Part shown: positions 1-64,000 of the stretch, piece by piece
Numbering within the stretch: the first letter of the stretch is position 1
How the letters are laid out: each line of letters starts with the position of its first letter
Source of the DNA: an uncultured Tateyamaria sp.
GTDB taxonomy: Bacteria; Pseudomonadota; Alphaproteobacteria; Rhodobacterales; Rhodobacteraceae
NCBI RefSeq assembly: GCF_947504105.1
Contig: NZ_CANNGP010000002.1
Coordinates: 1 to 64,000 of the forward strand
DNA length: 64,000 bases
Direction: 5' to 3'
The notes under the pieces: model-generated
Told to the model about the DNA's origin: nothing
The model's database searches: none
What the model saw: only the letters and a program-made list of their open reading frames with translations
Made by a program: the position numbers and the translations under genes

Positions 1-33
1 CGTTTCTTCATTCTGGATCGTCACTTTCATCAT
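1..33 (-). CDS. Start of an unread gene downstream of the retron RT (cut by window edge)
   Basis: Eleven codons are visible, beginning with two ATGs (MMKVTIQNEE...). The start lies 10 bases after the RT stop codon. An AAGGTGG Shine-Dalgarno-like stretch overlaps that stop and sits about 6 bases before the first ATG. Spacing and signal suggest a further gene of the same leftward operon. In retrons, genes beside the RT often encode the toxic effector or its partner, so this could be one, but its identity cannot be read here. Confidence 0.45.
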   Translation of the reverse strand, partial: MMKVTIQNEET

Positions 34-43
34 GCGATCCACC

Positions 44-1045
44 TTAACGACCGGTCCGAAATTCCGCGACCACCTCTTTGAGCCGGAATGCTTTCGCACG
101 TTTTTGTCGGATCGAGTTCATCTCACTAGAGAGTTTTTGTCCACGTGGGGATGCTTTTCCAACATTGTGACGTATCCCGCCCAGATGACCAAGAAGCCTA
201 GCTGATGCGGTATCCAATTCATCAAGTGATGCCGCATTTTTGAACTCTCGCCATAGTTCTCTCGACTTTAGCTCGGCTCTGTTGGGTACCACCAAGTTGC
301 TTCCGACAACCCCGACACCTGTTATGAAAACTGCCTTGTTTCCGGTCCAGTAGGCCAATTTATGAGACTGCAGGCCATTTGATGAGATAATCTGACGAAG
401 TTCTGAGACAAATTGTCCAGTTATTGCGTCTCCCGAGAGGGTTAGATCATCGACCCACACAGTATGTGCTAAGTTATGTGTTTCACATAGGTCTGAAATT
501 GCGTTGAACATAGGACGATGGACAAGCGATGCGAGAACTGGCGTAAGCGGCGAGCCAAAGCAAGCCTTGTCGTCAGCGGTCGCGATATGGGCAATTAATC
601 CAGCGACGTCTCCTGCTATGCCAAACTGCTCAACGAGAGATTTTCGGATCTTGCTGCGAGAAGTTGATGGGTAGAACTGCTTGACATCCAGTGTGAGGTA
701 TTGGACTGCCTCAAGGTGTGCGGCAGCATTGTCACGCTGTGACCGGTGTTTCCTCGGGCTCATCAAGTAGCTCGGCTGAACAATCTTATTGAAGTGAAAT
801 TTAAGACGTTCATGAACCGCGCGTAATCGTCCTTCTGGATAGACAAGGTTGCGTGTTTTCCCCCCGGTTTCGATTGTTCTACGAACAATGAAGGTTTCTT
901 TAAAACGCGGTGTCGCAAGCTTTTGTAGTTCGCTTTTGGTTTCCTTGACCAGAGCGGCAACATCACGTTGCGTAGGATTTTGCGCGAAGGGGGATCGTTC
1001 TAGTTCGTACCGCTCGTGGGCCTTAAGAGTTCGACGCTTGGGCAT
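44..1045 (-). CDS. Retron-type reverse transcriptase
   Basis: A 333-aa RNA-directed DNA polymerase. Seen in the sequence: RT motif A with catalytic Asp at residue 120 (LDVKQFYPS, 119-127), a motif-B-like GSPLTPVLAS (164-173), a catalytic box WVDD at 197-200 followed by LTLSG, an NAAAH at 106-110 matching the retron-specific NAxxH motif, and an ITG at 241-243 where retron RTs carry VTG. Length fits stand-alone retron RTs (about 300-350 aa). There is no group II intron maturase domain. The ATG overlaps the end of the upstream HTH gene by 23 bases, indicating coupled translation. The first residue of the usual YxDD box is Trp, which is unusual. Retron RTs copy part of a linked RNA into msDNA and act in anti-phage defence with partner proteins; assignment to defence here is inference. 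Confidence 0.88.
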   Translation of the reverse strand: MPKRRTLKAHERYELERSPFAQNPTQRDVAALVKETKSELQKLATPRFKETFIVRRTIETGGKTRNLVYPEGRLRAVHERLKFHFNKIVQPSYLMSPRKHRSQRDNAAAHLEAVQYLTLDVKQFYPSTSRSKIRKSLVEQFGIAGDVAGLIAHIATADDKACFGSPLTPVLASLVHRPMFNAISDLCETHNLAHTVWVDDLTLSGDAITGQFVSELRQIISSNGLQSHKLAYWTGNKAVFITGVGVVGSNLVVPNRAELKSRELWREFKNAASLDELDTASARLLGHLGGIRHNVGKASPRGQKLSSEMNSIRQKRAKAFRLKEVVAEFRTGR

Positions 1046-1358
1046 GATCTGGTTCCGCTGGCTTCATCTTTTCCAATAGGTCCAAAGCCTTTCGAGCAAC
1101 AATCAAACGCCCCCGTCTAACAGGTGCATCCCCCTCAATTTCTTCGGCAAAAAACATTAACTGCGATTTTTTCACACCTAATGCTTCGCTATATCGCTCT
1201 AAGGTTTCCAAGGTTACAGACTTAGTGCCGCGCTCGATCTCTGAGACCATAGCTTGGGACATTCCTAGCGCCTTCGCCATGTCCATTTGCGAGTATCCCC
1301 AATACAAACGGGAGAGCGTGAGCGCTTCGTTGATCATTGCTTTTTGCTCGCTACGCAT
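1023..1358 (-). CDS. XRE/Cro-type helix-turn-helix protein of the retron operon
   Basis: A 111-aa protein. Residues about 12-66 form an HTH_3/XRE DNA-binding domain (GYSQMDMAKALGMSQAMVSEIERG). A charged C-terminal tail of about 45 residues follows. It starts at an ATG preceded by AGGA at about 8 bases. Its 3' end overlaps the RT start by 23 bases, so the two are very likely co-translated. One described retron class has an HTH protein as accessory partner (type VI in the Mestre et al. scheme, from memory). It could be the operon repressor, an antitoxin-like partner, or the retron accessory protein itself; the sequence does not decide. Confidence 0.8.
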   Translation of the reverse strand: MRSEQKAMINEALTLSRLYWGYSQMDMAKALGMSQAMVSEIERGTKSVTLETLERYSEALGVKKSQLMFFAEEIEGDAPVRRGRLIVARKALDLLEKMKPAEPDHAQASNS

Positions 1359-1373
1359 CGGCCAATCCTAGGG

Positions 1374-1708
1374 CTGTGAAGGGGTCACCGCCGCCAACCT
1401 TCCAAGCGACAGCGATCACTCGCCGAAGTCCCAGTCCAAGCTCAGAAGTCGAGCAATGGTCACGACGGCGGTCCAAACGAACCGCCATTTGGAAGGTTTC
1501 TTGCGATGCCGCCGCTGGTGCTGAACTTTTTTCTTTCGCATGGTTTTTACTCCTCGATCCCGGCCGGAAATGGCCCCCGTAGGAATGAGGAAGAAGATCA
1601 GCGGCGTTTGACCCCTTACATGCCGCACCCAGTCCCGGATGGGTGCGGCGCGCAGCCAGCTCCCGTGTCGAGACGCAGATGAGAGACGAAGGCAATAAAC
1701 CTTCACAG
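1374..1708 (-). ncRNA. Alternative larger fold-back of the retron leader
   Basis: CTGTGAAGG at 1374-1382 is the exact complement of 1700-1708. Nested inside, AACCTTCCAA at 1396-1405 is the exact complement of 1489-1498 and encloses a 6-bp GGCGGT/ACCGCC hairpin. The outer pair ends just upstream of the HTH start, where a retron a2 arm could lie. Nine- and ten-base complements can occur by chance in about 400 bases, and this model would contain the small ORF, so it is less favoured than the compact model. Confidence 0.22.
1416..1541 (-). CDS. Small basic peptide with hydrophobic C-terminal half (41 aa)
   Basis: The ATG at 1541 is preceded by a strong GAGGAG at 8 bases spacing. The N-terminal half is Arg/Lys/His-rich (MRKKKVQHQRRHRKK). 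The second half contains a Trp-rich hydrophobic stretch (WRFVWTAVVTIARLL) and an acidic end. The family is not recognised. It lies between the leader hairpins and the HTH gene in the same direction. It could be a membrane-active toxin-like peptide or a nucleic-acid binder, or the frame may be fortuitous within a structured RNA; the good ribosome-binding site favours translation. Confidence 0.45.
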   Translation of the reverse strand: MRKKKVQHQRRHRKKPSKWRFVWTAVVTIARLLSLDWDFGE

Positions 1709-1750
1709 GGCCTCTGGCCCCAGTTCTCGTCGGGTTCTGCATACGTAAGG
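1614..1750 (-). ncRNA. Candidate retron msr-msd RNA (compact model)
   Basis: Read leftward, the RNA would open with CCUUACGUAUGC (1750-1739) and close with GCAUGUAAGG (1623-1614). These pair over 10 bp with one 2-nt bulge, as an a1/a2 duplex would. Between them lie two short stem-loops (GGGCC-AGA-GGCCC; GAAGG-7 nt-CCUUC) and, next to the closing arm, a perfect 9-bp hairpin with a 10-nt loop (1622-1649, GCCGCACCC / GGGTGCGGC). Order and size resemble msr stem-loops followed by an msd hairpin. The exact ends and the branching G are not established. A larger alternative fold-back (1374-1708) also exists. Confidence 0.4.
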
Positions 1751-1790
1751 TTCATCACAGGGGTTTAGGTAAGTGATATTGAAGTCCGGC

Positions 1791-1827
1791 GCAAGTAAAA
1801 TATCGCTTTTAGTAATATTATACTTGC
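1791..1827 (-). promoter_or_regulatory. Interrupted palindrome with TATAAT box upstream of the retron leader
   Basis: Arms GCAAGTA-A-AATAT (1791-1803) and ATATT-A-TACTTGC (1815-1827) are complementary except for one central mismatch; the loop is 11 bases. On the minus strand a perfect TATAAT (1822-1817) lies in one arm, pointing toward the retron. No good TTGACA-like element is seen 15-18 bases upstream. A palindrome over a -10 box fits an operator for the HTH protein; this is inference. Confidence 0.4.
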
Positions 1828-2108
1828 ATCCGACAGAAACCCCATCGCCGGCAGATGGAGTAGGATTTCGAAACCATCAAACAAGTGTTCCCAGCATATC
1901 TGATGTCGATGTGGAGCAAAGTGTACGACTGACAAGAACCTCATGGCGAAACCGTTGATCAGCTGCCGTAAATTTGGCCACGTGGTTCGTGAAGTCTGCG
2001 CTTATATTACTCGCGGAGATTGCTCGCGTTATCCAAATGCTAACGCAGAAAAGGAAAGAACCTTGTCGTAAAGGAACGATCAGGTGTCATTCTTCATTAT
2101 TAAAAAAG
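1828..2108. other. Gene-free stretch between the retron promoter region and tRNA-Lys
   Basis: The stretch is AT-richer than the rest of the window and has no convincing open frame or ribosome-binding site. No repeat of the tRNA 3' end and no integrase gene were seen here. Confidence 0.5.
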
Positions 2109-2184
2109 TGGTGAGCCGTGCAGGGTTCGAACCTGCGACCCACTGATTAAAAGTCAGTTGCTCTACCAACTGAGCTAACGGCCC
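2109..2184 (-). tRNA. tRNA-Lys (anticodon TTT)
   Basis: A 76-nt cloverleaf including an encoded CCA. The 7-bp acceptor stem starts GGGCCGT. The D-arm contains AGCTCAGTTGGTAGAGC, the anticodon loop CTTTTAA and the T-loop GTTCGAA. The 3' end points toward the retron region, a common geometry for islands integrated at tRNA genes. Confidence 0.95.
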
Positions 2185-2281
2185 ACTAGGCGGCCTATCT
2201 AGAAAGGGTCGCCCGCAGGGTCAAGCCGATTCTCGGATGTTTTTCTGCGACATACTGGATTCCCGAAAACCCGGACGTTAT

Positions 2282-3121
2282 ATGCGCCGCATGGCAGACA
2301 TGGCGACCTCTGATTGGCCCTTCATGAAGATGCACGGGGCGGGCAACGACTTTGTCGTGATTGACGGGCGTGATGCACTGGTGACTCTGACGGAATCGCT
2401 GGTGCGGGCACTGGCGGACAGACATCGCGGTGTCGGGTTCGATCAGCTTGCTCTGATCACGGACGGGTCGGACCTGACGGTCACCTTCTACAACGCCGAC
2501 GGGTCGCAATCTGCCGCCTGTGGCAACGCCACGCGATGCATCGCTGCGCGCGAACTGGCACAGCGCAACGCCGAGCGCTTGAGCATCCATGTGACAGGGC
2601 GCGGCACACTTAGCGCGGTGCGGAATACCGATGGCACGGCGGCTGTCAATATGGGACATCCCCTGCTGACGTGGCAGGATATACCGCTGGCACAGGACAC
2701 CGACACGCTGTCCTTGCCCATCGACGGCAACCCCGTCGGAACCGGAATGGGGAACCCACACTGTACGTTCTTTGTCGAGGACGTGTCCGCCATTGACCTC
2801 GCAACCGTCGGTCCTGAAATCGAGCACCACGCGCTTTTTCCGGAACGCACCAATGTTCAGTTTGCGCAGGTTATCAGCCCCAGCCACATCCGCATGCGTG
2901 TGTGGGAGCGGGGGACCGGGATCACGCTGGCCTCAGGTTCGTCTTCCTGTGCCACTGCGGTCGCCGCGGTGCGTCGTGGTCTGACAGGGCGCCAGGTGCA
3001 GATCGACCTCGACGGCGGCACATTGCATATCGACTGGCGCGACGATGGCGTCTGGATGTCTGGCCCGACGGCACATGTGTTCGACGGCACTCTGACGGCA
3101 GAGTTCCTGCAAAGCCTATGA
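2282..3121 (+). CDS. dapF: Diaminopimelate epimerase
   Basis: Interconverts LL- and meso-diaminopimelate for lysine and peptidoglycan synthesis in the cytoplasm. From this start the protein is 279 aa. The two catalytic cysteines are visible: C80 in ACGNATRC and C223 in SGSSSCA. The N-terminal [12 protein letters not shown] is typical. Starts at 2237, 2291 and 2300 are also in frame; none has a strong ribosome-binding site, and 2300 would give 273 aa. The stop codon overlaps the ATG of mtaB (ATGA), so the two genes are translationally coupled. Confidence 0.93.
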
Positions 3122-4365
3122 CAGCGCCGGTCTTCTCCAACCACGGCTGCCGCCTCAACGCCTATGAAACCAAGGCGATGGAGGAACTGGCAAGCCAAGC
3201 CGGGATGAGCAACGCCGTCGTTGTGAACACCTGCGCAGTGACGGCAGAAGCCGTGCGCAAGGCCCGCCAGGACATCCGCAAACTGCGACGCACGCATCCT
3301 GGTGCCAAGCTGATCGTGACCGGCTGCGCCGCCCAGACCGAACCCGACACCTTCGCCCAGATGGCCGAGGTTGACGCAGTCATCGGCAACACGGAAAAGA
3401 TGCAGGCCAGCACATGGGCAGGGCTCGCCGGTGACTTTGGCACCGAGCCCGTGCAGGTCGACGATATCATGTCGGTCACGGAAACAGCAGGTCACCTGAT
3501 CGACGGGTTTGGCACCCGCAGCCGCGCCTATGTGCAGGTCCAGAACGGATGCGACCACCGCTGCACCTTCTGCATCATCCCATATGGCCGCGGCAACTCG
3601 CGCTCGGTCCCGGCAGGCGTCGTGGTCGATCAGATCAAGCGGCTTGTGGATCGAGGCTTCAATGAGGTGGTCCTGACCGGTGTAGATCTAACGTCATGGG
3701 GCGCTGACCTGCCGGGAGAGCCCCAGCTTGGCGACCTAGTCATGCGCATCCTGAAACTGGTGCCCGACCTGCCACGCCTGCGGATCAGTTCCATCGATTC
3801 GATCGAGGTGGACGCGGCACTGATGCAGGCCATCGCCACGGAACCCCGGCTGATGCCCCACCTACACCTGTCGCTGCAACACGGCGACGACCTGATCCTG
3901 AAACGGATGAAACGCCGCCACCTGCGCGACGACGCCATCCGCTTTGCACAAGAGGCCCGCAAACTACGGCCTGACATGACCTTTGGCGCGGACATCATAG
4001 CGGGCTTCCCGACCGAAACCGAAGCAATGTTCGACAACTCTCTGAAACTGGTCGAAGACTGCGACCTCACATGGCTACACGTCTTCCCCTATTCGCCTCG
4101 CCCCGGCACGCCTTCTGCACGGATGCCGCAGGTGAACGGCACGGCCATCAAGGAACGAGCGGCTCGCCTCCGCGCCGCCGGTGACGCACAGGTGACAAAA
4201 CACCTGGCAGCACAACAGGGTAAAACCCATCACATCCTGATGGAAAACCCACACATGGGCCGCACCGAACAGTTCACCGAAGTCACATTCGACACGCCCC
4301 AAGCAGAGGGGCAGATTGTCACCACGCGCATATCAGACGCCCGCGATGGGCAATTGGTGGCTTAG
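3118..4365 (+). CDS. mtaB: tRNA t6A37 methylthiotransferase MtaB
   Basis: A 415-aa radical SAM enzyme that adds a methylthio group to N6-threonylcarbamoyladenosine-37 of tRNA. The N-terminal UPF0004 domain carries three Fe-S cysteines (C11, C39, C70). The radical SAM cluster motif is C145-x3-C149-x2-C152 (GCDHRCTFC). A TRAM-like region ends the protein. The start is fixed by the ATGA overlap with dapF. It shares 4 bases at the 3' end with the convergent DUF1304 gene. MiaB is the main alternative in this superfamily, but the short N-terminus and NHGCRLN motif favour MtaB. Confidence 0.9.
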
Positions 4366-4730
4366 GCCTTGCGCCAGATCAACACGCTCGCCAATGCAAT
4401 CGCAGCCGGGATCGCCTGAACATAGAGCGTCACGGTAAACGCCAATGCGCCGCACAGGCCTGCAACCAGAACGCACAGCAAAAAATACGTTGCAATGTGG
4501 CGTTGCCACTGGGTCGACTGCACAAGCAACGCCCATATCAGCCCCCCCGCCAGAAAGAGGTTATACAGGCCCTGATTGGCCGCCAAAACCTTGGTTGGGG
4601 CGAAGAGTTCGGGTGCCATGAATGTGAATACTTCGGGTCCCCGCGTCTCCCAGGCAAACATTTCCAAATAGCAGAAATAGACATGCGTCAGGGCAACAAG
4701 GCCAACGAGAATTTTGGAAACAAGAGACAT
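4362..4730 (-). CDS. DUF1304 integral membrane protein
   Basis: A 122-aa protein with four predicted hydrophobic helices. It resembles the DUF1304 family (short YFCYLEMFAW and FAPTKVLAANQGLYN stretches), whose biochemical role is unknown. The ATG has a strong GGAGG just upstream. It is a single gene convergent with mtaB, with which it shares 4 bases. Confidence 0.8.
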   Translation of the reverse strand: MSLVSKILVGLVALTHVYFCYLEMFAWETRGPEVFTFMAPELFAPTKVLAANQGLYNLFLAGGLIWALLVQSTQWQRHIATYFLLCVLVAGLCGALAFTVTLYVQAIPAAIALASVLIWRKA

Positions 4731-4807
4731 GAGCCCTCCGAAGAAGATGAATGCTCAAAACTGTGATCGAAAGACCCCCTGCCGCGCAAGCAGTTTCCAT
4801 TGTCCAA

Positions 4808-4835
4808 CAAAAAAGCCCCACCAAAAGGCGGGGCT
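4808..4835 (-). terminator. Intrinsic terminator of the pet operon
   Basis: On the minus strand, stem AGCCCCGCC / GGTGGGGCT with loop TTTT is followed by six T residues. It lies 26 bases after the petC stop codon. Confidence 0.85.
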
Positions 4836-4861
4836 CTCGATCGCTCATCACACAGAGCGAC

Positions 4862-5650
4862 TTATTTCTTCTTGTAGCGCGCCTTCACAGGCGCCCACAG
4901 GCGCTTGTTGGTCAGGTACAGCAACACTGACAGGATGGTCAGGAAGATCACACCGACAAAGCCAGCCTGCTTGCGTGCCATCAGCTTGGGTTCCGCCGTC
5001 CACATCAGGAAGGCGGCGACATCTTCCGTCAAGTGATGCAGGTCGGTTGCATGTCCGTCAGCAAACTCGACATCATCGCCATAAAGCGGCGGCGCCATCG
5101 CGATCCAGCCACCGGGGAACGCCTTGTTCTCATACAGAACAGCACCCGCTTCTTCCTTTTCTTCGCCCGTGTAGCCGTTCAGCAGGGCGACGATGTACTC
5201 GGGGCCACCCATGCCCTTCATCAGCTGGTTGATGCCCAGACCATAAGGGCCGTGGAAACCGGCACGGGCCTTGGCCATCAGGCTCAGGTCAGGCGCGTTT
5301 TCCAAGGCTGAGCCAGGGAAGTTGTCCGACGGCAGCGCCGCACGGAAATCGTCGATCTCTGGGTCGAACACTTCGTAGAACTCGGCATATGCGCGCACTT
5401 GATCTTCGGGCAGGCCGGGGCCGCCTTCATCGCTCAGCGTGCGCAGGGGCACGTATTGCAAGCCATGGCACGATGCGCAGATCTCGGTATAGATCTGCAA
5501 ACCGCGCTGCAACTGGTTCTGGTCAAACGATCCAAAAGGACCGTCAAAGGAAAAGTCGACGCCTTCGACATGACCCGCACCGCCAGCGGCGAAGGCACCG
5601 GTGGTCAGCGCGAACGCCGCTACCATGCTTGCTGCAAGTTTCTTCAACAT
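4862..5650 (-). CDS. petC: Ubiquinol-cytochrome c reductase, cytochrome c1
   Basis: A 262-aa heme c subunit of the bc1 complex. It transfers electrons from the Rieske protein to cytochrome c at the periplasmic face. It has a signal peptide ([22 protein letters not shown], cleaved after about residue 22), heme-binding CASCH at 58-62, a WIAMAPPL stretch near the expected Met ligand, and one C-terminal transmembrane anchor ending in a Lys-rich tail. The start at 5650 has AAGGAG 9 bases upstream. It is the last gene of petABC, 13 bases after petB. Confidence 0.95.
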
Positions 5651-5663
5651 CTGCAGTTTCTCC

Positions 5664-7010
5664 TTATTCCGCGGGCTGAGCCGAAGGTGCAGCGGAACCG
5701 CCGTCACCCTTGCTCACCTTGGCGGCAAAGTCTTCTTCGATGGTCGCAGGCTGCGCGTCCGGCTTCTCGATCACACCCAGCAGGGGCAGGATCACCAGGA
5801 AGTAGGCAAACCAGTAGGCCGAAGCAATCAACGAGAACGTTGCATAAGGTTCCTCAGCGGGCATGGCCCCCAGCCACATCAAGGCAAAGAAGTCGATAAC
5901 CAGCAACCAGAACCACCATTTCAGCATCGGGCGATACCGACCCGAGCGAACCGAAGACGTGTCCAGCCAAGGTGCCAGCGCCATTACGGCAATCGCACCG
6001 AACATGGCCATCACCCCAAAGAACTTCGCATCGATGATACCCCCGGTCAGGGTTTCCGCAATGATCACAACCCAAACATCCGCCGTAAAGGCACGCAGGA
6101 TCGCGTAGAACGGCAGGAAATACCATTCGGGCACGATGTGCGCAGGCGTCGCCAGCGGGTTCGCCTCGATGTAGTTGTCGGGGTGGCCCAGGTAGTTCGG
6201 CATGAAGCCTACGATGGCAAAGAACACCACCAGGATAACCGCCAGCGCGAACAGGTCCTTGATCACAAAGTAGGGCCAGAAGGGCAGCGTGTCCTTCTCG
6301 GCGTCCTCTTTCGATGTGCGCCGCACCTCGACACCGGTCGGGTTGTTGTTGCCCGTGGTGTGGAAGGCCCAGATGTGCACGATCACCAGACCGGCAATCA
6401 CGAAGGGCAGCAGATAGTGCAGGCTGAAGAAGCGGTTCAGCGTGGCATTGTCCACGGCAGGCCCGCCCAAAAGCCACGTTTGCAGCGCTTCACCGATGAA
6501 CGGGATCGCACCAAACAGGCCGGTGATCACGGTCGCACCCCAGAAGGACATCTGTCCCCAAGGCAGAACGTAGCCCATAAACGCCGTGCCCATCATCAAC
6601 AGGTAGATGAGCATGCCGATGATCCACGTGATCTCGCGTGGGGCCTTATAGGACCCGTAGTAGAGACCGCGGAAGATGTGGGCATAGACCGCAACAAAGA
6701 ACAGCGACGCGCCGTTCATGTGCAGATAGCGCAGCATCGCGCCGCCGTTCACGTTGCGCATGATGTGCTCAACACTGGCAAAGGCCAAGTCGACATGCGG
6801 CGTGTAGTGCATCACCAGAACGATGCCGGTGATGATCTGCAGCGCCAGGCAAAAGGTCAGAACGATGCCCCAGATCCACATCCAGTTCAGGTTCTTGGGC
6901 GTCGGGATCATCAGCGTGTCATAGAGCAGGCCAACAATCGGCAACCGCTTGGCAAGACCCTTTTCCCAGGCCGCCTTCGGTTCGTAATGGTCGTGAGGAA
7001 TTCCAGCCAT
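5664..7010 (-). CDS. petB: Ubiquinol-cytochrome c reductase, cytochrome b
   Basis: A 448-aa polytopic membrane protein carrying the two b hemes and the Qo/Qi quinone sites. The heme-ligand histidines stand at H97/H111 and H198/H212 with the expected 13-residue spacing. The PEWY Qo-site motif is at 294-297. Eight transmembrane helices fit the sequence. The C-terminal extension beyond the last helix is acidic and Ala/Pro-rich. It sits between petA and petC with 12- and 13-base gaps. Confidence 0.96.
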
Positions 7011-7022
7011 CAGGTCTCTCCC

Positions 7023-7586
7023 TTAACCCAGTAGGATCGTGGTTTCGTCCACGAATTCTGCAACAGGAACCGGCAGGTTGGTCGGTGCGGGCCCTTTGCG
7101 GATCCGACCAGACGTATCGTAGTGCGAGCCGTGGCAGGGGCAGAACCAACCGCCAAAGTCCCCTGCTCCATCGCCCAATGGGACACAACCCAGGTGGGTA
7201 CACACACCCATCATCACCAGCCACTCGCCCGCTTCATCCATCGAGCGGTTGCTGTCCGAGGCGTCAACTTCGCCCAGGTTTTCATTGCGTGCGATGTCAT
7301 CCGGCAGGTCTGCCAGATCAACTTCGCGGGCCGCTTGGATCTCTTCTTCCGTCCGGCGACGGATGAACACGGGCTTGCCCAGCCACTTCACGGTCAACTG
7401 CGTGCCCGGCTCGATGGCGCTGACATCAACGCGGATCGAAGACAGGGCCAGAACATCAGCCGACGGGTTCATCTGGTTGACCAACGGCCAGATCGCTGCA
7501 CCCGCGGTCACGGCACCTGCGCCTGCCGTGGCATAGTACAGAAAATCGCGCCGGGTGCCTTCGTGGTCTTCTTCTACGTGGGACAC
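7023..7586 (-). CDS. petA: Rieske iron-sulfur subunit of the bc1 complex
   Basis: A 187-aa Rieske protein that accepts electrons from ubiquinol. The N-terminus has a twin-arginine-like RRDFL (12-16) followed by a hydrophobic anchor. The [2Fe-2S] ligand boxes are CTHLGC (129-134) and CPCHGS (149-154). The chosen GTG start has GGAG about 9 bases upstream and gives the usual family N-terminus. It is first gene of petABC. Confidence 0.93.
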
Positions 7587-7906
7587 GGGGGACTTCTCCA
7601 GTTTCCAGCGACCCCGAAGGGCCAAATGACGACACAGGCCGCGCGCGCACGCAGCCACTTTGTCGCGCTATCTAGCGGGGTGACCCGCCCACGTCCAGCG
7701 CGCAATCTGACACACGTGGTCGCAGGCGGGTTGAATTAACCCATTGATAAGATTCGAGACCGCACGGTCCGTTAACCACGTCTTTGGCGCATCACCAGTG
7801 CACAGGGCGTGTACGGATGGCACCCCCATCATGCGCCTTGATTTGCTGGCGTTAACCGCGATTCGGGCACGTTTGGTGCAAAACACCCACCGAACGTTGC
7901 GCGGTC
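7587..7906. promoter_or_regulatory. Upstream region of petABC, no gene seen
   Basis: A 320-base gap between the petA start and the stop of the neighbouring GST gene. On the minus strand a weak promoter-like pair, TGGACG (7697-7692) and TAGATA (7674-7669) with 17-base spacing, points at petA. Open frames here lack ribosome-binding sites and family resemblance. Confidence 0.3.
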
Positions 7907-8509
7907 TCAGCCTTTTGGGACCGTCTCCTGCATCGACGGACGGGCCGCAAATGTCTCGTACCAGCCCGCCAGCGCATCGCGTCCCTTACGCCAATCCCGG
8001 TCGCCATGGCGGAAATCCAGATAGCCCAGCGCGCAGCCCACGCCGAAATGGCCAATGTCCATTTTTCCGGCCAAATGCCCCATCCAACGGGCATTCAAGG
8101 CGTCCAACGCACCCTCAACCTTGCTCCACTGGGCTTCGACCCACTTCGCCGATTGCTCGGCCTCATCCCGGAACCGCTTTTCATAGACCATCAGAACGGC
8201 CGCTTCCATCATCGCGTCCGCCGTGGCCTCCAGCACCAGCGTTTCCCATCCCTTGTCGGGATAAAGGCCCGCCTTCGCCCGGTCGTCAAAATACCGGCAG
8301 ATGACCTTGCTGTCATAAAGAGTAGGCCCTTCGTCCCGTACCAGCGCAGGAATCTTTCCAACCGGGTTGGCCGCCTTCAGCGTGGCATCGGCACCACCCG
8401 GAGCAGCAGTGACCGTTACGGTTTCGACATCATCCGCCTGCCCTGTTTCATGCAGCAAAACCAGCACTTTACGCACAAAGGGGCTGGGCCCCGCCATCAA
8501 CAGCTTCAT
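7907..8509 (-). CDS. Glutathione S-transferase family protein
   Basis: A 200-aa protein with an N-terminal thioredoxin-like domain (residues about 1-78; SPFVRKV near the active site, NPVGKIPAL with the cis-Pro, and YDSKVICRYFD for the glutathione gamma-glutamyl contact) and an all-helical C-terminal domain. It has a GGAGAA ribosome-binding site. Substrate is unknown. It probably forms a small transcription unit with the PaiB-like gene upstream (31-base gap). Confidence 0.85.
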   Translation of the reverse strand: MKLLMAGPSPFVRKVLVLLHETGQADDVETVTVTAAPGGADATLKAANPVGKIPALVRDEGPTLYDSKVICRYFDDRAKAGLYPDKGWETLVLEATADAMMEAAVLMVYEKRFRDEAEQSAKWVEAQWSKVEGALDALNARWMGHLAGKMDIGHFGVGCALGYLDFRHGDRDWRKGRDALAGWYETFAARPSMQETVPKG

Positions 8510-8539
8510 CGCGATTCTCCGTCTGAGTTCCCACGCAGC

Positions 8540-9154
8540 CTAGGCCCCGCGCATCAGGGCAGCAAGGATGCGCGTCTCCTGCCCAATCCCATAGGCGTCC
8601 ACGTAGTCAGAGGCGCGCAACCGCACCTCATCCGGCTTGTTCTGGTTCAGCTTCCAGGTCCCATCGACAGCGTCGATCGTCATGCGGCACGGCACGATCT
8701 GGCGCATCATTTTGTCCAGAACCTCAGGCGTCATCTTGTCGGTCTTCCAAGGGGTCTTGGGCAGCAACTGATCCTCGAAATGCTTCGACTGCCGGTCCAG
8801 CATATCGCGCATCTGATCGTGCGGCAGCATCTCCAAACTGCCGGTGATATGCACGGCCACATAGTTCCACGTGGGCACCTGATCCGGCACTTCGTACCAG
8901 TCGGGTGATATGTATCCATCCGCTCCGCTCACTGCGATCTTGGCCTGCATCGGTGCCTTCAAGGCGCGTGCAATCGGGTTCGACCTGACAAGGTGCAGGT
9001 CCAGCTGTGCGCCCTGTTCATCAATCAGAAAGGGGATGTGCGACATCATCGGCCCGTCTTCCCCGTTCACGGCCAACACGCCAAAGGCGCGCTCACGCGC
9101 AAACGCGATGTTCCGGTCGGGCGTTTCAGTATGAAAGATCGGGTTCGGGTGCAT
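8540..9154 (-). CDS. FMN-binding negative transcriptional regulator, PaiB family
   Basis: A 204-aa protein of the PaiB/flavin-reductase-like split-barrel family. Visible hallmarks are NPIARAL, ADGYISPDWY and VPTWNYVAVHITG. Members bind FMN; Bacillus PaiB is reported as a transcriptional regulator, but a role in this organism is not shown. It sits divergently from the FMN riboswitch and ribH, a context compatible with flavin-related function, though this may be coincidence. Confidence 0.82.
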   Translation of the reverse strand: MHPNPIFHTETPDRNIAFARERAFGVLAVNGEDGPMMSHIPFLIDEQGAQLDLHLVRSNPIARALKAPMQAKIAVSGADGYISPDWYEVPDQVPTWNYVAVHITGSLEMLPHDQMRDMLDRQSKHFEDQLLPKTPWKTDKMTPEVLDKMMRQIVPCRMTIDAVDGTWKLNQNKPDEVRLRASDYVDAYGIGQETRILAALMRGA

Positions 9155-9220
9155 GATACTGGTCCGTGATACGTCGCGTTCCTCTTGCCTTGGGCGACGT
9201 CACTTGGCAACCTGACGCTG

Positions 9221-9372
9221 TTCTCAGGGCGGGGTGAAATTCCCCACCGGTGGTATGCGGGCCCAATCAAACGGTGACCCGCGAGCCCACGAGCGCCCCG
9301 CAACGCGGGGGTCTAGCAGATCAGGTGAGAGGCCTGAGCCGACGGTTACAGTCCGGATGAAAGAGAACGTGC
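9221..9372 (+). promoter_or_regulatory. FMN riboswitch (RFN element)
   Basis: The conserved RFN blocks are present in order: CAGGGCGGGGTGAAATTCC, CCCACCGGTGGT, GACCCGCGAGC, a variable hairpin, AGCAGAT.AGGTGAGAGGCC, GAGCCGACGGTTACAGTCCGG and GATGAAAGAGAACG. It lies 86 bases upstream of ribH and should repress it when FMN is abundant. Confidence 0.96.
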
Positions 9373-9383
9373 AGAAGGATCGC

Positions 9384-9403
9384 GCCCCAGTGGGGCGTCT
9401 TTC
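9384..9403 (+). terminator. Terminator in the expression platform of the FMN riboswitch
   Basis: A 6-bp GC stem (CGCCCC / GGGGCG) with a 3-base loop is followed by TCTTT. It lies 12 bases after the RFN element and upstream of the ribH ribosome-binding site, as expected for transcriptional attenuation. Confidence 0.6.
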
Positions 9404-9458
9404 ATCTGCGCGCAATCGCCTTGGGTGTTTAAGTGTCTGAACCTAAAGGAGATTTCGC

Positions 9459-9899
9459 ATGACACACACCCGCTTCGCCTTTGTCAAAGCCCAGTGGCAC
9501 ACCGCCATTGTCGATCAGGCTTTGCAAGGTTTCACAGAAATAATCGCATCAAATCAAGTGGATGTTTTCGACGTGCCCGGCGCGTTCGAAATGCCGCTGA
9601 TGGCCCAAACCCTTGCGGAAACAGGGCAGTACCACACCGTCGCCTGTGCTGCCTTGGTGGTTGATGGCGGCATCTACCGCCACGACTTCGTCGCCTCGGC
9701 GGTTGTCGATGGGCTGATGCAAGTGGGCCTCAAAACCGGCGTACCGATCCTATCGGTGTCGCTCACACCCCACCACTTCCAAGAGACCGAGCATCACCTT
9801 GGCATCTACGCCGACCACTTCGTGCTCAAGGGACGCGAGGCGGCCCAAGCCGCGCTCGGCATCGTAGATGCGCGGCAGAGCCTGCGCTCAGCGGCCTAG
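9459..9899 (+). CDS. ribH: 6,7-dimethyl-8-ribityllumazine synthase, RibH2 type
   Basis: A 146-aa enzyme condensing 5-amino-6-ribitylaminouracil with 3,4-dihydroxy-2-butanone 4-phosphate in riboflavin synthesis. FDVPGAFE, VVDGGIYRHDF and the LTPHHF stretch match the type II (Brucella/Mesorhizobium RibH2) lineage rather than classical RibH. A strong AAAGGAG precedes the ATG. It is controlled by the FMN riboswitch and terminator upstream. The 3' end overlaps convergent thiQ by 12 bases. Confidence 0.93.
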   Translation: MTHTRFAFVKAQWHTAIVDQALQGFTEIIASNQVDVFDVPGAFEMPLMAQTLAETGQYHTVACAALVVDGGIYRHDFVASAVVDGLMQVGLKTGVPILSVSLTPHHFQETEHHLGIYADHFVLKGREAAQAALGIVDARQSLRSAA

Positions 9900-10583
9900 A
9901 TAGGCGCACAGCGCCTCGGGCGGGTTGGCCATGACCTCGGCCACCGCCCGGGGCGCCTCTGCCCGGCCCTCATCGACAAAGATCAGATCATCCGCCGCCC
10001 GTTCCGCATCCTCGGGCGCGTGGGTGATCATCAGGACCGTCGCCCCGGCATCCCGCGCAACCTCCGACGTCAAATCCAGCATCTCTGCGCGCAAGGCTGG
10101 TCCCAACGCGGCAAAGGGTTCATCCAGCAAAAGCAATGGCTTGGCCTGCACCAAAACCCGCGCCAACGCGGCACGGCTTTGCTGGCCACCGGACACATCG
10201 CCGGGCTTCCTGTCTGCGAAGTCACGCAACCCGACCCGGCCCAGCGCACCCATGACCTGCGCCGTTTCCGCCTCGCTCAACCGCAAAGCAGGCCGTATGC
10301 CAAGCCCGACATTCTGCGCCAAGGTCAGATGCGGAAACAGGTTCCCATCCTGAAACAGCATCGCAATCCCACGCTTGTCCGGTGACGCGGCACTGACGTC
10401 GATACCATCAACAACCACCGTGCCCGCAACCACGTCAATGTAGCCGCCCAGCGCGTTCAACAGCGTGGATTTCCCCGCACCCGAGGGGCCAATCACCGCC
10501 ACACGCAGCCCACGCCGCACATTAAAATCGGCTGTCAGGACGAAATCGCCTTGTTCGATCCTTAGCCTCTCAACGCTCAACAT
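9888..10583 (-). CDS. thiQ: Thiamine ABC transporter ATP-binding protein
   Basis: A 231-aa ATPase. Walker A GPSGAGKST is at 32-40, the ABC signature reads VSGGQQSR, Walker B is LLLLDEP, and the H-loop is ITHAPEDA. It energises thiamine/TPP import through ThiP. The start at 10583 overlaps the end of thiP by 14 bases. It is last gene of the thiBPQ operon under the TPP riboswitch. Confidence 0.92.
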   Translation of the reverse strand: MLSVERLRIEQGDFVLTADFNVRRGLRVAVIGPSGAGKSTLLNALGGYIDVVAGTVVVDGIDVSAASPDKRGIAMLFQDGNLFPHLTLAQNVGLGIRPALRLSEAETAQVMGALGRVGLRDFADRKPGDVSGGQQSRAALARVLVQAKPLLLLDEPFAALGPALRAEMLDLTSEVARDAGATVLMITHAPEDAERAADDLIFVDEGRAEAPRAVAEVMANPPEALCAYLGR

Positions 10584-12108
10584 GTCGTCGTCCCCACGCA
10601 TCGCATATCCAGAACATCCCAAAGGCCAAGGCGAGCAATACAAGCGCCGCACCAGATGCGGCCTCGGTCCTGTAGCTCCCCATAAGGCGGTACATCTGCA
10701 ACGGCAAAGTCGCCACATCCGGGTCAGCGAACAGGGTCACAACGCCCAGATCGCCGACACTCATCGCGGCCCCCAACCCCGCGGCAAATCCGATCTGTGG
10801 ACGCAAACGGGGCACCAGCATGATGCGCCACAAGGCAAAGCCATGCAGACCCAGACCCGCACTCAAACGGCCATAATCCGTGAACACCTGCCGCATGGGT
10901 GGCAACAGGATACGCACGGCAAAAGGCAGCGCCATCATGGCGTTCACCAGTGCCGTCACCGGCAGGGCATAGGTCACAGGTGCGGCGAACGGGTAGATCA
11001 GAATGAACCACCCTGTTCCGATCATCAGGGGAGAGGCAGCAAGACCCAGAAGGGTCACGGCTTCGGCCCCGCCGTGACGGGATTGCGCCAGCCACGCAGC
11101 GATGGGCAAGGCCATTGTCAACAACACAACAGTGCTGACCACGGCGACCCAAAACGAGGTCCATGTGGCGGTGAGGACCGACAGCGGCATCTGCCAAAGC
11201 CCGACCATGCCAGAGATCGCCACGGCCAGAAGCGGCAGCAACAGGAAACCCGCAGCAACAATAATCCATCCGGCATCCAGCACTGGTGACGGCGCGTCCC
11301 ATCGCCGAACCACCCGGTCGCGCCCGGTCTGCAAGGCCAGCGGTGGCAAAATCCAAAGCGCAAGCACCGCAGCACCACCAGCGACCACCAACTGCAACAG
11401 GCTCAGCACTGCAGCGCGCCCAAGGTCGAAATCAAAGCGAAACGCCTGGTAGATCGCAAGTTCGATCGTCGTGGCACGGGGCCCACCGCCAAGGGTCAGC
11501 GCAACCGCGAAACTGGTCAGGCAGATGACAAAGATCAGGGCAAAGGCCCCCGGCGCCACTTGCCGCAGGATTGGCCATTCGATCACGCGAAACACCATGC
11601 GCGGCGACAAGCCCAGTTGCCCGACCATGCGAAACTGCTCAGCCGGAATGGACTGCCAACCTTGCAGGATCAGCCGTGTGGCGAGCGGCATGTTGAAGAA
11701 CACATGTGCCAGAACCACGCCCTGAAGCCCGTAGATGGACATGGGTGGCAAACCCAGAAGTGCGAAGCCATCGCTGACCCACCCCGCCCGGCCAAAGACC
11801 GCAAGAATGCCCAGAACGGCCACGATAACGGGCAGGATAAACGGCGCACCCAGAAGCGTGACCAAGGCCCCCCGCCCCGGAAAACGCCGCCGGGCCAAAG
11901 CTCGGGCAACGGGGATGGCAAACAGAACGCTGAACACAGCAGACAAAAACGCCTGCCATATGGTAAAGCGCAGCACTGACCAGTCAGCGGCGCCAATGGT
12001 CACGGGCCAATCGGCCCGCGACATCACGGCCAGAAGCGCGGCAAGGATCAGGGCAAAGACCCCGCCCGCCGCAATCGGGCCTGTTACTGCGCCAGCGCGT
12101 CGCGCCAT
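10570..12108 (-). CDS. thiP: Thiamine/TPP ABC transporter permease
   Basis: A 512-aa inner-membrane protein with two binding-protein-dependent permease halves, about 12 hydrophobic helices in total. EAA-like loops are visible (AEQFRMVGQLGLSPRMVFRVIEWP in the first half, DYGRLSAGLGLHGFALWRI in the second). Length fits ThiP (about 510-540 aa). It overlaps thiB by 25 bases and thiQ by 14, so the three are translationally coupled. Confidence 0.92.
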   Translation of the reverse strand: MARRAGAVTGPIAAGGVFALILAALLAVMSRADWPVTIGAADWSVLRFTIWQAFLSAVFSVLFAIPVARALARRRFPGRGALVTLLGAPFILPVIVAVLGILAVFGRAGWVSDGFALLGLPPMSIYGLQGVVLAHVFFNMPLATRLILQGWQSIPAEQFRMVGQLGLSPRMVFRVIEWPILRQVAPGAFALIFVICLTSFAVALTLGGGPRATTIELAIYQAFRFDFDLGRAAVLSLLQLVVAGGAAVLALWILPPLALQTGRDRVVRRWDAPSPVLDAGWIIVAAGFLLLPLLAVAISGMVGLWQMPLSVLTATWTSFWVAVVSTVVLLTMALPIAAWLAQSRHGGAEAVTLLGLAASPLMIGTGWFILIYPFAAPVTYALPVTALVNAMMALPFAVRILLPPMRQVFTDYGRLSAGLGLHGFALWRIMLVPRLRPQIGFAAGLGAAMSVGDLGVVTLFADPDVATLPLQMYRLMGSYRTEAASGAALVLLALAFGMFWICDAWGRRHVER

Positions 12109-13061
12109 TCGGCGAGGGCTCCGTCACGCGCCGCTGCCGCGTCATCGGGCGACTTGAGCAGCGATTTTTCCGGGGCAATCAACGTCTCGAAACCCGCTGG
12201 CAACCCACCCGCAGGCGTTACCGCCGGATACATCCAGTTTGTTGTCGGGATGCTCGCCTGGAATGCATCGGACACCATGAAGGACAGGAACTGATCCGCC
12301 AGTTCTGGCTGATCCGTCGCCGCCAGCTTCCCGGCCACTTCGACCTGCATGTAATGGCCTTCGTCAGAGGCGGCCGCGGCTTTGGTCGCGTCCTCTTCCG
12401 CGATCAAGTGATACGCCGGCGACGTTGTATAGGACAGCACCATGTCCGCCTCACCATCAAGGAACAAACCGTAGCTTTCCGACCACCCTTTGGTCACGGT
12501 CAGCACATTGTCCGACAGGCCTTCCCAGATGACAGCCGCGTCGTCGCCGTAGGCCGCCTTGACCCACATCAGCAGACCAAGCCCGGGGGTTGAGGAGCGC
12601 GGATCCTGAATGGCAATCTTCAGGTCGCTTTCGGCCAGCTCTTTGAAGTTTGTTGGCGCGTCCATATCCGCATTGTGGACAAAGGCGAAGTAACCACAGT
12701 CATAAGGGGCAAAGGTGTCGTCGTTCCATTCCACGGGCAGATCGTATTCCGCTGTCACATTATGAGGCGCAAACAGACCTGTTTCCTTGGCCGCAGCAAC
12801 AAGATTGGTGTCGAGGCCCAGCACGACATCCGCCTCGGAACGCTCCCCCTCCAGCTTGAGCCGGGCCAGCAGGGCCGCGCCGTCGCCTGCACTGATCATC
12901 TGCAGGTCACAGGCGCACACCTCTTCAAACGCGGCTTCAACCGCCGGGCCCGGGCCCCAGTCACTTACAAAGCTGTCGTAGGTATAAACTTTCAAGACGG
13001 GCGTCTCGGCCCAAGCCGCACCGGCGCACAGCACCGCAGCAGTCGTCATCAGATACTTCAT
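12084..13061 (-). CDS. thiB: Thiamine ABC transporter substrate-binding protein
   Basis: A 325-aa periplasmic binding protein with a signal peptide (MKYLMTTAAVLCAG, cleaved near AWA-ET), then the ThiB-typical LKVYTYDSFVSDWGPGP. The ATG at 13061 has GGAGG upstream. It lies directly downstream of the TPP riboswitch, which links the operon to thiamine. Confidence 0.94.
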   Translation of the reverse strand: MKYLMTTAAVLCAGAAWAETPVLKVYTYDSFVSDWGPGPAVEAAFEEVCACDLQMISAGDGAALLARLKLEGERSEADVVLGLDTNLVAAAKETGLFAPHNVTAEYDLPVEWNDDTFAPYDCGYFAFVHNADMDAPTNFKELAESDLKIAIQDPRSSTPGLGLLMWVKAAYGDDAAVIWEGLSDNVLTVTKGWSESYGLFLDGEADMVLSYTTSPAYHLIAEEDATKAAAASDEGHYMQVEVAGKLAATDQPELADQFLSFMVSDAFQASIPTTNWMYPAVTPAGGLPAGFETLIAPEKSLLKSPDDAAAARDGALAEWRDALAQ

Positions 13062-13111
13062 CGCATCCTCCATCAGAGAGGCGGCGGGATAAGGGTCTTG
13101 GGATAAGCCAA

Positions 13112-13193
13112 ACCTTCCCTCCGCCGGTGTTAACCGGTTCAGGTTCAACGGGTTCGCATCGCGCATCTCAGCCCTTTCGGACACCCCGAGGTA
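13112..13193 (-). promoter_or_regulatory. TPP riboswitch (THI element) of thiBPQ
   Basis: Read on the minus strand: CTCGGGGTGTCCG, GGGCTGAGAT, ACCCGTTGAACCTGAACCGG, TTAACACCGGCGGAGGGA. These are the conserved P1-P5 segments of the TPP aptamer, including CTGAGA and ACCTGA. The aptamer ends about 50 bases before the thiB start. It should shut off thiBPQ when TPP is plentiful. Confidence 0.96.
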
Positions 13194-13237
13194 GGTCCGG
13201 ATTTAGTCGGGAAAGGCACCCTTGGCAACCATCAGGA

Positions 13238-13485
13238 TCAACGGCGGCGGGCCATGACCCCAATGCAAAGGACAAAACAGGCTGCGCCAGCACCGAACAA
13301 TCCGCCAACGACCCGCTTGTCTTCGGTGCTCAACGCATCCCACGGCAAGCTGTGCCTGACAGGCGCACCAAAGGCGTTGCCAGGCCTTTGACAAGTTCCC
13401 AATACAACCCACCTGCCACGAACAGCACGATCGAAAGGATCAGCAACGCAACCGCGCCCGGTGTGAAGGGAGTTTTGCCTTGCAT
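13238..13485 (-). pseudogene. Small two-helix membrane protein gene with a frameshift
   Basis: From an ATG at 13485 with a good GAGGAG ribosome-binding site, the frame encodes [15 protein letters not shown]..., one hydrophobic helix, then [11 protein letters not shown] and a stop at 13330 after 51 codons. The neighbouring frame continues with [16 protein letters not shown], a second hydrophobic helix and MARRR to a stop at 13238. Switching frame near 13360 would give one protein of about 80 aa with two helices. The span (248 bases) is one base short of a whole number of codons. It could be a real frameshift, a recoded gene, or a sequencing error. Confidence 0.5.
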
Positions 13486-13584
13486 GAGCCGTCTCCTCGC
13501 AACTGTTCATGCTCAGGCCCGTATTACACCATGTGCTTGTCTGTGTTTTGCATGATCGCTAAACGGCTGGAAAGGGAGTGCGTC

Positions 13585-14685
13585 ATGTCGATCAACAGCT
13601 TTGGCCATCTTTTCCGCGTGACCACATGGGGCGAAAGCCACGGGCCCGCGCTTGGCGCAACGGTCGACGGGTGCCCACCCGGCGTCGATGTGGACGAGGC
13701 GATGCTCCAGCATTGGCTGGACAAGCGCAAACCCGGTCAGAACAAGTACACGACGCAACGGCGCGAGCCCGACGCGGTCAAGATCCTTTCTGGCGTGTTC
13801 GAAGGCAAGACAACCGGGACCCCGGTACAGCTGATGATCGAGAACACTGACCAACGATCGAAGGACTATGGCGACATCGCCGAAAAGTTCCGCCCGGGTC
13901 ATGCCGATATCACCTATTGGCAGAAATACGGCATCCGGGATTATCGCGGGGGTGGGCGATCATCTGCCCGCGAAACCGCCGCGCGTGTCGCCGCCGGTGG
14001 CCTTGCGCGCGCCGCTTTGCAAACGCTGGTGCCCAGGATCGAAATCAAAGGTTACATGACCCGCATGGGCGCACACGGAATTGACCGGGAACGCTTTGAT
14101 TGGGATCAGATTGAGCAGAACCCGTTCTGGGTTCCGGATGCTCAGGCAGCGGACACATGGGCCGATTATCTGGACGGTCTCCGCAAGTCGGGCTCGTCCG
14201 TCGGTGCGGTGATCGAAGTCGTTGCAAGCAATGTGCCAGCAGGCTTGGGTGCACCGGTCTATGGCAAGCTGGATACAGACCTTGCCGCAGGGATGATGAG
14301 CATCAATGCCGTCAAAGGGGTGGAAATCGGCGAGGGCATGTCCGCAGCCATGCTCACCGGTGAACTGAACGCGGATGAGATCACTATGGGGCCCGATGGC
14401 CCCGAATACTCGTCAAATCACGCCGGAGGTATCCTTGGCGGTATCTCGACCGGTCAGGACATTGTTGTCCGCTTCGCGGTCAAACCCACGTCGTCCATCC
14501 TGCAAACCCGCAAGACGATTACCAAATCGGGCCAAGAGGCTGAAATCATCACAAAGGGCCGCCACGACCCTTGTGTCGGTATCCGGGCCGTACCGGTGGG
14601 CGAAGCTATGATGGCTTGTGTGATCCTGGATCACCTGTTGCTGGACCGCGGTCAGACCGGCGGTGTGCGCGGGCCAATCGGCTAA
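13585..14685 (+). CDS. aroC: Chorismate synthase
   Basis: A 366-aa FMN-dependent enzyme converting EPSP to chorismate, the last step of the shikimate pathway. Signatures visible are GESHGPALG near the N-terminus, [14 protein letters not shown], the [20 protein letters not shown] block, and [16 protein letters not shown]. The ATG at 13585 has GGGAG upstream. The last bases overlap the convergent TetR gene by 4. Confidence 0.97.
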
Positions 14686-15263
14686 GCCAGCATTACTCCA
14701 ACCGAGCGGACGATATTGTGCAGCGTGTCGTGGTCGATACGCGCACGCGCCATGGTTCTCAGACCGACATATTGCGCAATGATCATGTCGGCCAAAGCGC
14801 CCCGTTCGGCGCTGTTCAGCGTTGCATGCTTGGGCGAAGACTCAAGCGCGACAAAGATACCGTCACGCAAGGCACCAAGGCCGTTCGACACAGCTTTCGC
14901 AATCTCATCATCATAGGTGCTGGGACCGGCGGCGGCAGTGCACAGCAGACAGCCACGCGCGTCGCCCTCGACCACGCGCTGATACGACCCCTTGAACATG
15001 GACATGATGCGCTCGGCCCCGTTTGGCACAGCCGGGTCACTCAACATCGCAACGCCCGCCTTTACCGCCTGCCCTTCATATCGCTCCAGCACCTGCAGAA
15101 AGAGGGTCTTCTTGTCGGTGAATGCCTTGTAGAGGCTCCCGCGCGTCAGCCCCATACCGTCCAGTAGATCGGGCAGGGATGCACCCTCATAGCCATGGGT
15201 CCAAAAGACATGCATCGCCTTTTCAAGCGCATCATCTGTATCGAAAGATCTGGGGCGTGCCAT
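14682..15263 (-). CDS. TetR/AcrR family transcriptional regulator
   Basis: A 193-aa regulator. An N-terminal HTH spans about residues 10-55 ([21 protein letters not shown]...[11 protein letters not shown]) and is followed by a ligand-binding helical domain with a CLLCTAAAG stretch typical of a YxaF/AcuR-like subgroup. The start at 15263 gives the usual MARPRSF N-terminus. It is divergent from the DM13 gene across 230 bases and may control it and itself. The ligand is unknown. Confidence 0.88.
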
Positions 15264-15284
15264 GCGAAGTCTCCGGTTTCTACC

Positions 15285-15352
15285 TTTGATATAGTATTTG
15301 GAACCATATAGTCCAGAACTCACGCTTATGTGTTTTGTACTGGTTGGTTCCG
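15285..15352. promoter_or_regulatory. Shared promoter/operator region of the TetR and DM13 genes
   Basis: Two ATATAGT direct repeats lie 18 bases apart (about 15289 and 15307). GGAACCA near 15299 is mirrored by TGGTTCC near 15344. On the minus strand TACTAT could serve as the -10 box for the TetR gene. Placement fits an autoregulatory operator, but no single palindrome is decisive. Confidence 0.3.
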
Positions 15353-15440
15353 AACGGTAACACTATCCAGACAACTCAAGCACGTTTCCGCAGTATGCTG
15401 AAATATTAAGCGGGGAAACGGCGGTAAATTGGGCGCTGAG

Positions 15441-15458
15441 TGTAAGATCAAACTTACA
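15441..15458 (+). promoter_or_regulatory. Perfect dyad TGTAAG-N6-CTTACA upstream of the DM13 gene
   Basis: Six-base arms are exactly complementary around ATCAAA. TCTTTTTTG follows on the plus strand, so it could be an operator or a weak hairpin/terminator. It lies 36 bases before the chosen start codon. Confidence 0.4.
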
Positions 15459-15494
15459 TCTTTTTTGTCCGGAACTATGGAAAGAAACAGTGTC

Positions 15495-15887
15495 ATGCTG
15501 AATATTATCAAATCTCTCATCCTCACTTTCGGGATCGTCGCCTGCTTCGTAGCCCCGCCTGCGTCAGCCGAAACGGTGTCCGCCGGAACCTTCACCGGCG
15601 CATCGGACCACGTCACAACCGGTGGCGTCGAAGTGATCAAGAACGCCGACGGCAGCCACACCATCGTGCTGGGCGATGATTTCAGCCTCGACGGCGCGCC
15701 TGACCCACGTGTTGGCCTGGGCAAAGACGGCGATTTCAACGACGACACCGACTCGGGCGTTCTGGGCAACCTGACTGGCACGCAGTCCTTTGTCGTTCCC
15801 GCTGGCATCGATGTGTCCGAGTTTAACGAAGTCTACATTTGGTGCAAAAAGTTCAGCGTGCCGCTTGGCGTTGCCAAGTTGAACTGA
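15495..15887 (+). CDS. DM13-domain secreted protein
   Basis: A 130-aa protein with a signal peptide (MLNIIKSLILTFGIV...ASA) and one DM13 domain (residues about 28-130). Typical pieces are GASDHVTTGGV, VLGDDFSLDGAPDP, LGKDGDFND, QSFVVPAGIDVSEFNEVYIWCKKFSVPLGVAKL. DM13 domains are proposed to work in redox/electron transfer; the single conserved Cys is present. An upstream ATG at 15477 is possible, but GGAAAG precedes 15495. The function in bacteria is poorly known. Confidence 0.85.
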   Translation: MLNIIKSLILTFGIVACFVAPPASAETVSAGTFTGASDHVTTGGVEVIKNADGSHTIVLGDDFSLDGAPDPRVGLGKDGDFNDDTDSGVLGNLTGTQSFVVPAGIDVSEFNEVYIWCKKFSVPLGVAKLN

Positions 15888-15929
15888 TTGCTTGCCAATC
15901 CCGTCCTAAGCGGACATGGATCGGGGAGC

Positions 15930-16871
15930 ATGCTAGCCCCCCGCACCCAAAACAAACCCGGCACCGCCATCGCTTTGAAGCTGATGGCGGTTTTTATGTT
16001 CATGGTCATGGCGGCAATGATCAAAGCCGCGACCCAAAACGTGCCCGCGGGCCAAGCGGTGTTCTTCCGGTCCCTCTTTGCCATGCCGATCATCATCGCA
16101 TGGATCTGGAACACCGGTGAGGTCCGCGAGGCCCTGACACCCAAGAACCTGACGGGCCACATCTGGCGCGGGTTGTTCGGGACAACCGCAATGGCCCTCA
16201 CCTTTGCCGGGTTGGCGCTGTTGCCGCTGCCCGAAGTGACGGCCATTGGCTATGCCACGCCGATGTTCACCGTCATTCTGGCGGCAATGATGCTGGGCGA
16301 ACGGGTGCGCCTGTTCCGTATCTCGGCCGTCGCCCTGGGGCTGGTGGGCGTGATGATCGTGATATGGCCGCGCCTCTCAGTTGATCCGGGCGCTGCGGGC
16401 ACGGCAGGCACCATCGGCGCGCTCATGGTGCTGGGCGCATCCATCTTGCGGGCGCTGGTACAGATCCACATCCGCACCTTGGTCAAGACAGAGCATACGG
16501 CGGCTATCGTCTTCTATTTCTCGCTGACCGCGACGGTCCTCAGCCTGTTCAGCCTGCCATTTGGCTGGATCATTCCATCGCGACTAGACCTGATGTTGCT
16601 GATCGGGGCGGGACTGATCGGCGGCGTCGCGCAAATACTTGTCACATCCAGCTTTCGCTTCGGCGCCGCCTCGATGCTGGCACCGTTCGACTATGCGTCT
16701 CTGATATTCGCCGCTCTGATCGGCTACGTGATCTTTTCGGAACTGCCCACATCGGCAACGGTCATCGGTGCCTCGCTGGTTGTGCTGGGCGGGGCCATCA
16801 TCCTGTGGCGCGAACGGCAACTTGGCGGCGGACGCAACCGCGCACGGGCTGTGACCGACCCCAAGGGATAG
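15930..16871 (+). CDS. DMT-family (EamA) permease
   Basis: A 313-aa inner-membrane protein with ten hydrophobic helices in two EamA repeats (residues about 15-150 and 160-300). An FFRSLFAMPIII stretch near helix 2 and YATPMFTVILAAMMLGE at the end of repeat one are typical drug/metabolite transporter features. The substrate is unknown. An in-frame TTG at 15888 lies 14 codons upstream, but the ATG is preferred; its GGGGAG is unusually close. Confidence 0.85.
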   Translation: MLAPRTQNKPGTAIALKLMAVFMFMVMAAMIKAATQNVPAGQAVFFRSLFAMPIIIAWIWNTGEVREALTPKNLTGHIWRGLFGTTAMALTFAGLALLPLPEVTAIGYATPMFTVILAAMMLGERVRLFRISAVALGLVGVMIVIWPRLSVDPGAAGTAGTIGALMVLGASILRALVQIHIRTLVKTEHTAAIVFYFSLTATVLSLFSLPFGWIIPSRLDLMLLIGAGLIGGVAQILVTSSFRFGAASMLAPFDYASLIFAALIGYVIFSELPTSATVIGASLVVLGGAIILWRERQLGGGRNRARAVTDPKG

Positions 16872-16900
16872 CGCGCCGGATCACCCGGCGCGCCCCGGGT

Positions 16901-18457
16901 TCAAAGGCGAACGCCTTTCGGCTCCAGTGTGACGCTGTACAGTTCGGTATCGGCGCGATCCATCAGGCGCACCGTCATCTCCTGGGTCGCCCCATCAATG
17001 TCCACGAGGCCAAAGAATTGCAGACCGGCACTTGGCGGCAGGTTCACACCCTGCTCCTCGGTCGGAGCTTTCACAAATTTCACTTCCGGGCCAAAGGTGC
17101 CGTCCAGCGCGTTCGGACCAAACGTCCCCGCATGCAACGGGCCCGACACGAACTCCCAAAACGGGTCGAAATCGCTGAATTGCGCTTTGTTAGGGTCGTA
17201 GTAGTGCGCGGCGGTGTAGTGCACATCGGCGGTGAACCACACCGTGTTGGACACGTTTGCCGTCTTGATGAAGCGCAGCAGTTCGGCCACCTCCAACTCG
17301 CGCCCCTTGGCACCCGCATCCGTGCCATCGGCAATCCCTTCGGACCCGGCCTGTTCGCGGAAGTTGTCCCAAACGATCAAGCCAATAGGCTGGTCCGCGG
17401 CGATCACTTTCCACGTGGCCGTGCTGTTCGCCAACTCGCGTTTCAACCACGCCATCTGCTCGGCCCCGATCACGCGCGTGCTGTCATCCAACGTGTCGCC
17501 CTGCGTCGCAGTGTTGGGTCCGCGATAGCTGCGCAGATCAAGAAAAAATACATCCAGCATCGGACCATAGCTGATCTTGCGATAGACGCGGTTCGGCTCG
17601 GACGGGGTGATGCGCAGCGGTGTCATCTCGTGGAACGCGCGGGTGGCGCGGGCCTGCAATACGTGCACCGACTTCTCGGTGTACCGGTCGTCATCCATCA
17701 GGTCCTTGCTGTCGGACCAGTTGTTGGTGACCTCGTGATCATCCCACTGCATGAAAGTCGGAACAGAGGCGTTCAGGGCCTGCACATGCGTGTCCATCAT
17801 GTTGTATTTCCACTGGTCGCGGAACTCTTGCAGGGTCTCGGCCACCTTGCGCTTGGCATCGATCAGGGTGGTGTTCTGCCAAACCACAGACCCATCCTCT
17901 TCCACCGAATCTTCCATCGGGCCGTCGGCATAGACGGTGTCGCCGGAATGGATGAAGAAATCGGGTTCATGCCGGGCCATCGTGGCATAGGTCAGCATAC
18001 CCTCGTCATCGATGCCCCAGCCCTGACCGGCCGTATCTCCCGACCACGCAAAGCGGATATCGCGACGCGACGCGGGCGCCGTACGAAAGCGTCCGACCAG
18101 CGGTTCAGAGGTCGTATTGATGTCCGACAGGTCCATGGCGGTGAAGCGGTAAAAGATGTCCTGATCCGACGGCAGCCCATCGACCAGGCGCTTGATCGAC
18201 ATATCGCTGCCCGGGATCGCATCCATCGGCGCAAGACGGCGTGCATTGGCAAAGCTTTCGGTGGTTGCCACCTCCATCTCGATCCGGGCGGGGCGGTCTG
18301 TACGGGTCCAGATCATGCCCGAGGTCGTATCGACATCGCCGGATTGGACACCATGGGTAAAGGCTGGGCGATCAGACGCGCGGCTGATCGCGGGCGCTGC
18401 AAGGAATGCGGTCGTGGTGGCCAGAAAGGCGCGGCGGGTCGGACGAATAAGTGGCAT
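16901..18457 (-). CDS. PhoD-like phosphodiesterase/alkaline phosphatase D
   Basis: A 518-aa exported metallophosphoesterase. The N-terminus carries a Tat signal (TRRAFLATTTAFLAA). An Ig-like PhoD N-domain is followed by the metal-binding core with AWSGDTAGQ, FFIHSGDTVYADGP, QWDDHEVTNNW and a C-terminal TADVHYTAAHYY. These match PhoD, which hydrolyses phosphodiesters in the periplasm using metal ions. The start at 18457 has GGAGC upstream. It appears to be a single gene; no Pho box was found. Confidence 0.9.
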   Translation of the reverse strand: MPLIRPTRRAFLATTTAFLAAPAISRASDRPAFTHGVQSGDVDTTSGMIWTRTDRPARIEMEVATTESFANARRLAPMDAIPGSDMSIKRLVDGLPSDQDIFYRFTAMDLSDINTTSEPLVGRFRTAPASRRDIRFAWSGDTAGQGWGIDDEGMLTYATMARHEPDFFIHSGDTVYADGPMEDSVEEDGSVVWQNTTLIDAKRKVAETLQEFRDQWKYNMMDTHVQALNASVPTFMQWDDHEVTNNWSDSKDLMDDDRYTEKSVHVLQARATRAFHEMTPLRITPSEPNRVYRKISYGPMLDVFFLDLRSYRGPNTATQGDTLDDSTRVIGAEQMAWLKRELANSTATWKVIAADQPIGLIVWDNFREQAGSEGIADGTDAGAKGRELEVAELLRFIKTANVSNTVWFTADVHYTAAHYYDPNKAQFSDFDPFWEFVSGPLHAGTFGPNALDGTFGPEVKFVKAPTEEQGVNLPPSAGLQFFGLVDIDGATQEMTVRLMDRADTELYSVTLEPKGVRL

Positions 18458-18573
18458 GATAAGCTCCCTGTTGGTCGAATGTTGCCAGACAACAGGGTTT
18501 GGGTGACGTTCCATTGGCAGCGATGTAACAGGACAGGCAAGTTTTTGTGACGAGCGGGAACGCGCCCAAGTCG

Positions 18574-18927
18574 CTAGGGTCGCCCCTGCGGCGTGTGGCA
18601 CGCCGATGCTTCAACCACCAAGCCATCCGGGCCAAATCGCAACGTCTCTGCTGCCAGCACATCACGCTGGTTACGGTATGTGATCACCAGCATACCGTGT
18701 CCATGCAACACGTCCACCACCACAAAGGACAAAGCCGGTTGCGCGGCAAGCGCGCGGCCCCAATAGTCGCGCAACGCCACCTTGCCCCGCAACTCACCAT
18801 ACCCCACCAGACGCATCGCCTTGGCAGAGCGAAAGACCACATCCTCGCTGTAGTGGGCAAGGATGCGATCAAGGTCGTGGGAATTCCAAGCGACCTCCCA
18901 TTCGATCGCGAAGGCATCGTAGTCCAC
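18574..18927 (-). CDS. SnoaL/NTF2-like fold protein
   Basis: A 117-aa small protein with the cone-shaped NTF2-like signature (FAIEWEVAWNSHDLDRILAHYSEDVVF, then GKVALRDYW). It could be an isomerase, hydratase or ligand-binding protein. The GTG start lies one base after the ilvE stop codon, so it is probably co-translated with ilvE. The substrate cannot be inferred. Confidence 0.75.
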   Translation of the reverse strand: MDYDAFAIEWEVAWNSHDLDRILAHYSEDVVFRSAKAMRLVGYGELRGKVALRDYWGRALAAQPALSFVVVDVLHGHGMLVITYRNQRDVLAAETLRFGPDGLVVEASACHTPQGRP

Positions 18928-18928
18928 G

Positions 18929-19795
18929 CTATGCGCGCACCATTTTTTCGTAGCCGTCCGAGATTTCGCGCGTGATCGCACCAACTTCAAAGTTGTAGTC
19001 TGCAATCTCGCCCACCGGCGTGACCTCTGCGGCGGTGCCGGTCAGCCAGCACTGCTCGAACCCTTCCAGCTCTTCGGGCATGATCACACGTTCATGCACC
19101 TTGATCTGGCGGTCTTCCAACATGCCGATGACTGTCTGCCGTGTCAGACCGTTCAGGAACACATCCGCCTTCGGCGTGTGCACCTCACCGTCTTTGACGA
19201 AGAAGATGTTTGCACCCGTACATTCGGCAACGTAGCCACGGTAATCCATGAACAACGCGTCCGAACATCCCTTGGCCTCTGCCGCGTGCTTGGACGTGGT
19301 GCAGATCATGTAAAGGCCCGCCGCCTTGGCATGAACAGGCGCCGTCTCGGGCGAGGGACGCTTCCACTTGGCGATGTCGATCTTGGCGCCCTTGTACTTG
19401 GCGTCGCCATAATAGTTGCCCCATTCCCACGCCGCGATGGCAAGGTGAACCGGGTTCTTGGCAGACGCGACACCCATGTCTTCGCCTGCGCCACGCCAGG
19501 CCACGGCCCGCACATAGGCGTCGGTCAGGCCATTCACAGTCAGCACTTCCTGCTTGGCAGCTTCGATCTCGTCCACAGTCCACGGGATCTGGAAATCCAG
19601 TTCGCCAGCCGAGTAGTGCAAACGCTCGGAATGCTTCCGGCTGAGAAATATCTTACCGTTATAGGCCCGTTCGCCTTCGAACACCGAGGACGCATAATGC
19701 ATGGCATGGGTCAGAATATGGACGTTCGCCTGACGCCAGTCGACCATTTGGCCGTCCATCCAGATTTTCCCGTCGCGATCATCGTAGCCAGCCAT
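18929..19795 (-). CDS. ilvE: Branched-chain amino-acid aminotransferase
   Basis: A 288-aa PLP fold-type IV aminotransferase for Val/Leu/Ile. Visible are THAMHYASSVFEGERAYNG at the N-terminal active-site region, SKHAAEAKGCSDALFMDYRGYVAECTGANIF, and the late TGTAAEVTPVGEI phosphate-binding loop. The ATG at 19795 is preceded by GGAGGG. It is divergent from the MarR gene over a region with two TTGCGCAA palindromes and is followed immediately by the NTF2-like gene. Confidence 0.93.
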   Translation of the reverse strand: MAGYDDRDGKIWMDGQMVDWRQANVHILTHAMHYASSVFEGERAYNGKIFLSRKHSERLHYSAGELDFQIPWTVDEIEAAKQEVLTVNGLTDAYVRAVAWRGAGEDMGVASAKNPVHLAIAAWEWGNYYGDAKYKGAKIDIAKWKRPSPETAPVHAKAAGLYMICTTSKHAAEAKGCSDALFMDYRGYVAECTGANIFFVKDGEVHTPKADVFLNGLTRQTVIGMLEDRQIKVHERVIMPEELEGFEQCWLTGTAAEVTPVGEIADYNFEVGAITREISDGYEKMVRA

Positions 19796-19818
19796 GGCAC
19801 CCTCCGAATTTGCATATG

Positions 19819-19857
19819 TTGCGCAATTAGGACCGATGCGGTCACAAAGTTGCGCAA
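19819..19857. promoter_or_regulatory. Two TTGCGCAA palindromes between ilvE and the MarR gene
   Basis: Perfect 8-bp palindromes lie at 19819-19826 and 19850-19857, both as GTTGCGCAA, 31 bases (about three helical turns) apart. MarR-family proteins commonly bind palindromes in such divergent gaps, so these are likely operators for the adjacent MarR protein, possibly also acting on ilvE. Confidence 0.55.
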
Positions 19858-19945
19858 AACCTGCGATTCGATAGCCCTTCACCCTTGGAATGTCAACAAG
19901 GCTGACTTAAACTGCCTCAAAAGACGACCAGAGATGGGGACGGGC

Positions 19946-20458
19946 ATGGCCGACGGACGCGGAACTGCTACTGCGGGTGGAGAGAACCTGCTTTTCCTGA
20001 CGGATGAACAATTGCGTCAGGGGATCGAGGCGATGTTCTTTGCCTATCGCGGGTTCACCGCCGACCCGGATCGCATACTGTCGGATATGGCCTACGGCCG
20101 GGCACATCACCGTGCCATCCACTTCATCAACCGTGCGCCCGGCACAACGGTCAACAACCTGCTCAACATCCTTGGCGTGACCAAACAATCCCTGAATCGC
20201 GTTTTGCGCACGTTAATAGAAGACGGGCTAGTCGAAAGCCGGGTAGGTAAATCCGACAAACGGGAACGACACCTGCACCTGACAGAGGATGGTCGCGCGC
20301 TCGAAGGACGGCTGTCAGATGCGCAACGTGCGCGGATGCGGGCCGCTTTCCGCGACGCGGGCCCCGAGGCAGTGGCAGGCTTCCGCACCGTGCTCGAGGC
20401 AATGATGGACACCGAAATGCATCGAACCTATCAAAGACTGAAGGAGAGCGGTGCATGA
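19946..20458 (+). CDS. MarR-family regulator, PetP-like
   Basis: A 170-aa winged-helix regulator. The core HTH spans about residues 55-125 (TTVNNLLNILGVTKQSLNRVLRTLIEDGLV, then the wing SDKRERHLHLTEDG). An alternative ATG at 19934 adds four residues. Its stop overlaps the start of the response-regulator gene (ATGA), coupling the two. The pair MarR plus OmpR-type regulator matches petP-petR, known from Rhodobacter capsulatus next to petABC; here petABC lies about 12 kb away. Confidence 0.82.
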   Translation: MADGRGTATAGGENLLFLTDEQLRQGIEAMFFAYRGFTADPDRILSDMAYGRAHHRAIHFINRAPGTTVNNLLNILGVTKQSLNRVLRTLIEDGLVESRVGKSDKRERHLHLTEDGRALEGRLSDAQRARMRAAFRDAGPEAVAGFRTVLEAMMDTEMHRTYQRLKESGA

Positions 20459-21156
20459 CTGACTTTGACACCCACCTGCTGGTCGTGGATGACGATGAGC
20501 GCATCCGCAGCCTGCTGCAAAAGTTCCTGATGCGGAACGGATTTCTGGTATCTGCGGCACGTGATGCCGCCCACGCGCGACGGGTCCTGTCCGGCCTCGA
20601 TTTTGACATGATCGTGCTGGACGTGATGATGCCGGGCGAGGACGGGCTCAGCCTCTGCCGCAGCTTGCGCGAAACCCACGCCACGCCCATCCTGCTGCTG
20701 ACGGCCAAGGGCGAAACCGACAATCGGATCGAAGGGTTGGAAGCGGGCGCCGACGACTACCTTGCCAAACCCTTCGAACCCAAGGAATTGCTGCTGCGCA
20801 TCAACGCCATCCTCCGCCGCGTGCCTGATATCGCGCCGGAAGAGGCTGCTCCAAAAATCCTGACGCTTGGTCCGATCCGCTACGACATGGAACGGGGCGA
20901 AATGTGGCAAGGCGAAGACCTCGTGCGCCTCACGGCAACCGAAATGCAGTTGATGAAGCTCTTTTCCGCCAAACCAGGCGAAGCCATCAGCCGCGCCAAA
21001 CTGGTCGAGGACCTGGGCCGCGACCGGGGGCAGGCGCAGGAACGTGCCGTGGACGTGCAGATCACACGGCTGCGGCGCAAGATCGAAAGCAACCCGAAAC
21101 AACCCCGCTACCTGCAAACCGTGCGCGGCGCGGGCTACATGCTCGCACCGGATTGA
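20455..21156 (+). CDS. OmpR-family response regulator, PetR-like
   Basis: A 233-aa two-component regulator. The receiver domain (about 5-120) has the acidic pocket D12-D14, phospho-acceptor D56 (VLDVMMP), T83 and K105. The winged-helix DNA-binding domain occupies about 135-232 (LTATEMQLMKLF, VDVQITRLRRKIE, RGAGYML). No sensor kinase gene is adjacent. It is translationally coupled to the MarR gene. Orthology to PetR is inferred from gene pairing. Confidence 0.88.
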   Translation: MTDFDTHLLVVDDDERIRSLLQKFLMRNGFLVSAARDAAHARRVLSGLDFDMIVLDVMMPGEDGLSLCRSLRETHATPILLLTAKGETDNRIEGLEAGADDYLAKPFEPKELLLRINAILRRVPDIAPEEAAPKILTLGPIRYDMERGEMWQGEDLVRLTATEMQLMKLFSAKPGEAISRAKLVEDLGRDRGQAQERAVDVQITRLRRKIESNPKQPRYLQTVRGAGYMLAPD

Positions 21157-21159
21157 TCG

Positions 21160-22098
21160 TTGGCTACCGCTCTACTCACCCATCCCGACGGCCTCCTGCA
21201 CGTCACACCCACAGGCATGCCGGAACAGGTCGCACGGCTGGACTACATCCAGCGCGCGCTCGCCGATCTCGACCTGATCCGCGTCGATCCACCGCTTGCC
21301 GATGACGCCTCCATCGCACTGTGCCACCCGCAGGACTATATCGACTTCGTGCGATCCAAGATGCCAACCGACGGCTTTGCTGGCCTCGACCGCGAAACAG
21401 ACGCTGAAACCTTCCTCTCTCCCACCTCCGAAAACGCCATCTGGCGCGCGGCGGGCGGCGCAGTCAAAGCCGTGGACATGGTGCTGGACGAGGAAGTCAC
21501 GAACGCTTTTGTCGCCATGCGCCCACCGGGTCACCACGCAGAACAGTCTCTACCCATGGGGTTTTGCGTTTTTGGCAATGTTGCGATCGCAGCCAAACAC
21601 GCGCTTGAGGTGCACGGGCTGAATCGCGTCGCCGTGGTCGATTTCGATGTGCATCACGGCAACGGCACGCAAGCGCTGCTTCAGGACGATCCCCGCGCGC
21701 TCGTCATCACCTCGCAACAAATGCCGCTCTGGCCCGGCACCGGTCACGCCTCAGATCGTGGCCCACACGGCACCGTCCTGAACATCCCGCTTGCCCCGCA
21801 CACAGACGGCAACCACGCCATCGCGGAATACGAACGGCAGGTCATCCCCGCGCTGATCAAGCATCGACCCGAGCTCATCCTGATCTCCGCCGGGTTCGAC
21901 GCGCATCAGGACGACCCGCTGGCCCAACTCAACTGGACTGCAGACACCTACACCCGCCTCACCGACATGCTGACAGAAACTGCACAAGCCCTATGCAAAG
22001 GCCGGGTGGTGTCGGTTCTCGAAGGGGGCTATGATCTGGACGCGTTGGCCGCTTGCGCCCGCGCCCATGTCCAATCGCTGATAAAGGCCGCCCAATGA
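21160..22098 (+). CDS. Histone-deacetylase/acetoin-utilisation family hydrolase
   Basis: A 312-aa zinc amidohydrolase of the arginase/deacetylase fold. Catalytic elements are RPPGHHAE, VVDFDVHHGNGTQ (Zn-binding Asp/His), SAGFDAHQDDPL and LEGGYD. Such bacterial proteins deacetylate small amides such as polyamines or act on unknown substrates. The TTG start lies 3 bases after the response regulator stop. Its end overlaps xseB (ATGA). Confidence 0.9.
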   Translation: MATALLTHPDGLLHVTPTGMPEQVARLDYIQRALADLDLIRVDPPLADDASIALCHPQDYIDFVRSKMPTDGFAGLDRETDAETFLSPTSENAIWRAAGGAVKAVDMVLDEEVTNAFVAMRPPGHHAEQSLPMGFCVFGNVAIAAKHALEVHGLNRVAVVDFDVHHGNGTQALLQDDPRALVITSQQMPLWPGTGHASDRGPHGTVLNIPLAPHTDGNHAIAEYERQVIPALIKHRPELILISAGFDAHQDDPLAQLNWTADTYTRLTDMLTETAQALCKGRVVSVLEGGYDLDALAACARAHVQSLIKAAQ

Positions 22099-22337
22099 CT
22101 GACCGCCCCGTTGACGAAATGAGCTTCGAAGAAGCGATGGCCGAATTGGAACAGGTGCTGGGCCAGCTTGAACGGGGTGATGTGGCGCTGGACGATTCGA
22201 TCAAGCTTTATGAACGCGGCGCGGCATTGAAGGCCCGGTGCGAAACCAAGCTGAAAGAGGCCGAAGAAAAAGTTGCTGCCATCACGTTGGACGGTGACGG
22301 CAATCCAACCGGGCTGAAACCCGCAGGCGATCTGTAA
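22095..22337 (+). CDS. xseB: Exodeoxyribonuclease VII small subunit
   Basis: An 80-aa helical protein that with XseA forms the single-strand exonuclease VII. The family signature is clear: SFEEAMAELEQVLGQLERGDVALDDSIKLYERGAAL. It overlaps the upstream hydrolase gene by 4 bases and precedes ispA by 3, forming the conserved xseB-ispA-dxs unit. Confidence 0.94.
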   Translation: MTDRPVDEMSFEEAMAELEQVLGQLERGDVALDDSIKLYERGAALKARCETKLKEAEEKVAAITLDGDGNPTGLKPAGDL

Positions 22338-22340
22338 TCC

Positions 22341-23207
22341 ATGTTCCGCCAACGGCTGACGGATGCCGCGACCGCCATTCAGGCGCGGTTCGATACCGTT
22401 CTTGGCGATCTCGACCGCGTGCCTGTGGTCGATGCCATGGCCCACGCCACCAATGGCGGCAAAAGACTGCGCGGATTCATGGTGCTGGAAAGCGCACGAC
22501 TGCATGGAATAGACCCTAACAAGGCAATTTGGCCCGCATGCGCCATCGAAGCGCTGCACGCCTACTCCCTCGTCCATGACGATCTGCCTTGCATGGATGA
22601 CGATGACCTGCGCCGGGGCGAACCCACGGTTCACGTCAAATGGGACGAAGCAACAGCCGTGCTTGCAGGCGACGCATTGCAAACGCTGGCCTTTCAACTT
22701 GTGACACACCACGAGGTTGGACCCGGCGATGTTCGCGCCGATCTTGCGCAATCCCTCGCCAAAGCGTCAGGCGCGCAAGGCATGGTGCTGGGCCAAGCCC
22801 TCGACATCGCGGCGGAAACCGCAGACACACCCCTGACCCTTGATCAGATCACCACCCTGCAACGCGGCAAGACCGGTGCACTGATCGAATGGTCCGCCAC
22901 CGCAGGTGCGCGCATGGCCCAAGCGGACCTCACACCGCTCCTGACCTACGCTCGGGCGCTCGGCCTTGCCTTCCAGATTGCCGACGATGTGCTCGATATC
23001 ACCAGCGATGCAGATACGATGGGCAAGGCCACGGGCAAGGATGCCGATGCGGGCAAGGCCACCTTCGTGTCCCTGCTTGGGCTGGACGAGGCGAAACGCC
23101 GCGCTGACCAACTCGTGACCGAAGCTTGCGACGCCTTACATGTATATAATGCGGACGCTGATACATTGCGGGACGCTGCCCGCTTTGTCGTGACGCGCAA
23201 CAGCTAG
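22341..23207 (+). CDS. ispA: Polyprenyl (farnesyl/geranyl) diphosphate synthase
   Basis: A 288-aa trans-prenyltransferase condensing IPP with allylic diphosphates. The first Asp-rich motif DDLPCMD begins at residue 80 and the second is DDVLD near 219; GGKRLRG binds IPP. A Tyr/Ser pair (HAYSLVH) before the first motif suggests a short-chain product. It supplies precursors for ubiquinone, hopanoids or carotenoids. It is next to dxs of the same pathway. Confidence 0.92.
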
Positions 23208-23214
23208 AGAGCCA

Positions 23215-25143
23215 ATGTCAGACCGCCCCAACACCCCGCTTCTCGACACCGTGCACCGCCCCGCGGACCTGAAACGCTTTTCAGACGCGCAACTCCGGCA
23301 AGTCGCTGACGAAGTGCGCGCCGAAACGGTGTCTGCCGTGTCCGTGACAGGTGGGCACCTTGGCGCAGGGCTTGGCGTGGTCGAATTGACCGTGGCCCTG
23401 CACGCCGTGTTCGATACACCGCGCGACAAGCTGGTGTGGGATGTGGGCCACCAATGCTACCCCCATAAAATCCTGACCGAACGGCGCGACCGCATCCGCA
23501 CCCTGCGCATGAAGGACGGGCTGAGCGGGTTCACCAAGCGCAGCGAGTCGCCCTATGACCCGTTTGGCGCTGCCCATTCCTCGACCTCGATCAGCGCCGC
23601 CTTGGGTTTTGCCGTCGCGCGTGACCTTGGCGGTCAGCCGCCCGAAGGGTCCGGCGATGCGATTGCCGTGATCGGCGACGGGTCGATGAGTGCGGGCATG
23701 GCCTATGAAGCGCTGAACAACGCGGGCCACCTGGGCAAACGCCTGTTCGTGATCCTGAACGACAACGAAATGTCGATCGCCCCGCCCGTCGGCGCAATGT
23801 CGTCCTACCTGTCGCGGCTCTACGCCCAAAACCCGTTCCAGGACCTCAAGGCGGCGGCCAAGGGTGCCGTAAGTCTGTTGCCAGAACCCTTCCGCGAAGG
23901 GGCCAAGCGCGCCAAGGACATGCTCAAGGGCATGGCCGTCGGTGGCACATTGTTCGAAGAACTGGGGTTCAGCTACCTCGGCCCCATCGATGGGCACGAC
24001 ATGGACCAACTGCTGCCCGTTATGCGCACGGTCAAGGAACGGGCCACCGACCCCATCCTGATCCACGTCCTGACGAAGAAGGGCAAAGGCTACGCCCCGG
24101 CTGAGTCTGCACGCGACAGGGGGCACGCAACCGCCAAGTTCGACGTGGTTACGGGCGAACAGAAGAAAGCGCCCAGCAACGCGCCCAGCTACACCAAAGT
24201 GTTCGCCGAACACCTGATCAAGCAGGCCGAAACGGATGACAAGATCTGCGCCGTCACCGCAGCGATGCCAGACGGCACCGGTTTGAACCTCTTTGCCGAA
24301 CGCTACCCCAGCCGCTGCTTTGACGTCGGCATCGCCGAACAGCACGGTGTGACCTTCTCCGCCGCCCTTGCTGCCGGCGGGATGAAGCCGTTCTGCGCCA
24401 TGTATTCGACCTTTCTGCAACGCGGCTACGACCAGGTGGTGCACGACGTGGCAATCCAACGCCTGCCCGTGCGCTTTGCCATCGACCGCGCGGGGCTCGT
24501 GGGTGCAGATGGCGCGACCCATGCCGGTGCATTTGACGTCGCATACCTGTCCAACCTGCCCGGCTTCACGGTCATGGCCGCGGCAGACGAGGCGGAACTG
24601 GCCCATATGGTCGCCACCGCTGCCGCCCATGACGACGGCCCCATCGCCTTCCGTTTCCCACGGGGCGAAGGCACCGGGGTCGACATGCCGGAACGCGGAG
24701 AGCCGCTGGAAATCGGCAAGGGTCGGATGATCCAGACCGGCAAGGGCGTCGCCCTCCTGTCCTTCGGCACCCGACTGGAAGAAGTCCAGAAGGCGGCGGA
24801 AAACCTGACGGCCAAAGGGATCACCCCGACCATCGCCGATGCCCGCTTTGCCAAACCGCTCGACCGCGACCTGATCCTAGACCTCGCCGCCAATCACGAG
24901 GCTCTGATCACCATCGAAGAAGGCGCCGTGGGCGGCTTCGGCAGCCATGTCGCCCAGCTTCTGGCCGAGGAAGGTGTGTTCGACACCGGCCTCAAGTACC
25001 GCTCCATGGTCCTGCCCGACATCTTCATCGATCAGGCCAGCCCCGCAGACATGTACGCCGTCGCAGGCATGAACGCCGAGCAAATCGAAGCAAAGGTGCT
25101 GAATGTACTTGGCGTAACGTCAATCGGCGAAGCACGCGCCTAA
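23215..25143 (+). CDS. dxs: 1-deoxy-D-xylulose-5-phosphate synthase
   Basis: A 642-aa thiamine-diphosphate enzyme, first step of the MEP isoprenoid pathway (pyruvate plus glyceraldehyde 3-phosphate). The TPP motif region [18 protein letters not shown] is present, with [12 protein letters not shown], the transketolase pyrimidine domain ([15 protein letters not shown]) and the C-terminal domain. It starts 7 bases after ispA. Its thiamine dependence ties in with the TPP-controlled thiBPQ locus elsewhere in the window. Confidence 0.97.
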
Positions 25144-25203
25144 GGCTTGCGTGAAACAAGGGGCTTCGGCCAAGCTGCGTGTCACCAAACGTGTAGGTGA
25201 CGC

Positions 25204-25863
25204 ATGAACATCCACAGCCACCCCGTCCTGCTGTATCGCTGGGTCGTCTTCCTTCTGGCGGCGGGCTACTGCCTGCACCAACTGATCCTCGGATCATGGG
25301 GCGGCGCAGGCGGACCCTTCCGTTACCTGACCATCTGGGCGCTGTTCCTGTCGTTCTACGCCGCCAGCCGGATGCTGGCGCTCAGCGAACATCGGATCAC
25401 CCGCAAGCACGAGGTGACAGCTATGTGCGCCGCCGTGCTGAACGTCATGGTCGTGTTTCTCTATTGGCGGCTCTACCTTGCCGATCCCTCGCTGGTGAAT
25501 GGCGGCAATCCGATCATCTGGTGGCTTGAATACTACCTGCACGCTTTAGGTCCTGCGCTCCAGATCATCGACGCCCTGTTCATTGGGGCGGTGTTCCGCA
25601 AGGTCTGGCGGGCCGCACTGCCCCTGTTGGTCATTATCGGAGCATATGTCGCGTGGTCGGAACTGTTCGTGCAGCGGTTCAACGACAAGCCGACAGGCAC
25701 CGTCACCAGCGGGCTGCCCTACCCCTTCCTCAACTCAATGGAATGGGCAGAACGGTCCACATTCTATGGCGCGAATGCAGCGATTGCCCTGGGCCTGCTG
25801 GTCGTCTTCGGCGTTGTCGGCGCGGTGCTCTACAGGGTCCGCCGCCCTCAGGCCGCCGCCTGA
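25204..25863 (+). CDS. Six-helix membrane protein, possibly FAR-17a/AIG1-like (Pr6Pr)
   Basis: A 219-aa protein with six hydrophobic helices. A Thr in RYLTIWALFLSFY and a His in YYLHALGPALQIID occupy positions resembling the catalytic Thr/His of the AIG1/FAR-17a threonine hydrolase fold. The resemblance is by eye and tentative. It is convergent with exoD, overlapping by 16 bases. Confidence 0.6.
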   Translation: MNIHSHPVLLYRWVVFLLAAGYCLHQLILGSWGGAGGPFRYLTIWALFLSFYAASRMLALSEHRITRKHEVTAMCAAVLNVMVVFLYWRLYLADPSLVNGGNPIIWWLEYYLHALGPALQIIDALFIGAVFRKVWRAALPLLVIIGAYVAWSELFVQRFNDKPTGTVTSGLPYPFLNSMEWAERSTFYGANAAIALGLLVVFGVVGAVLYRVRRPQAAA

Positions 25864-26441
25864 GCCAGCCATAAAACAGCCAATACCTGTGCGGCCACGG
25901 CAATGTGCCCGGCCAGCACGTACATCCCGTCATGCGTCAGCAAGCCAAAGGCCATCAAGGCCAACGCACCCGCGCCAAAGGACGTGACAAAGGGAAAGAA
26001 CTCAAGGAATGGCCACTGTAGCGGCATGGCCATGCACAGCATCAGGGTCACAAGGCGCAGCGGATGGCGCGTCAGGATGCGCAGACGCGGATGCGAGTGA
26101 CGGTCGATCCAGGCCGCGGGACGGCGCAACCATCCCGTCGCCACATGCAACCGTTCGGCCCGCACGCGCCGGTTCCGCAAGAAGGGCGGCAACCAAAGCT
26201 GTTTGCGACCCACAGCAGCCTGCAAAATCAAAGTCAGCAAGATCAGCGAAGACAAGGTGGGCATGCCCGGTATCCCGGACAGGGGTGACACCAACAGGAT
26301 CGACACGATCAACACAATGGGCATGATCGACTGTTCGCCAATCGCGTCCAGGATGTCCTGAACCGAAACGACCTCTCCGCGGCCAGCCTCATCAACCGCA
26401 TCCAGAAGATGCGTCAGCGTGCGGGGATCGTCACCAGTCAT
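25848..26441 (-). CDS. ExoD-family exopolysaccharide synthesis protein
   Basis: A 197-aa membrane protein of the ExoD family. The N-terminal soluble part precedes PIVLIVSILLVSPLSGIPGMPTLSS and further hydrophobic helices. Rhizobium ExoD mutants are affected in exopolysaccharide and alkaline tolerance; the mechanism is unknown. Its ATG overlaps the stop of the upstream epimerase gene, so the two are coupled. Confidence 0.85.
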   Translation of the reverse strand: MTGDDPRTLTHLLDAVDEAGRGEVVSVQDILDAIGEQSIMPIVLIVSILLVSPLSGIPGMPTLSSLILLTLILQAAVGRKQLWLPPFLRNRRVRAERLHVATGWLRRPAAWIDRHSHPRLRILTRHPLRLVTLMLCMAMPLQWPFLEFFPFVTSFGAGALALMAFGLLTHDGMYVLAGHIAVAAQVLAVLWLAQAAA

Positions 26442-27292
26442 TCCGATTGCTTCAGCAAGGCCGTCAATCCAACCTTGTATGCCGGGTACAACAGTTTCAC
26501 GCCCAGCTCGTCCTTGATGCGATCGTTCCGCACCCGCTTGCTTTCAGCATAAAAGCTGCGGGCCATCGGCGTCATCTCGGCGGTCTCAAAGTCTTCGGCT
26601 GGTGGGGTCGGCAGGCCCAAAAGCTGCGCCGCATATTCAATAACATCCTGCGGCGGGGCCGGATCATCGTCGCACACGTTATAGGCCGCACCCGGCGCAG
26701 GCTGTGCAATGGATGCCGCGACAATCTGGGCAATGTCCTCCACATGGGTGCGCGAAAAGACCTGGTTCGGCTTGATGATGCGCCGCGCCGTGCCCGCCCG
26801 TACCTTGGCAAAGGGGCCGCGCCCCGGACCATAAATGCCAGCCAGACGAAAGATGTGCACTGGCAATCCAGGTATCGCCTGCCACGCCGCTTCCGCATCC
26901 TTGCGCCACTGACCTCGACGGGTGGAGGGGCTTAGCGGCGTGTCTTCGTCCACCCATTCCCCGCCATGATCGCCATAAACGCCAGTGGTCGACAAATAGC
27001 CGACCCACTCCAACTGATCCGCACGGTCACGTATCTGGTCGCCAACTGCGCGCAAGACCGGATCACCCTCGGCATCCGGCCCCGCCGAAATCAGCAGATG
27101 CGTCGCGGACCTGATCGCATCACTCACATCATCACCGGGAAAGATCAGCGGCTCCACACCCATCGTGGTCAAAGCCGCGGCCTTGTCGGCGCTTCGGGTG
27201 GTCCCGATCACCCGCCAACCCAGTGGGATCAGCAGTTCTGTCAGTGCCTTGGCGGAATAGCCGTGGCCAAAAGAAAGCAAAGTCTTCGTCAT
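26438..27292 (-). CDS. NAD(P)-dependent epimerase/dehydratase-like protein (SDR)
   Basis: A 284-aa extended short-chain dehydrogenase fold. The nucleotide-binding N-terminus reads SFGHGYSAKAL, a variant of the usual GxxGxxG. YLSTTGVYG carries the SDR active-site region, and a FRLAGIYGPGR block follows. The YeeZ-type subgroup fits in length. The substrate is not known. It precedes exoD with overlapping stop/start. Confidence 0.8.
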   Translation of the reverse strand: MTKTLLSFGHGYSAKALTELLIPLGWRVIGTTRSADKAAALTTMGVEPLIFPGDDVSDAIRSATHLLISAGPDAEGDPVLRAVGDQIRDRADQLEWVGYLSTTGVYGDHGGEWVDEDTPLSPSTRRGQWRKDAEAAWQAIPGLPVHIFRLAGIYGPGRGPFAKVRAGTARRIIKPNQVFSRTHVEDIAQIVAASIAQPAPGAAYNVCDDDPAPPQDVIEYAAQLLGLPTPPAEDFETAEMTPMARSFYAESKRVRNDRIKDELGVKLLYPAYKVGLTALLKQSE

Positions 27293-27367
27293 GCCCCATA
27301 GGTGGCGCGCACGCGGGCTGCACACAAGCCCCTTGCAAAGCATGTCGCAGGCCCGCCTAATCACCAG

Positions 27368-27994
27368 ATGGCAGATGATCCTTCCCTCGACAGCGCCTAT
27401 GCGCTCGAAACGCCCGAGGACTCGGTGCAGCTCTATTCCGCTTGGGCAAACACCTACGACAGCGATTTTGCCCAAAACAGTGACTATATCCTGCATGAAC
27501 AGGTGGCGCGGCACTTCGTGAACACCGGTGGGTTCGGGCCGGTTTTGGACGTAGGCGCAGGCACGGGCCTGTGCGGCGCAGCGCTGGCCGCGCGTGGGAC
27601 TGAACCAATAGACGGGACCGATATCTCAGCCGACATGCTGCAGATGGCAGCGGCCAAGGACATCTACCGCACAACGCGCGTTGAAAACATACTTGAGGGC
27701 TTGGACACACCTGACGGTCCGTATCAGGGAGCCATCAGCTCGGGCACCTTCACCAACGGGCATGTAGGACCGGAAGGGATCGACGCGGTCATCGCAGCGG
27801 TGCGTCCGCGCGGCTGGATCGTTCTGTCAGTGAACGCACAGCACTTCACGGCGTCCGGGTTCGACGCAAAACTGACCGTGTTAGAGCCTGATATCGAAGA
27901 CCTCAGCCTAACCGAGGTTCCCATCTACGGCCCCGACGCCACCGGCGACCATGCACAGGACACAGCACTTCTGGTGGCGTTCCGCCGCGCCTAG
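27368..27994 (+). CDS. Class I SAM-dependent methyltransferase
   Basis: A 208-aa methyltransferase with motif I LDVGAGTGLCGAALA, an acidic residue after beta-2 (DGTDISADML), and ENILEGLDTPDGPYQG. Substrate is unknown. No strong ribosome-binding site precedes this ATG, so the start is uncertain. It shares 4 bases with the convergent gene downstream. Confidence 0.82.
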   Translation: MADDPSLDSAYALETPEDSVQLYSAWANTYDSDFAQNSDYILHEQVARHFVNTGGFGPVLDVGAGTGLCGAALAARGTEPIDGTDISADMLQMAAAKDIYRTTRVENILEGLDTPDGPYQGAISSGTFTNGHVGPEGIDAVIAAVRPRGWIVLSVNAQHFTASGFDAKLTVLEPDIEDLSLTEVPIYGPDATGDHAQDTALLVAFRRA

Positions 27995-28332
27995 TCCTTG
28001 TCGAAAAACGGGGTGACCTGCGCGACGATAACGGCATTTTCGTCCAGCGCCCGCTGCATCAACGCCCGTTCTTCACCGTCAATCTCATGCCCTTCGGCCA
28101 ACCGCTCATCCAGCGTGCCATAGCCGGTCACATCCAGCGGCGCGGTATCGGCTTGTTTGAGCAAGGCGACGGTCTCGCGCACCGCCTCCGCCTCGTCCAC
28201 ACCGCTGGCAAAACACATCAGCGCCGCCCCGGTCGCGCCATCAGGCAGACCATCACCGTCCTTGCGCCCGATCTGCACCAGCAGGGTAAAGACCTGCTGG
28301 GGCTTCTTTGGCTTTTTGGGCTTATCAGTCAC
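27991..28332 (-). CDS. Conserved protein of unknown function downstream of dapD
   Basis: A 113-aa acidic protein with a Lys/Pro-rich N-terminus ([11 protein letters not shown]) and a ferredoxin-like pattern of alternating strands and helices. The GTG start overlaps the last 8 bases of dapD. No family was recognised. Context suggests co-expression with dapD but gives no function. Confidence 0.68.
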
Positions 28333-29152
28333 GCAACAGCTCGTTGATCGACGTCTTGGACCGGGTCCGCTCGTCCACGCGCTTGACGATGACAGCACAG
28401 TACAGGTTGATCCCGTTCTTCGATGGCATCGACCCGGCGACCACAACAGAGCCGCTTGGCACTTCGCCATACATCACCTCACCGCTTTCACGGTCCACGA
28501 TCTTGGTCGACTGGCCGATGAACACGCCCATGCCCAGAACCGAGCCCTCGCGCACGATGCAGCCCTCGACCACTTCGGACCGCGCCCCGATGAAGCAGTT
28601 GTCTTCAATGATGGTCGGCCCGGCCTGCATTGGCTCCAACACGCCGCCGATGCCCACGCCACCCGACAGGTGCACGTTCTTGCCAATCTGCGCGCAGGAC
28701 CCGACGGTCGCCCATGTATCAACCATGGTGCCCTCGTCCACATAAGCGCCCAGGTTCACAAAGGACGGCATAAGCACCACACCCGGTGCGATAAAAGCGG
28801 ACTTGCGCACAACACAGTTCGGCACGGCCCGGAAACCGGCCGTCTTCCACTGGGTGTCGCCCCAGCCTTTGAACTTGCTGTCGACCTTGTCCCACCAGCC
28901 GCCGCCTTGCGGACCGCCATCCTGCTGTTCCATGTCCTTGATGCGGAAGCCCAGCAGCACAGCCTTCTTGGCCCACTGGTTCACATGCCAGTCGCCGCTG
29001 TCCTGCTTCTCAGCCACGCGCAGGCTGCCGCTGTCCAGCGCATTCAGCGTGTCTTCGATGGCCTCGCGCGTCTCACCCGTGGTGGCGGGCGTGATGGTGT
29101 CGCGGGCGTCCCACGCGGCTTCGATGGCGGTTTCCAGCTGGGCGTTGGACAT
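28325..29152 (-). CDS. dapD: Tetrahydrodipicolinate N-succinyltransferase
   Basis: A 275-aa left-handed beta-helix transferase of the succinylase branch of lysine/DAP synthesis. Hexapeptide repeats run from about residue 100 ([33 protein letters not shown]). The ATG at 29152 has GGGGAG upstream. It works in the same pathway as dapF at 2.3 kb. It overlaps the following small gene. Confidence 0.95.
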
Positions 29153-29272
29153 CGGAATCTCCCCTGATTGATCGCGGCGCTTAGACAACAATCCGTGCCC
29201 CCATGCAATCATATCTGGGCAATGCCCCTATGGCACGCTACGCCTAGTCGAAGCCTGACAGGAGCAAACAGA

Positions 29273-30115
29273 ATGAAAGACGACCACCGCAGCCCGTTCC
29301 GTGACGCATACACAGACCGCAAGGCGGCCGAAGGCGCGCCCGACACACCGCAAACCCGGTCGCCTGCGTACCCACTGGCCTTCGCGGACTCTGAATTCCT
29401 GTGTCGGGACGAACTGCGCCCCGTCCGGCTGCAGCTGGAATTGCTCAAGCCCGAGATGATGATGAATGAACAGGGGATTGAATCAACAATCGTCCTGTTC
29501 GGCGGCGCACGCATCCCCGACCCGGTGAACAAGGACAGCGCACGCACCCAGACACTGGCCGACCTGTCGTCTTTCTATGACGAGGCGCGCAGCTTTTCCC
29601 GGCTAATGACAGAAAAGTCGATTGAAAGCGGCGGCCGGGAAAACGTCATCGTCACAGGCGGCGGCCCCGGCGTGATGGAGGCGGGCAACCGTGGGGCGGT
29701 GGACGCAGGCGGGCACTCCATCGGGCTCAACATCGTGCTACCCTTCGAACAGGCGCCCAATCACTATGTGACGCCCGACCTCAGCTTCAACTTCCACTAC
29801 TTCGCCATCCGCAAGATGCACTTCCTGATGCGGGCACGCGCGATCTGTGTCTTCCCGGGCGGCTTCGGCACGTTGGACGAACTCTTTGAATCCCTCACCC
29901 TGATCCAGACAGGCCGCATGGAACGCGTGCCCTTCCTGCTGTTCGGCAAGACGTTTTGGGAGAAGATCATCAACTGGGATGCGCTGTCAGACGCCGGCAC
30001 GATCTCGGCCGACGATCTGGACCTGTTTCGCTTCGTGGACAGCGCGCAAGAAGCGATGGACGTGATCGACAACTGGGGGCCGACAGACAAGCGGGGCGAA
30101 GTCCCCGGTCGGTAG
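29273..30115 (+). CDS. LOG-family protein (possible cytokinin riboside monophosphate phosphoribohydrolase)
   Basis: A 280-aa Rossmann-fold protein. The lysine-decarboxylase-like LOG signatures are FGGARIPDP, GGGPGVMEAGNRGA and PGGFGTLDELFE. An N-terminal extension of about 85 residues precedes the core. LOG enzymes release nucleobases from nucleoside monophosphates; bacterial roles vary. AGGAG lies before the ATG at 29273. Confidence 0.87.
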   Translation: MKDDHRSPFRDAYTDRKAAEGAPDTPQTRSPAYPLAFADSEFLCRDELRPVRLQLELLKPEMMMNEQGIESTIVLFGGARIPDPVNKDSARTQTLADLSSFYDEARSFSRLMTEKSIESGGRENVIVTGGGPGVMEAGNRGAVDAGGHSIGLNIVLPFEQAPNHYVTPDLSFNFHYFAIRKMHFLMRARAICVFPGGFGTLDELFESLTLIQTGRMERVPFLLFGKTFWEKIINWDALSDAGTISADDLDLFRFVDSAQEAMDVIDNWGPTDKRGEVPGR

Positions 30116-30170
30116 CGGTGGCCCAAATCTGGCCGCGCGACACGCGACCAACATCAAGGGTGTCTTGCGA

Positions 30171-30383
30171 TCAGGCGGCCAGTTCGGTGGGCAGTTTGCA
30201 CACGGCCACACGATGCGGCAGCGTTTCGACCACGTCACCAGCTTCGGTTTCACGGATGCCATAGCCGTACCCGGCCAGACGGTGTTTCCACTCCCGGCGC
30301 GACAGCGCCTGGCTGCGCTCACGGCTCACAAGGTCCAAGACCTGCGCTTCGACAAAGCCGTCCTGTGCAAAAATCATCGACAT
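30171..30383 (-). CDS. Small conserved protein of unknown function (70 aa)
   Basis: A 70-aa protein (MSMIFAQDGFVEAQ..., ending LPTELAA) with a ribosome-binding GGAG at 8 bases. It has no membrane segment or recognised domain. A perfect 10-bp palindrome, ACGTATACGT (30488-30497), lies about 100 bases upstream and might be an operator. An in-frame GTG three codons upstream is less likely as the start. Confidence 0.6.
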   Translation of the reverse strand: MSMIFAQDGFVEAQVLDLVSRERSQALSRREWKHRLAGYGYGIRETEAGDVVETLPHRVAVCKLPTELAA

Positions 30384-30621
30384 AACGGTCACTCCATTTC
30401 CTTTTCCCTGAGCCTGTCATGCACGCGCACCATGGCGCCATTGGCGCGCAAACGGGAAAAGATTGTGGCCATTTCGCGAACAGTTACACGTATACGTTGT
30501 CAGAAACGCCATGTTTTTCGGCAGTTCAGCGGTCCAACACGCTCCGATAAGCACCGCTTTGGAAACAAAGATGGGCGCCGTGACTCATCTGGGTCGGAAC
30601 AACATCAATGGCTCCACCGCG

Positions 30622-30659
30622 CATTTGCTGGGCGATCCGGGTGGCGCACCCAGCAAATG
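30622..30659 (-). terminator. Strong hairpin downstream of rlmN
   Basis: Arms CATTTGCTGGG and CCCAGCAAATG pair over 11 bp, with a further CG/CG pair inside after a 2-base bulge. It starts 6 bases after the rlmN stop. There is no T-run on either side, so it may act as an mRNA 3'-end stabiliser or a repeat rather than a classical terminator. Confidence 0.5.
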
Positions 30660-30665
30660 ATCGGG

Positions 30666-31844
30666 TTAGCTGGTCAGCCCGGCCTCGGCCGCGATCTCTT
30701 TCCGGCTTTTGCGCGCACGTTCCGTTGCGGACTTCAACTGACCGCAAGCCGCCAGAATGTCCTCGCCCCGCGGGGTGCGGATCGGGCTTGCGTAGCCCGC
30801 GTTGTAAATAATGTTGGCAAAGGCGCGAATGCGATTGTTCGACGACCGCTTATAGGGCGCGCCGGGCCATTCGTTGAACGGGATCAGGTTCACCTTGGCC
30901 GGAATACCCTCCAGCAGCTTCACCAGCCGATGTGCATCGGCGTCCGTGTCGTTCACACCATCCAGCATCACGTATTCAAACGTGATCCGTTCGGAATTGC
31001 GGCCACGCGGATAGGCTTTCAAGGCCTCAAGCAGCGCCTCGATATTCCAGCGCTTGTTGATCGGCACCAGCGTGTTCCGCACATCATCGGTGGTGGCATG
31101 GAAAGACACGGCAAGCTGGCAGCCAATCTCGTTCGCGGTGCGCTCAATCTCCGGCACGACGCCTGACGTACTCAACGTGATCCGACGACGGGACAACTGG
31201 ATGCCCTCCTCGTCCATGCAGATCTTCATCGCATCACGGACGTTCTCAAAATTATAGAGCGGCTCGCCCATGCCCATCAGCACGATGTTCGACAACAGCC
31301 GCGTCTCGTCCTTGGGCGCGCCGGGCACCGGCCACTCATCCAGATCATCGCGCGCCATCATCACCTGGCCCACGATCTCCGCCGATGTCAGGTTGCGCAC
31401 CAGCTTTTGCGTGCCGGTATGGCAGAACGAACAGGTCAACGTACAACCCACTTGCGAGCTCACACACAACGTCCCGCGATCTTCCTCGGGAATGTAGACG
31501 ACCTCGACCTCGTGCCCACCGGCAATACGGACCAGCCACTTGCGGGTGCCATCGACACTCACCTGCTTCGACACAACCTCGGGGACCTCGATGACGAACG
31601 TTTCGGCCAACTCGGCGCGATAGACCTTCGACAGGTTGGTCATCGCATCAAAATCACGCACGCCCCACTGATAGATCCATTGCCAGATCTGCCCAACGCG
31701 CATCTTGGCCTGCTTTTCCGGCGTGCCGTGGGCGATCAACACATCCCGCAATTGCGGACGGGTCAGACCAACAAGATTCACAGGTCCCTCCGGCAGTTTC
31801 CGGGGGATCGTCAAAACATCCTGCGTGATCGGCGCGTCAGCCAT
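30666..31844 (-). CDS. rlmN: 23S rRNA A2503 / tRNA A37 C2-methyltransferase
   Basis: A 392-aa radical SAM dual-specificity methylase. The Fe-S motif is C134-x3-C138-x2-C141 (CTLTCSFC). The conserved C-terminal Cys that carries the methyl intermediate is in [10 protein letters not shown], and GMGEPLYN is the SAM-binding stretch. It affects translation fidelity and peptidyl-transferase antibiotic response. An ATG five codons upstream (31859) is possible. Confidence 0.96.
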
Positions 31845-31920
31845 GGCTCTATCCATCATTGGGGTGATGCGCCCCTATATAGGAAAAGCCGGGGCAATCA
31901 AAAGGATTCGCCCAAATGAA

Positions 31921-31950
31921 AAAGAGCAGCGGCCCAAACCACTGCTCTTT
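31921..31950 (-). terminator. Terminator between the AhpD-like gene and rlmN
   Basis: AAAGAGCAG (31921-31929) and CTGCTCTTT (31942-31950) are exact complements with a 12-base loop. On the minus strand the second arm runs into CTCTTTTTC, a usable T tract for transcripts from the AhpD-like gene. Confidence 0.65.
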
Positions 31951-31998
31951 CTTCTGGCGTGAAAAACCTCGGGGGTCTGGGGGCTGGCCCCCAGTCCG
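31951..31998 (+). repeat. Dispersed 3'-flank repeat, copy 1
   Basis: CTTCTGGCGTGAAAAACCTC, then GGGGGTCTGGGGG and CTGGCCCCCAGTCCG. The same sequence with few changes stands in inverted orientation at 45497-45545, and a diverged relative is at 34801-34855. It contains a strong internal hairpin (CTGGGGGCTGGCCCCCAG). Confidence 0.75.
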
Positions 31999-32003
31999 AC
32001 ATC

Positions 32004-32573
32004 TCACTCGGCAGCGACCGTTGTCTTCGGTTCCCACGCAAACGGGGCAAAGGCCGCATCGGTCGGGGTCTCAAACAACGCATTGGTGAAGTTCGACATC
32101 ACTTTCTGCGCATAGATCAGAACGGTGTCGAGGATCGCGCGCTCGCCATAACCCGCCGCCTCAAAGGCCGCGATGGCGTCGGCACCCGGGCGCCCATGGC
32201 TGTCGCGGATGGCAAGGGTGAAGGTGCGCAAAGCGTCCAGCTTAGAGGGCAGCGGTGTTTCGTCCCGCAGGGCGTTCACGACATCCTCGTCGATCTTTTC
32301 CATCTTCGCGATGCCCGTATGTGCAGGCACACAATAATGACAGGCATTGGCCACGTTCACAGTCATCCAAACCACGGTGCGCTCTTCGGGGGTAAAGGCG
32401 GTGCCATTGATCGCAAGACGGTGCAGATGCTGATACCCTTCCAGCAAGCCTGGGCTTTCGGCCATAACACCATGCAGGCTTGGCAAGCGACCAAAGGCCT
32501 TGATCGAGTTTTCCAGCAGCGGTTTCGACGCGTCGGGGGCGGTATCAAGCGTGTGGACAGTGGTGGCAACCAT
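32004..32573 (-). CDS. Carboxymuconolactone decarboxylase / AhpD-like protein
   Basis: A 189-aa all-helical protein with the AhpD-type redox motif ACHYCVPAH (CxxC followed by His) and NANACH-like context, as in peroxidase-associated family members. It may be a peroxide-reducing accessory. The start at 32573 has AAGGAG upstream. It appears monocistronic, with terminators on both sides. Confidence 0.85.
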   Translation of the reverse strand: MVATTVHTLDTAPDASKPLLENSIKAFGRLPSLHGVMAESPGLLEGYQHLHRLAINGTAFTPEERTVVWMTVNVANACHYCVPAHTGIAKMEKIDEDVVNALRDETPLPSKLDALRTFTLAIRDSHGRPGADAIAAFEAAGYGERAILDTVLIYAQKVMSNFTNALFETPTDAAFAPFAWEPKTTVAAE

Positions 32574-32650
32574 GGTGATCTCCTTTATGCGTTGGCTCGC
32601 CCTTGGAGATATTAAGGTACCGTACAGTTCCAAACTGCGGAGATAGCCAA

Positions 32651-32678
32651 AGGGGCCGTGCATCCCTGCACAGCCCCT
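32651..32678 (-). terminator. Terminator of the IalB-like gene
   Basis: On the minus strand, stem AGGGGCTGTGCA / TGCACGGCCCCT has one wobble pair and a GGGA-type loop and is followed by TTTGG. It stands 33 bases after the stop codon. Confidence 0.7.
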
Positions 32679-32710
32679 CTCGGTCTTGTGAATTGCAATT
32701 GCGCGGATGC

Positions 32711-33241
32711 TCAGCCGCCGCAGCGCCCCTCGGCATCTTCGATGGCGGCGGTAAAGCCAAGCAGGGAAAACGTATCCTTCGTCGTGGTGCCCCTGCTGGA
32801 AACCCCGGTAACGATCGCGTCGGCGCCGCGCTTCATTGCCGTGACAATCTTTGCATCGTCGGCGGCAGTCGCCGGCCACGCCCACTCACCTTCGGTGAAC
32901 AGTTCAAACTCGTTGCCACTGATGTTCACGTTGACGGTCGACCCGGACCGGAACGGATAGCCGCCGGTAAAGGCCACCTGGCCCTTGGCTTCCGCACTGG
33001 GGCGATAAAACACCATCAGCAGAATTTGCCCGCGTGTGGCCGCCACAACGCGCCCCTCGCGGGTATTTACCACTTCCTTGGGCGTCGCCACACCCCAGCA
33101 TTCTGTCGGGTTGTCCTCGACGAATACGCTCCAATCGGTTTTTGCCGCCACACGGTTTGTGCTTTGATCCTGCGCAACTGCCACACCCGCAATAAGCGAG
33201 AGTGCGCCGACCAAACCGATAACTGTCTTCCTAAATGCCAT
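32711..33241 (-). CDS. Invasion-associated locus B (IalB)-like secreted protein
   Basis: A 176-aa protein with a signal peptide (MAFRKTVIGLVGALSLIAG...VAVAQ). The mature part matches the IalB family (TDWSVFVEDNPTECWGVATP, then QILLMVFYRP and GGYPFRSGSTVNVNI). In Bartonella IalB is linked to host-cell invasion; in free-living Rhodobacteraceae its role is unknown. GGAGG precedes the ATG at 33241. Confidence 0.82.
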   Translation of the reverse strand: MAFRKTVIGLVGALSLIAGVAVAQDQSTNRVAAKTDWSVFVEDNPTECWGVATPKEVVNTREGRVVAATRGQILLMVFYRPSAEAKGQVAFTGGYPFRSGSTVNVNISGNEFELFTEGEWAWPATAADDAKIVTAMKRGADAIVTGVSSRGTTTKDTFSLLGFTAAIEDAEGRCGG

Positions 33242-33416
33242 AACCACAGCCTCCAAGCTGTCCGAAACCTCAATACCTGCACCGTCCCCGGGCGCGCCGT
33301 TTTCAGCGCATTCTCTTGCAAGGGCGGCGTTTCTTCTCGACAAGTGGCACATTAGCGCGAAACGCGCGACGCAGGAAAGAATAATTGGCAGGAAATCGCC
33401 AAGAAGTGAGGGAAAG

Positions 33417-34409
33417 ATGACGCATCCTGCCCATGGGGCGGTCACACTGGCCGAAATCTGGCGCGGAGCCTTCTTGGAAAGCGCGCATCAGGGGCATGCT
33501 GTGGTCTGTGACGACAGCGGCCAGATCGTCGAGGCATGGGGTGTGCCCGAAACGGTCGTGCTGCCCCGCTCATCCGCAAAAATGATCCAGGCCCTGCCGC
33601 TGCTGGAAAGCGGCGCGGCCGCGGCACACGACCTGACAGCCGAACACCTTGCACTGGCTTGTGCCTCACATCAGGGCGCACAAGTGCACACTGACAAGGT
33701 GGGCGCGTGGCTGTCTGCCATCGGATGCGCCGATGACGACTTCAAATGCGGCCCACAGGCCTCGCGCGACACCGACATACGCAACGCGATGATCCGCACC
33801 AACGAAAGCCCTTGTCGCATCCACAACAACTGCTCCGGCAAACACACCGGCTTTCTTACGCTGTCCAAGCACTTGGGCGCAGGCCCCGATTATGTCGACC
33901 CCGACCACCCGGTCCAAAAGGCGTGCCTTGAGGCGTTCGAACGCACCACGGGCGAAACCTCTCCCGGCTACGGCATTGACGGTTGCTCGGCCCCCAACTT
34001 CGCCTGCACACTGCACGGCATGGCCCGCGCCATGGCCCATTTTGCCAGCGCAGACACAGACAGCGCCGAAGGGCAGTTGCGCCACGCCATGGGGGCCCAC
34101 CCCGACCTCGTCGCGGGCGAAGGACGCGCCTGCACCCGCCTGATGCGCGCCATGGACGGAAAGGTCGCGATCAAGACCGGGGCCGAAGGGTTTTTCGTCG
34201 CGATTCTGCCAGAGCAAAAAATGGGCGTCGCGCTCAAAATCACGGACGGCGCCACCCGCGCCGCCGAATGCGCCATCGCGCAAATCCTCGTAAGGCTGGG
34301 CGCGCTAAATCCGAACCATCCCGAGGCACTCGCCTACACCAGCGCACCCATCCGCAATTGGGACGGTTTAGAAACTGGCCACATGCGCGCCGCACCCACC
34401 CTACTCTAG
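33417..34409 (+). CDS. L-asparaginase II, Rhizobium ReAII-type
   Basis: A 330-aa asparaginase of the thermolabile Rhizobium etli class (serine-hydrolase-like fold). Key stretches are VVLPRSSAKMIQALPL, ACASHQGAQVHTDKV, FKCGPQ, NNCSGKHTGFL and YGIDGCSAPNF; the paired SxxK and SGKH-like motifs fit the catalytic site. It hydrolyses asparagine to aspartate and ammonia. The stop abuts an 8-bp hairpin shared with the convergent YCII gene. Confidence 0.88.
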   Translation: MTHPAHGAVTLAEIWRGAFLESAHQGHAVVCDDSGQIVEAWGVPETVVLPRSSAKMIQALPLLESGAAAAHDLTAEHLALACASHQGAQVHTDKVGAWLSAIGCADDDFKCGPQASRDTDIRNAMIRTNESPCRIHNNCSGKHTGFLTLSKHLGAGPDYVDPDHPVQKACLEAFERTTGETSPGYGIDGCSAPNFACTLHGMARAMAHFASADTDSAEGQLRHAMGAHPDLVAGEGRACTRLMRAMDGKVAIKTGAEGFFVAILPEQKMGVALKITDGATRAAECAIAQILVRLGALNPNHPEALAYTSAPIRNWDGLETGHMRAAPTLL

Positions 34410-34428
34410 GGCGGACGACACGTCCGCC
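34410..34428. repeat. Small palindrome of the GGCGG family, copy 1, between convergent stops
   Basis: GGCGGACG-ACA-CGTCCGCC fills exactly the space between the TAG of the asparaginase gene and the TAA of the YCII gene, the latter being part of the conserved CCGCCTTAC flank. It probably serves as a bidirectional transcript end. Confidence 0.75.
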
Positions 34429-34743
34429 TTACATCTCAACAATCGGCGCGACCTCGATCGAGCCGGATCCGTTAGCAACAATCGGGCACCCCTTCGCCAT
34501 CTCGCAAGCAGCTTCAGGCGTGTCTGCCCGCACAATGGTGTAACCGGAAATGGGATTAGCCCCGCCATCACCAGCCACACCCGCATCGGTCACAGTCATC
34601 GACTGCCCCACCGGGTTGCCACCGTTTACAACGGCGCCTCCCATATCCTCGAACCACTTCCCCCAAGCCGCCATGGCCTTCTCACCTTCTTCCGGCGTCT
34701 CGGGAATCGTCCCTCCATGATAGGCAAAAATGAAATCCGGCAT
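34429..34743 (-). CDS. YCII-domain protein
   Basis: A 104-aa YCII-related (DGPF/PhnB-like) dimeric alpha-beta protein. Visible features are FIFAYHGGTIPETPEEGEKAM, a central GQSMTVTDAGV and ISGYTIVRADTPEAACEMAKGCPI. Functions in this family are mostly unknown; some act with ECF sigma factors. GGGAGG precedes the ATG. Confidence 0.85.
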   Translation of the reverse strand: MPDFIFAYHGGTIPETPEEGEKAMAAWGKWFEDMGGAVVNGGNPVGQSMTVTDAGVAGDGGANPISGYTIVRADTPEAACEMAKGCPIVANGSGSIEVAPIVEM

Positions 34744-34800
34744 CCCCGGTCCCTCCCTGTTGGCTGAACCCAGACTACCACGATTCGTGGCATACCGTTT

Positions 34801-34855
34801 CTTCTGACTGCAAATACGACGGGGTGAGGCCGCAAGGCCGAGGGGCAGAGCCCCT
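34801..34855 (+). repeat. Dispersed 3'-flank repeat, diverged copy
   Basis: CTTCTGACTGCAAATACGACGG then GGTGAGGCCGCAAGGCCG and GGGGCAGAGCCCC. The first 25 bases align with the repeats at 31951 and 45545 (reversed). The rest forms two adjacent GC hairpins just after the serB stop and may end serB transcription. Confidence 0.5.
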
Positions 34856-34856
34856 T

Positions 34857-35735
34857 TCAAACGCCTACAAATTCAGACCGCGCATAGCCCTGAAGGTACA
34901 ATAGAGCCGTCAGATCTCCGAAGTTCACCCGCACATCGCATTGTGCCGCCACAGCAGGTTTTGCGTGCAATGCCACGCCCAATCCAGCACGCCCCAACAT
35001 CTTGAGGTCGTTGGCCCCATCACCTACGGCCAGCACATCGTCCTCCGAAAGACCCAGGCGTGCGGTAATCTCTTCCAACGCATCCACCTTGGCCTGCTGC
35101 CCCAGGATCGGCACACCAACCTCACCCGTCAGCACACCGCCTGTGGCCAACAACGTATTGGCCCGGTTCTCATCGAACCCCAACTTGGCCGCAACAGCCG
35201 CGGTAAAGGCGGTAAACCCACCCGACACCAGCGCGGCATAAGCCCCATGCGCCTTCATGGTCGCCAACAAAGTCGGGCCACCGGGCATCAGGGTAATGCG
35301 CTCCTCCAACACCTGACCAATCACGTCTTCAGGCAAATCCTTCAGCAACCCGACCCGCTCCCGGATCGCGGCTTCAAAGTTCAACTCACCATTCATGGCG
35401 CGCGCGGTGATGTCCTTGACCCGGTCGCCAACCCCGGCCACATCCGCCAGCTCATCAATGCACTCCTGCTGGATCATGGTGCTGTCCATGTCCGCCAGAA
35501 GCATCTTCTTGCGGCGGCCCTCCATCGGCAGGATCACCAGATCAACACCCAGCTTCTGCACATCCGCCCAGACATCCCACCGATTGTCCGGGATGGACGG
35601 CAGGGAAAACGCCGCCGCCTCATCCACGGCCAGCCACTGCACATCGCCACCGCCCCACGCATTGCGCAGGTTGTCGATCAAGGCGGGGTCCAGCGATGGG
35701 TTGGCGGGATCCGTTAACAGGGTGCAAACAAACAT
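34857..35735 (-). CDS. serB: Phosphoserine phosphatase
   Basis: A 292-aa HAD-superfamily phosphatase, last step of serine synthesis. A variant ACT-like N-terminal region (1-75) is followed by DMDST at 82-86 with nucleophile D82, SGGF (motif II), a conserved Lys, and [10 protein letters not shown] (motif III). It lies divergently from serC-serA of the same pathway. Confidence 0.95.
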
Positions 35736-35811
35736 GGGTCCGTTTCCGATACGCGACGCAGATGTCGCAAATAAATGTTCAAGCGGCGCTATAGCTCCGC
35801 ATTCCCGGTTG

Positions 35812-35884
35812 CACCACCCCGCCTGCACCCGTAAATGCGGCGGTGGGACACCCTTCCCCAACGAAGGGCGAATATCTGTAAGGA
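35812..35884 (+). promoter_or_regulatory. Structured leader of serC, probably the alphaproteobacterial serC RNA motif
   Basis: The serC 5' leader folds into an imperfect CACC..GCC..GCA / TGCGGCGGTG stem (35812-35845) and a perfect 6-bp CCCTTC-CCCAAC-GAAGGG hairpin (35851-35868), followed by the AAGGAT ribosome-binding site. A conserved serC leader motif is known upstream of serC in Alphaproteobacteria (Rfam). Position fits; match to the consensus was not computed. Confidence 0.5.
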
Positions 35885-35892
35885 TAACATCA

Positions 35893-37035
35893 ATGGCTAC
35901 CACTGCTCCGGCCACGCGGCCGGCAAATCCGCATTTTTCCTCTGGCCCTTGCGCCAAACCCCCCACCCATACCCTGACCGCTCTGGCCGACGCGCCTCTT
36001 GGCCGCTCGCACCGTGCCGCCGAAGGCAAGGCGAAGCTGAAGCAAGCGATCGAAGAGACGCGCGAGATCCTCGGCGTCCCCGCTGACTACAAGATCGGCA
36101 TCGTACCCGCCTCCGACACGGGCGCCTATGAAATGGCGATGTGGTCGCTCTTGGGCGAACGGCACGCCGAAATGGTCGCTTGGGAAAGCTTCGGCGCGGG
36201 CTGGGTCACGGACGTGGCCAAGCAGTTGAAAATCGAACACACCGTTCACACCGCCGACTATGGGCAGATCGTGGATATGGCCGCCCTGAATTACGACCAC
36301 GATGTCTGCTTCACCTGGAACGGCACCACGTCGGGCGTGCGGATGGCAAATGGCGACGCGATCCCGGCGGACCGCGCTGGCCTCACGCTCTGCGACGCAA
36401 CCTCCGCCGCCTTCGCGATGGACCTGCCCTGGGACAAGCTCGATGTCACGACATTCAGCTGGCAAAAGGTGCTGGGCGGCGAAGCGGCCCACGGCATGCT
36501 GATCCTGTCCCCGCGCGCCGTTGCCCGACTGGAATCGTACACGCCCGTATGGCCGCTGCCCAAAATCTTTCGGCTGACCAAGGGCGGCAAGCTGATCGAG
36601 GGGATTTTTGTTGGCGAAACCATCAACACACCGTCGATGCTGGCGGTTGAGGATTACCTCTTCTCCCTGAACTGGGCGCGGTCCGTCGGTGGCCTGCAAG
36701 GGCTGATCGGGCGCGCCGAGGCGAACGCGCGAGCGGTCTGGGATTTTTGCGATCAACATGACTGGATCGACAACCTGGCTGTCGACCCCGTGACGCGGTC
36801 GACCACCTCCGTCTGCCTCAAGTTCACCGACGGCCGGATCACCGACGGGGCCCCCTTCGCCAAGGCCATCGCCAAGCGGCTCGCGGATGAAAACGTGGCG
36901 CTCGACATCGGCGGCTACCGCGACGCGCCTCCGGGCCTGCGCATCTGGTGCGGCGGCACGGTCGAGACAGCAGACATCCAAGCAATGCTGCCCTGGCTCG
37001 CCCACGCGTTTGAGACCGAAATCGCGGCGGGCTGA
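35893..37035 (+). CDS. serC: Phosphoserine aminotransferase
   Basis: A 380-aa PLP aminotransferase making 3-phosphoserine from phosphohydroxypyruvate. The PLP lysine is K192 in [24 protein letters not shown] at the N-terminus and the lineage-typical length fit the alphaproteobacterial SerC form. The stop codon sits in the loop of a GGCGGGCT/AGCCCGCC palindrome, so the last residues (AAG) are encoded by repeat sequence. serA follows after 62 bases. Confidence 0.95.
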
Positions 37036-37043
37036 AGCCCGCC
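37026..37043 (+). repeat. GGCGG-family palindrome overlapping the serC stop
   Basis: GGCGGGCT-GA-AGCCCGCC, an 8-bp stem with a 2-base loop. The serC TGA spans the loop. Confidence 0.7.
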
Positions 37044-37061
37044 CCACCCCCATCTCCGTAG

Positions 37062-37079
37062 GGCGGGGTTCACCCCGCC
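37062..37079 (+). repeat. GGCGG-family palindrome between serC and serA
   Basis: GTAGGGCGGGGTTCACCCCGCC: 8-bp stem GGCGGGGT / ACCCCGCC around TC. It is identical in core to the copy at 41068-41085. Confidence 0.8.
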
Positions 37080-37097
37080 ACCTGCAAGGACACGAAA

Positions 37098-38690
37098 ATG
37101 CCCAAAGTACTCATCTCCGACAAACTCTCCGACGCTGCCGTCCAAATCTTCCGCGACCGCGGGGTCGAGGTCGACTTCGAACCCGATCTCGGCAAGGACA
37201 AGGACAAGCTGGCCGAAGTGATCGGCCAGTATGACGGCCTCGCCATCCGGTCGGCGACCAAGGTGACCCCAACGATCCTGAAGAACGCGACCAACCTCAA
37301 GGTCATCGGCCGTGCAGGCATCGGCACAGACAACATCGACAAGGACGCGGCCAGCAAAAAGGGCGTGATCGTCATGAACACGCCCTTCGGCAACATGATC
37401 ACGACAGCCGAGCACGCCATCGCCATGATGTTCGCTGTCGCACGGCAAATTCCCGAAGCCAGCTCCTCCACCCACGCAGGAAAATGGGAAAAGTCCAAGT
37501 TCATGGGCACTGAATTGACAGGCAAGACACTCGGTGTGATCGGCGCGGGCAACATCGGCGGCATCGTCTGCGACCGTGCGCGCGGGCTGAAGATGAAAGT
37601 CCTCGCCTACGACCCCTTCCTGGGGGAAGAGAAAGCCGACAAGATGGGCGTCGAAAAGGTCGAACTTGAGGACCTGATCAAGCGCGCCGACTTCATCACC
37701 CTGCACGTGCCCAAAACCGAGCAGACAGCCAACATGATCACCGCCGAACGCATCGCCATGATGAAACCCGGCGTACGCATCATCAACTGCGCGCGCGGTG
37801 GCCTCGTAGACGAAGCGGCTCTCGCCGAAGCGCTCAAATCCGGCCACGTAGCAGGCGCCGCCTTTGACGTCTTCGCCGAAGAACCCGCCAAAGAAAACGC
37901 GCTCTTCAATCTGCCCAACGTCGTCGTCACGCCCCACCTCGGCGCCGCCACGACCGAAGCGCAGGAAAACGTCGCCCTGCAGGTGGCCGAGCAGATGGCG
38001 AACTACCTGCTCACTGGGGCCGTCGAAAACGCACTCAACATGCCATCGGTCACAGCGGAAGAGGCAAAGGTCATGGGCCCTTGGGTCCAGCTGGCCGGTC
38101 ACTTGGGCAGCTTCACCGGCCAGATGACGGACGAGCCGATCAAGGCGATCAACATCCTCTATGACGGCGTCGTCTCCGAAATGAACCTCGACGCGCTGAA
38201 CTGCGGCGTGATCGCGGGCATCATGAAGCGCGCCAACCCGGACGTGAACATGGTCTCGGCCCCTGTGGTCGCCAAGGAACGTGGCATCCAGATCAGCACC
38301 ACGAACCAGGACCAGTCCGGTGCCTTCGAAGGGTACATCAAGATCACCGTCGTCACCGACAAGCGCGAACGCTCCGTCGCGGGCACCGTGTTCTCGGATG
38401 GCAAACCACGCTTCATCCAGATCAAGGGCATCAACATCGATGCCGAGATCGGGGCCAACATGCTCTACACCACGAACGAGGACGTGCCGGGCATCATCGG
38501 CCTTCTGGGCAACACGATGGGCAAGAACGGCGTGAACATCGCGAACTTTACCCTTGGCCGCGCAGCCATCGCGGGCGAAGCTATCGCGCTGCTTTATGTC
38601 GACGATCCGATCCCCACGGACGTGCTGAAAACACTCGAGGGGACAGGCATGTTCACACAGGTCAAACCGCTGGCCTTCGACGTGGCTTGA
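37098..38690 (+). CDS. serA: D-3-phosphoglycerate dehydrogenase (long, ACT-containing)
   Basis: A 530-aa NAD-dependent dehydrogenase committing 3-phosphoglycerate to serine synthesis. The Rossmann motif GVIGAGNIGGIV lies near residue 147, catalytic Arg is in NCARGGLVDEAAL and His in TPHLGAAT. An intervening domain (about 320-450) and a C-terminal ACT domain (TTNEDVPGIIGLLGNTMG) fit the type I form regulated by serine in other bacteria. It likely shares the serC leader. Confidence 0.96.
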   Translation: MPKVLISDKLSDAAVQIFRDRGVEVDFEPDLGKDKDKLAEVIGQYDGLAIRSATKVTPTILKNATNLKVIGRAGIGTDNIDKDAASKKGVIVMNTPFGNMITTAEHAIAMMFAVARQIPEASSSTHAGKWEKSKFMGTELTGKTLGVIGAGNIGGIVCDRARGLKMKVLAYDPFLGEEKADKMGVEKVELEDLIKRADFITLHVPKTEQTANMITAERIAMMKPGVRIINCARGGLVDEAALAEALKSGHVAGAAFDVFAEEPAKENALFNLPNVVVTPHLGAATTEAQENVALQVAEQMANYLLTGAVENALNMPSVTAEEAKVMGPWVQLAGHLGSFTGQMTDEPIKAINILYDGVVSEMNLDALNCGVIAGIMKRANPDVNMVSAPVVAKERGIQISTTNQDQSGAFEGYIKITVVTDKRERSVAGTVFSDGKPRFIQIKGINIDAEIGANMLYTTNEDVPGIIGLLGNTMGKNGVNIANFTLGRAAIAGEAIALLYVDDPIPTDVLKTLEGTGMFTQVKPLAFDVA

Positions 38691-38707
38691 CCCGGGCCTG
38701 ACGCGCG

Positions 38708-38730
38708 GGGCAGAGAACACCTCCGCCTTA
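38708..38730 (+). repeat. Degenerate GGCGG-family palindrome downstream of serA
   Basis: GGGGCAGAGAACACCTCCGCC followed by TTAC. The right arm with its TTAC flank is intact; the left arm has a mismatch. Confidence 0.45.
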
Positions 38731-38784
38731 CGATTGTCACCGAACTGAACTAAAGGCATGGGCGATCCATCTTGGAAGACGCCC

Positions 38785-39519
38785 ATGCCAACGCCAAACG
38801 CCTACATCCTGTGCACAAGCCCCCGCAGCGGCAGCACACTCCTGTGCGCCCTGCTGCGCGACAGTGGCGTTGCAGGCCACCCGAAATCCTACTTCCACCA
38901 ACCGGACCTCGCCAAATGGCGCGCGGGCCTCGACCTTGCGCTGGACACACCGCGCCCGGACATCTTTGCCGAAGCCATCGCGCAGGGGCGTGGCGACACG
39001 GACATCTTCGGCCTCCGCCTCCAACGCCACAGCGCGCCATTCTTCTTTGACCAAGTGCGTGACGCACACCAGAACGCAACAACAGACAAGGCCGCAGTCG
39101 AAGCTCAATTTGGCCCGACTCGCTACATTCACCTGCACCGCAAGGACAAGGTGGCACAGGCCGTATCGCTGGTGCGCGCCAGCCAAAGCGGGCTCTGGCA
39201 TCGCAACGCGGACGGGTCGGAACTGGAACGCACCGCGCCTCCGCAAACACCACAATACGACCACACCGCCATCGCGCAGGAATTAGAGACTGTCACAAAC
39301 TATGACACAGCGTGGGAGGATTGGTTCAAGGCGCAAGGCATCGCACCATTGCGGCTCGACTATGACACACTGTCCGCAGATCCCTCGGGGACGCTGGAAC
39401 AGATTCTCAAAGACCTGAACCTGCCACAGGGCGCACCGGTCCAACCCGCCGTGTCCAAACTCTCCGACGACATCAGCGCAGACTGGATCACCCGCTTCAA
39501 ATCCGAAACGGACGCCTGA
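38785..39519 (+). CDS. Stf0-family sulfotransferase
   Basis: A 244-aa PAPS-dependent sulfotransferase-like protein. The 5'-phosphosulfate-binding loop is CTSPRSGSTLLC at about residues 10-21, and YIHLHRKDKVAQAVSLVRA is the 3'-phosphate-binding segment. Stf0 of mycobacteria sulfates trehalose; the acceptor here is unknown. The start at 38785 has GGAAG upstream; an ATG 9 codons earlier is also in frame. Confidence 0.85.
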   Translation: MPTPNAYILCTSPRSGSTLLCALLRDSGVAGHPKSYFHQPDLAKWRAGLDLALDTPRPDIFAEAIAQGRGDTDIFGLRLQRHSAPFFFDQVRDAHQNATTDKAAVEAQFGPTRYIHLHRKDKVAQAVSLVRASQSGLWHRNADGSELERTAPPQTPQYDHTAIAQELETVTNYDTAWEDWFKAQGIAPLRLDYDTLSADPSGTLEQILKDLNLPQGAPVQPAVSKLSDDISADWITRFKSETDA

Positions 39520-39558
39520 GTGGCTTGCACAACCACGCCCAGCGCCTAAGGTCACCCC

Positions 39559-40185
39559 ATGCCCGGTCTCGACACACTCCTCGCCTTTCTCATCGCCACT
39601 GCGATCTTCGCCTACATCCCCGGCCCCGCCATGCTCTACGCGACGGCGCAAACCCTGGCCCGCGGCGCACGCGCCGGGCTGATGGCCGCATTGGGCATCC
39701 ATGTCGGCGGCTACGTGCACGTGCTGGCGGCGGCCTTTGGTCTTGCCATCCTCTTTGATCTGGTGCCGCCGCTCTATGTCGCGCTGAAGCTGGTCGGTGC
39801 CGCCTACCTGATCTGGCTCGGTGTCCAGATGATCCGCACCCGCAACGCCCGGGTAAACGCCACACCGCAAGGCAACCGCGATCCTGTCCGCGCCTTCCGC
39901 CAAAGCATGACGGTCGAAATCCTGAACCCGAAAACTGCGCTCTTCTTCGTCGCCTTCCTCCCGCAGTTCTCCGACCCCGCCGCAGCGCTCCCGATCTGGG
40001 CGCAACTGCTGATCCTTGGCACGGTGGTAAACATCATCTTCTCCAGCGCAGATCTTGTCTGCGTGGCCCTCGCCCACCGCATATCACGCCTGCTGACGCG
40101 CGCAGACCAGGCCACCGCAAAGGCGAAAGCGCTGGGCGGCTCAATCCTTGTGGGCCTTGGCCTGACCGTCGCCCTTGATCGCTAA
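39559..40185 (+). CDS. LysE/RhtB-family exporter
   Basis: A 208-aa inner-membrane protein with six hydrophobic helices. The family motif IPGPAMLYATAQTLARGARAG lies after helix 1, and NPKTALFFVAFLPQF in the middle. Such proteins export amino acids or derivatives; the substrate is unknown. Confidence 0.88.
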   Translation: MPGLDTLLAFLIATAIFAYIPGPAMLYATAQTLARGARAGLMAALGIHVGGYVHVLAAAFGLAILFDLVPPLYVALKLVGAAYLIWLGVQMIRTRNARVNATPQGNRDPVRAFRQSMTVEILNPKTALFFVAFLPQFSDPAAALPIWAQLLILGTVVNIIFSSADLVCVALAHRISRLLTRADQATAKAKALGGSILVGLGLTVALDR

Positions 40186-40213
40186 AGTTCACTCCCAAAC
40201 ACAAACCCCGTAA

Positions 40214-40232
40214 GGCGGAGGTGTCCTCCGCC
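40214..40232 (+). repeat. GGCGG-family palindrome downstream of the LysE-type gene
   Basis: GTAAGGCGGAGGTGTCCTCCGCC, stem GGCGGAGG / CCTCCGCC with loop TGT. It is nearly identical to the copy at 40978-40996. Confidence 0.8.
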
Positions 40233-40250
40233 CCGCCTGAAAGGCTGCCC

Positions 40251-40976
40251 ATGACACCCACCTATGCCATTGGCGACATCCACGGCCAAAAGGCCGAACT
40301 GGACCGCGTCCTGTCCCTGATTGAAGCAGACGGGGGCAAGAACGCACAGATCGTCTTTCTCGGGGACTACACCGACCGGGGACCCGACAGCCGGGCTGTG
40401 CTTGATACGTTGATCCAAGGACGGGACGCGGGCAGAAACTGGACCTTCCTCAAGGGCAATCACGACCGCATGTTCGAATGGTTCATGGCCAACCCGATCC
40501 GGCACGACCCATATATGATGGTAGAACTCTATTGGCTGCACGACCGGCTGGGCGGCGACACGACACTGGCGTCCTACGGGGTGGATGCCTCGGGACAACG
40601 CCGTGAAAAGGACGTGCAAGCTGATGCAAAGGCCGCGGTGCCCCAAAGCCACCTCGACTTCCTGCGAAGCCTTCAACTGACCCACATCGTCGGCGACCTG
40701 ATGTTCGTGCACGCTGGCATCCGACCCGGTGTGGCACTGACCGATCAGACCGAGGAAGACTTGCTCTGGATCAGGCAGGAATTTCACAACAGCGACGCCG
40801 ACCACCCAAAACTGATCGTACACGGTCACACGCCCGTCGATACGGCAACGCATTACGGCAACCGGATCAACCTTGATACTGGCGCAGGATATGGCCGCCC
40901 CCTGACAGCCGCCGTGTTCGAAGAAGACACAGCTTGGCTTGTGACAGATACGGGACGTCTCCTGCTCAAACCGTAA
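40251..40976 (+). CDS. Calcineurin-like metallophosphoesterase (serine/threonine phosphatase type)
   Basis: A 241-aa protein with the dimetal PPP-family motifs in order: GDIHG (residues 8-12), GDYTDRGPDS, GNHD and, near the end, VHGHTP. It resembles bacterial PP2A-like/diadenosine tetraphosphatase-like enzymes. Substrate unknown. Its TAA stop belongs to the GTAAGGCGG repeat that follows. Confidence 0.9.
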   Translation: MTPTYAIGDIHGQKAELDRVLSLIEADGGKNAQIVFLGDYTDRGPDSRAVLDTLIQGRDAGRNWTFLKGNHDRMFEWFMANPIRHDPYMMVELYWLHDRLGGDTTLASYGVDASGQRREKDVQADAKAAVPQSHLDFLRSLQLTHIVGDLMFVHAGIRPGVALTDQTEEDLLWIRQEFHNSDADHPKLIVHGHTPVDTATHYGNRINLDTGAGYGRPLTAAVFEEDTAWLVTDTGRLLLKP

Positions 40977-40977
40977 G

Positions 40978-40996
40978 GCGGAGGTATCCTCCGCCC
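40978..40996 (+). repeat. GGCGG-family palindrome abutting the phosphoesterase stop
   Basis: GGCGGAGG-TAT-CCTCCGCC. The preceding GTAA of the repeat flank supplies the stop codon of the phosphoesterase gene. Confidence 0.8.
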
Positions 40997-40998
40997 CG

Positions 40999-41016
40999 GC
41001 GCATCAAGATGCGCCT
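40999..41016 (+). repeat. GGCGC variant palindrome
   Basis: GGCGCATC-AA-GATGCGCC followed by TTAC: same size and 3' flank as the other copies, but with a different central sequence on both arms, i.e. compensatory differences. Confidence 0.7.
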
Positions 41017-41067
41017 TACATCCAATCCTGCTGCACGACTGCGCCCTTGGTCATTCTGCGTCAGTAA

Positions 41068-41085
41068 GGCGGGGTTCACCCCGCC
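41068..41085 (+). repeat. GGCGG-family palindrome
   Basis: GTAAGGCGGGGTTCACCCCGCC, stem GGCGGGGT / ACCCCGCC. Confidence 0.8.
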
Positions 41086-41154
41086 ACTGCCTGCGACACA
41101 GCGCCACGGATTAACCTTTCGAATCAGCTATTTAGGCAGAAGGTTCACAAAACA

Positions 41155-41264
41155 CGCAGTTTCGAAGACAAAATGCGCAGTTTCGCCAGACCAATCCGAA
41201 ACCCACCTGTTTCACCCGTGACAAAGATCGCAGTTTCACTGTCAAAATGCGCAGTTTCGCCAGA
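41155..41264 (+). repeat. Phased CGCAGTTTC repeat cluster in the gap after the phosphoesterase gene
   Basis: Two imperfect 36-base units (41155-41190, 41229-41264), each holding two CGCAGTTTC cores 21 bases apart. Cores start at 41155, 41176, 41229 and 41250, all near multiples of one helical turn. No gene is seen in 40977-41326; the rest of this 350-base gap is palindromes and unassigned sequence. Confidence 0.7.
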
Positions 41265-41326
41265 AATAGGGCCACATGCGCACCCTACCGTCTATTCAAG
41301 TCTCCGGTTAACACAGCGCACGGTGC

Positions 41327-42364
41327 TCAGGTCCAATCCAGAACAACCTTACCCGAGGACCCCGATTTCATCGCCGCGAACCCGGCCTCGAACTCCGCCG
41401 CCTTGAACCGATGCGTGATGACCCCCGACACATCCAGCCCGTTCTGCAGCATCGCGATCATCTTGTACCACGTCTCGAAAATCTCGCGCCCGTAGACACC
41501 CTTGATGGTGATCGCCTTGAACACGATCCGGCTCCAATCGACGGGAGATTTTCCGGGCGGAATCCCCAGCATCGCAATGCGCCCACCCATGGTCATCGCC
41601 TCGACCATCTGATCCAGCGCAACCTGGTTTCCCGACATCTCAAGACCCACATCAAACCCCTGCGTCATACCCAGCCCAGACACAATCTCAGTCAGATCCT
41701 GATGCGCGACATTCACCGGAACCACGTCGGCCACGTGGGTGGCGAGGCCCAGTCGGTCGGCGTTCACATCCGTGATCACCACATGCCGCGCGCCAGCGTG
41801 CCGGGCCACGGCAGCGGCCATGATCCCGATCGGACCAGCACCCGTCACCAGCACATCTTCTCCAATCAAATCAAAGGACAAGGCGGTATGCACCGCATTG
41901 CCCAACGGGTCCAGAATGGCGCCGATATCGTCGTCGATCTCATCGGGCAAAGGGACCACATTGAACGCGGGCAAGCGCAGATACTCGGCAAAGGCCCCCT
42001 GCTCGTTCACCCCGATCCCCCGCGTCGCCGGGTCCAGATGGAACTTGCCCGCTCGGCTCTGGCGGGACGTCTTGCCGATCAGATGCCCCTCACCCGAACA
42101 CCGCTGCCCGAGGGCCAGACTATCCACATTCCGACCCATATCCACGATCTCACCCGCGAATTCATGTCCGGTGATCAAAGGCGTCGGAACAGTGGCCGAG
42201 GCCCACTCATCCCAGTTCCAGATATGAATATCGGTCCCGCAAATCCCGGTTTTCTTCACCCGGATCAGCACGTCATCATGCCCGATCTCCGGCACCGGTG
42301 CCTCGACGGACCACAACCCTTCACGGGGATGGGTTTTTTCTAATGCTTTCATCGTGTTGCGCAT
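41327..42364 (-). CDS. tdh: L-threonine 3-dehydrogenase
   Basis: A 345-aa zinc-dependent medium-chain dehydrogenase oxidising threonine to 2-amino-3-ketobutyrate. Catalytic zinc ligands C42 and H67/E68 are present (ICGTDIHIWNWDEWA; TGHEFAGEI), as is the NAD motif GAGPIGIMAAA. The structural-zinc positions expected to be Cys are G97, S100, S103 and D111. Its start overlaps the kbl stop (TGATG); an ATG at 42352 is an equally plausible start. Together with kbl it degrades threonine to glycine and acetyl-CoA. Confidence 0.92.
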   Translation of the reverse strand: MRNTMKALEKTHPREGLWSVEAPVPEIGHDDVLIRVKKTGICGTDIHIWNWDEWASATVPTPLITGHEFAGEIVDMGRNVDSLALGQRCSGEGHLIGKTSRQSRAGKFHLDPATRGIGVNEQGAFAEYLRLPAFNVVPLPDEIDDDIGAILDPLGNAVHTALSFDLIGEDVLVTGAGPIGIMAAAVARHAGARHVVITDVNADRLGLATHVADVVPVNVAHQDLTEIVSGLGMTQGFDVGLEMSGNQVALDQMVEAMTMGGRIAMLGIPPGKSPVDWSRIVFKAITIKGVYGREIFETWYKMIAMLQNGLDVSGVITHRFKAAEFEAGFAAMKSGSSGKVVLDWT

Positions 42365-43548
42365 CAGATCACCCCAACAGCCTTGCCCGCCGTCTCAAAC
42401 GCAGCCAGCCCAAGATCCAGATCGTCCTGGGTCAAAGCCGCATTCATCTGCGTCCGAATACGCGCCTGCCCACGGGGCACAACGGGGAAGAAGAAGCCCG
42501 AGACATAGACACCCTCGTCAAACAACCGCGCCGCCATGTCCTGTGCCAACTGCGCCTCGCCCAACATGACAGGAATAATCGGATGCTCTCCGGGCAGCAG
42601 CTCGAACCCCAACCGCTCCAGCCCTGCGCGCCAAAAGGCTGCGTTGTCAAACAACTGCGCGCGCAAATCGTCGCCCTTTTCCACCAAACGAATGGCCTCG
42701 ATCCCGGCAGCCACAACAGCGGGCGGCAGGGAATTGGAAAACAGGTAGGGCCGCGCACGCTGACGCAACAGGTCAATCACCGGCTGCGGCCCGGCGATGT
42801 AGCCCCCAATCGACCCACCCAGCGCCTTGCCCAGCGTGCCGGTCAGAATATCCACATCCACGCCCGCATGGGCCGGGGTGCCTTCACCCTTCGGCCCCAT
42901 GAACCCGGTCGCATGACAATCATCCACCATCACCAACGCACCGAAATTGCGGGCCAGCGCAGCAATCTCGGGCAGCTTGGCCAGATAGCCGTCCATGGAG
43001 AACACACCATCCGTGGCAATCATGATATGCCGCGCACCATCTGCCTTGGCCGCGCGCAGCTGCTTTTCCAGAGAGTCCATGTCGCTGTTGGCATAGCGAT
43101 AGCGCTTCGCCTTACACAGCCGTATCCCGTCAATGATCGACGCATGGTTCAGTGCGTCCGAGATGACGGCATCCTCCGGTCCCAAGAGCGGTTCGAACAA
43201 ACCGCCATTCGCGTCGAAACAAGCCGCAAACAGGATTGCATCATCCTTGCCTAGAAAGCGGGCCAAACGCTGCTCCAACTCCCGGTGCAAATCCTGTGTG
43301 CCACATATAAACCGGACCGAGGCCATGCCGAACCCGTGTGTGTCCATCGCGCCCTTCGCGGCATCAATCAGAGCGGGGTGATCAGCCAGCCCGAGGTAGT
43401 TATTGGCACAAAGGTTCAACACCTCGCGCCCGCCCACGTCGATCCGCCCACCCTGAGGGGAGGTAATCTCGCGCTCGCGCTTCATCATCCCGTCGGCTTC
43501 GATCTGGGACAGGGTATCGGTCATGTGGGTCAGAAACGCTTGGGTCAT
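42364..43548 (-). CDS. kbl: Glycine C-acetyltransferase (2-amino-3-ketobutyrate CoA ligase)
   Basis: A 394-aa alpha-oxoamine synthase with [17 protein letters not shown] at the N-terminus, [11 protein letters not shown], and the PLP lysine in GTLGKALGG are visible. It cleaves 2-amino-3-ketobutyrate with CoA to glycine and acetyl-CoA, using the Tdh product. AGGAG precedes the ATG. It is first gene of kbl-tdh. Confidence 0.95.
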
Positions 43549-43574
43549 GTCTGATGCTCCTTTGCAGGAAAATC

Positions 43575-43645
43575 TAACATACCGGAGGTGATTCCGGTAG
43601 AGCGGATTTCACAATTGCGGACAAAAATCCGTGAAAGCGGATTTG
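43575..43645 (-). promoter_or_regulatory. Structured upstream region of kbl-tdh
   Basis: Two GCGGATTT direct copies (about 43611 and 43637) flank a TTTCAC...GTGAAA inverted pair and a small CGGA-N6-TCCG hairpin. It lies between the XRE-cupin gene stop and the kbl start, so operator sites for that regulator or a weak terminator are plausible. Confidence 0.3.
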
Positions 43646-43648
43646 CGC

Positions 43649-44209
43649 CTAGGCGTCCTGCACCACCAGGAACGCCCGCGCGGGCCGGTCCGCCTCGATC
43701 CGGTGTGGCACATCGGCGGCATAGCGGGCGGTGTCCCCCTGCCCCACTTTCTCTGATGCGCCGCCGCTGGTCACGCGCAGCTTACCCTCGATCACGGTCA
43801 GATGCTCGCGCGCGCCGCGGGCGTGGGGTTGGCTGTCCAGAACACCGCCCTCGACAAAGCGTAGTTCATAGACTTCATGCCGCCCGGCTTCTTCAGGTGG
43901 GCTGAGAATACGAATGGTGCAGCCCGTACCACGGTTTTCAATACTCGGCACATCCGCCGTGCGCAGCACCTCGATCCGTTTCGCAGCGCCTTCGTCAAGC
44001 AAACCAGCAAAATCGACCTGAAGAGCCCGGGTCAGGTTCCAAAGCGTCGCAATCGTGGGCGAAGACTCACCCCGTTCGATCTGGCTCACCATCGACCGGG
44101 ACACGCCCGACAATTTCGCCACTGCGTCCAAGGATAGCCCCTGCGCCCGCCGCGCATCCTTCAGGCGAGTCGGCAAAAGCGACAATATAGCGTCAGTATT
44201 TTCCGTCAT
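43649..44209 (-). CDS. XRE-family regulator with cupin domain
   Basis: A 186-aa protein with an N-terminal HTH (about residues 14-68; LKDARRAQGLSLDAVAKLSGVSRSMVSQIERG) and a C-terminal cupin barrel (about 105-183; PHARGAREHLTVIEGKL). Such regulators sense small metabolites. It lies directly upstream of kbl-tdh in the same direction and probably controls threonine breakdown; this is from context only. Confidence 0.87.
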   Translation of the reverse strand: MTENTDAILSLLPTRLKDARRAQGLSLDAVAKLSGVSRSMVSQIERGESSPTIATLWNLTRALQVDFAGLLDEGAAKRIEVLRTADVPSIENRGTGCTIRILSPPEEAGRHEVYELRFVEGGVLDSQPHARGAREHLTVIEGKLRVTSGGASEKVGQGDTARYAADVPHRIEADRPARAFLVVQDA

Positions 44210-44306
44210 GACGGAGTGATGCCAATGCCGTTGCGTCCAAGTCAAGCCCAAGGGGCTGACATGCAGCTGGCCCGCCGTCATATCAGGACACAAAGGGAGG
44301 ATCATC

Positions 44307-45488
44307 ATGACCCAAGACATCGTACTTCTGGACGGCGCACGCACAGCCATCGGCACCTTTGGCGGATCGCTTGCAGGCACCACACCCATTGACCTTGGCA
44401 CCGTGGCCGCAAAGGCGGCACTTGAACGGTCGGGAGTCGAGGGCGGACAGATCGGCCATGTCGCCTTTGGTCATGTGATCAACACCGAACCACGGGACAT
44501 GTACCTGAGCCGCGTCGCAGCCATGCAAGCAGGCGTGCCCGACACGACCCCGGCCATGAATGTGAACCGTCTCTGCGGGTCAGGTGTTCAGGCCATTGTG
44601 TCGGTGATTCAGTCTCTAATGCTGGGCGATGCCGACTTTGGCCTTGCGGGCGGGGCCGAGAATATGTCGCGCTCGCCCTTCATCATCCCCAGCCAGCGTT
44701 GGGGCGCCAAGATGGGGGACGTGAAAACGCTCGACATGATGCTGGGTGCACTGAATTGCCCCTTTGGCACTGGGCATATGGGCGTGACGGCCGAGAACGT
44801 GGCAGCGGAACACGGTATCTCTCGTGACGATCAGGATAGCTTTGCCATGCAAAGCCAGGAGCGTGCGGCAGCCGCCATCGCGGATGGCCGCTTTGCCAGC
44901 CAGATCACGCCGGTCGAAGTGAAGATAAAGCGGGACACCGTTGCTTTTGAAGTCGACGAACATCCCAAAGCGACCAGCATGGACGCGCTGGCCGGTCTGC
45001 GCCCGGTGTTCCAGAAAGACGGGTCGGTCACTGCGGGCAACGCCTCCGGCATCAATGACGGCGCGGGCGCCGTGGTGCTGGCGACCGCCGACGCCGCCGA
45101 GAAGGCAGGCTTGAAACCCAAAGCACGCGTGCTGGGCTATGCCCATGCAGGTGTGCGGCCCGAAGTCATGGGCATCGGCCCCATCCCGGCCGTGCGCAAC
45201 CTGCTGGAGCGCACCGGCTTGTCCGCTAGTGACTTCGATGTCATCGAATCAAATGAGGCGTTTGCCGCACAGGCCTTGGCCGTCTCCAACGATCTCGGCT
45301 TTGATCCCGCCCGCGTGAACCCCAACGGTGGGGCGATTGCTTTGGGTCACCCGGTGGGTGCGACCGGCGCGATCATCACTGTGAAAGCTTTGTATGAGCT
45401 GGAGCGGATTGGCGGGTCCAAAGCGCTGATCACCATGTGCATTGGCGGCGGCCAAGGGATTGCATTGGCGATTGAACGGATTGTCTGA
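44307..45488 (+). CDS. Acetyl-CoA acetyltransferase (thiolase)
   Basis: A 393-aa thiolase. The acyl-accepting Cys is C90 (NRLCGSGVQ), the catalytic His is in GHPVGATGA and the second Cys in CIGGGQGIA. Length and motifs fit the biosynthetic PhaA/AtoB group, which makes acetoacetyl-CoA for polyhydroxyalkanoate or ketone metabolism. GGGAGG precedes the ATG. No phaB neighbour is seen, so the exact pathway is open. Confidence 0.9.
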   Translation: MTQDIVLLDGARTAIGTFGGSLAGTTPIDLGTVAAKAALERSGVEGGQIGHVAFGHVINTEPRDMYLSRVAAMQAGVPDTTPAMNVNRLCGSGVQAIVSVIQSLMLGDADFGLAGGAENMSRSPFIIPSQRWGAKMGDVKTLDMMLGALNCPFGTGHMGVTAENVAAEHGISRDDQDSFAMQSQERAAAAIADGRFASQITPVEVKIKRDTVAFEVDEHPKATSMDALAGLRPVFQKDGSVTAGNASGINDGAGAVVLATADAAEKAGLKPKARVLGYAHAGVRPEVMGIGPIPAVRNLLERTGLSASDFDVIESNEAFAAQALAVSNDLGFDPARVNPNGGAIALGHPVGATGAIITVKALYELERIGGSKALITMCIGGGQGIALAIERIV

Positions 45489-45496
45489 GGCAATGG

Positions 45497-45545
45497 CGGA
45501 CTGGGGGCCAACCCCCAGACCCCCGAGGTATTTTCAGCCAGAAGA
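45497..45545 (-). repeat. Dispersed 3'-flank repeat, copy 2 (inverted)
   Basis: Read on the minus strand: CTTCTGGCTGAAAATACCTC, GGGGGTCTGGGGG, TTGGCCCCCAGTCCG. It matches 31951-31998 at nearly every position and sits between the convergent thiolase and ubiB stops. Confidence 0.75.
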
Positions 45546-45548
45546 AGA

Positions 45549-47081
45549 TCAGATCAGTGCTTCGACCAGCAGGGTCAGGCCACCGCCCAACAGCAGGCCA
45601 CCGACAAGCGCCACGGTGATCCAGCGCCAGAAACCACGGCGTTTTGCCGGGGTCGGATTTGACTGCGCGATGAGCGCCTGTTCGACGAGGCGTGGCAAGC
45701 GCGGCCCGAACCGGGTCAGAACGCGCGCCGTGTTGTAGAGATCATTGACCACTGCACGAGGGCCGATGGATTTCTGAATGTAGTCCGTCACGACCGGTGA
45801 CGCGACTTGCCAGATGTTCATGTTGGGATTGAGCGACCGCGCGACCCCTTCGACCACCACCATGGTGCGTTGCAGCAAAATAAGTTCGGTCCGAGTTTCC
45901 ATACCGAAGCGCTCGGTCACTTCGAACAGGTAGGCCAGCAAACGGCCCATCGAGATTTTGGATGCGTCCATACCAAAGATCGGCTCGCCCACCGCGCGCA
46001 GGGCGCGGGCGAATTCATCGACATCCTTGTCGGCAGGCACATAACCGGCTTCGAAGTGTACCTCTGCCACGCGCTTGTAGTCCTTGCGGATGAAACCAAA
46101 AAGGATCTGGGCATAGACCCGGCGGGTGTATTCATCAATGTGCCCCATGATCCCGAAATCATAGGCGATGATATCGCCATTGGGCGCAACCTTGAGGTTG
46201 CCCTGGTGCATGTCGGCGTGGAAATAACCGTCGCGCAGGGCGTGCAGCAGAAACAGCTTCAGGACCCGTTCGCTGAGGTCGACGCGGTTGTGCCCTGCAG
46301 CATCGATGGCTTCATTGTCACCCATGGGGACACCATCCGCCCATTCGAGCGTCATCACCCGGCGACCCGAATACTCCCATCGGATCTTGGGCAGTGTGAA
46401 CCCTTCATCCTTTTCGGTATTGGCCGCGAATTCACCGGCAGCCGAGGATTCGAGGCGCAGGTCCAGTTCGCCCTGCACAACACCGTCGAAATGCGCGATC
46501 ACATCCATCGGCTTGAGGCGACGTGCCCCGGGAGCAAACAGTTCGACAATCTTGGCCGCGAAATAGAAGGCGTCGATGTCCTTCTGGAACGCTTTTTCGA
46601 TGCCGGGGCGCAGGACCTTGACCGCGACGAACCTATCCTCGTCCGCCAGCTTGGCCTTGTGGACCTGCGCGATGGAGGCTGCGGCAACCGGTTCGCTGAA
46701 TTCTGAGAACAGCTTGTCAGTCGACACTCCCAGCTCGCGCTCGACCTCGGCCTTGGCATCAGTGGCCGCGAAGGGGGGAAGCTTGTCTTGCAGAACACGC
46801 AATTGAACAGCCAGTTCGTCACCCACCACGTCAGGTCGGGTCGACAGGATCTGGCCGAACTTAATGTAGGCCGGGCCCAGCGCCGTCAGAGCGCGGATGG
46901 CCGGGGGCATCGACGGATCGCCCTTGTAGCCCAACCAGCGGAAGGGCTTGGCCATGGCCTTGGCGACGAAGCGCAGGACGGGAGGAGCTTCGAAGGCATC
47001 AAGCACCACGTTCATGGCCCCAGCCCGTTCAAGGGTCGCACCCGTACGGATCAGGCGGATAATATTATGCGGGCCCCTCAT
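45549..47081 (-). CDS. ubiB: UbiB-family atypical kinase/ATPase for ubiquinone biosynthesis
   Basis: A 510-aa ABC1/ADCK/UbiB protein. The family KxGQ motif is in GPAYIKFGQILSTRP, followed by AAASIAQVHKA (Ala-rich loop), FHADMHQGNLKV and AYDFGIMG. C-terminal hydrophobic helices anchor it to the inner membrane. It assists ubiquinone synthesis. It is downstream of ubiE in the same direction. Confidence 0.95.
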   Translation of the reverse strand: MRGPHNIIRLIRTGATLERAGAMNVVLDAFEAPPVLRFVAKAMAKPFRWLGYKGDPSMPPAIRALTALGPAYIKFGQILSTRPDVVGDELAVQLRVLQDKLPPFAATDAKAEVERELGVSTDKLFSEFSEPVAAASIAQVHKAKLADEDRFVAVKVLRPGIEKAFQKDIDAFYFAAKIVELFAPGARRLKPMDVIAHFDGVVQGELDLRLESSAAGEFAANTEKDEGFTLPKIRWEYSGRRVMTLEWADGVPMGDNEAIDAAGHNRVDLSERVLKLFLLHALRDGYFHADMHQGNLKVAPNGDIIAYDFGIMGHIDEYTRRVYAQILFGFIRKDYKRVAEVHFEAGYVPADKDVDEFARALRAVGEPIFGMDASKISMGRLLAYLFEVTERFGMETRTELILLQRTMVVVEGVARSLNPNMNIWQVASPVVTDYIQKSIGPRAVVNDLYNTARVLTRFGPRLPRLVEQALIAQSNPTPAKRRGFWRWITVALVGGLLLGGGLTLLVEALI

Positions 47082-47145
47082 GGGTTTGTCCCCGCGGGGA
47101 CACTTGCGCTTAACGCATCTTTAACCACAAGATATTGAAAAATCA

Positions 47146-47892
47146 TCAGATTTTCCACCCGGAGTGTAGGCAGGCGACGCCCATCGTCAGATTGCGGTAC
47201 TTGGCGTTCTCGAAACCGGCATCTCTTATCATGGACAGGAACGTGTCCTGATCCGGGAACTTACGGATGGATTCGACAAGGTACTGGTAGCTGTCGCGGT
47301 CATTCGCGATCATCTGGCCCATGCGCGGGATCACGTTGAAACTGTAGAGGTCATAGAGCTTCTGCATCCCTTCATTCGGCAGCTGGCTGAACTCCAGCAC
47401 CATCAGGCGACCGCCGGGTTTCAGGACGCGATAGGCCTCGGCCAATGCATCCTGCGGGCGGGTCACGTTCCGAATGCCGAAGCTGATCGTATAGACGTCG
47501 AACGTGTTGTCCTCGAACGGCAGGGCCATCGCGTCGCCCACCACCCAATCAAGACTGTCGGCCATCTTGTCCGCCTCGGCCCGCTTGCGGCCTTCGACCA
47601 GCATGGGTTCGGTCAGGTCCAGCACGGTTGCGTGACCGTAACCGGCACGTTTGAGAAACTTGAACGAGATGTCGCCAGTGCCGCCCGCCACATCAAGCAG
47701 CTTTTGACCTGGGCGCGGGACCAGCCAGTCCACCATCGCCTCTTTCCAGATGCGGTGGATGCCGACGCTCATCATGTCGTTCATAATGTCGTATTTGCTG
47801 GCGACCGAGTTGAAGACCCCCTGCACACGCCCGGCCTTTTCCCCCTCGGGAACGGTTTCAAACCCGAAATGCGTGGTTTTGTCATCGGTCAT
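47146..47892 (-). CDS. ubiE: Ubiquinone/menaquinone C-methyltransferase
   Basis: A 248-aa SAM methyltransferase methylating the demethoxy-quinol ring. Motif I is [40 protein letters not shown] and the C-terminal [14 protein letters not shown] are UbiE signatures. It shares a unit with ubiB and is divergent from the mutM side. Confidence 0.96.
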
Positions 47893-47981
47893 GGGAAGAG
47901 GCGTCTTTCTGTTTTGTCAGGCCTTGTTATAGGCCGCTTCTGGGCATACACAACGTAGCCCTTTTGACGCAGGAGCAGGAG

Positions 47982-48596
47982 ATGTCGCTTAAACGGTCGA
48001 TCTGGCTATTGCTCGGAATATTATCGATTTCTGCGCCAGTCTTTTGGTGGAATGGATCGAACACACCCATTTGGATTGCACTACCAATGATACTGTTCAC
48101 GGTTGGGGCGTTTACAAACTTCCTTTACGCCCTTTTGGATCAAGGGCGGGACACTCCACGCACGCTCTCTGATGGGTCCAAGTTGAGCCGTCTGGGCTGG
48201 GGCGCACGTATCGTCATTTTTGCCGGCGGCGTGCTGTGCTTCGTGAGTGCCACCGCTCTTTTTCTGGTTTGGTACGCAGAACTAACTTTGCTTCGAGCAA
48301 GTGCTTCCTTTTCGATCGGCATATGCGGAGGCTATCTCTTCCTTGTGGGCCTGCGAGCGCATGTACGCTGGGATGATGAAACGATTGCGGCTGTTGGTTT
48401 TGGTGGGTTGCGCCAGCACAAACGTGCATGGAGCAACCTTGCAGATATCATGACCGTCTCAGGCCCATACACTGCGAGTTTGATGTTTCGTGATGGGCAT
48501 GAAATGCCTATCTCAGACTTCTGCGAAGGTCAGAAACACATCCTGATCGCTGCCCGACGAAAGAAAGCCGAATATGCCCGAACTGCCGGAAGTTGA
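47982..48596 (+). CDS. Membrane protein of unknown function between ubiE and mutM
   Basis: A 204-aa protein with about four hydrophobic helices (residues 5-120) and a C-terminal soluble part of about 80 residues. AGGAG precedes the ATG at 47982. Its last 23 bases overlap mutM. Base composition looks lower in GC than in the neighbours, suggesting a later insertion in an otherwise conserved ubiB-ubiE-mutM arrangement. The family is not recognised. Confidence 0.7.
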
Positions 48597-49425
48597 GACT
48601 GTTCGCCGGGGATTGGCCCCGACGATGGAAGGGGCCGTTGTCGCGCGGGCGGATGTGAATCGGCCTGATCTGCGGTGGCCGTTTCCTGAGAAGATGGCAG
48701 AGCGATTGACCGGGTGCCGTGTGTTGGGGCTGAGGCGGCGGTCGAAATATATTTTGGCCGATCTGGGCAGCGGTGAGACGCTGCTGATCCATCTGGGGAT
48801 GTCGGGGCGGATGCTGGTTTCCGGTGATCCATTGGGCGTGTTTGTGCATGAACATCCGGCACCCGAGAAACACGACCATGTGGTACTGCATATGGACAAT
48901 GGTGCACGCATCACCTTCAACGATCCGCGACGCTTCGGGGCGATGGACCTTTTGGACACAGCCACTGCAGATCAGCACAAGCTGCTGGCTGTCTTAGGGC
49001 CGGAACCGCTGGGTAATGCGTTCAACGAGGATCATCTGATCGCCGCCTTTGAGGGCAAAAACACGCCCGTGAAATCAGCACTTCTGGATCAGAGAATCGT
49101 CGCGGGATTGGGCAACATCTATGTCTGCGAGGCGTTGTACCGGGCGGGCATCTCGCCCGCACGCAAGGCCGGGGGGATTGCAAAACCGCGTGTGGCCGCC
49201 CTTGTCCCGATCATCCGTGACGTGCTGGCCGAAGCGATCGAGGCCGGCGGTTCATCCCTGCGCGATTTCCGTCAAGCCGATGGAGAGCTTGGGTATTTTC
49301 AGCATCGGTTTGATGTTTATGGGCGCGAGGGAGAACCTTGCCGCACCCCGGGGTGTTCCCACGAGGTGACGCGCATTGTGCAGTCAGGGCGGTCGTCTTT
49401 CTACTGCAGGTCGTGCCAATCTTAG
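48574..49425 (+). CDS. mutM: Formamidopyrimidine-DNA glycosylase
   Basis: A 283-aa base-excision repair enzyme removing 8-oxoguanine. The N-terminal catalytic [13 protein letters not shown] is intact; the H2TH region includes [24 protein letters not shown]; and a C-terminal zinc finger has CRTPGC and FYCRSCQ. It overlaps the upstream membrane-protein gene by 23 bases. Confidence 0.97.
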
Positions 49426-49490
49426 CTTGAAACGGCCCCCGCCCGTGATAAGCGTTACCAACTGAAACACAACAAACCAAAGGCAGACCC

Positions 49491-50267
49491 ATGGCCTATG
49501 AGACGATCATCGTCGAAGTAGAAAACCACATCGCGAAGGTCACCCTGAACCGTCCCGATGCGCTGAATGCCCTGAATGATCAACTGCTGTCGGAACTGGC
49601 CGACGCGCTGGGCGGTTGCCAGGCCAATGACAAGGTGCGCTGCATCGTCATCACCGGGTCGGAAAAGGCATTCGCCGCCGGGGCCGACATCGCGATGATG
49701 AAGGACAAATCTTATACCGAAGTGTTCACCGAGGATCTGTTTGGCCCCGAAACCGACGCCATTGTGCGCGTGCGCAAGCCTATGATTGCTGCCGTCAGCG
49801 GCTATGCGCTGGGCGGTGGCTGCGAGCTGGCGATGATGTGCGATTTCATCATTGCGTCCGACACTGCCAAGTTCGGCCAGCCCGAGATCAACCTGGGCGT
49901 CATGGCAGGCATCGGCGGCACGCAGCGCCTGACCCGTGCTGTGGGCAAGGCCAAGGCGATGGACATGAGCCTGACAGGCCGCTTCATGGACGCGGAAGAA
50001 GCCGAACGGTCCGGACTGGTCAGCCGTGTGGTTCCAGCCAAGAAGCTGATGGACGAAGCGATGAGCGCGGCCGAGAAGATCGCCGAGAAGTCGATGATTT
50101 CCGTTATGGCCGTAAAGGAAGCGGTGAACCGGTCGTTCGAGACACCGCTGCGCGAGGGGCTGCTGTTCGAACGCCGCGTGTTCCATTCGCTCTTTGCCAC
50201 CGAGGACCAGAAGGAAGGCATGACCGCGTTCCTTGAAAAACGCGAAGCGCAATTCCGCGACCGGTAA
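49491..50267 (+). CDS. Enoyl-CoA hydratase
   Basis: A 258-aa crotonase-fold enzyme of fatty acid beta-oxidation. The oxyanion-hole stretch [10 protein letters not shown] and the catalytic region [15 protein letters not shown] plus [19 protein letters not shown] carry both expected glutamates. It sits between mutM and rpsT, a common order in Rhodobacterales. Confidence 0.94.
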
Positions 50268-50270
50268 GTT

Positions 50271-50303
50271 CCGTGCAGGATGCGGTTACATCATCCTGCA
50301 CGG
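50271..50303. terminator. Perfect 12-bp hairpin between convergent genes
   Basis: CCGTGCAGGATG and CATCCTGCACGG with a 9-base loop, 3 bases after the hydratase stop and 21 before the stop of the small convergent gene. There is no T-run, so it may act as an mRNA end for both sides. Confidence 0.6.
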
Positions 50304-50324
50304 GCTGTCGTTTCATGGTGCACG

Positions 50325-50510
50325 TTATTTTTGGTTGGCGCCCCTGATCAGGCGAAGCGATGCACGGACTTTGCGCCAGTCTTGCGCCTCGTTCATTTTC
50401 CCGGCTTCGATTGCAATCCGTTCGCGTTGCGCAACCTCGGCTTCGGCCTTGTCACCATGGGCGCGATACAGGGCATGCGCATACTGAGAAGTGGCCAAGG
50501 GTTGTGTCAT
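50325..50510 (-). CDS. Small conserved protein of unknown function (61 aa)
   Basis: A 61-aa helical, charged protein (QYAHALYRAHGDKAEAEVAQRE...). The ATG at 50510 has GAGGAC upstream. No domain is recognised and there is no membrane segment. Confidence 0.62.
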   Translation of the reverse strand: MTQPLATSQYAHALYRAHGDKAEAEVAQRERIAIEAGKMNEAQDWRKVRASLRLIRGANQK

Positions 50511-50673
50511 GTCGTCCTCCGTCAGATTCTCGCTATGGTGGACCATAGCACATCGCGACAGCGTTTTCTTGATTCAAAGCAAGTGTACTGGACGGGCCGT
50601 TGACTCTGGTTTGCAAACGGCCTATCTGCGCGGCTTCTGAAACTACCGCACCAATAGATTGGGACGAGATAAA

Positions 50674-50937
50674 ATGGCAAATTCGCCTCAGGCCAAGAAG
50701 CGGGCCCGTCAAAACGAAAAACGCTTCCAAGTGAACAAGGCGCGTCGTTCGCGCATTCGCACATATCTGCGCCAGGTCGAAGAGGCGATTGCCTCGGGTG
50801 ACAAAGACGCGGCATCTGCAGCCCTTAAAGTCGCACAGCCCGAGTTGATGCGTGGCGTCACCAAGGGTGTGTACCACAAGAATACTGCGTCGCGGAAAAT
50901 GTCGCGCTTGTCTGCACGGGTCAAAGCGCTGGGATAA
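50674..50937 (+). CDS. rpsT: 30S ribosomal protein S20
   Basis: An 87-aa basic helical protein of the small ribosomal subunit. [16 protein letters not shown] at the N-terminus and [22 protein letters not shown] at the end are typical. A strong terminator follows. It is adjacent to dnaA as in many Alphaproteobacteria. Confidence 0.97.
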
Positions 50938-50962
50938 TTCCCCCGTAGCGAGAAGACACAAA

Positions 50963-50990
50963 GCGTCGCATTTTTGCGGCGCTTTTTTTG
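50963..50990 (+). terminator. Terminator of rpsT
   Basis: 8-bp stem GCGTCGCA / TGCGGCGC (one wobble) with a T-rich loop, followed by seven T residues. Confidence 0.92.
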
Positions 50991-51435
50991 TTTTTCCTAT
51001 GAAAACAAGGGTCGCACAGATTCTTTTTTCAGAATCCCTGAGTCAAGTTTTAAGTTCTGTGGACGGCGCGCTCACGAACTTGCTACCAACCTCAGGCGAG
51101 TCGATAGACCGCCTTGGGGGGACAGGCCAGAGATCAACGTGCACGGTACGCATGAGGTGTCTGGGTAGGGGATGGCACATGTGGTCTGAACCGATTTGGT
51201 GCGTGGCCTTTGCCATTGCCCGACCTGTCAAAAATATTTGGTGTGCGGACGGCACGTGCGGAAAACCCGGCTAACACGGGAACGGCATGTGCCAAATCTG
51301 TAAATATCCGAATGGATCAAAGCTACGCCGTTGGCAGTGGCAGTGTTTTGATTGCCTTGAGACTTGGGACGGGCTGATCCGGCGAGCCAATGATCGTCGG
51401 GGGTTTGAAATGGCAGAAGGGATGGTTGTTAGCGC
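50991..51435. other. 445-base region upstream of dnaA
   Basis: No gene is supported. It should hold the dnaA promoter. Scanning by eye found no cluster of TTATCCACA-like DnaA boxes, so an origin here is not supported. Confidence 0.5.
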
Positions 51436-52800
51436 ATGACACAAGAAAAATGGGGACAGCTGAGACAACGGCTGCTCAAGACGGTAGGCCAGAACAACTA
51501 CACAACATGGATCGAGCCACTGCAGTTCAGGGATCTGCAAGATGGCATGGCGATATTTGACGTACCCACGAACTTTATGGGGAACTACGTCAGCCAGAAT
51601 TTCTCGGACCTCATTCTACACGAGCTGAAATCAGAGGATGACAGCATCCGCCGCCTGAGCTTTGCCGTGGCGGCCAACTCGCAAAACCGCCCGTCAGCCG
51701 TCGATACACCCGCGGCTGAACCTGTGATGTCAGCCGCCGGGAGATCAGCCCGCTCTGCATTGTCCGCTGCGCCGCTCGACAAGCGCTTTACCTTTGACAG
51801 CTTCGTTGTCGGCAAACCGAACGAATTGGCCCATGCCGCCGCCAAGCGCGTTGCGGAAGGTGGCCCTGTCACCTTCAACCCGCTGTTTCTGTACGGTGGC
51901 GTCGGCCTTGGTAAGACCCACCTGATGCACGCCATCGCGTGGGAGCTTCAAACCCGCCGTCCGGACCTGAATGTTCTGTACCTGTCTGCCGAACAATTCA
52001 TGTATCGTTTTGTGCAGGCATTGCGCGATCGCAAGATGATGGACTTCAAGGAAATGTTCCGTTCTGTCGACGTGCTGATGGTGGACGATGTCCAATTCAT
52101 CGCGGGCAAGGACAGCACACAGGAAGAGTTCTTTCACACCTTCAATGCACTGGTAGACCAGAACAAGCAGATCATCATCAGCGCTGACCGCGCCCCGGGT
52201 GAGATCAAGGACTTGGAAGAGCGCGTGAAGTCCCGCCTGCAATGCGGGCTGGTCGTTGACCTGCACCCGACCGACTACGAACTGCGTCTTGGCATCCTGC
52301 AGTCGAAAGTCGAACAGCAGATGGCCACCTATCCGGACCTCAAGGTTGAGGATGGTGTGCTCGAGTTCCTGGCCCACCGCATCTCGACCAACGTGCGCGT
52401 TCTCGAAGGTGCGCTGACGCGTTTGTTTGCCTTTGCATCCCTTGTTGGGCGCAAGATCGATATGGACCTGACGCAGGATTGTCTGGCGGACGTGCTGCGC
52501 GCATCCGAGCGCAAGATCACTGTCGAGGAGATCCAGCGCAAAGTGTCCGAGCACTACAACATTCGCCTGTCCGACATGATTGGCCCCAAGCGCCTGCGCG
52601 CCTATGCCCGCCCACGTCAGGTGGCGATGTATCTGGCCAAGCACATGACATCCCGCAGCCTGCCCGAGATTGGCCGCCGCTTCGGCGGACGCGACCACAC
52701 CACTGTCATGCATGGTGTGCGCCGTATCGAAGAGCTGAAGCAGTCGGATGGTCAGATTGCCGAGGATCTGGAGCTGCTGCGCCGGTCGCTCGAGGCATAA
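51436..52800 (+). CDS. dnaA: Chromosomal replication initiator DnaA
   Basis: A 454-aa AAA+ initiator. Domain I is at the N-terminus; the AAA+ core holds Walker A GGVGLGKTH and Walker B VLMVDDVQFIAG; domain IV ends with GGRDHTTVMHGVRRI, the DnaA-box-binding signature. It opens oriC and also acts as a transcription factor. A terminator separates it from dnaN. Confidence 0.98.
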   Translation: MTQEKWGQLRQRLLKTVGQNNYTTWIEPLQFRDLQDGMAIFDVPTNFMGNYVSQNFSDLILHELKSEDDSIRRLSFAVAANSQNRPSAVDTPAAEPVMSAAGRSARSALSAAPLDKRFTFDSFVVGKPNELAHAAAKRVAEGGPVTFNPLFLYGGVGLGKTHLMHAIAWELQTRRPDLNVLYLSAEQFMYRFVQALRDRKMMDFKEMFRSVDVLMVDDVQFIAGKDSTQEEFFHTFNALVDQNKQIIISADRAPGEIKDLEERVKSRLQCGLVVDLHPTDYELRLGILQSKVEQQMATYPDLKVEDGVLEFLAHRISTNVRVLEGALTRLFAFASLVGRKIDMDLTQDCLADVLRASERKITVEEIQRKVSEHYNIRLSDMIGPKRLRAYARPRQVAMYLAKHMTSRSLPEIGRRFGGRDHTTVMHGVRRIEELKQSDGQIAEDLELLRRSLEA

Positions 52801-52820
52801 AGCTGCCGCATTTGAATCAC

Positions 52821-52848
52821 AGGGCGTCCTTTGGGGGCGCCCTTTTTC
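52821..52848 (+). terminator. Terminator of dnaA
   Basis: Stem AGGGCGTCC / GGGCGCCCT (one wobble) followed by TTTTT; 20 bases after the stop codon. Confidence 0.85.
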
Positions 52849-52969
52849 GTTTTCGCGGGCGCCGTGCCTTGACGCCGCCGCGCAGGCACCCGACAAGCAA
52901 TAAAGTGCTTGTGAAGTGCAGCGGTTGGGCTAGTCTGCCCGTCCCGGTGCCAAGGTGGGGAGACGGACC

Positions 52970-54088
52970 ATGAAGATCAGTGTCGAACGCGGTGTGCTGC
53001 TGAAAGCGGTGAGCCAGGCCCAATCCGTGGTCGAGCGTCGCAACACCATTCCGATCCTTGCCAACGTGCTGATCGAAGTCGAAGGGTCTGATGTGACGTT
53101 CCGCGCGACCGATCTGGATATCGAGGTGGTCGACAAGGCCCCCGCCCAAGTGGAACGCGCCGGTGCCACGACGGTAGCCGCGACGACCCTGCACGAGATC
53201 GTGCGCAAACTGCCCGATGGGGCACTTGTCACCTTGACCGCTGATACCGCCGCTGGCCGCTTGACGGTCGAAGCCGGACGCTCGAACTTTTCCCTCGCGA
53301 CCCTGCCCAAGGAAGATTTTCCGGTCATGGCGTCGTCTGAATACGCCTCGAACTTCTCGGTCGACGCGCCAAAGCTGCGCCGCCTGTTCGACAAATCGAA
53401 ATTTGCAATCTCGACCGAAGAGACGCGGTACTACCTAAACGGGGTCTACATGCACATCGCGGATGGCGATGACGGCAAAGCCCTGCGCTGCGTGGCCACC
53501 GACGGCCACCGTCTGGCCCGCATTGACAGCGAATTGCCTGACGGGGCGGCTGACATGCCCGGCGTGATCGTCCCGCGCAAGACCGTGGGTGAGCTGCGCA
53601 AGCTGCTGGACGATGACGACATGAAAATCGCCGTGTCAGTGTCGGAAACCAAAGTACGCTTTGCCACGCCCGACATCACACTGACATCGAAGGTGATCGA
53701 CGGCACTTTCCCGGACTACACGCGCGTCATTCCCGTGGGCAACACCCGCAAGATGGAAGTGGATGCCTCGGATTTTGCAAAGGCTGTGGACCGTGTGGCG
53801 ACCGTATCATCCGAACGCTCGCGTGCGGTGAAGCTGCAACTGGATGAGGACCGGCTGGTTCTGTCCGTGAATGCCCCTGACAGCGGGGCTGCGGAGGAAG
53901 AGTTGGCCGTAGCCTATGGTGACGAGCGGCTCGAGATCGGGTTCAACGCGAAGTACTTGCTTGAGATTGCGTCTCAGGTAGATCGCGAGAACGCGGTCTT
54001 CATGTTCAACTCCTCGGGTGATCCGACTTTGATGCGGGAAGGTACGGATCAATCGGCAGTCTATGTCGTCATGCCGATGCGCGTCTAA
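52970..54088 (+). CDS. dnaN: DNA polymerase III beta subunit (sliding clamp)
   Basis: A 372-aa ring-forming clamp with three repeated domains. The N-terminal MKISVERGVLLKAVSQAQSVVERRNTIPILANVL and the C-terminal YVVMPMRV are typical. The start at 52970 has GGAGAC upstream. Confidence 0.98.
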   Translation: MKISVERGVLLKAVSQAQSVVERRNTIPILANVLIEVEGSDVTFRATDLDIEVVDKAPAQVERAGATTVAATTLHEIVRKLPDGALVTLTADTAAGRLTVEAGRSNFSLATLPKEDFPVMASSEYASNFSVDAPKLRRLFDKSKFAISTEETRYYLNGVYMHIADGDDGKALRCVATDGHRLARIDSELPDGAADMPGVIVPRKTVGELRKLLDDDDMKIAVSVSETKVRFATPDITLTSKVIDGTFPDYTRVIPVGNTRKMEVDASDFAKAVDRVATVSSERSRAVKLQLDEDRLVLSVNAPDSGAAEEELAVAYGDERLEIGFNAKYLLEIASQVDRENAVFMFNSSGDPTLMREGTDQSAVYVVMPMRV

Positions 54089-54094
54089 GAATTC

Positions 54095-54520
54095 GTGCCG
54101 ATAAAGTACCATCCAAAACCGGGAACAATCGTGCGCGTCAAGTTTGATGCGGCCTTTAAGGTTCCAGAAATGGTGAAACCTCGGCTTTGCGTGGTCGTAT
54201 CAAAGGCGATTGAAGCCCGTCCGGGGCTGTGTACTGTTGTCCCGCTTAGCACGTCCAAGCCAAATCCGGTCATGGCCTATCACTGTAAAGTGGACCCTGC
54301 ATTTGAGCTTCCAAAACCCTGGGGTAATCAAGAGAGATGGCTAAAGGGCGATATGATATACGCTGTCGGATTTCACAGGGTGGAGCTATTGCGGCTCGGA
54401 AAGGATGAAAATGGCCGACGAATGTATCAAACCGCGCGATTGGAAGCTACAGAATTTAGAAAAATTCAGGCTTGCATTTTACACGGTTTAGGTATGCAGC
54501 ATTTGACAAAGCTGTTGTGA
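54095..54520 (+). CDS. PemK/MazF-like protein, no antitoxin neighbour
   Basis: A 141-aa protein resembling PemK/MazF-family toxins (KYHPKPGTIVRVKFD; GLCTVVPLSTSKP; a hydrophobic beta-barrel pattern). These are usually endoribonucleases paired with an antitoxin. No antitoxin-sized gene lies on either side. The GTG start lies 6 bases after dnaN and lacks a clear ribosome-binding site. Its GC content appears lower than that of dnaN or recF, suggesting a later insertion. It may be an orphan toxin or have a housekeeping role. Confidence 0.68.
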   Translation: MPIKYHPKPGTIVRVKFDAAFKVPEMVKPRLCVVVSKAIEARPGLCTVVPLSTSKPNPVMAYHCKVDPAFELPKPWGNQERWLKGDMIYAVGFHRVELLRLGKDENGRRMYQTARLEATEFRKIQACILHGLGMQHLTKLL

Positions 54521-54647
54521 TTCCCCATGTAGAGATCGTGGCGGCTCTGCATAGCATCCGTTTTCAAGACCCCGTAAGGGGCCATTGGGCCATCTGGCGA
54601 ACTTCAAGCCACGGCCCAGTGTCGATGAGGCGAAGGTAGAGATACTA

Positions 54648-55754
54648 GTGGCTGCCTCCCTTTTTGTCTCATCTTTGACCCTTTCCCATTTTCGGTCGCA
54701 CAAGCTGGCCCGGCTGGAGTTGGATGCCCGACCTGTCGCTATTTTTGGGCCGAATGGGGCGGGCAAGACCAATATTCTTGAGGCCGTCTCGCTGTTTTCA
54801 CCGGGTCGGGGCCTGCGTCGATCTTCGGCAGAGGATATGACCCGGCGGCCCGAGGCCCTTGGCTGGAAGCTGTCCGGAGTTCTGCATTCCTTGCAGCAGG
54901 TGCATGAGGTCGAGACTTGGTCCGAAGGTGGGGCCGCACGGCAGGTGAAGATTGATGGCAAGGCTGCCCCGCAGACCGCTTTGGGCCGGATTGCCCGCGT
55001 GCTGTGGCTGATCCCCTCCATGGACCGGCTTTGGATAGAAGGGGCTGAGGGACGGCGGCGGTTTCTGGATCGGATGACCCTGTCTTTCATCCCCGATCAT
55101 GCGCAGGTGTCGTTGGAGTACGAAAAGGCCATGCGCGAGCGGAATCGCCTGCTCAAGGACATGGTGCGTGATCCGCATTGGTATGCGGCGCTGGAACAGC
55201 GTATGGCTGAAACGGGCACCGCCATTCATGCCAACCGATTGCGCGCGCTGGATGCGCTGGCAGACGCACAACGCGGTGCACAGACAGCATTTCCTGCGGC
55301 GGATTTGACCTTGCAACCGGGTGAACTGGGGATGCCCGAAACCGTCGAGGATGTGCGCACCGTTTTGGCGGATGGACGCAATCGCGATCTGGCAGCGGGT
55401 CGGACACTGCTTGGGCCGCATCGTGCTGATTTATATGGAATTTATGCCGCCAAGAACGTGCCTGCCAAAGATTGTTCGACCGGTGAGCAGAAGGCGTTGC
55501 TCGTCTCTTTGATCCTCGCCAATGCACGTGCGCTGGCACAGGACTTTGGCGCACCACCTCTGTTGCTGCTGGACGAGGTCGCCGCGCATCTGGACGCGAA
55601 CCGGCGCGCCGCGCTTTATGACGAGATTTGTGCGCTAGGCGCGCAAGCGTGGATGACCGGGACCGAGACAGAGTTGTTCGACAGTCTGAGTGAGCGGGCG
55701 CAATATGTCGAAGTGACCGAAGCGGATAGCGTCAGCACGGTGAGCAGGCCGTGA
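54648..55754 (+). CDS. recF: DNA replication and repair protein RecF
   Basis: A 368-aa SMC-like ATPase acting at single-strand gaps with RecOR. Walker A GPNGAGKTN is at about residues 37-45, the signature is STGEQKALL, and Walker B reads LLLLDEVAAHLD. The GTG start at 54648 is preceded by GAAGGTAGAG and gives the usual N-terminus. It overlaps the following gene (GTGA). Confidence 0.95.
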   Translation: MAASLFVSSLTLSHFRSHKLARLELDARPVAIFGPNGAGKTNILEAVSLFSPGRGLRRSSAEDMTRRPEALGWKLSGVLHSLQQVHEVETWSEGGAARQVKIDGKAAPQTALGRIARVLWLIPSMDRLWIEGAEGRRRFLDRMTLSFIPDHAQVSLEYEKAMRERNRLLKDMVRDPHWYAALEQRMAETGTAIHANRLRALDALADAQRGAQTAFPAADLTLQPGELGMPETVEDVRTVLADGRNRDLAAGRTLLGPHRADLYGIYAAKNVPAKDCSTGEQKALLVSLILANARALAQDFGAPPLLLLDEVAAHLDANRRAALYDEICALGAQAWMTGTETELFDSLSERAQYVEVTEADSVSTVSRP

Positions 55755-56371
55755 CACTGAGCGCTTGGGACCTCGCGCTCTATGCAGGCGCACTGGCCGT
55801 GTTGTTCCTGACGCCTGGGCCCGTCTGGGTCGGACTGATCGCGCGCAGCTTGTCGGGCGGGTTTCAGGCGGCGTGGCCTTTGGCGCTGGGTGTCGTGGTC
55901 GGCGATGTGTTGTGGTCGCTTCTGGCCATCTTCGGGATCACCTGGATCCTGTCGATCTATGGCGGCTTTCTGGGTGTCTTGAAGTGGGTTGCTGCGGGGA
56001 TTTTTCTACTGATGGGCGCGCTCGTGATACGCTCAGCGGACAAGAGCATCGGAACTGACAATCGCCTCACACGCCCCGGTATTTGGGCTGGGTTTCTGGC
56101 CGGGCTAGCGGTGATCTTGGGCAATCCGAAGGCTGTTCTGTTCTACATGGGCATGTTGCCAGGGTTCTTTGATCTGACGCGGCTGACAGCGTGGGACGTG
56201 GTGACCATCGTGGTCCTGTCGATGATCGTGCCGCTGCTTGGGAACCTCGCCGTGGCCCTGTTCATCGACCGCGCACGGCGCATGGTTTCCTCGCCCCACG
56301 CCCTGCGCCGGATGAACCTGATTGCCGGTGCTTTGCTGATCTGTGTGGGCCTGATCATCCCCCTGACCTGA
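55751..56371 (+). CDS. LysE-family exporter
   Basis: A 206-aa protein with six hydrophobic helices. The LysE motif TPGPVWVGLIARSLSGGFQAA follows helix 1, and GNPKAVLFYMGMLPGFF the middle. The GTG start overlaps the recF stop, so it is translationally coupled to recF. It is distinct from the LysE-type gene at 39.6 kb. Substrate unknown. Confidence 0.87.
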   Translation: MTLSAWDLALYAGALAVLFLTPGPVWVGLIARSLSGGFQAAWPLALGVVVGDVLWSLLAIFGITWILSIYGGFLGVLKWVAAGIFLLMGALVIRSADKSIGTDNRLTRPGIWAGFLAGLAVILGNPKAVLFYMGMLPGFFDLTRLTAWDVVTIVVLSMIVPLLGNLAVALFIDRARRMVSSPHALRRMNLIAGALLICVGLIIPLT

Positions 56372-56451
56372 AACGCAAAATCTTGTGTCACTTGCGTGAC
56401 ATCCCCCCTGAAAAACCGTATATTTAGCGCAACCACTCAAGGGGCCCATAA

Positions 56452-58868
<2,417 letters not shown>

Positions 58869-58869
<1 letters not shown>

Positions 58870-59558
58870 TGTTTTCCAAGGAAAAGCTCGAATATCGCCA
58901 AGTGCCCTTGCCCGACAGGCAGGAACTGGATGATGCCGAGATGCTGGAGCGGGTCAAAACCTTTCGCGACTTCTTGGCCCAGCGCCACACTGTCCGGGAC
59001 TATTCCAAGCGACCGGTGTCCCAAAAGGTGATCGAGGCTTGTGTTGCGGCAGCAGGCACGGCACCGTCGGGTGCCAATCACCAACCCTGGCATTTCGTGG
59101 CTATCAGCGATCCGGCCATCAAGCGTCAGATCCGCGAGGCGGCAGAAGAAGAAGAACGCAAGTTCTACGATGGTGGTGCCAGCGACGAATGGATCAAGGC
59201 GTTGGAACCCATTGGCACCAATGCAGATAAGCCGCATCTTGAGGATGCGCCGTGGCTGATTGTGGTCTTTGCCCAGCGCTACGGCACCTTTGATGACGGC
59301 ACACGGTACAAGAATTACTACGTCCCTGAAAGCGTCGGCATTGCGACTGGCATGCTGCTGACGGCCCTACACACGGCGGGACTGGTAACGTTGACCCACA
59401 CACCGAACCCAATGAAATTCCTGGGCGATCTGCTGGACCGGCCCGACAGCGAAAAGGCCACGATGATCATCGCGGTCGGTCATGCCGCCGATGACGCCAC
59501 GGTGCCTGCTGTCGCCAAGATCAAGAAGCCGCTGGACGAAATCCTATCAGTCCGCTGA
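58869..59558 (+). CDS. Nitroreductase-family flavoprotein
   Basis: A 229-aa FMN-dependent oxidoreductase similar to the iodotyrosine-deiodinase-like branch (RHTVRDYSKRPV; AAGTAPSGANHQPWHFVAI; TPNPMKFL). The FMN-binding Arg/Ser pair is visible. Physiological substrate unknown. It starts within the gyrB stop and is likely co-translated. Confidence 0.87.
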
Positions 59559-59646
59559 CCGCGCCATTCTTGTTTCGTTAACCTGCCCCATTTCTGCCGC
59601 CAATTCGCGTCAGGATAGAAGCCATTGATTTGACTAGAGGCTTTTC

Positions 59647-60237
59647 ATGGCACAGGGACATGACGTATTTGCGGCGCGACTTGCCCGTCTGAACGAAACC
59701 CACGCAGAACACGAGGCGCGCCAGAGCGCTTCGGCCAAAGCTGCGCGTGGTCGCGTACCGGATTGGGCGCGCAACCTTGTCTATCCAGGATCCATCGTCG
59801 GCGCGTTGGTTGTTGGCATCTTTACCGTGGTGCTGTCCCGCTACGCGATGTTCCACGCAAACGGCGCACCGGACCCAAACGCTGATGCTGACCTGACAAT
59901 GATCATGGATGGGGGGCTAGCCCTCGCAATTGCCTTTGTCTTGCGGTCCGCCCTGCATCTGACGGCCAAGGAACACCTGGCCGCCAAAACAGCAGGTATC
60001 TGGATCGCTTTGACGTGCATGCACAACCTGGTCCATGCCTATCCCAATGTATGGGCCACCGCCTTTTCCCCGGAATGGGTCGAACGCACCACATCCATGA
60101 CAAAACCGCGGTCATTCTATGTACGAGGATTCACATTCTCTTTCGATGACATGGGCGGCACCGGAAATGATGACGGAAGCACCAATTCGGAAACCTCATC
60201 CACCAGCAAACCCGAGATCAAGATCAATCGCCACTGA
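59647..60237 (+). CDS. Membrane protein of unknown function (196 aa)
   Basis: The N-terminal 40 residues are basic and helical. Two or three hydrophobic helices follow (about 45-65, 88-105, 118-135). The C-terminal tail of about 50 residues is Ser/Thr/Asp-rich and polar. GAGG precedes the ATG at 7 bases. No family recognised. Confidence 0.68.
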   Translation: MAQGHDVFAARLARLNETHAEHEARQSASAKAARGRVPDWARNLVYPGSIVGALVVGIFTVVLSRYAMFHANGAPDPNADADLTMIMDGGLALAIAFVLRSALHLTAKEHLAAKTAGIWIALTCMHNLVHAYPNVWATAFSPEWVERTTSMTKPRSFYVRGFTFSFDDMGGTGNDDGSTNSETSSTSKPEIKINRH

Positions 60238-60367
60238 TTCATACATCGGCGATCTTTTGACGGGGAAAAACATATGAACTTTTTCCTTTGTTTTGGCACC
60301 CTTGCTGCACTAACCTCCCGTCCAAGGTCACAAATGGTGACCAAGTCCAACTGGTGGGAGACAAGAT

Positions 60368-60709
60368 ATGGGCAAAAGGGACGAGTTGATCGCGCAATAT
60401 GCAGACGATCTGAAGAATAAATGTGGCATGACGCCGGACATGGATCTGCTGACGAAAGTCACAATTGGCTGCGGCCCATCGATCTATAATGCCGACGCAT
60501 CCACCGTCGCGGCTAGCCAGCCAGATGAGCTGGAAACAGTGAAGAACAACTTTTTGATCAAGAAGCTGGGCCTTGCCGATGGTCCCAAGCTGGACGAGGC
60601 GATCGCCTCTGTCATCGAGACATATGGCAAATCCGAACGGAACAAATACCGCGCGGTTGTCTACTACATGCTGACCAAGCACTTTGGCAAAGAGTCCGTT
60701 TACGGTTAA
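60368..60709 (+). CDS. DUF2853 family protein
   Basis: A 113-aa helical protein matching DUF2853 (KRDELIAQYADDLKNKCG; TVKNNFLIKKLGL; NKYRAVVYYMLTKHFGK). Function unknown. GGGAG lies upstream of the ATG; a GGTCAC-AAATG-GTGACC dyad (60326-60342) stands 25 bases before the start, and a strong terminator follows. Confidence 0.83.
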   Translation: MGKRDELIAQYADDLKNKCGMTPDMDLLTKVTIGCGPSIYNADASTVAASQPDELETVKNNFLIKKLGLADGPKLDEAIASVIETYGKSERNKYRAVVYYMLTKHFGKESVYG

Positions 60710-60737
60710 CGCCGCACGCATCGCGTTTATCAAAATG

Positions 60738-60768
60738 ACACCCGCGTTAAGCGGGTGTTTCTTTTTTG
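60738..60768 (+). terminator. Terminator of the DUF2853 gene
   Basis: ACACCCGC-5 nt-GCGGGTGT, 8-bp stem, followed by TTCTTTTTT. Confidence 0.92.
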
Positions 60769-60792
60769 GATCGAATGTCACGTACTATGGAT

Positions 60793-60821
60793 TTGAGATT
60801 GGCCGTCCACTCTGCTAATTA
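60793..60821 (+). promoter_or_regulatory. Sigma-70-like promoter of a candidate sRNA
   Basis: TTGAGA (60793-60798) and TAATTA (60816-60821) are separated by exactly 17 bases. It lies just after the terminator of the upstream gene and points toward a terminator at 60901-60938 with no gene between. Confidence 0.45.
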
Positions 60822-60827
60822 TTGAGA

Positions 60828-60938
60828 CATCCGACCAGAAGGTCAGACCCGATATTCAGTTTACTTGTGGTGGCTCTTGGGAGTGTCCGCCGGGGTGAAG
60901 AAGGGTTCTGGCCACTTCGGGTCAGAACCCTTTTTTCT
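60828..60938 (+). ncRNA. Candidate small RNA of about 110 nt
   Basis: Bounded by a promoter-like pair 7 bases upstream and an intrinsic terminator at the 3' end. It folds into a GACC-AGAA-GGTC hairpin, a GGTGG/CCGCC stem, and the terminator stem. No open frame is supported. It does not show SRP RNA or tmRNA signatures by eye. Identity unknown. Confidence 0.4.
60901..60938 (+). terminator. Terminator with perfect 10-bp stem and six T residues
   Basis: AAGGGTTCTG / CAGAACCCTT with a 12-base loop followed by TTTTTTCTT (partly shared with the arm). It acts on plus-strand transcripts although no plus-strand gene precedes it after 60768. Confidence 0.85.
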
Positions 60939-61336
60939 TAGAACAACGACAAAACAGCGGCGATTACGGTGCACCCAAAGGTGGCATAGCCGCCGTCGAT
61001 CAGAGTCAACCGAAATGGCCGCGCGCCAAAAGCATAGAACGTGGCGATCCACGGTGTGACCAGAAACAGGCCGATACCGAATCCAGAAACGAGCCCCTCA
61101 CCAAAGCTGTTGATCCCGCTCAGCACAAATGCGTGGCGCATCATCCCGGCCACTAGGATCGCGCCAACAACACTGGTGATATAGGGTAGGGGGTCTTTCT
61201 GATTTGCCGGTGCATCACCAGCCTCGTTCAGCGCGACACCAGACGCCGCCATCCACGGCTTGGCCAACACCGTGTACCAAATCGCCCCAAACATGAACCC
61301 GGCGATACCCGCCACCAAAACTGCCAAAAATCCCAT
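60938..61336 (-). CDS. DUF1761-type membrane protein
   Basis: A 132-aa protein with four hydrophobic helices. The N-terminal GFMFGAIWYTVLAKPWMAA fits the DUF1761 family of unknown function. Its stop lies at the edge of the candidate sRNA terminator. Confidence 0.78.
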   Translation of the reverse strand: MGFLAVLVAGIAGFMFGAIWYTVLAKPWMAASGVALNEAGDAPANQKDPLPYITSVVGAILVAGMMRHAFVLSGINSFGEGLVSGFGIGLFLVTPWIATFYAFGARPFRLTLIDGGYATFGCTVIAAVLSLF

Positions 61337-61401
61337 CTTGCCCTCCGCTTTCGGCTATCTGTGCCGCCAGCCTGCCAGAGGATGGGAAAATTCCAAAGCG
61401 T

Positions 61402-61821
61402 TTAGGTGTCGACGCCCGCCATCTCGCAGACCACAGACCACTCCGCATCCGTCACCGGCTGCACAGACAGGCGCGAGCTGCGGACCAGCGCCATCTCGGC
61501 CAGACGTGGGTCAGCTTTGACCATTTCAAGGGTCACAGGCGTTTGCACAGGGCCAATGGCCTTGATGTCCACGCATTCCCAGCGCGGGTCATCAATGGTG
61601 CTGTCCGGGTGCGCCTCTGCAATCACCTCAACGATACCGACCACCGCCTTTTCTGTCTGCGAGTGGTAGAAAAAGCCGCGATCACCAACCTTCATCTCGC
61701 GCATGAAATTGCGGGCCTGGTAATTGCGCACGCCATCCCATTCTTCGCCTTCATCGCCCTTGGCGACCTGCTGGTCCCAGCTCCAGGTCGAGGGTTCGGA
61801 TTTGAACAACCAGTACCTCAT
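61402..61821 (-). CDS. EVE-domain protein
   Basis: A 139-aa EVE/PUA-like fold protein (MRYWLFKSEPSTWSWDQQ; WDGVRNYQARNFMREMKVGDRGFFYHS). EVE domains bind modified bases in DNA or RNA. The cellular target is unknown. It overlaps the yciI-like gene by 4 bases and ends the tsaD-gpsA-yciI unit. Confidence 0.9.
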   Translation of the reverse strand: MRYWLFKSEPSTWSWDQQVAKGDEGEEWDGVRNYQARNFMREMKVGDRGFFYHSQTEKAVVGIVEVIAEAHPDSTIDDPRWECVDIKAIGPVQTPVTLEMVKADPRLAEMALVRSSRLSVQPVTDAEWSVVCEMAGVDT

Positions 61822-62093
61822 GCCCCGATCACCTGTTTCCACGCCTTGATCTGCACATCATGAAAAAGGCCCGCCTTTGCATAGGGATCATTGTCGGCCC
61901 ATGCCTGCGCTGCGCCTATATCGGCCACGTCCAACACGATCAGCGACCCGCAAGGATTGCCCTTCGCATCCAAAAATGGCCCCGCTTGTTTCACCACGCC
62001 AGTACCGTCGAGGTAGTCCAGATGGGCAGGCCGGTTTTCCATGCGGACATCCAGTGCACCGTCTTTGTCATGGGCCATCAAGGCAAAAAGCAT
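61818..62093 (-). CDS. YciI-like protein
   Basis: A 91-aa small dimeric alpha-beta protein (MLFALMAHDKDGALDVRMENRPAHLDYL; GPFLDAKGNPCGSLIVLD). The family shares a His/Asp putative active site; function unknown. It lies 1 base after gpsA and overlaps the EVE gene. Confidence 0.87.
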   Translation of the reverse strand: MLFALMAHDKDGALDVRMENRPAHLDYLDGTGVVKQAGPFLDAKGNPCGSLIVLDVADIGAAQAWADNDPYAKAGLFHDVQIKAWKQVIGA

Positions 62094-62094
62094 A

Positions 62095-63042
62095 TCATTC
62101 CTCCTTCAAAGGGCGGGTCATCAGACGCGCCATTGCACCGGCTACGTCTACTTTTTCGTCCACCAGATCCGCAACCGTGGCGCAAATGGGCAAATCCAAA
62201 CCATGTTTGGCCGCGACACCGCGCAACGCTCGGGCCGTGCCAGCCCCTTCAACCGTGATGGCCGCATCAAATTCTCTTCCTGCCCCAAGGGCAAGACCCA
62301 GACGGTAGTTGCGCGACTTGTCCGAGGTACATGTGAGGGTGAGATCGCCCAAGCCGCTGAGTCCCATCAAAGTTTCGGGCTGCGCACCCAGCGCCACGGC
62401 GACACGCTGCATCTCGGCAAAGCCGCGTGTCAAAAGGGCGGCGCGCGCGCTGTCGCCCAAACCGGCCCCCATAACCGCTCCGCAGCCAATGGCGATGACG
62501 TTTTTCAACGCGCCACCCAGCTCGGCTCCAACGACGTCCGATGTGCGGTAAAGGCGCAGCTTTGGTGTAGAGAGCTGGGTTTGCAGTGCTTCGGCTACCC
62601 CGCCATCGGCACAGGCCAAGGTAAGTGCGGTCGGCAACCCACGCGCGATGTCGTCCGCAAAGCTGGGACCGGTGAGGGCCGCAACATGCCGCGCGCCTGA
62701 TAGGATGGAGGTTGGTCCCACGCCGGTCGTCACCTCGATCCCCTTGCAACAGGCCACCGCCGAATGAGTGGACAAGTCCAGGCCGATCAGGAAGCGGCGC
62801 AGCTGTTGTGTGGGCACCGTAAAGAGCAGCGTATCGCAGTCCAAAACAGTCTCTAACTCGGACGTAATCGTGATTGCCGCAGGTAGATCGACGTCCGGCA
62901 AGCGGATGGTATTCTGCCGCGTCCGGCTCATCGTTTTCACCTGTTCGCTGTCGCGTGCCCACAACGTGACAGGCTGATGCGGTGCCAGCGCAATCGCCAA
63001 AGCCGTGCCAAAAGCCCCGGCGCCGATGATACCGACGCTCAC
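62095..63042 (-). CDS. gpsA: NAD(P)-dependent glycerol-3-phosphate dehydrogenase
   Basis: A 315-aa enzyme making sn-glycerol 3-phosphate for phospholipids. Rossmann motif [13 protein letters not shown] lies at the N-terminus; CCKGIE and the central [26 protein letters not shown] (catalytic Lys) are typical. The GTG start overlaps the tsaD stop (GTGA). Confidence 0.96.
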
Positions 63043-64000
63043 GCCTTGGCCCCTTTCTTGCCCGACCCGAGCATGGCGGCACTTTTGGTGTCGAGCGGCA
63101 TCCGGGGACGCGCTGACAGATCCATGCCATCAGGTTCCCGGTACGGCATCTGTTCGATCCCTGCGGCGGCAATCATCGCTGCATTGTCGGTGCATAGCGC
63201 CAGTGGTGGTGCGTCAAATGCAACGCCTACGTCAGCACAAACAGTCTCTAACGCGGTCCGAATGGTCATATTTGCAGCGACACCGCCCGCAACACAGAAG
63301 GTCGGTATGGCAGGCGCCAACTCAAGATAAAGCTCAAGCGCACGCTTGGCCTTGCCCGCCAGACTGTCCGTCACCGCAGCCTGAAACGAAGCCGCCAAAT
63401 CCGCCTGATCCCGTACCGTCAGACCGCCCTGTTCGGCCATAATATCATCGCGCGCACGCAACACCGCTGTCTTAAGACCGGAAAAGCTCAAATCGCAGCC
63501 GGGCTTGTTCGACAGGGGCCGAGGAAAGGCAAAGCGCTTGGCGTCCCCATCCTGCGCAATTTTTTCAATCGCGGGACCGCCGGGTTGGCCCAATCCAATC
63601 AATCGCGCGACCTTGTCGAACGCCTCTCCCGGGGCATCATCAATAGTGCCGCCCAGCCGTTTAAAGTCATCCGGCCCAAGCGCAATCAGGAACTGGCAAT
63701 GCCCGCCAGACACCAGCAGCATCAGGTAAGGAAAGGCGATACCTGAAGACAAGCGAGGCGTCAGTGCGTGCCCGGCAAGATGGTTAATGCCGTAAAGCGG
63801 TTTGCCCGTGGCCGCCGACAACCCCTTGGCCGTCATCACTCCTGCGACCACGCCACCGATCAGGCCCGGACCGCAGGTGGCTGCAATGGCATCTATGTCT
63901 GTCAGCTCGACACTCGCCTTTTCCAAGGCTCGCGCTACGCTCACATCCAGCCGCTCGGCATGGGCACGGGCAGCGATCTCGGGCACGACACCGCCGAAGT
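63039..64000 (-). CDS. tsaD: tRNA t6A37 threonylcarbamoyltransferase TsaD (5' end outside window)
   Basis: The visible 320 codons are the C-terminal part of the Kae1/TsaD ASKHA-fold enzyme. Present are the [12 protein letters not shown] segment, metal-binding [24 protein letters not shown] and CTDNAAMIA. It transfers threonylcarbamoyl to A37 of ANN-decoding tRNAs, making the substrate that MtaB (3.1 kb) methylthiolates. It is coupled to gpsA. The start lies beyond the right edge. Confidence 0.96.

Follow-up and report, generated by a model that had tools for sequence, protein, structure and literature searches.

The left edge of the window, by which we mean the whole 64,000-nucleotide stretch of DNA analysed here, carries a reverse transcriptase (RT) gene coupled to a gene for a helix-turn-helix (HTH) protein, and raises two questions: to which kind of retron does this locus belong, and which of its products would act as the effector? 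Our preferred answer, to which we assign a probability of roughly 0.55, is a type VI retron in which a small peptide serves as a membrane-active effector and is restrained by the HTH protein, by an RNA hairpin and by the complex of RT and msDNA. Type VI retrons are a little-studied type, and the classification scheme that defines them is reportedly that of Mestre et al. 2020.

Type assignment and extent of the locus

The operon runs on the minus strand from a putative operator and promoter through a structured RNA of ~160 nt and the gene for a 41-aa peptide to the XRE-HTH gene and, last, the RT gene. The features are as follows.

1800–1818, minus strand: putative operator dyad, ATATTACT-AAA-AGCGATAT (pattern match and conservation; binding by the HTH protein is putative)
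1766–1794, minus strand: putative promoter, −35-like TTGCGC, 17-base spacer, −10-like TACCTA (read by eye)
1597–1758, minus strand: msr-msd-like non-coding RNA (covariation in three helices, covariance model)
1741–1758, minus strand: putative a1 strand (pairing with 1601–1619)
1601–1619, minus strand: putative a2 strand (pairing with a1)
1622–1649, minus strand: msd-like G+C hairpin, GCCGCACCC...GGGTGCGGC (10 pairs, covariation)
1550–1591, minus strand: leader hairpin pairing the Shine-Dalgarno (1555–1550), with a 5' bulge TACGGG at 1581–1576 (covariation)
1416–1541, minus strand: small ORF, 41 aa, candidate effector (conserved position and character, dN<dS, predicted helix)
1023–1358, minus strand: XRE-family HTH protein, 111 aa (PADLOC HTH_VI, Pfam HTH_3)
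44–1045, minus strand: retron reverse transcriptase, 333 aa (PADLOC RT_VI, predicted fold)
2109–2184, minus strand: tRNA-Lys(TTT), upstream of the retron, at the border of a variable region (ARAGORN)

The best PADLOC model for the RT was RT_VI (185.9 bits, 2.3e-55; next model 103.3), and the HTH protein was matched by HTH_VI (4e-26, 89.1 bits; next model 36.5) and by Pfam HTH_3 (1.2e-11), with domain searches giving nothing outside the HTH fold. NAxxH and VTG are the names of retron RT motifs; as the preliminary description had noted, the window RT has NAAAH at residues 106–110 and a VTG-like ITG, which we place at residues 241–243, and the N, H, T and G of these motifs are invariant in 37 of 37 aligned RTs. 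The catalytic box reads WVDD (residues 197–200) in place of YxDD. When the predicted RT fold was searched against the PDB with Foldseek, ranks 1–18 were all chains of retron structures, the best being the retron Ec86 RT, and non-retron RTs appeared first as a DGR at rank 19, followed by a group II intron at 20 and DRT2 at 27; phmmer of the RT against the PDB returned Ec86, Kva2 and Ec67 only. Profile, phmmer and fold searches all place the RT closer to retron RTs than to those of DGRs, group II introns or DRT/UG systems. In a tree made by a quick method from retron-like RTs only, the type VI rows separate from 16 other retron-like RTs with an SH-aLRT support of 100.

Because the RT matches RT_VI and the HTH protein matches HTH_VI, we assign the locus, on its sequence, to the type VI retrons; within the type it falls in a divergent subclade from Alphaproteobacteria. 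The part of PMC8541194 that describes the type, citing Mestre 2020, gives a type VI retron as an RT, a DNA-binding protein and a small auxiliary protein; as far as that description goes, the window resembles published type VI retrons (PMC8541194) in its RT_VI and HTH_VI matches and in its small auxiliary ORF near the HTH gene. The earlier suggestion of a new subtype survives in part: type VI is already published, but within it the subclade of the window is well supported and divergent, set apart from other type VI retrons by WVDD, an ncRNA of its own and an arginine-rich peptide. The type VI retrons of P2-like phages and Shewanella phage MuM16-1 (ST147-VIM1phi7.1, P2_2H1) share the small ORF-HTH-RT order and the architecture of the Shine-Dalgarno hairpin, with a GGCGA bulge, and their RTs are about 30% identical to the window RT. 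The P2-like group differs from the window in that its peptide is amphipathic, not hydrophobic, and in having no dyad operator, whereas MuM16-1 has the dyad.

The HTH and RT genes overlap by 23 bases (1023–1045), as first described. The window starts at contig base 1 and the RT stop lies 43 bases from the contig end; with an RT that is also 6–21 residues shorter than in 11 relatives, the description of the retron as complete cannot be upheld. What was once claimed as a downstream gene amounts to 33 codons (99..1), overlapping the 3' end of the RT gene and running off the contig, and ORFs of at least 30 aa starting near the RT stop bear no likeness to one another, by eye, among the 11 relatives. 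No common downstream gene was seen in this comparison and the contig ends at this point, which leaves the fifth member of the proposed five-part gene order unsupported. On the other side of the operon, the tRNA-Lys borders, on sequence comparison, a variable region. No ORF of at least 100 aa on its retron side is common to the six same-genus genomes compared, and one of these genomes carries a defence operon, SspABCD, there. We rejected tRNA-Lys as a family-wide site: 8 of 22 loci scanned have a tRNA within the stretch of flank retrieved, of seven kinds, none of them Lys.

Structured RNA, leader hairpin and putative operator

The structured leader of the preliminary description consists of an RNA at ~1758–1597 and a second hairpin at 1591–1550, and its paired and double-changed cells exceed all 500 shuffles; the measure of further pair types gave no excess for either the ncRNA or the leader hairpin. 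Double-change cells in the ncRNA numbered 44 versus 13.2 in shuffles (0/500 as high), with covariation seen in three helices, and the 10-pair msd-like hairpin had 99.1% of its cells paired and compensatory change at 3 pairs. The covariance model R2 scored 149.6 bits at 1756–1597, the window itself being among the 23 rows that built it. We had expected this model to reach other type VI clades, where it found nothing credible, the only matches besides the window and a decayed copy having E-values of 0.36–0.76. Pairing between a1 and a2 averaged −14.2 kcal/mol in the window clade versus −8.1 kcal/mol when shuffled; it was good in this clade and in the Sphingomonas/L033 pair and weak in two of four clades, and crossing a1 with a2 between clades produced no general drop. 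The msr of the window clade contains a near-invariant ACCCG.

The Shine-Dalgarno of the small ORF, GAGGAG (1555–1550), lies within the leader hairpin. Here double-change cells reached 58 versus 27.9 in shuffles (0/500 as high), and two of five covariation measures stayed near the shuffles; pairs with a double change numbered 13 versus 10.7 (36/500 as high) and further pair types 27 versus 28.2 (421/500 as high). The single minimum free energy of the window leader is modestly below that of shuffles (z −1.92, 5/200 as good). Pairing of the Shine-Dalgarno alone was predicted in 55/56 small-ORF leaders, yet also in 734/1120 shuffles and at 41/53 HTH starts, and shuffling left the Shine-Dalgarno hidden in 16 or more of 50 trials for 6 of 23 close loci, and in 11 of 50 for the window. 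When a G-rich bulge in the hairpin was required (GG, a criterion chosen post hoc on sequences already inspected), 43/56 small-ORF leaders qualified versus 8/1120 shuffles, 0/53 HTH starts and 0/49 RT starts. By these sequence comparisons, the distinctive feature is the bulged architecture, common to most type VI loci, and not the pairing alone. Structure predictions leave out L079–L081, L084 and L085; L041 was dropped for a stretch with stops, and alignment A9 contains neither L041 nor L051.

The transcription start predicted from the promoter read by eye is the first base of the ncRNA, and the promoters of several relatives, also by eye, resemble TTGAC(A)-n17-TATATT. The operator pattern WTATYRCYNNNRGYRATWW, written post hoc from the same close-clade loci, has 0 mismatches in the window and 0–1 in 23/23 of these loci, where the dyad stands 271–286 bases upstream of the small ORF. 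Among the other type VI loci, a related dyad, TTCGCYNNNRGCGAA, set after inspecting sequences, was found in 23/24 of those not belonging to the P2-like group and in 0/10 of those belonging to it, against 9/636 control stretches. Self-complementarity was discarded as evidence by itself: among 2660 random 215-base stretches, 1380 had 6, 406 had 7 and 35 had 8 of 8 dyad matches, and the weight of the operator evidence comes from conservation and position.

A rival reading gives the effector role to the HTH protein, or casts it as an anti-phage regulator acting on genes of phage or host, with RT-msDNA titrating it and the peptide of minor importance. The HTH protein is the accessory protein with a PADLOC type VI model, and in some clades the letters GGCGA recur, by eye, both in the half-sites of the operator and in the loops of msd-like hairpins; a conserved operator at the HTH gene's own promoter, however, explains the protein as an autoregulator, and we hold the rival reading to be quite improbable.

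The small peptide as candidate effector

The tiny basic ORF upstream of the HTH gene, also present in the preliminary description, encodes 41 aa (1541..1416) behind its GAGGAG Shine-Dalgarno, with an arginine-rich N-terminus and a hydrophobic helix predicted at residues 18–40. Genomes were scanned with an alignment of six closer RTs, an alignment of nine distant RTs being too diverse, and L003 escaped the HTH filter of the locus scan despite its HTH gene and small ORF. A small peptide precedes the HTH gene in 78 of 81 RT+HTH loci, repeated places included; the three without one are two contig edges and a decayed copy. Many rows are closely related (about 10 P2-like, 6 L008-like), so locus counts are not independent events. 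The 56 distinct peptides are 41–67 aa long, basic, and hydrophobic or amphipathic, with a median net charge of +8; a 17-residue stretch with a Kyte-Doolittle mean of at least 1.0 occurs in 43, and only 23 reach 1.6 (window peptide, 1.35). A filter on size, Shine-Dalgarno, basic head and hydrophobicity, defined after sequence inspection, passed 56/56 real, 2/56 antisense and 15/280 shuffled stretches. The small ORF is unannotated in 5 of 7 annotated records. The earlier picture, in which a retron associated with an HTH protein keeps both its RNA and its tiny ORF in relatives, was right. Neither finding named in advance as speaking against it was made: the RT lies nearer to retron RTs than to the non-retron groups, and homologous loci do conserve the leader RNA.

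Such an ORF might act through being translated, as a leader that regulates the HTH gene downstream, and its product would then have no task; 57 bases separate its end from the HTH start, and it stands behind a hairpin that hides its Shine-Dalgarno. We regard this as very improbable, since selection has preserved the protein sequence more than synonymous sites (dN<dS in 46/46 pairs from 17 of the 23 close loci, of equal lengths within groups), a basic head and helix are maintained throughout the 56 distinct peptides, and the HTH frame has its own Shine-Dalgarno-like motif before a start codon in 53/56 loci. Alternatively, the peptide could be an RNA-binding cofactor, its head binding the ncRNA or the leader hairpin and its helix the RT or HTH protein, with the HTH protein or an unseen part as effector. 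The arginine-rich head could indeed be an RNA-binding motif: within the close clade no part of the peptide is better conserved than HQRR(R/H)xR, with Q9 and R10 invariant in 23/23, and the conserved G-rich bulge in the hairpin at the peptide's own start codon could be the binding site. This role nevertheless seems unlikely to us. The motif as such is absent from other type VI clades, where the peptide still has a basic head followed by a helix that is hydrophobic or amphipathic; two silencing layers would be unnecessary for a cofactor; and domain searches of the HTH protein matched only the HTH fold.

Type I toxin-antitoxin peptides (TisB, Hok, TimP), which are countered by antisense RNA antitoxins, are tiny and basic-hydrophobic with a structurally hidden Shine-Dalgarno. 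The window peptide is likewise tiny and basic, its Shine-Dalgarno is predicted to be hidden, and its hydrophobicity is borderline; unlike theirs, its operon includes HTH and RT genes. Retron Ec48 (type IV) has a membrane effector guarded by RT-msDNA. The likeness lies in that arrangement, which is proposed for the window; the Ec48 protein is larger, has two TM segments and is not known to come with an HTH gene.

Proposed mechanism and significance

With the peptide as membrane-active effector, transcription would yield the ncRNA and then the small peptide, HTH and RT messages, and the RT would copy part of the ncRNA into msDNA. The 41-aa peptide would be a small membrane-active toxin, most likely the effector. 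A first lock would be the HTH protein at the dyad adjoining the promoter from which all parts of the operon are transcribed; the hairpin concealing the peptide's Shine-Dalgarno would be a second; both elements come from comparative sequence, and their action is putative. Because it is apparently kept off at two levels, the peptide is the best candidate for the weapon, and so tight a double lock is consistent with a harmful product. By analogy with other retrons, RT-msDNA, perhaps with the HTH protein, may neutralise the peptide or its translation; phage interference with RT-msDNA would release the peptide, leading to membrane damage and abortive infection. The locus is likely an anti-phage system. 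We consider unlikely the further idea that RNA gating makes toxin switches of type VI retrons: the retron itself would read the G-rich leader bulge, either through base pairing with the msr ACCCG in the window clade or through the RT, which would bind a similar msd loop, and the state of reverse transcription would thereby directly set how much membrane toxin is translated from the shared transcript.

The type VI literature searched, in the portions available, holds no description of the operator, the Shine-Dalgarno-hiding hairpin or the family-wide character of the peptide, and names no effector for type VI retrons, the founding paper of the classification lying outside that search. Our analysis singles out one micropeptide gene, often unannotated and spread across type VI clades, and supplies an operator and a hairpin as the elements expected to control it. 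If the proposed reading is true, searches limited to RT and HTH genes overlook the working part of type VI systems, and retrons would gain a class of ~50-residue effectors whose translation is controlled within the same transcript.

A divergent type VI reverse transcriptase

The operon lies on the minus strand at the left end of contig NZ_CANNGP010000002.1 (220 kb), from which the window is taken, and reaches the contig edge. ORF coordinates bear out the 23-base overlap between the HTH and RT genes claimed in the preliminary description:

1541..1416, minus strand: small ORF, 41 aa
1358..1023, minus strand: HTH gene, 111 aa
1045..44, minus strand: RT gene, 333 aa
2109-2184: tRNA-Lys, upstream of the operon

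At window positions 1-99 the RT falls 6-21 residues short of those in 11 compared relatives, and a second frame continues through the contig end; this may be a genuine difference or an assembly-edge effect. Elsewhere in the window, Rfam finds an ordinary FMN riboswitch (9216-9372), TPP riboswitch (13099-13198, marked minus strand) and serC leader (35841-35892).

The PADLOC type VI profiles score 185.9 bits on the RT (RT_VI; runner-up RT_III-A, 103.3) and 89.1 bits on the HTH protein (HTH_VI; next model, 36.5). Pfam RVT_1 scores 23.6, under its cut-off of 29.6, so Pfam alone would overlook this RT. A phmmer search of the PDB returned only retrons Ec86 (7e-9), Kva2 (4e-8) and Ec67 (0.009), and a Foldseek search of the PDB with an AlphaFold2 model (built from 37 sequences, mean pLDDT 93.6) placed retron structures at ranks 1-18, with DGR, group II intron and DRT2 structures at 19, 20 and 27. 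The phylogenetic placement that the preliminary description had proposed as a check agrees: in a quick LG+G4 tree confined to 58 retron-like RTs, which carries a long-branch warning among the outsiders, 42 type VI rows (the window, 21 close and 20 distant relatives) split from 16 other retron-like RTs with SH-aLRT 100. The window groups with its 21 close relatives in a single clade (SH-aLRT 100), whose stem is long, at 1.12 changes per column. All 22 carry WVDD, while 19/20 distant type VI RTs have YVDD or YADD, the pattern being unmatched in one. Together, the PADLOC matches, fold ranks, tree and WVDD motif identify the system, at the level of sequence and predicted fold, as a type VI retron of a divergent subclade.

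Within its own genome, the window locus is the sole match to the RT and to RT_VI. Across 390 genomes of the same order, 91 have an RT_VI match at E 0.001 or better, and all eight weaker matches that were checked score better on another retron model. Among the loci fetched from this search, a type VI locus with a recognisable HTH occurs in 13 genomes, one of them decayed; none of the sample's eight other same-genus genomes has an RT_VI match. A separate genome scan yielded 17 loci and viral contigs 47; RT matches occur in 140 plasmid records (one exceeding 60% identity) and 23 phage records (each under 60%). Close relatives come from a Leisingera plasmid (71% RT identity), Ruegeria, Paracoccus, Devosia, Stappia, Rhizobium, Shinella, Sphingobium, Sphingomonas and others. 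PMC13125923 reports Retron_VI on Acinetobacter plasmids.

The small basic peptide

An ORF of 41-46 aa directly precedes the HTH gene in 23/23 close loci (the window's own clade). One of 38-70 aa with a Shine-Dalgarno (SD) sequence and a basic head is present in 78 of the 81 loci with script-found RT and HTH genes, which include repeated places and give 56 distinct peptides; the three exceptions are at contig edges (L004, L032) or decayed (L025). When a hydrophobicity threshold is combined with these criteria, the filter passes 56/56 real stretches, 2/56 antisense stretches and 15/280 shuffles. In all 46 pairs from three subgroups (17 of the 23 close loci) dN is below dS, barely so for the window-Leisingera pair (0.324 vs 0.363). 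The longer frame containing the window peptide has zero matches in Pfam, PADLOC and NCBIfam; among three peptides searched against PHROGs, that of a Klebsiella phage alone matches, to an entry of function unknown. In seven plasmid or phage records the ORF is annotated with its own start in L083, lies inside a longer call in L082 and is unannotated in five (L079, L080, L081, L084, L085); the gene table used for plasmids describes itself as incomplete.

Type VI retrons with a small auxiliary protein have already been described (PMC8541194, citing Mestre 2020), and PMC8541194 notes a transmembrane segment for MuM16-1 p31 alone. The MuM16-1 record gives p31 as a 284-aa frame of the opposite strand, and a family-fitting 48-aa ORF lacks annotation. 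The parts available of PMC12548924, PMC13405049, PMC8867640, PMC9252829, PMC13125923 and PMC12262390 contain no account of an effector, an operator or a leader hairpin in type VI retrons.

The window peptide is modelled as a helix at residues 18-40 with a low-confidence head. The 17-residue Kyte-Doolittle mean reaches 1.6 in 23/56 peptides, lies at 1.0-1.6 in 20 and falls under 1.0 in 13, nine of which belong to the amphipathic P2-like group (type VI retrons of P2-like phages); the median net charge is +8. Against a membrane effector stands one main rival, a cofactor whose arginine-rich head would bind RNA, which we regard as rather unlikely.

The decayed locus L025 (G256 contig 9), from another genus, shares 94% identity with the window over the RT stretch and 86% upstream. 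It has lost what lies between window positions 1575 and 1151, namely the leader hairpin's second half including the SD, the complete small ORF and most of the HTH gene, and its RT is disrupted by stops and frame changes. The joint loss of peptide and HTH fits a toxin plus its control, in this single case.

Non-coding RNA, putative operator and leader hairpin

In the alignment of the 23 close loci (A4), the conserved RNA begins at the transcript start expected from a putative promoter. RNAalifold predicts 40 pairs, with compensatory changes in 17. The three named helices are paired in 98.6% of cells vs 92.1 in shuffles and show both-side changes in 44 cells vs 13.2 (0/500 shuffles as high); pairing drops to 37-51% in slid controls, and the number of pair types is not above shuffles (18 vs 18.0). 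The a1/a2 stem is more stable than shuffles in two groups, the window clade (-14.2 vs -8.1 kcal/mol) and the Sphingomonas/L033 pair (-16.1 vs -10.4), without clear excess in the remaining clades (-10.1 vs -8.5; -9.3 vs -8.1). Crossing a1 and a2 between clades brings no general weakening of pairing, and the stem is therefore without covariation support. A covariance model scores 149.6 bits on the window and 115.9 on the decayed copy, and does not find the RNA in other type VI clades (39 sources); Rfam has no match at the window RNA at the gathering threshold. In other type VI clades a hairpin lies about as far away and, by eye, an AGGGGTT-like motif often comes after it.

A dyad, WTATYRCY-NNN-RGYRATWW, lies 271-286 bases 5' of the small ORF in 23/23 close loci, never with more than one mismatch; apart from the -35 region and the dyad's A/T-rich edges, most columns around it hold at most 0.5 bit. 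Outside the P2-like group, 23/24 other type VI loci (all except L064) carry, at 260-362 bases upstream, TTCGCYNNNRGCGAA with up to two mismatches; it matches 0/10 P2-like loci and 9/636 control stretches. By analogy with the XRE family, the HTH protein probably binds this putative operator. Many type VI loci have, by eye, RGCGAA as the half-site.

The leader hairpin pairs the small-ORF SD from upstream. In it 83.8% of cells are paired vs 74.0 in shuffles, and 58 cells are doubly changed vs 27.9 (0/500 as high for each); pairs with a double change (13 vs 10.7, 36/500) and pair types (27 vs 28.2) are near shuffles. Across the 23 close loci the SD has a median accessibility of 0.15, against 0.39 for shuffles (p 1.3e-6), with at least 16/50 shuffles hiding the SD equally well in six. 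At least half of the SD is paired in 55/56 type VI loci; this alone says little, because the same is common in shuffles (734/1120), HTH starts (41/53) and RT starts (28/49). By a criterion chosen after the folds were seen, and among related rows, a 5-11-nt 5' bulge interrupts the SD helix in 47/56 loci vs 45/1120 shuffles, 2/53 HTH and 8/49 RT starts; with GG it occurs in 43/56 vs 8/1120, 0/53 and 0/49. The bulge reads TACGGG in the window's clade and GGCGA in many other type VI loci. The bulge is conserved and, in the window's clade, complementary to ACCCG in the msr, on which ground the retron itself might read the bulge and thereby set peptide translation; both elements are nearly invariant there, hence almost without covariation, and we hold this boldest reading to be unlikely. 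GGCGA was seen by eye in both the msd-like hairpin loop and in or beside the leader-hairpin bulge of L035, L051, L062, L067 and L005.

Genomic site and proposed mechanism

In the window (2109-2184) and in same-genus loci L134-L139, the tRNA-Lys adjoins dapF. Six of 19 other same-genus genomes share no ORF of at least 100 aa with one another over ten kilobases from the tRNA towards the retron side (blastp 1e-20), and a scan of eight proteins from two of the six shows that one genome has an SspABCD phosphorothioation defence operon beside the tRNA; the site is thus variable and can take defence systems. Another same-genus genome has a 992-aa protein there that partly matches the PADLOC models Ppl and mad3. 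The fetched flanks of 8/22 relatives contain a tRNA, tRNA-Lys in 0/22.

Comparison establishes the RT family, the RNA structure, the conservation of the peptide and, as sequence elements, the operator and hairpin. In the mechanism we propose as most likely, the RT would make msDNA, the HTH protein would autoregulate the operon, and the leader hairpin would control translation of a small peptide that may be toxic to the membrane and that phage would trigger to be released. Read by analogy, the system would be a membrane-effector retron whose effector is some 50 residues long.
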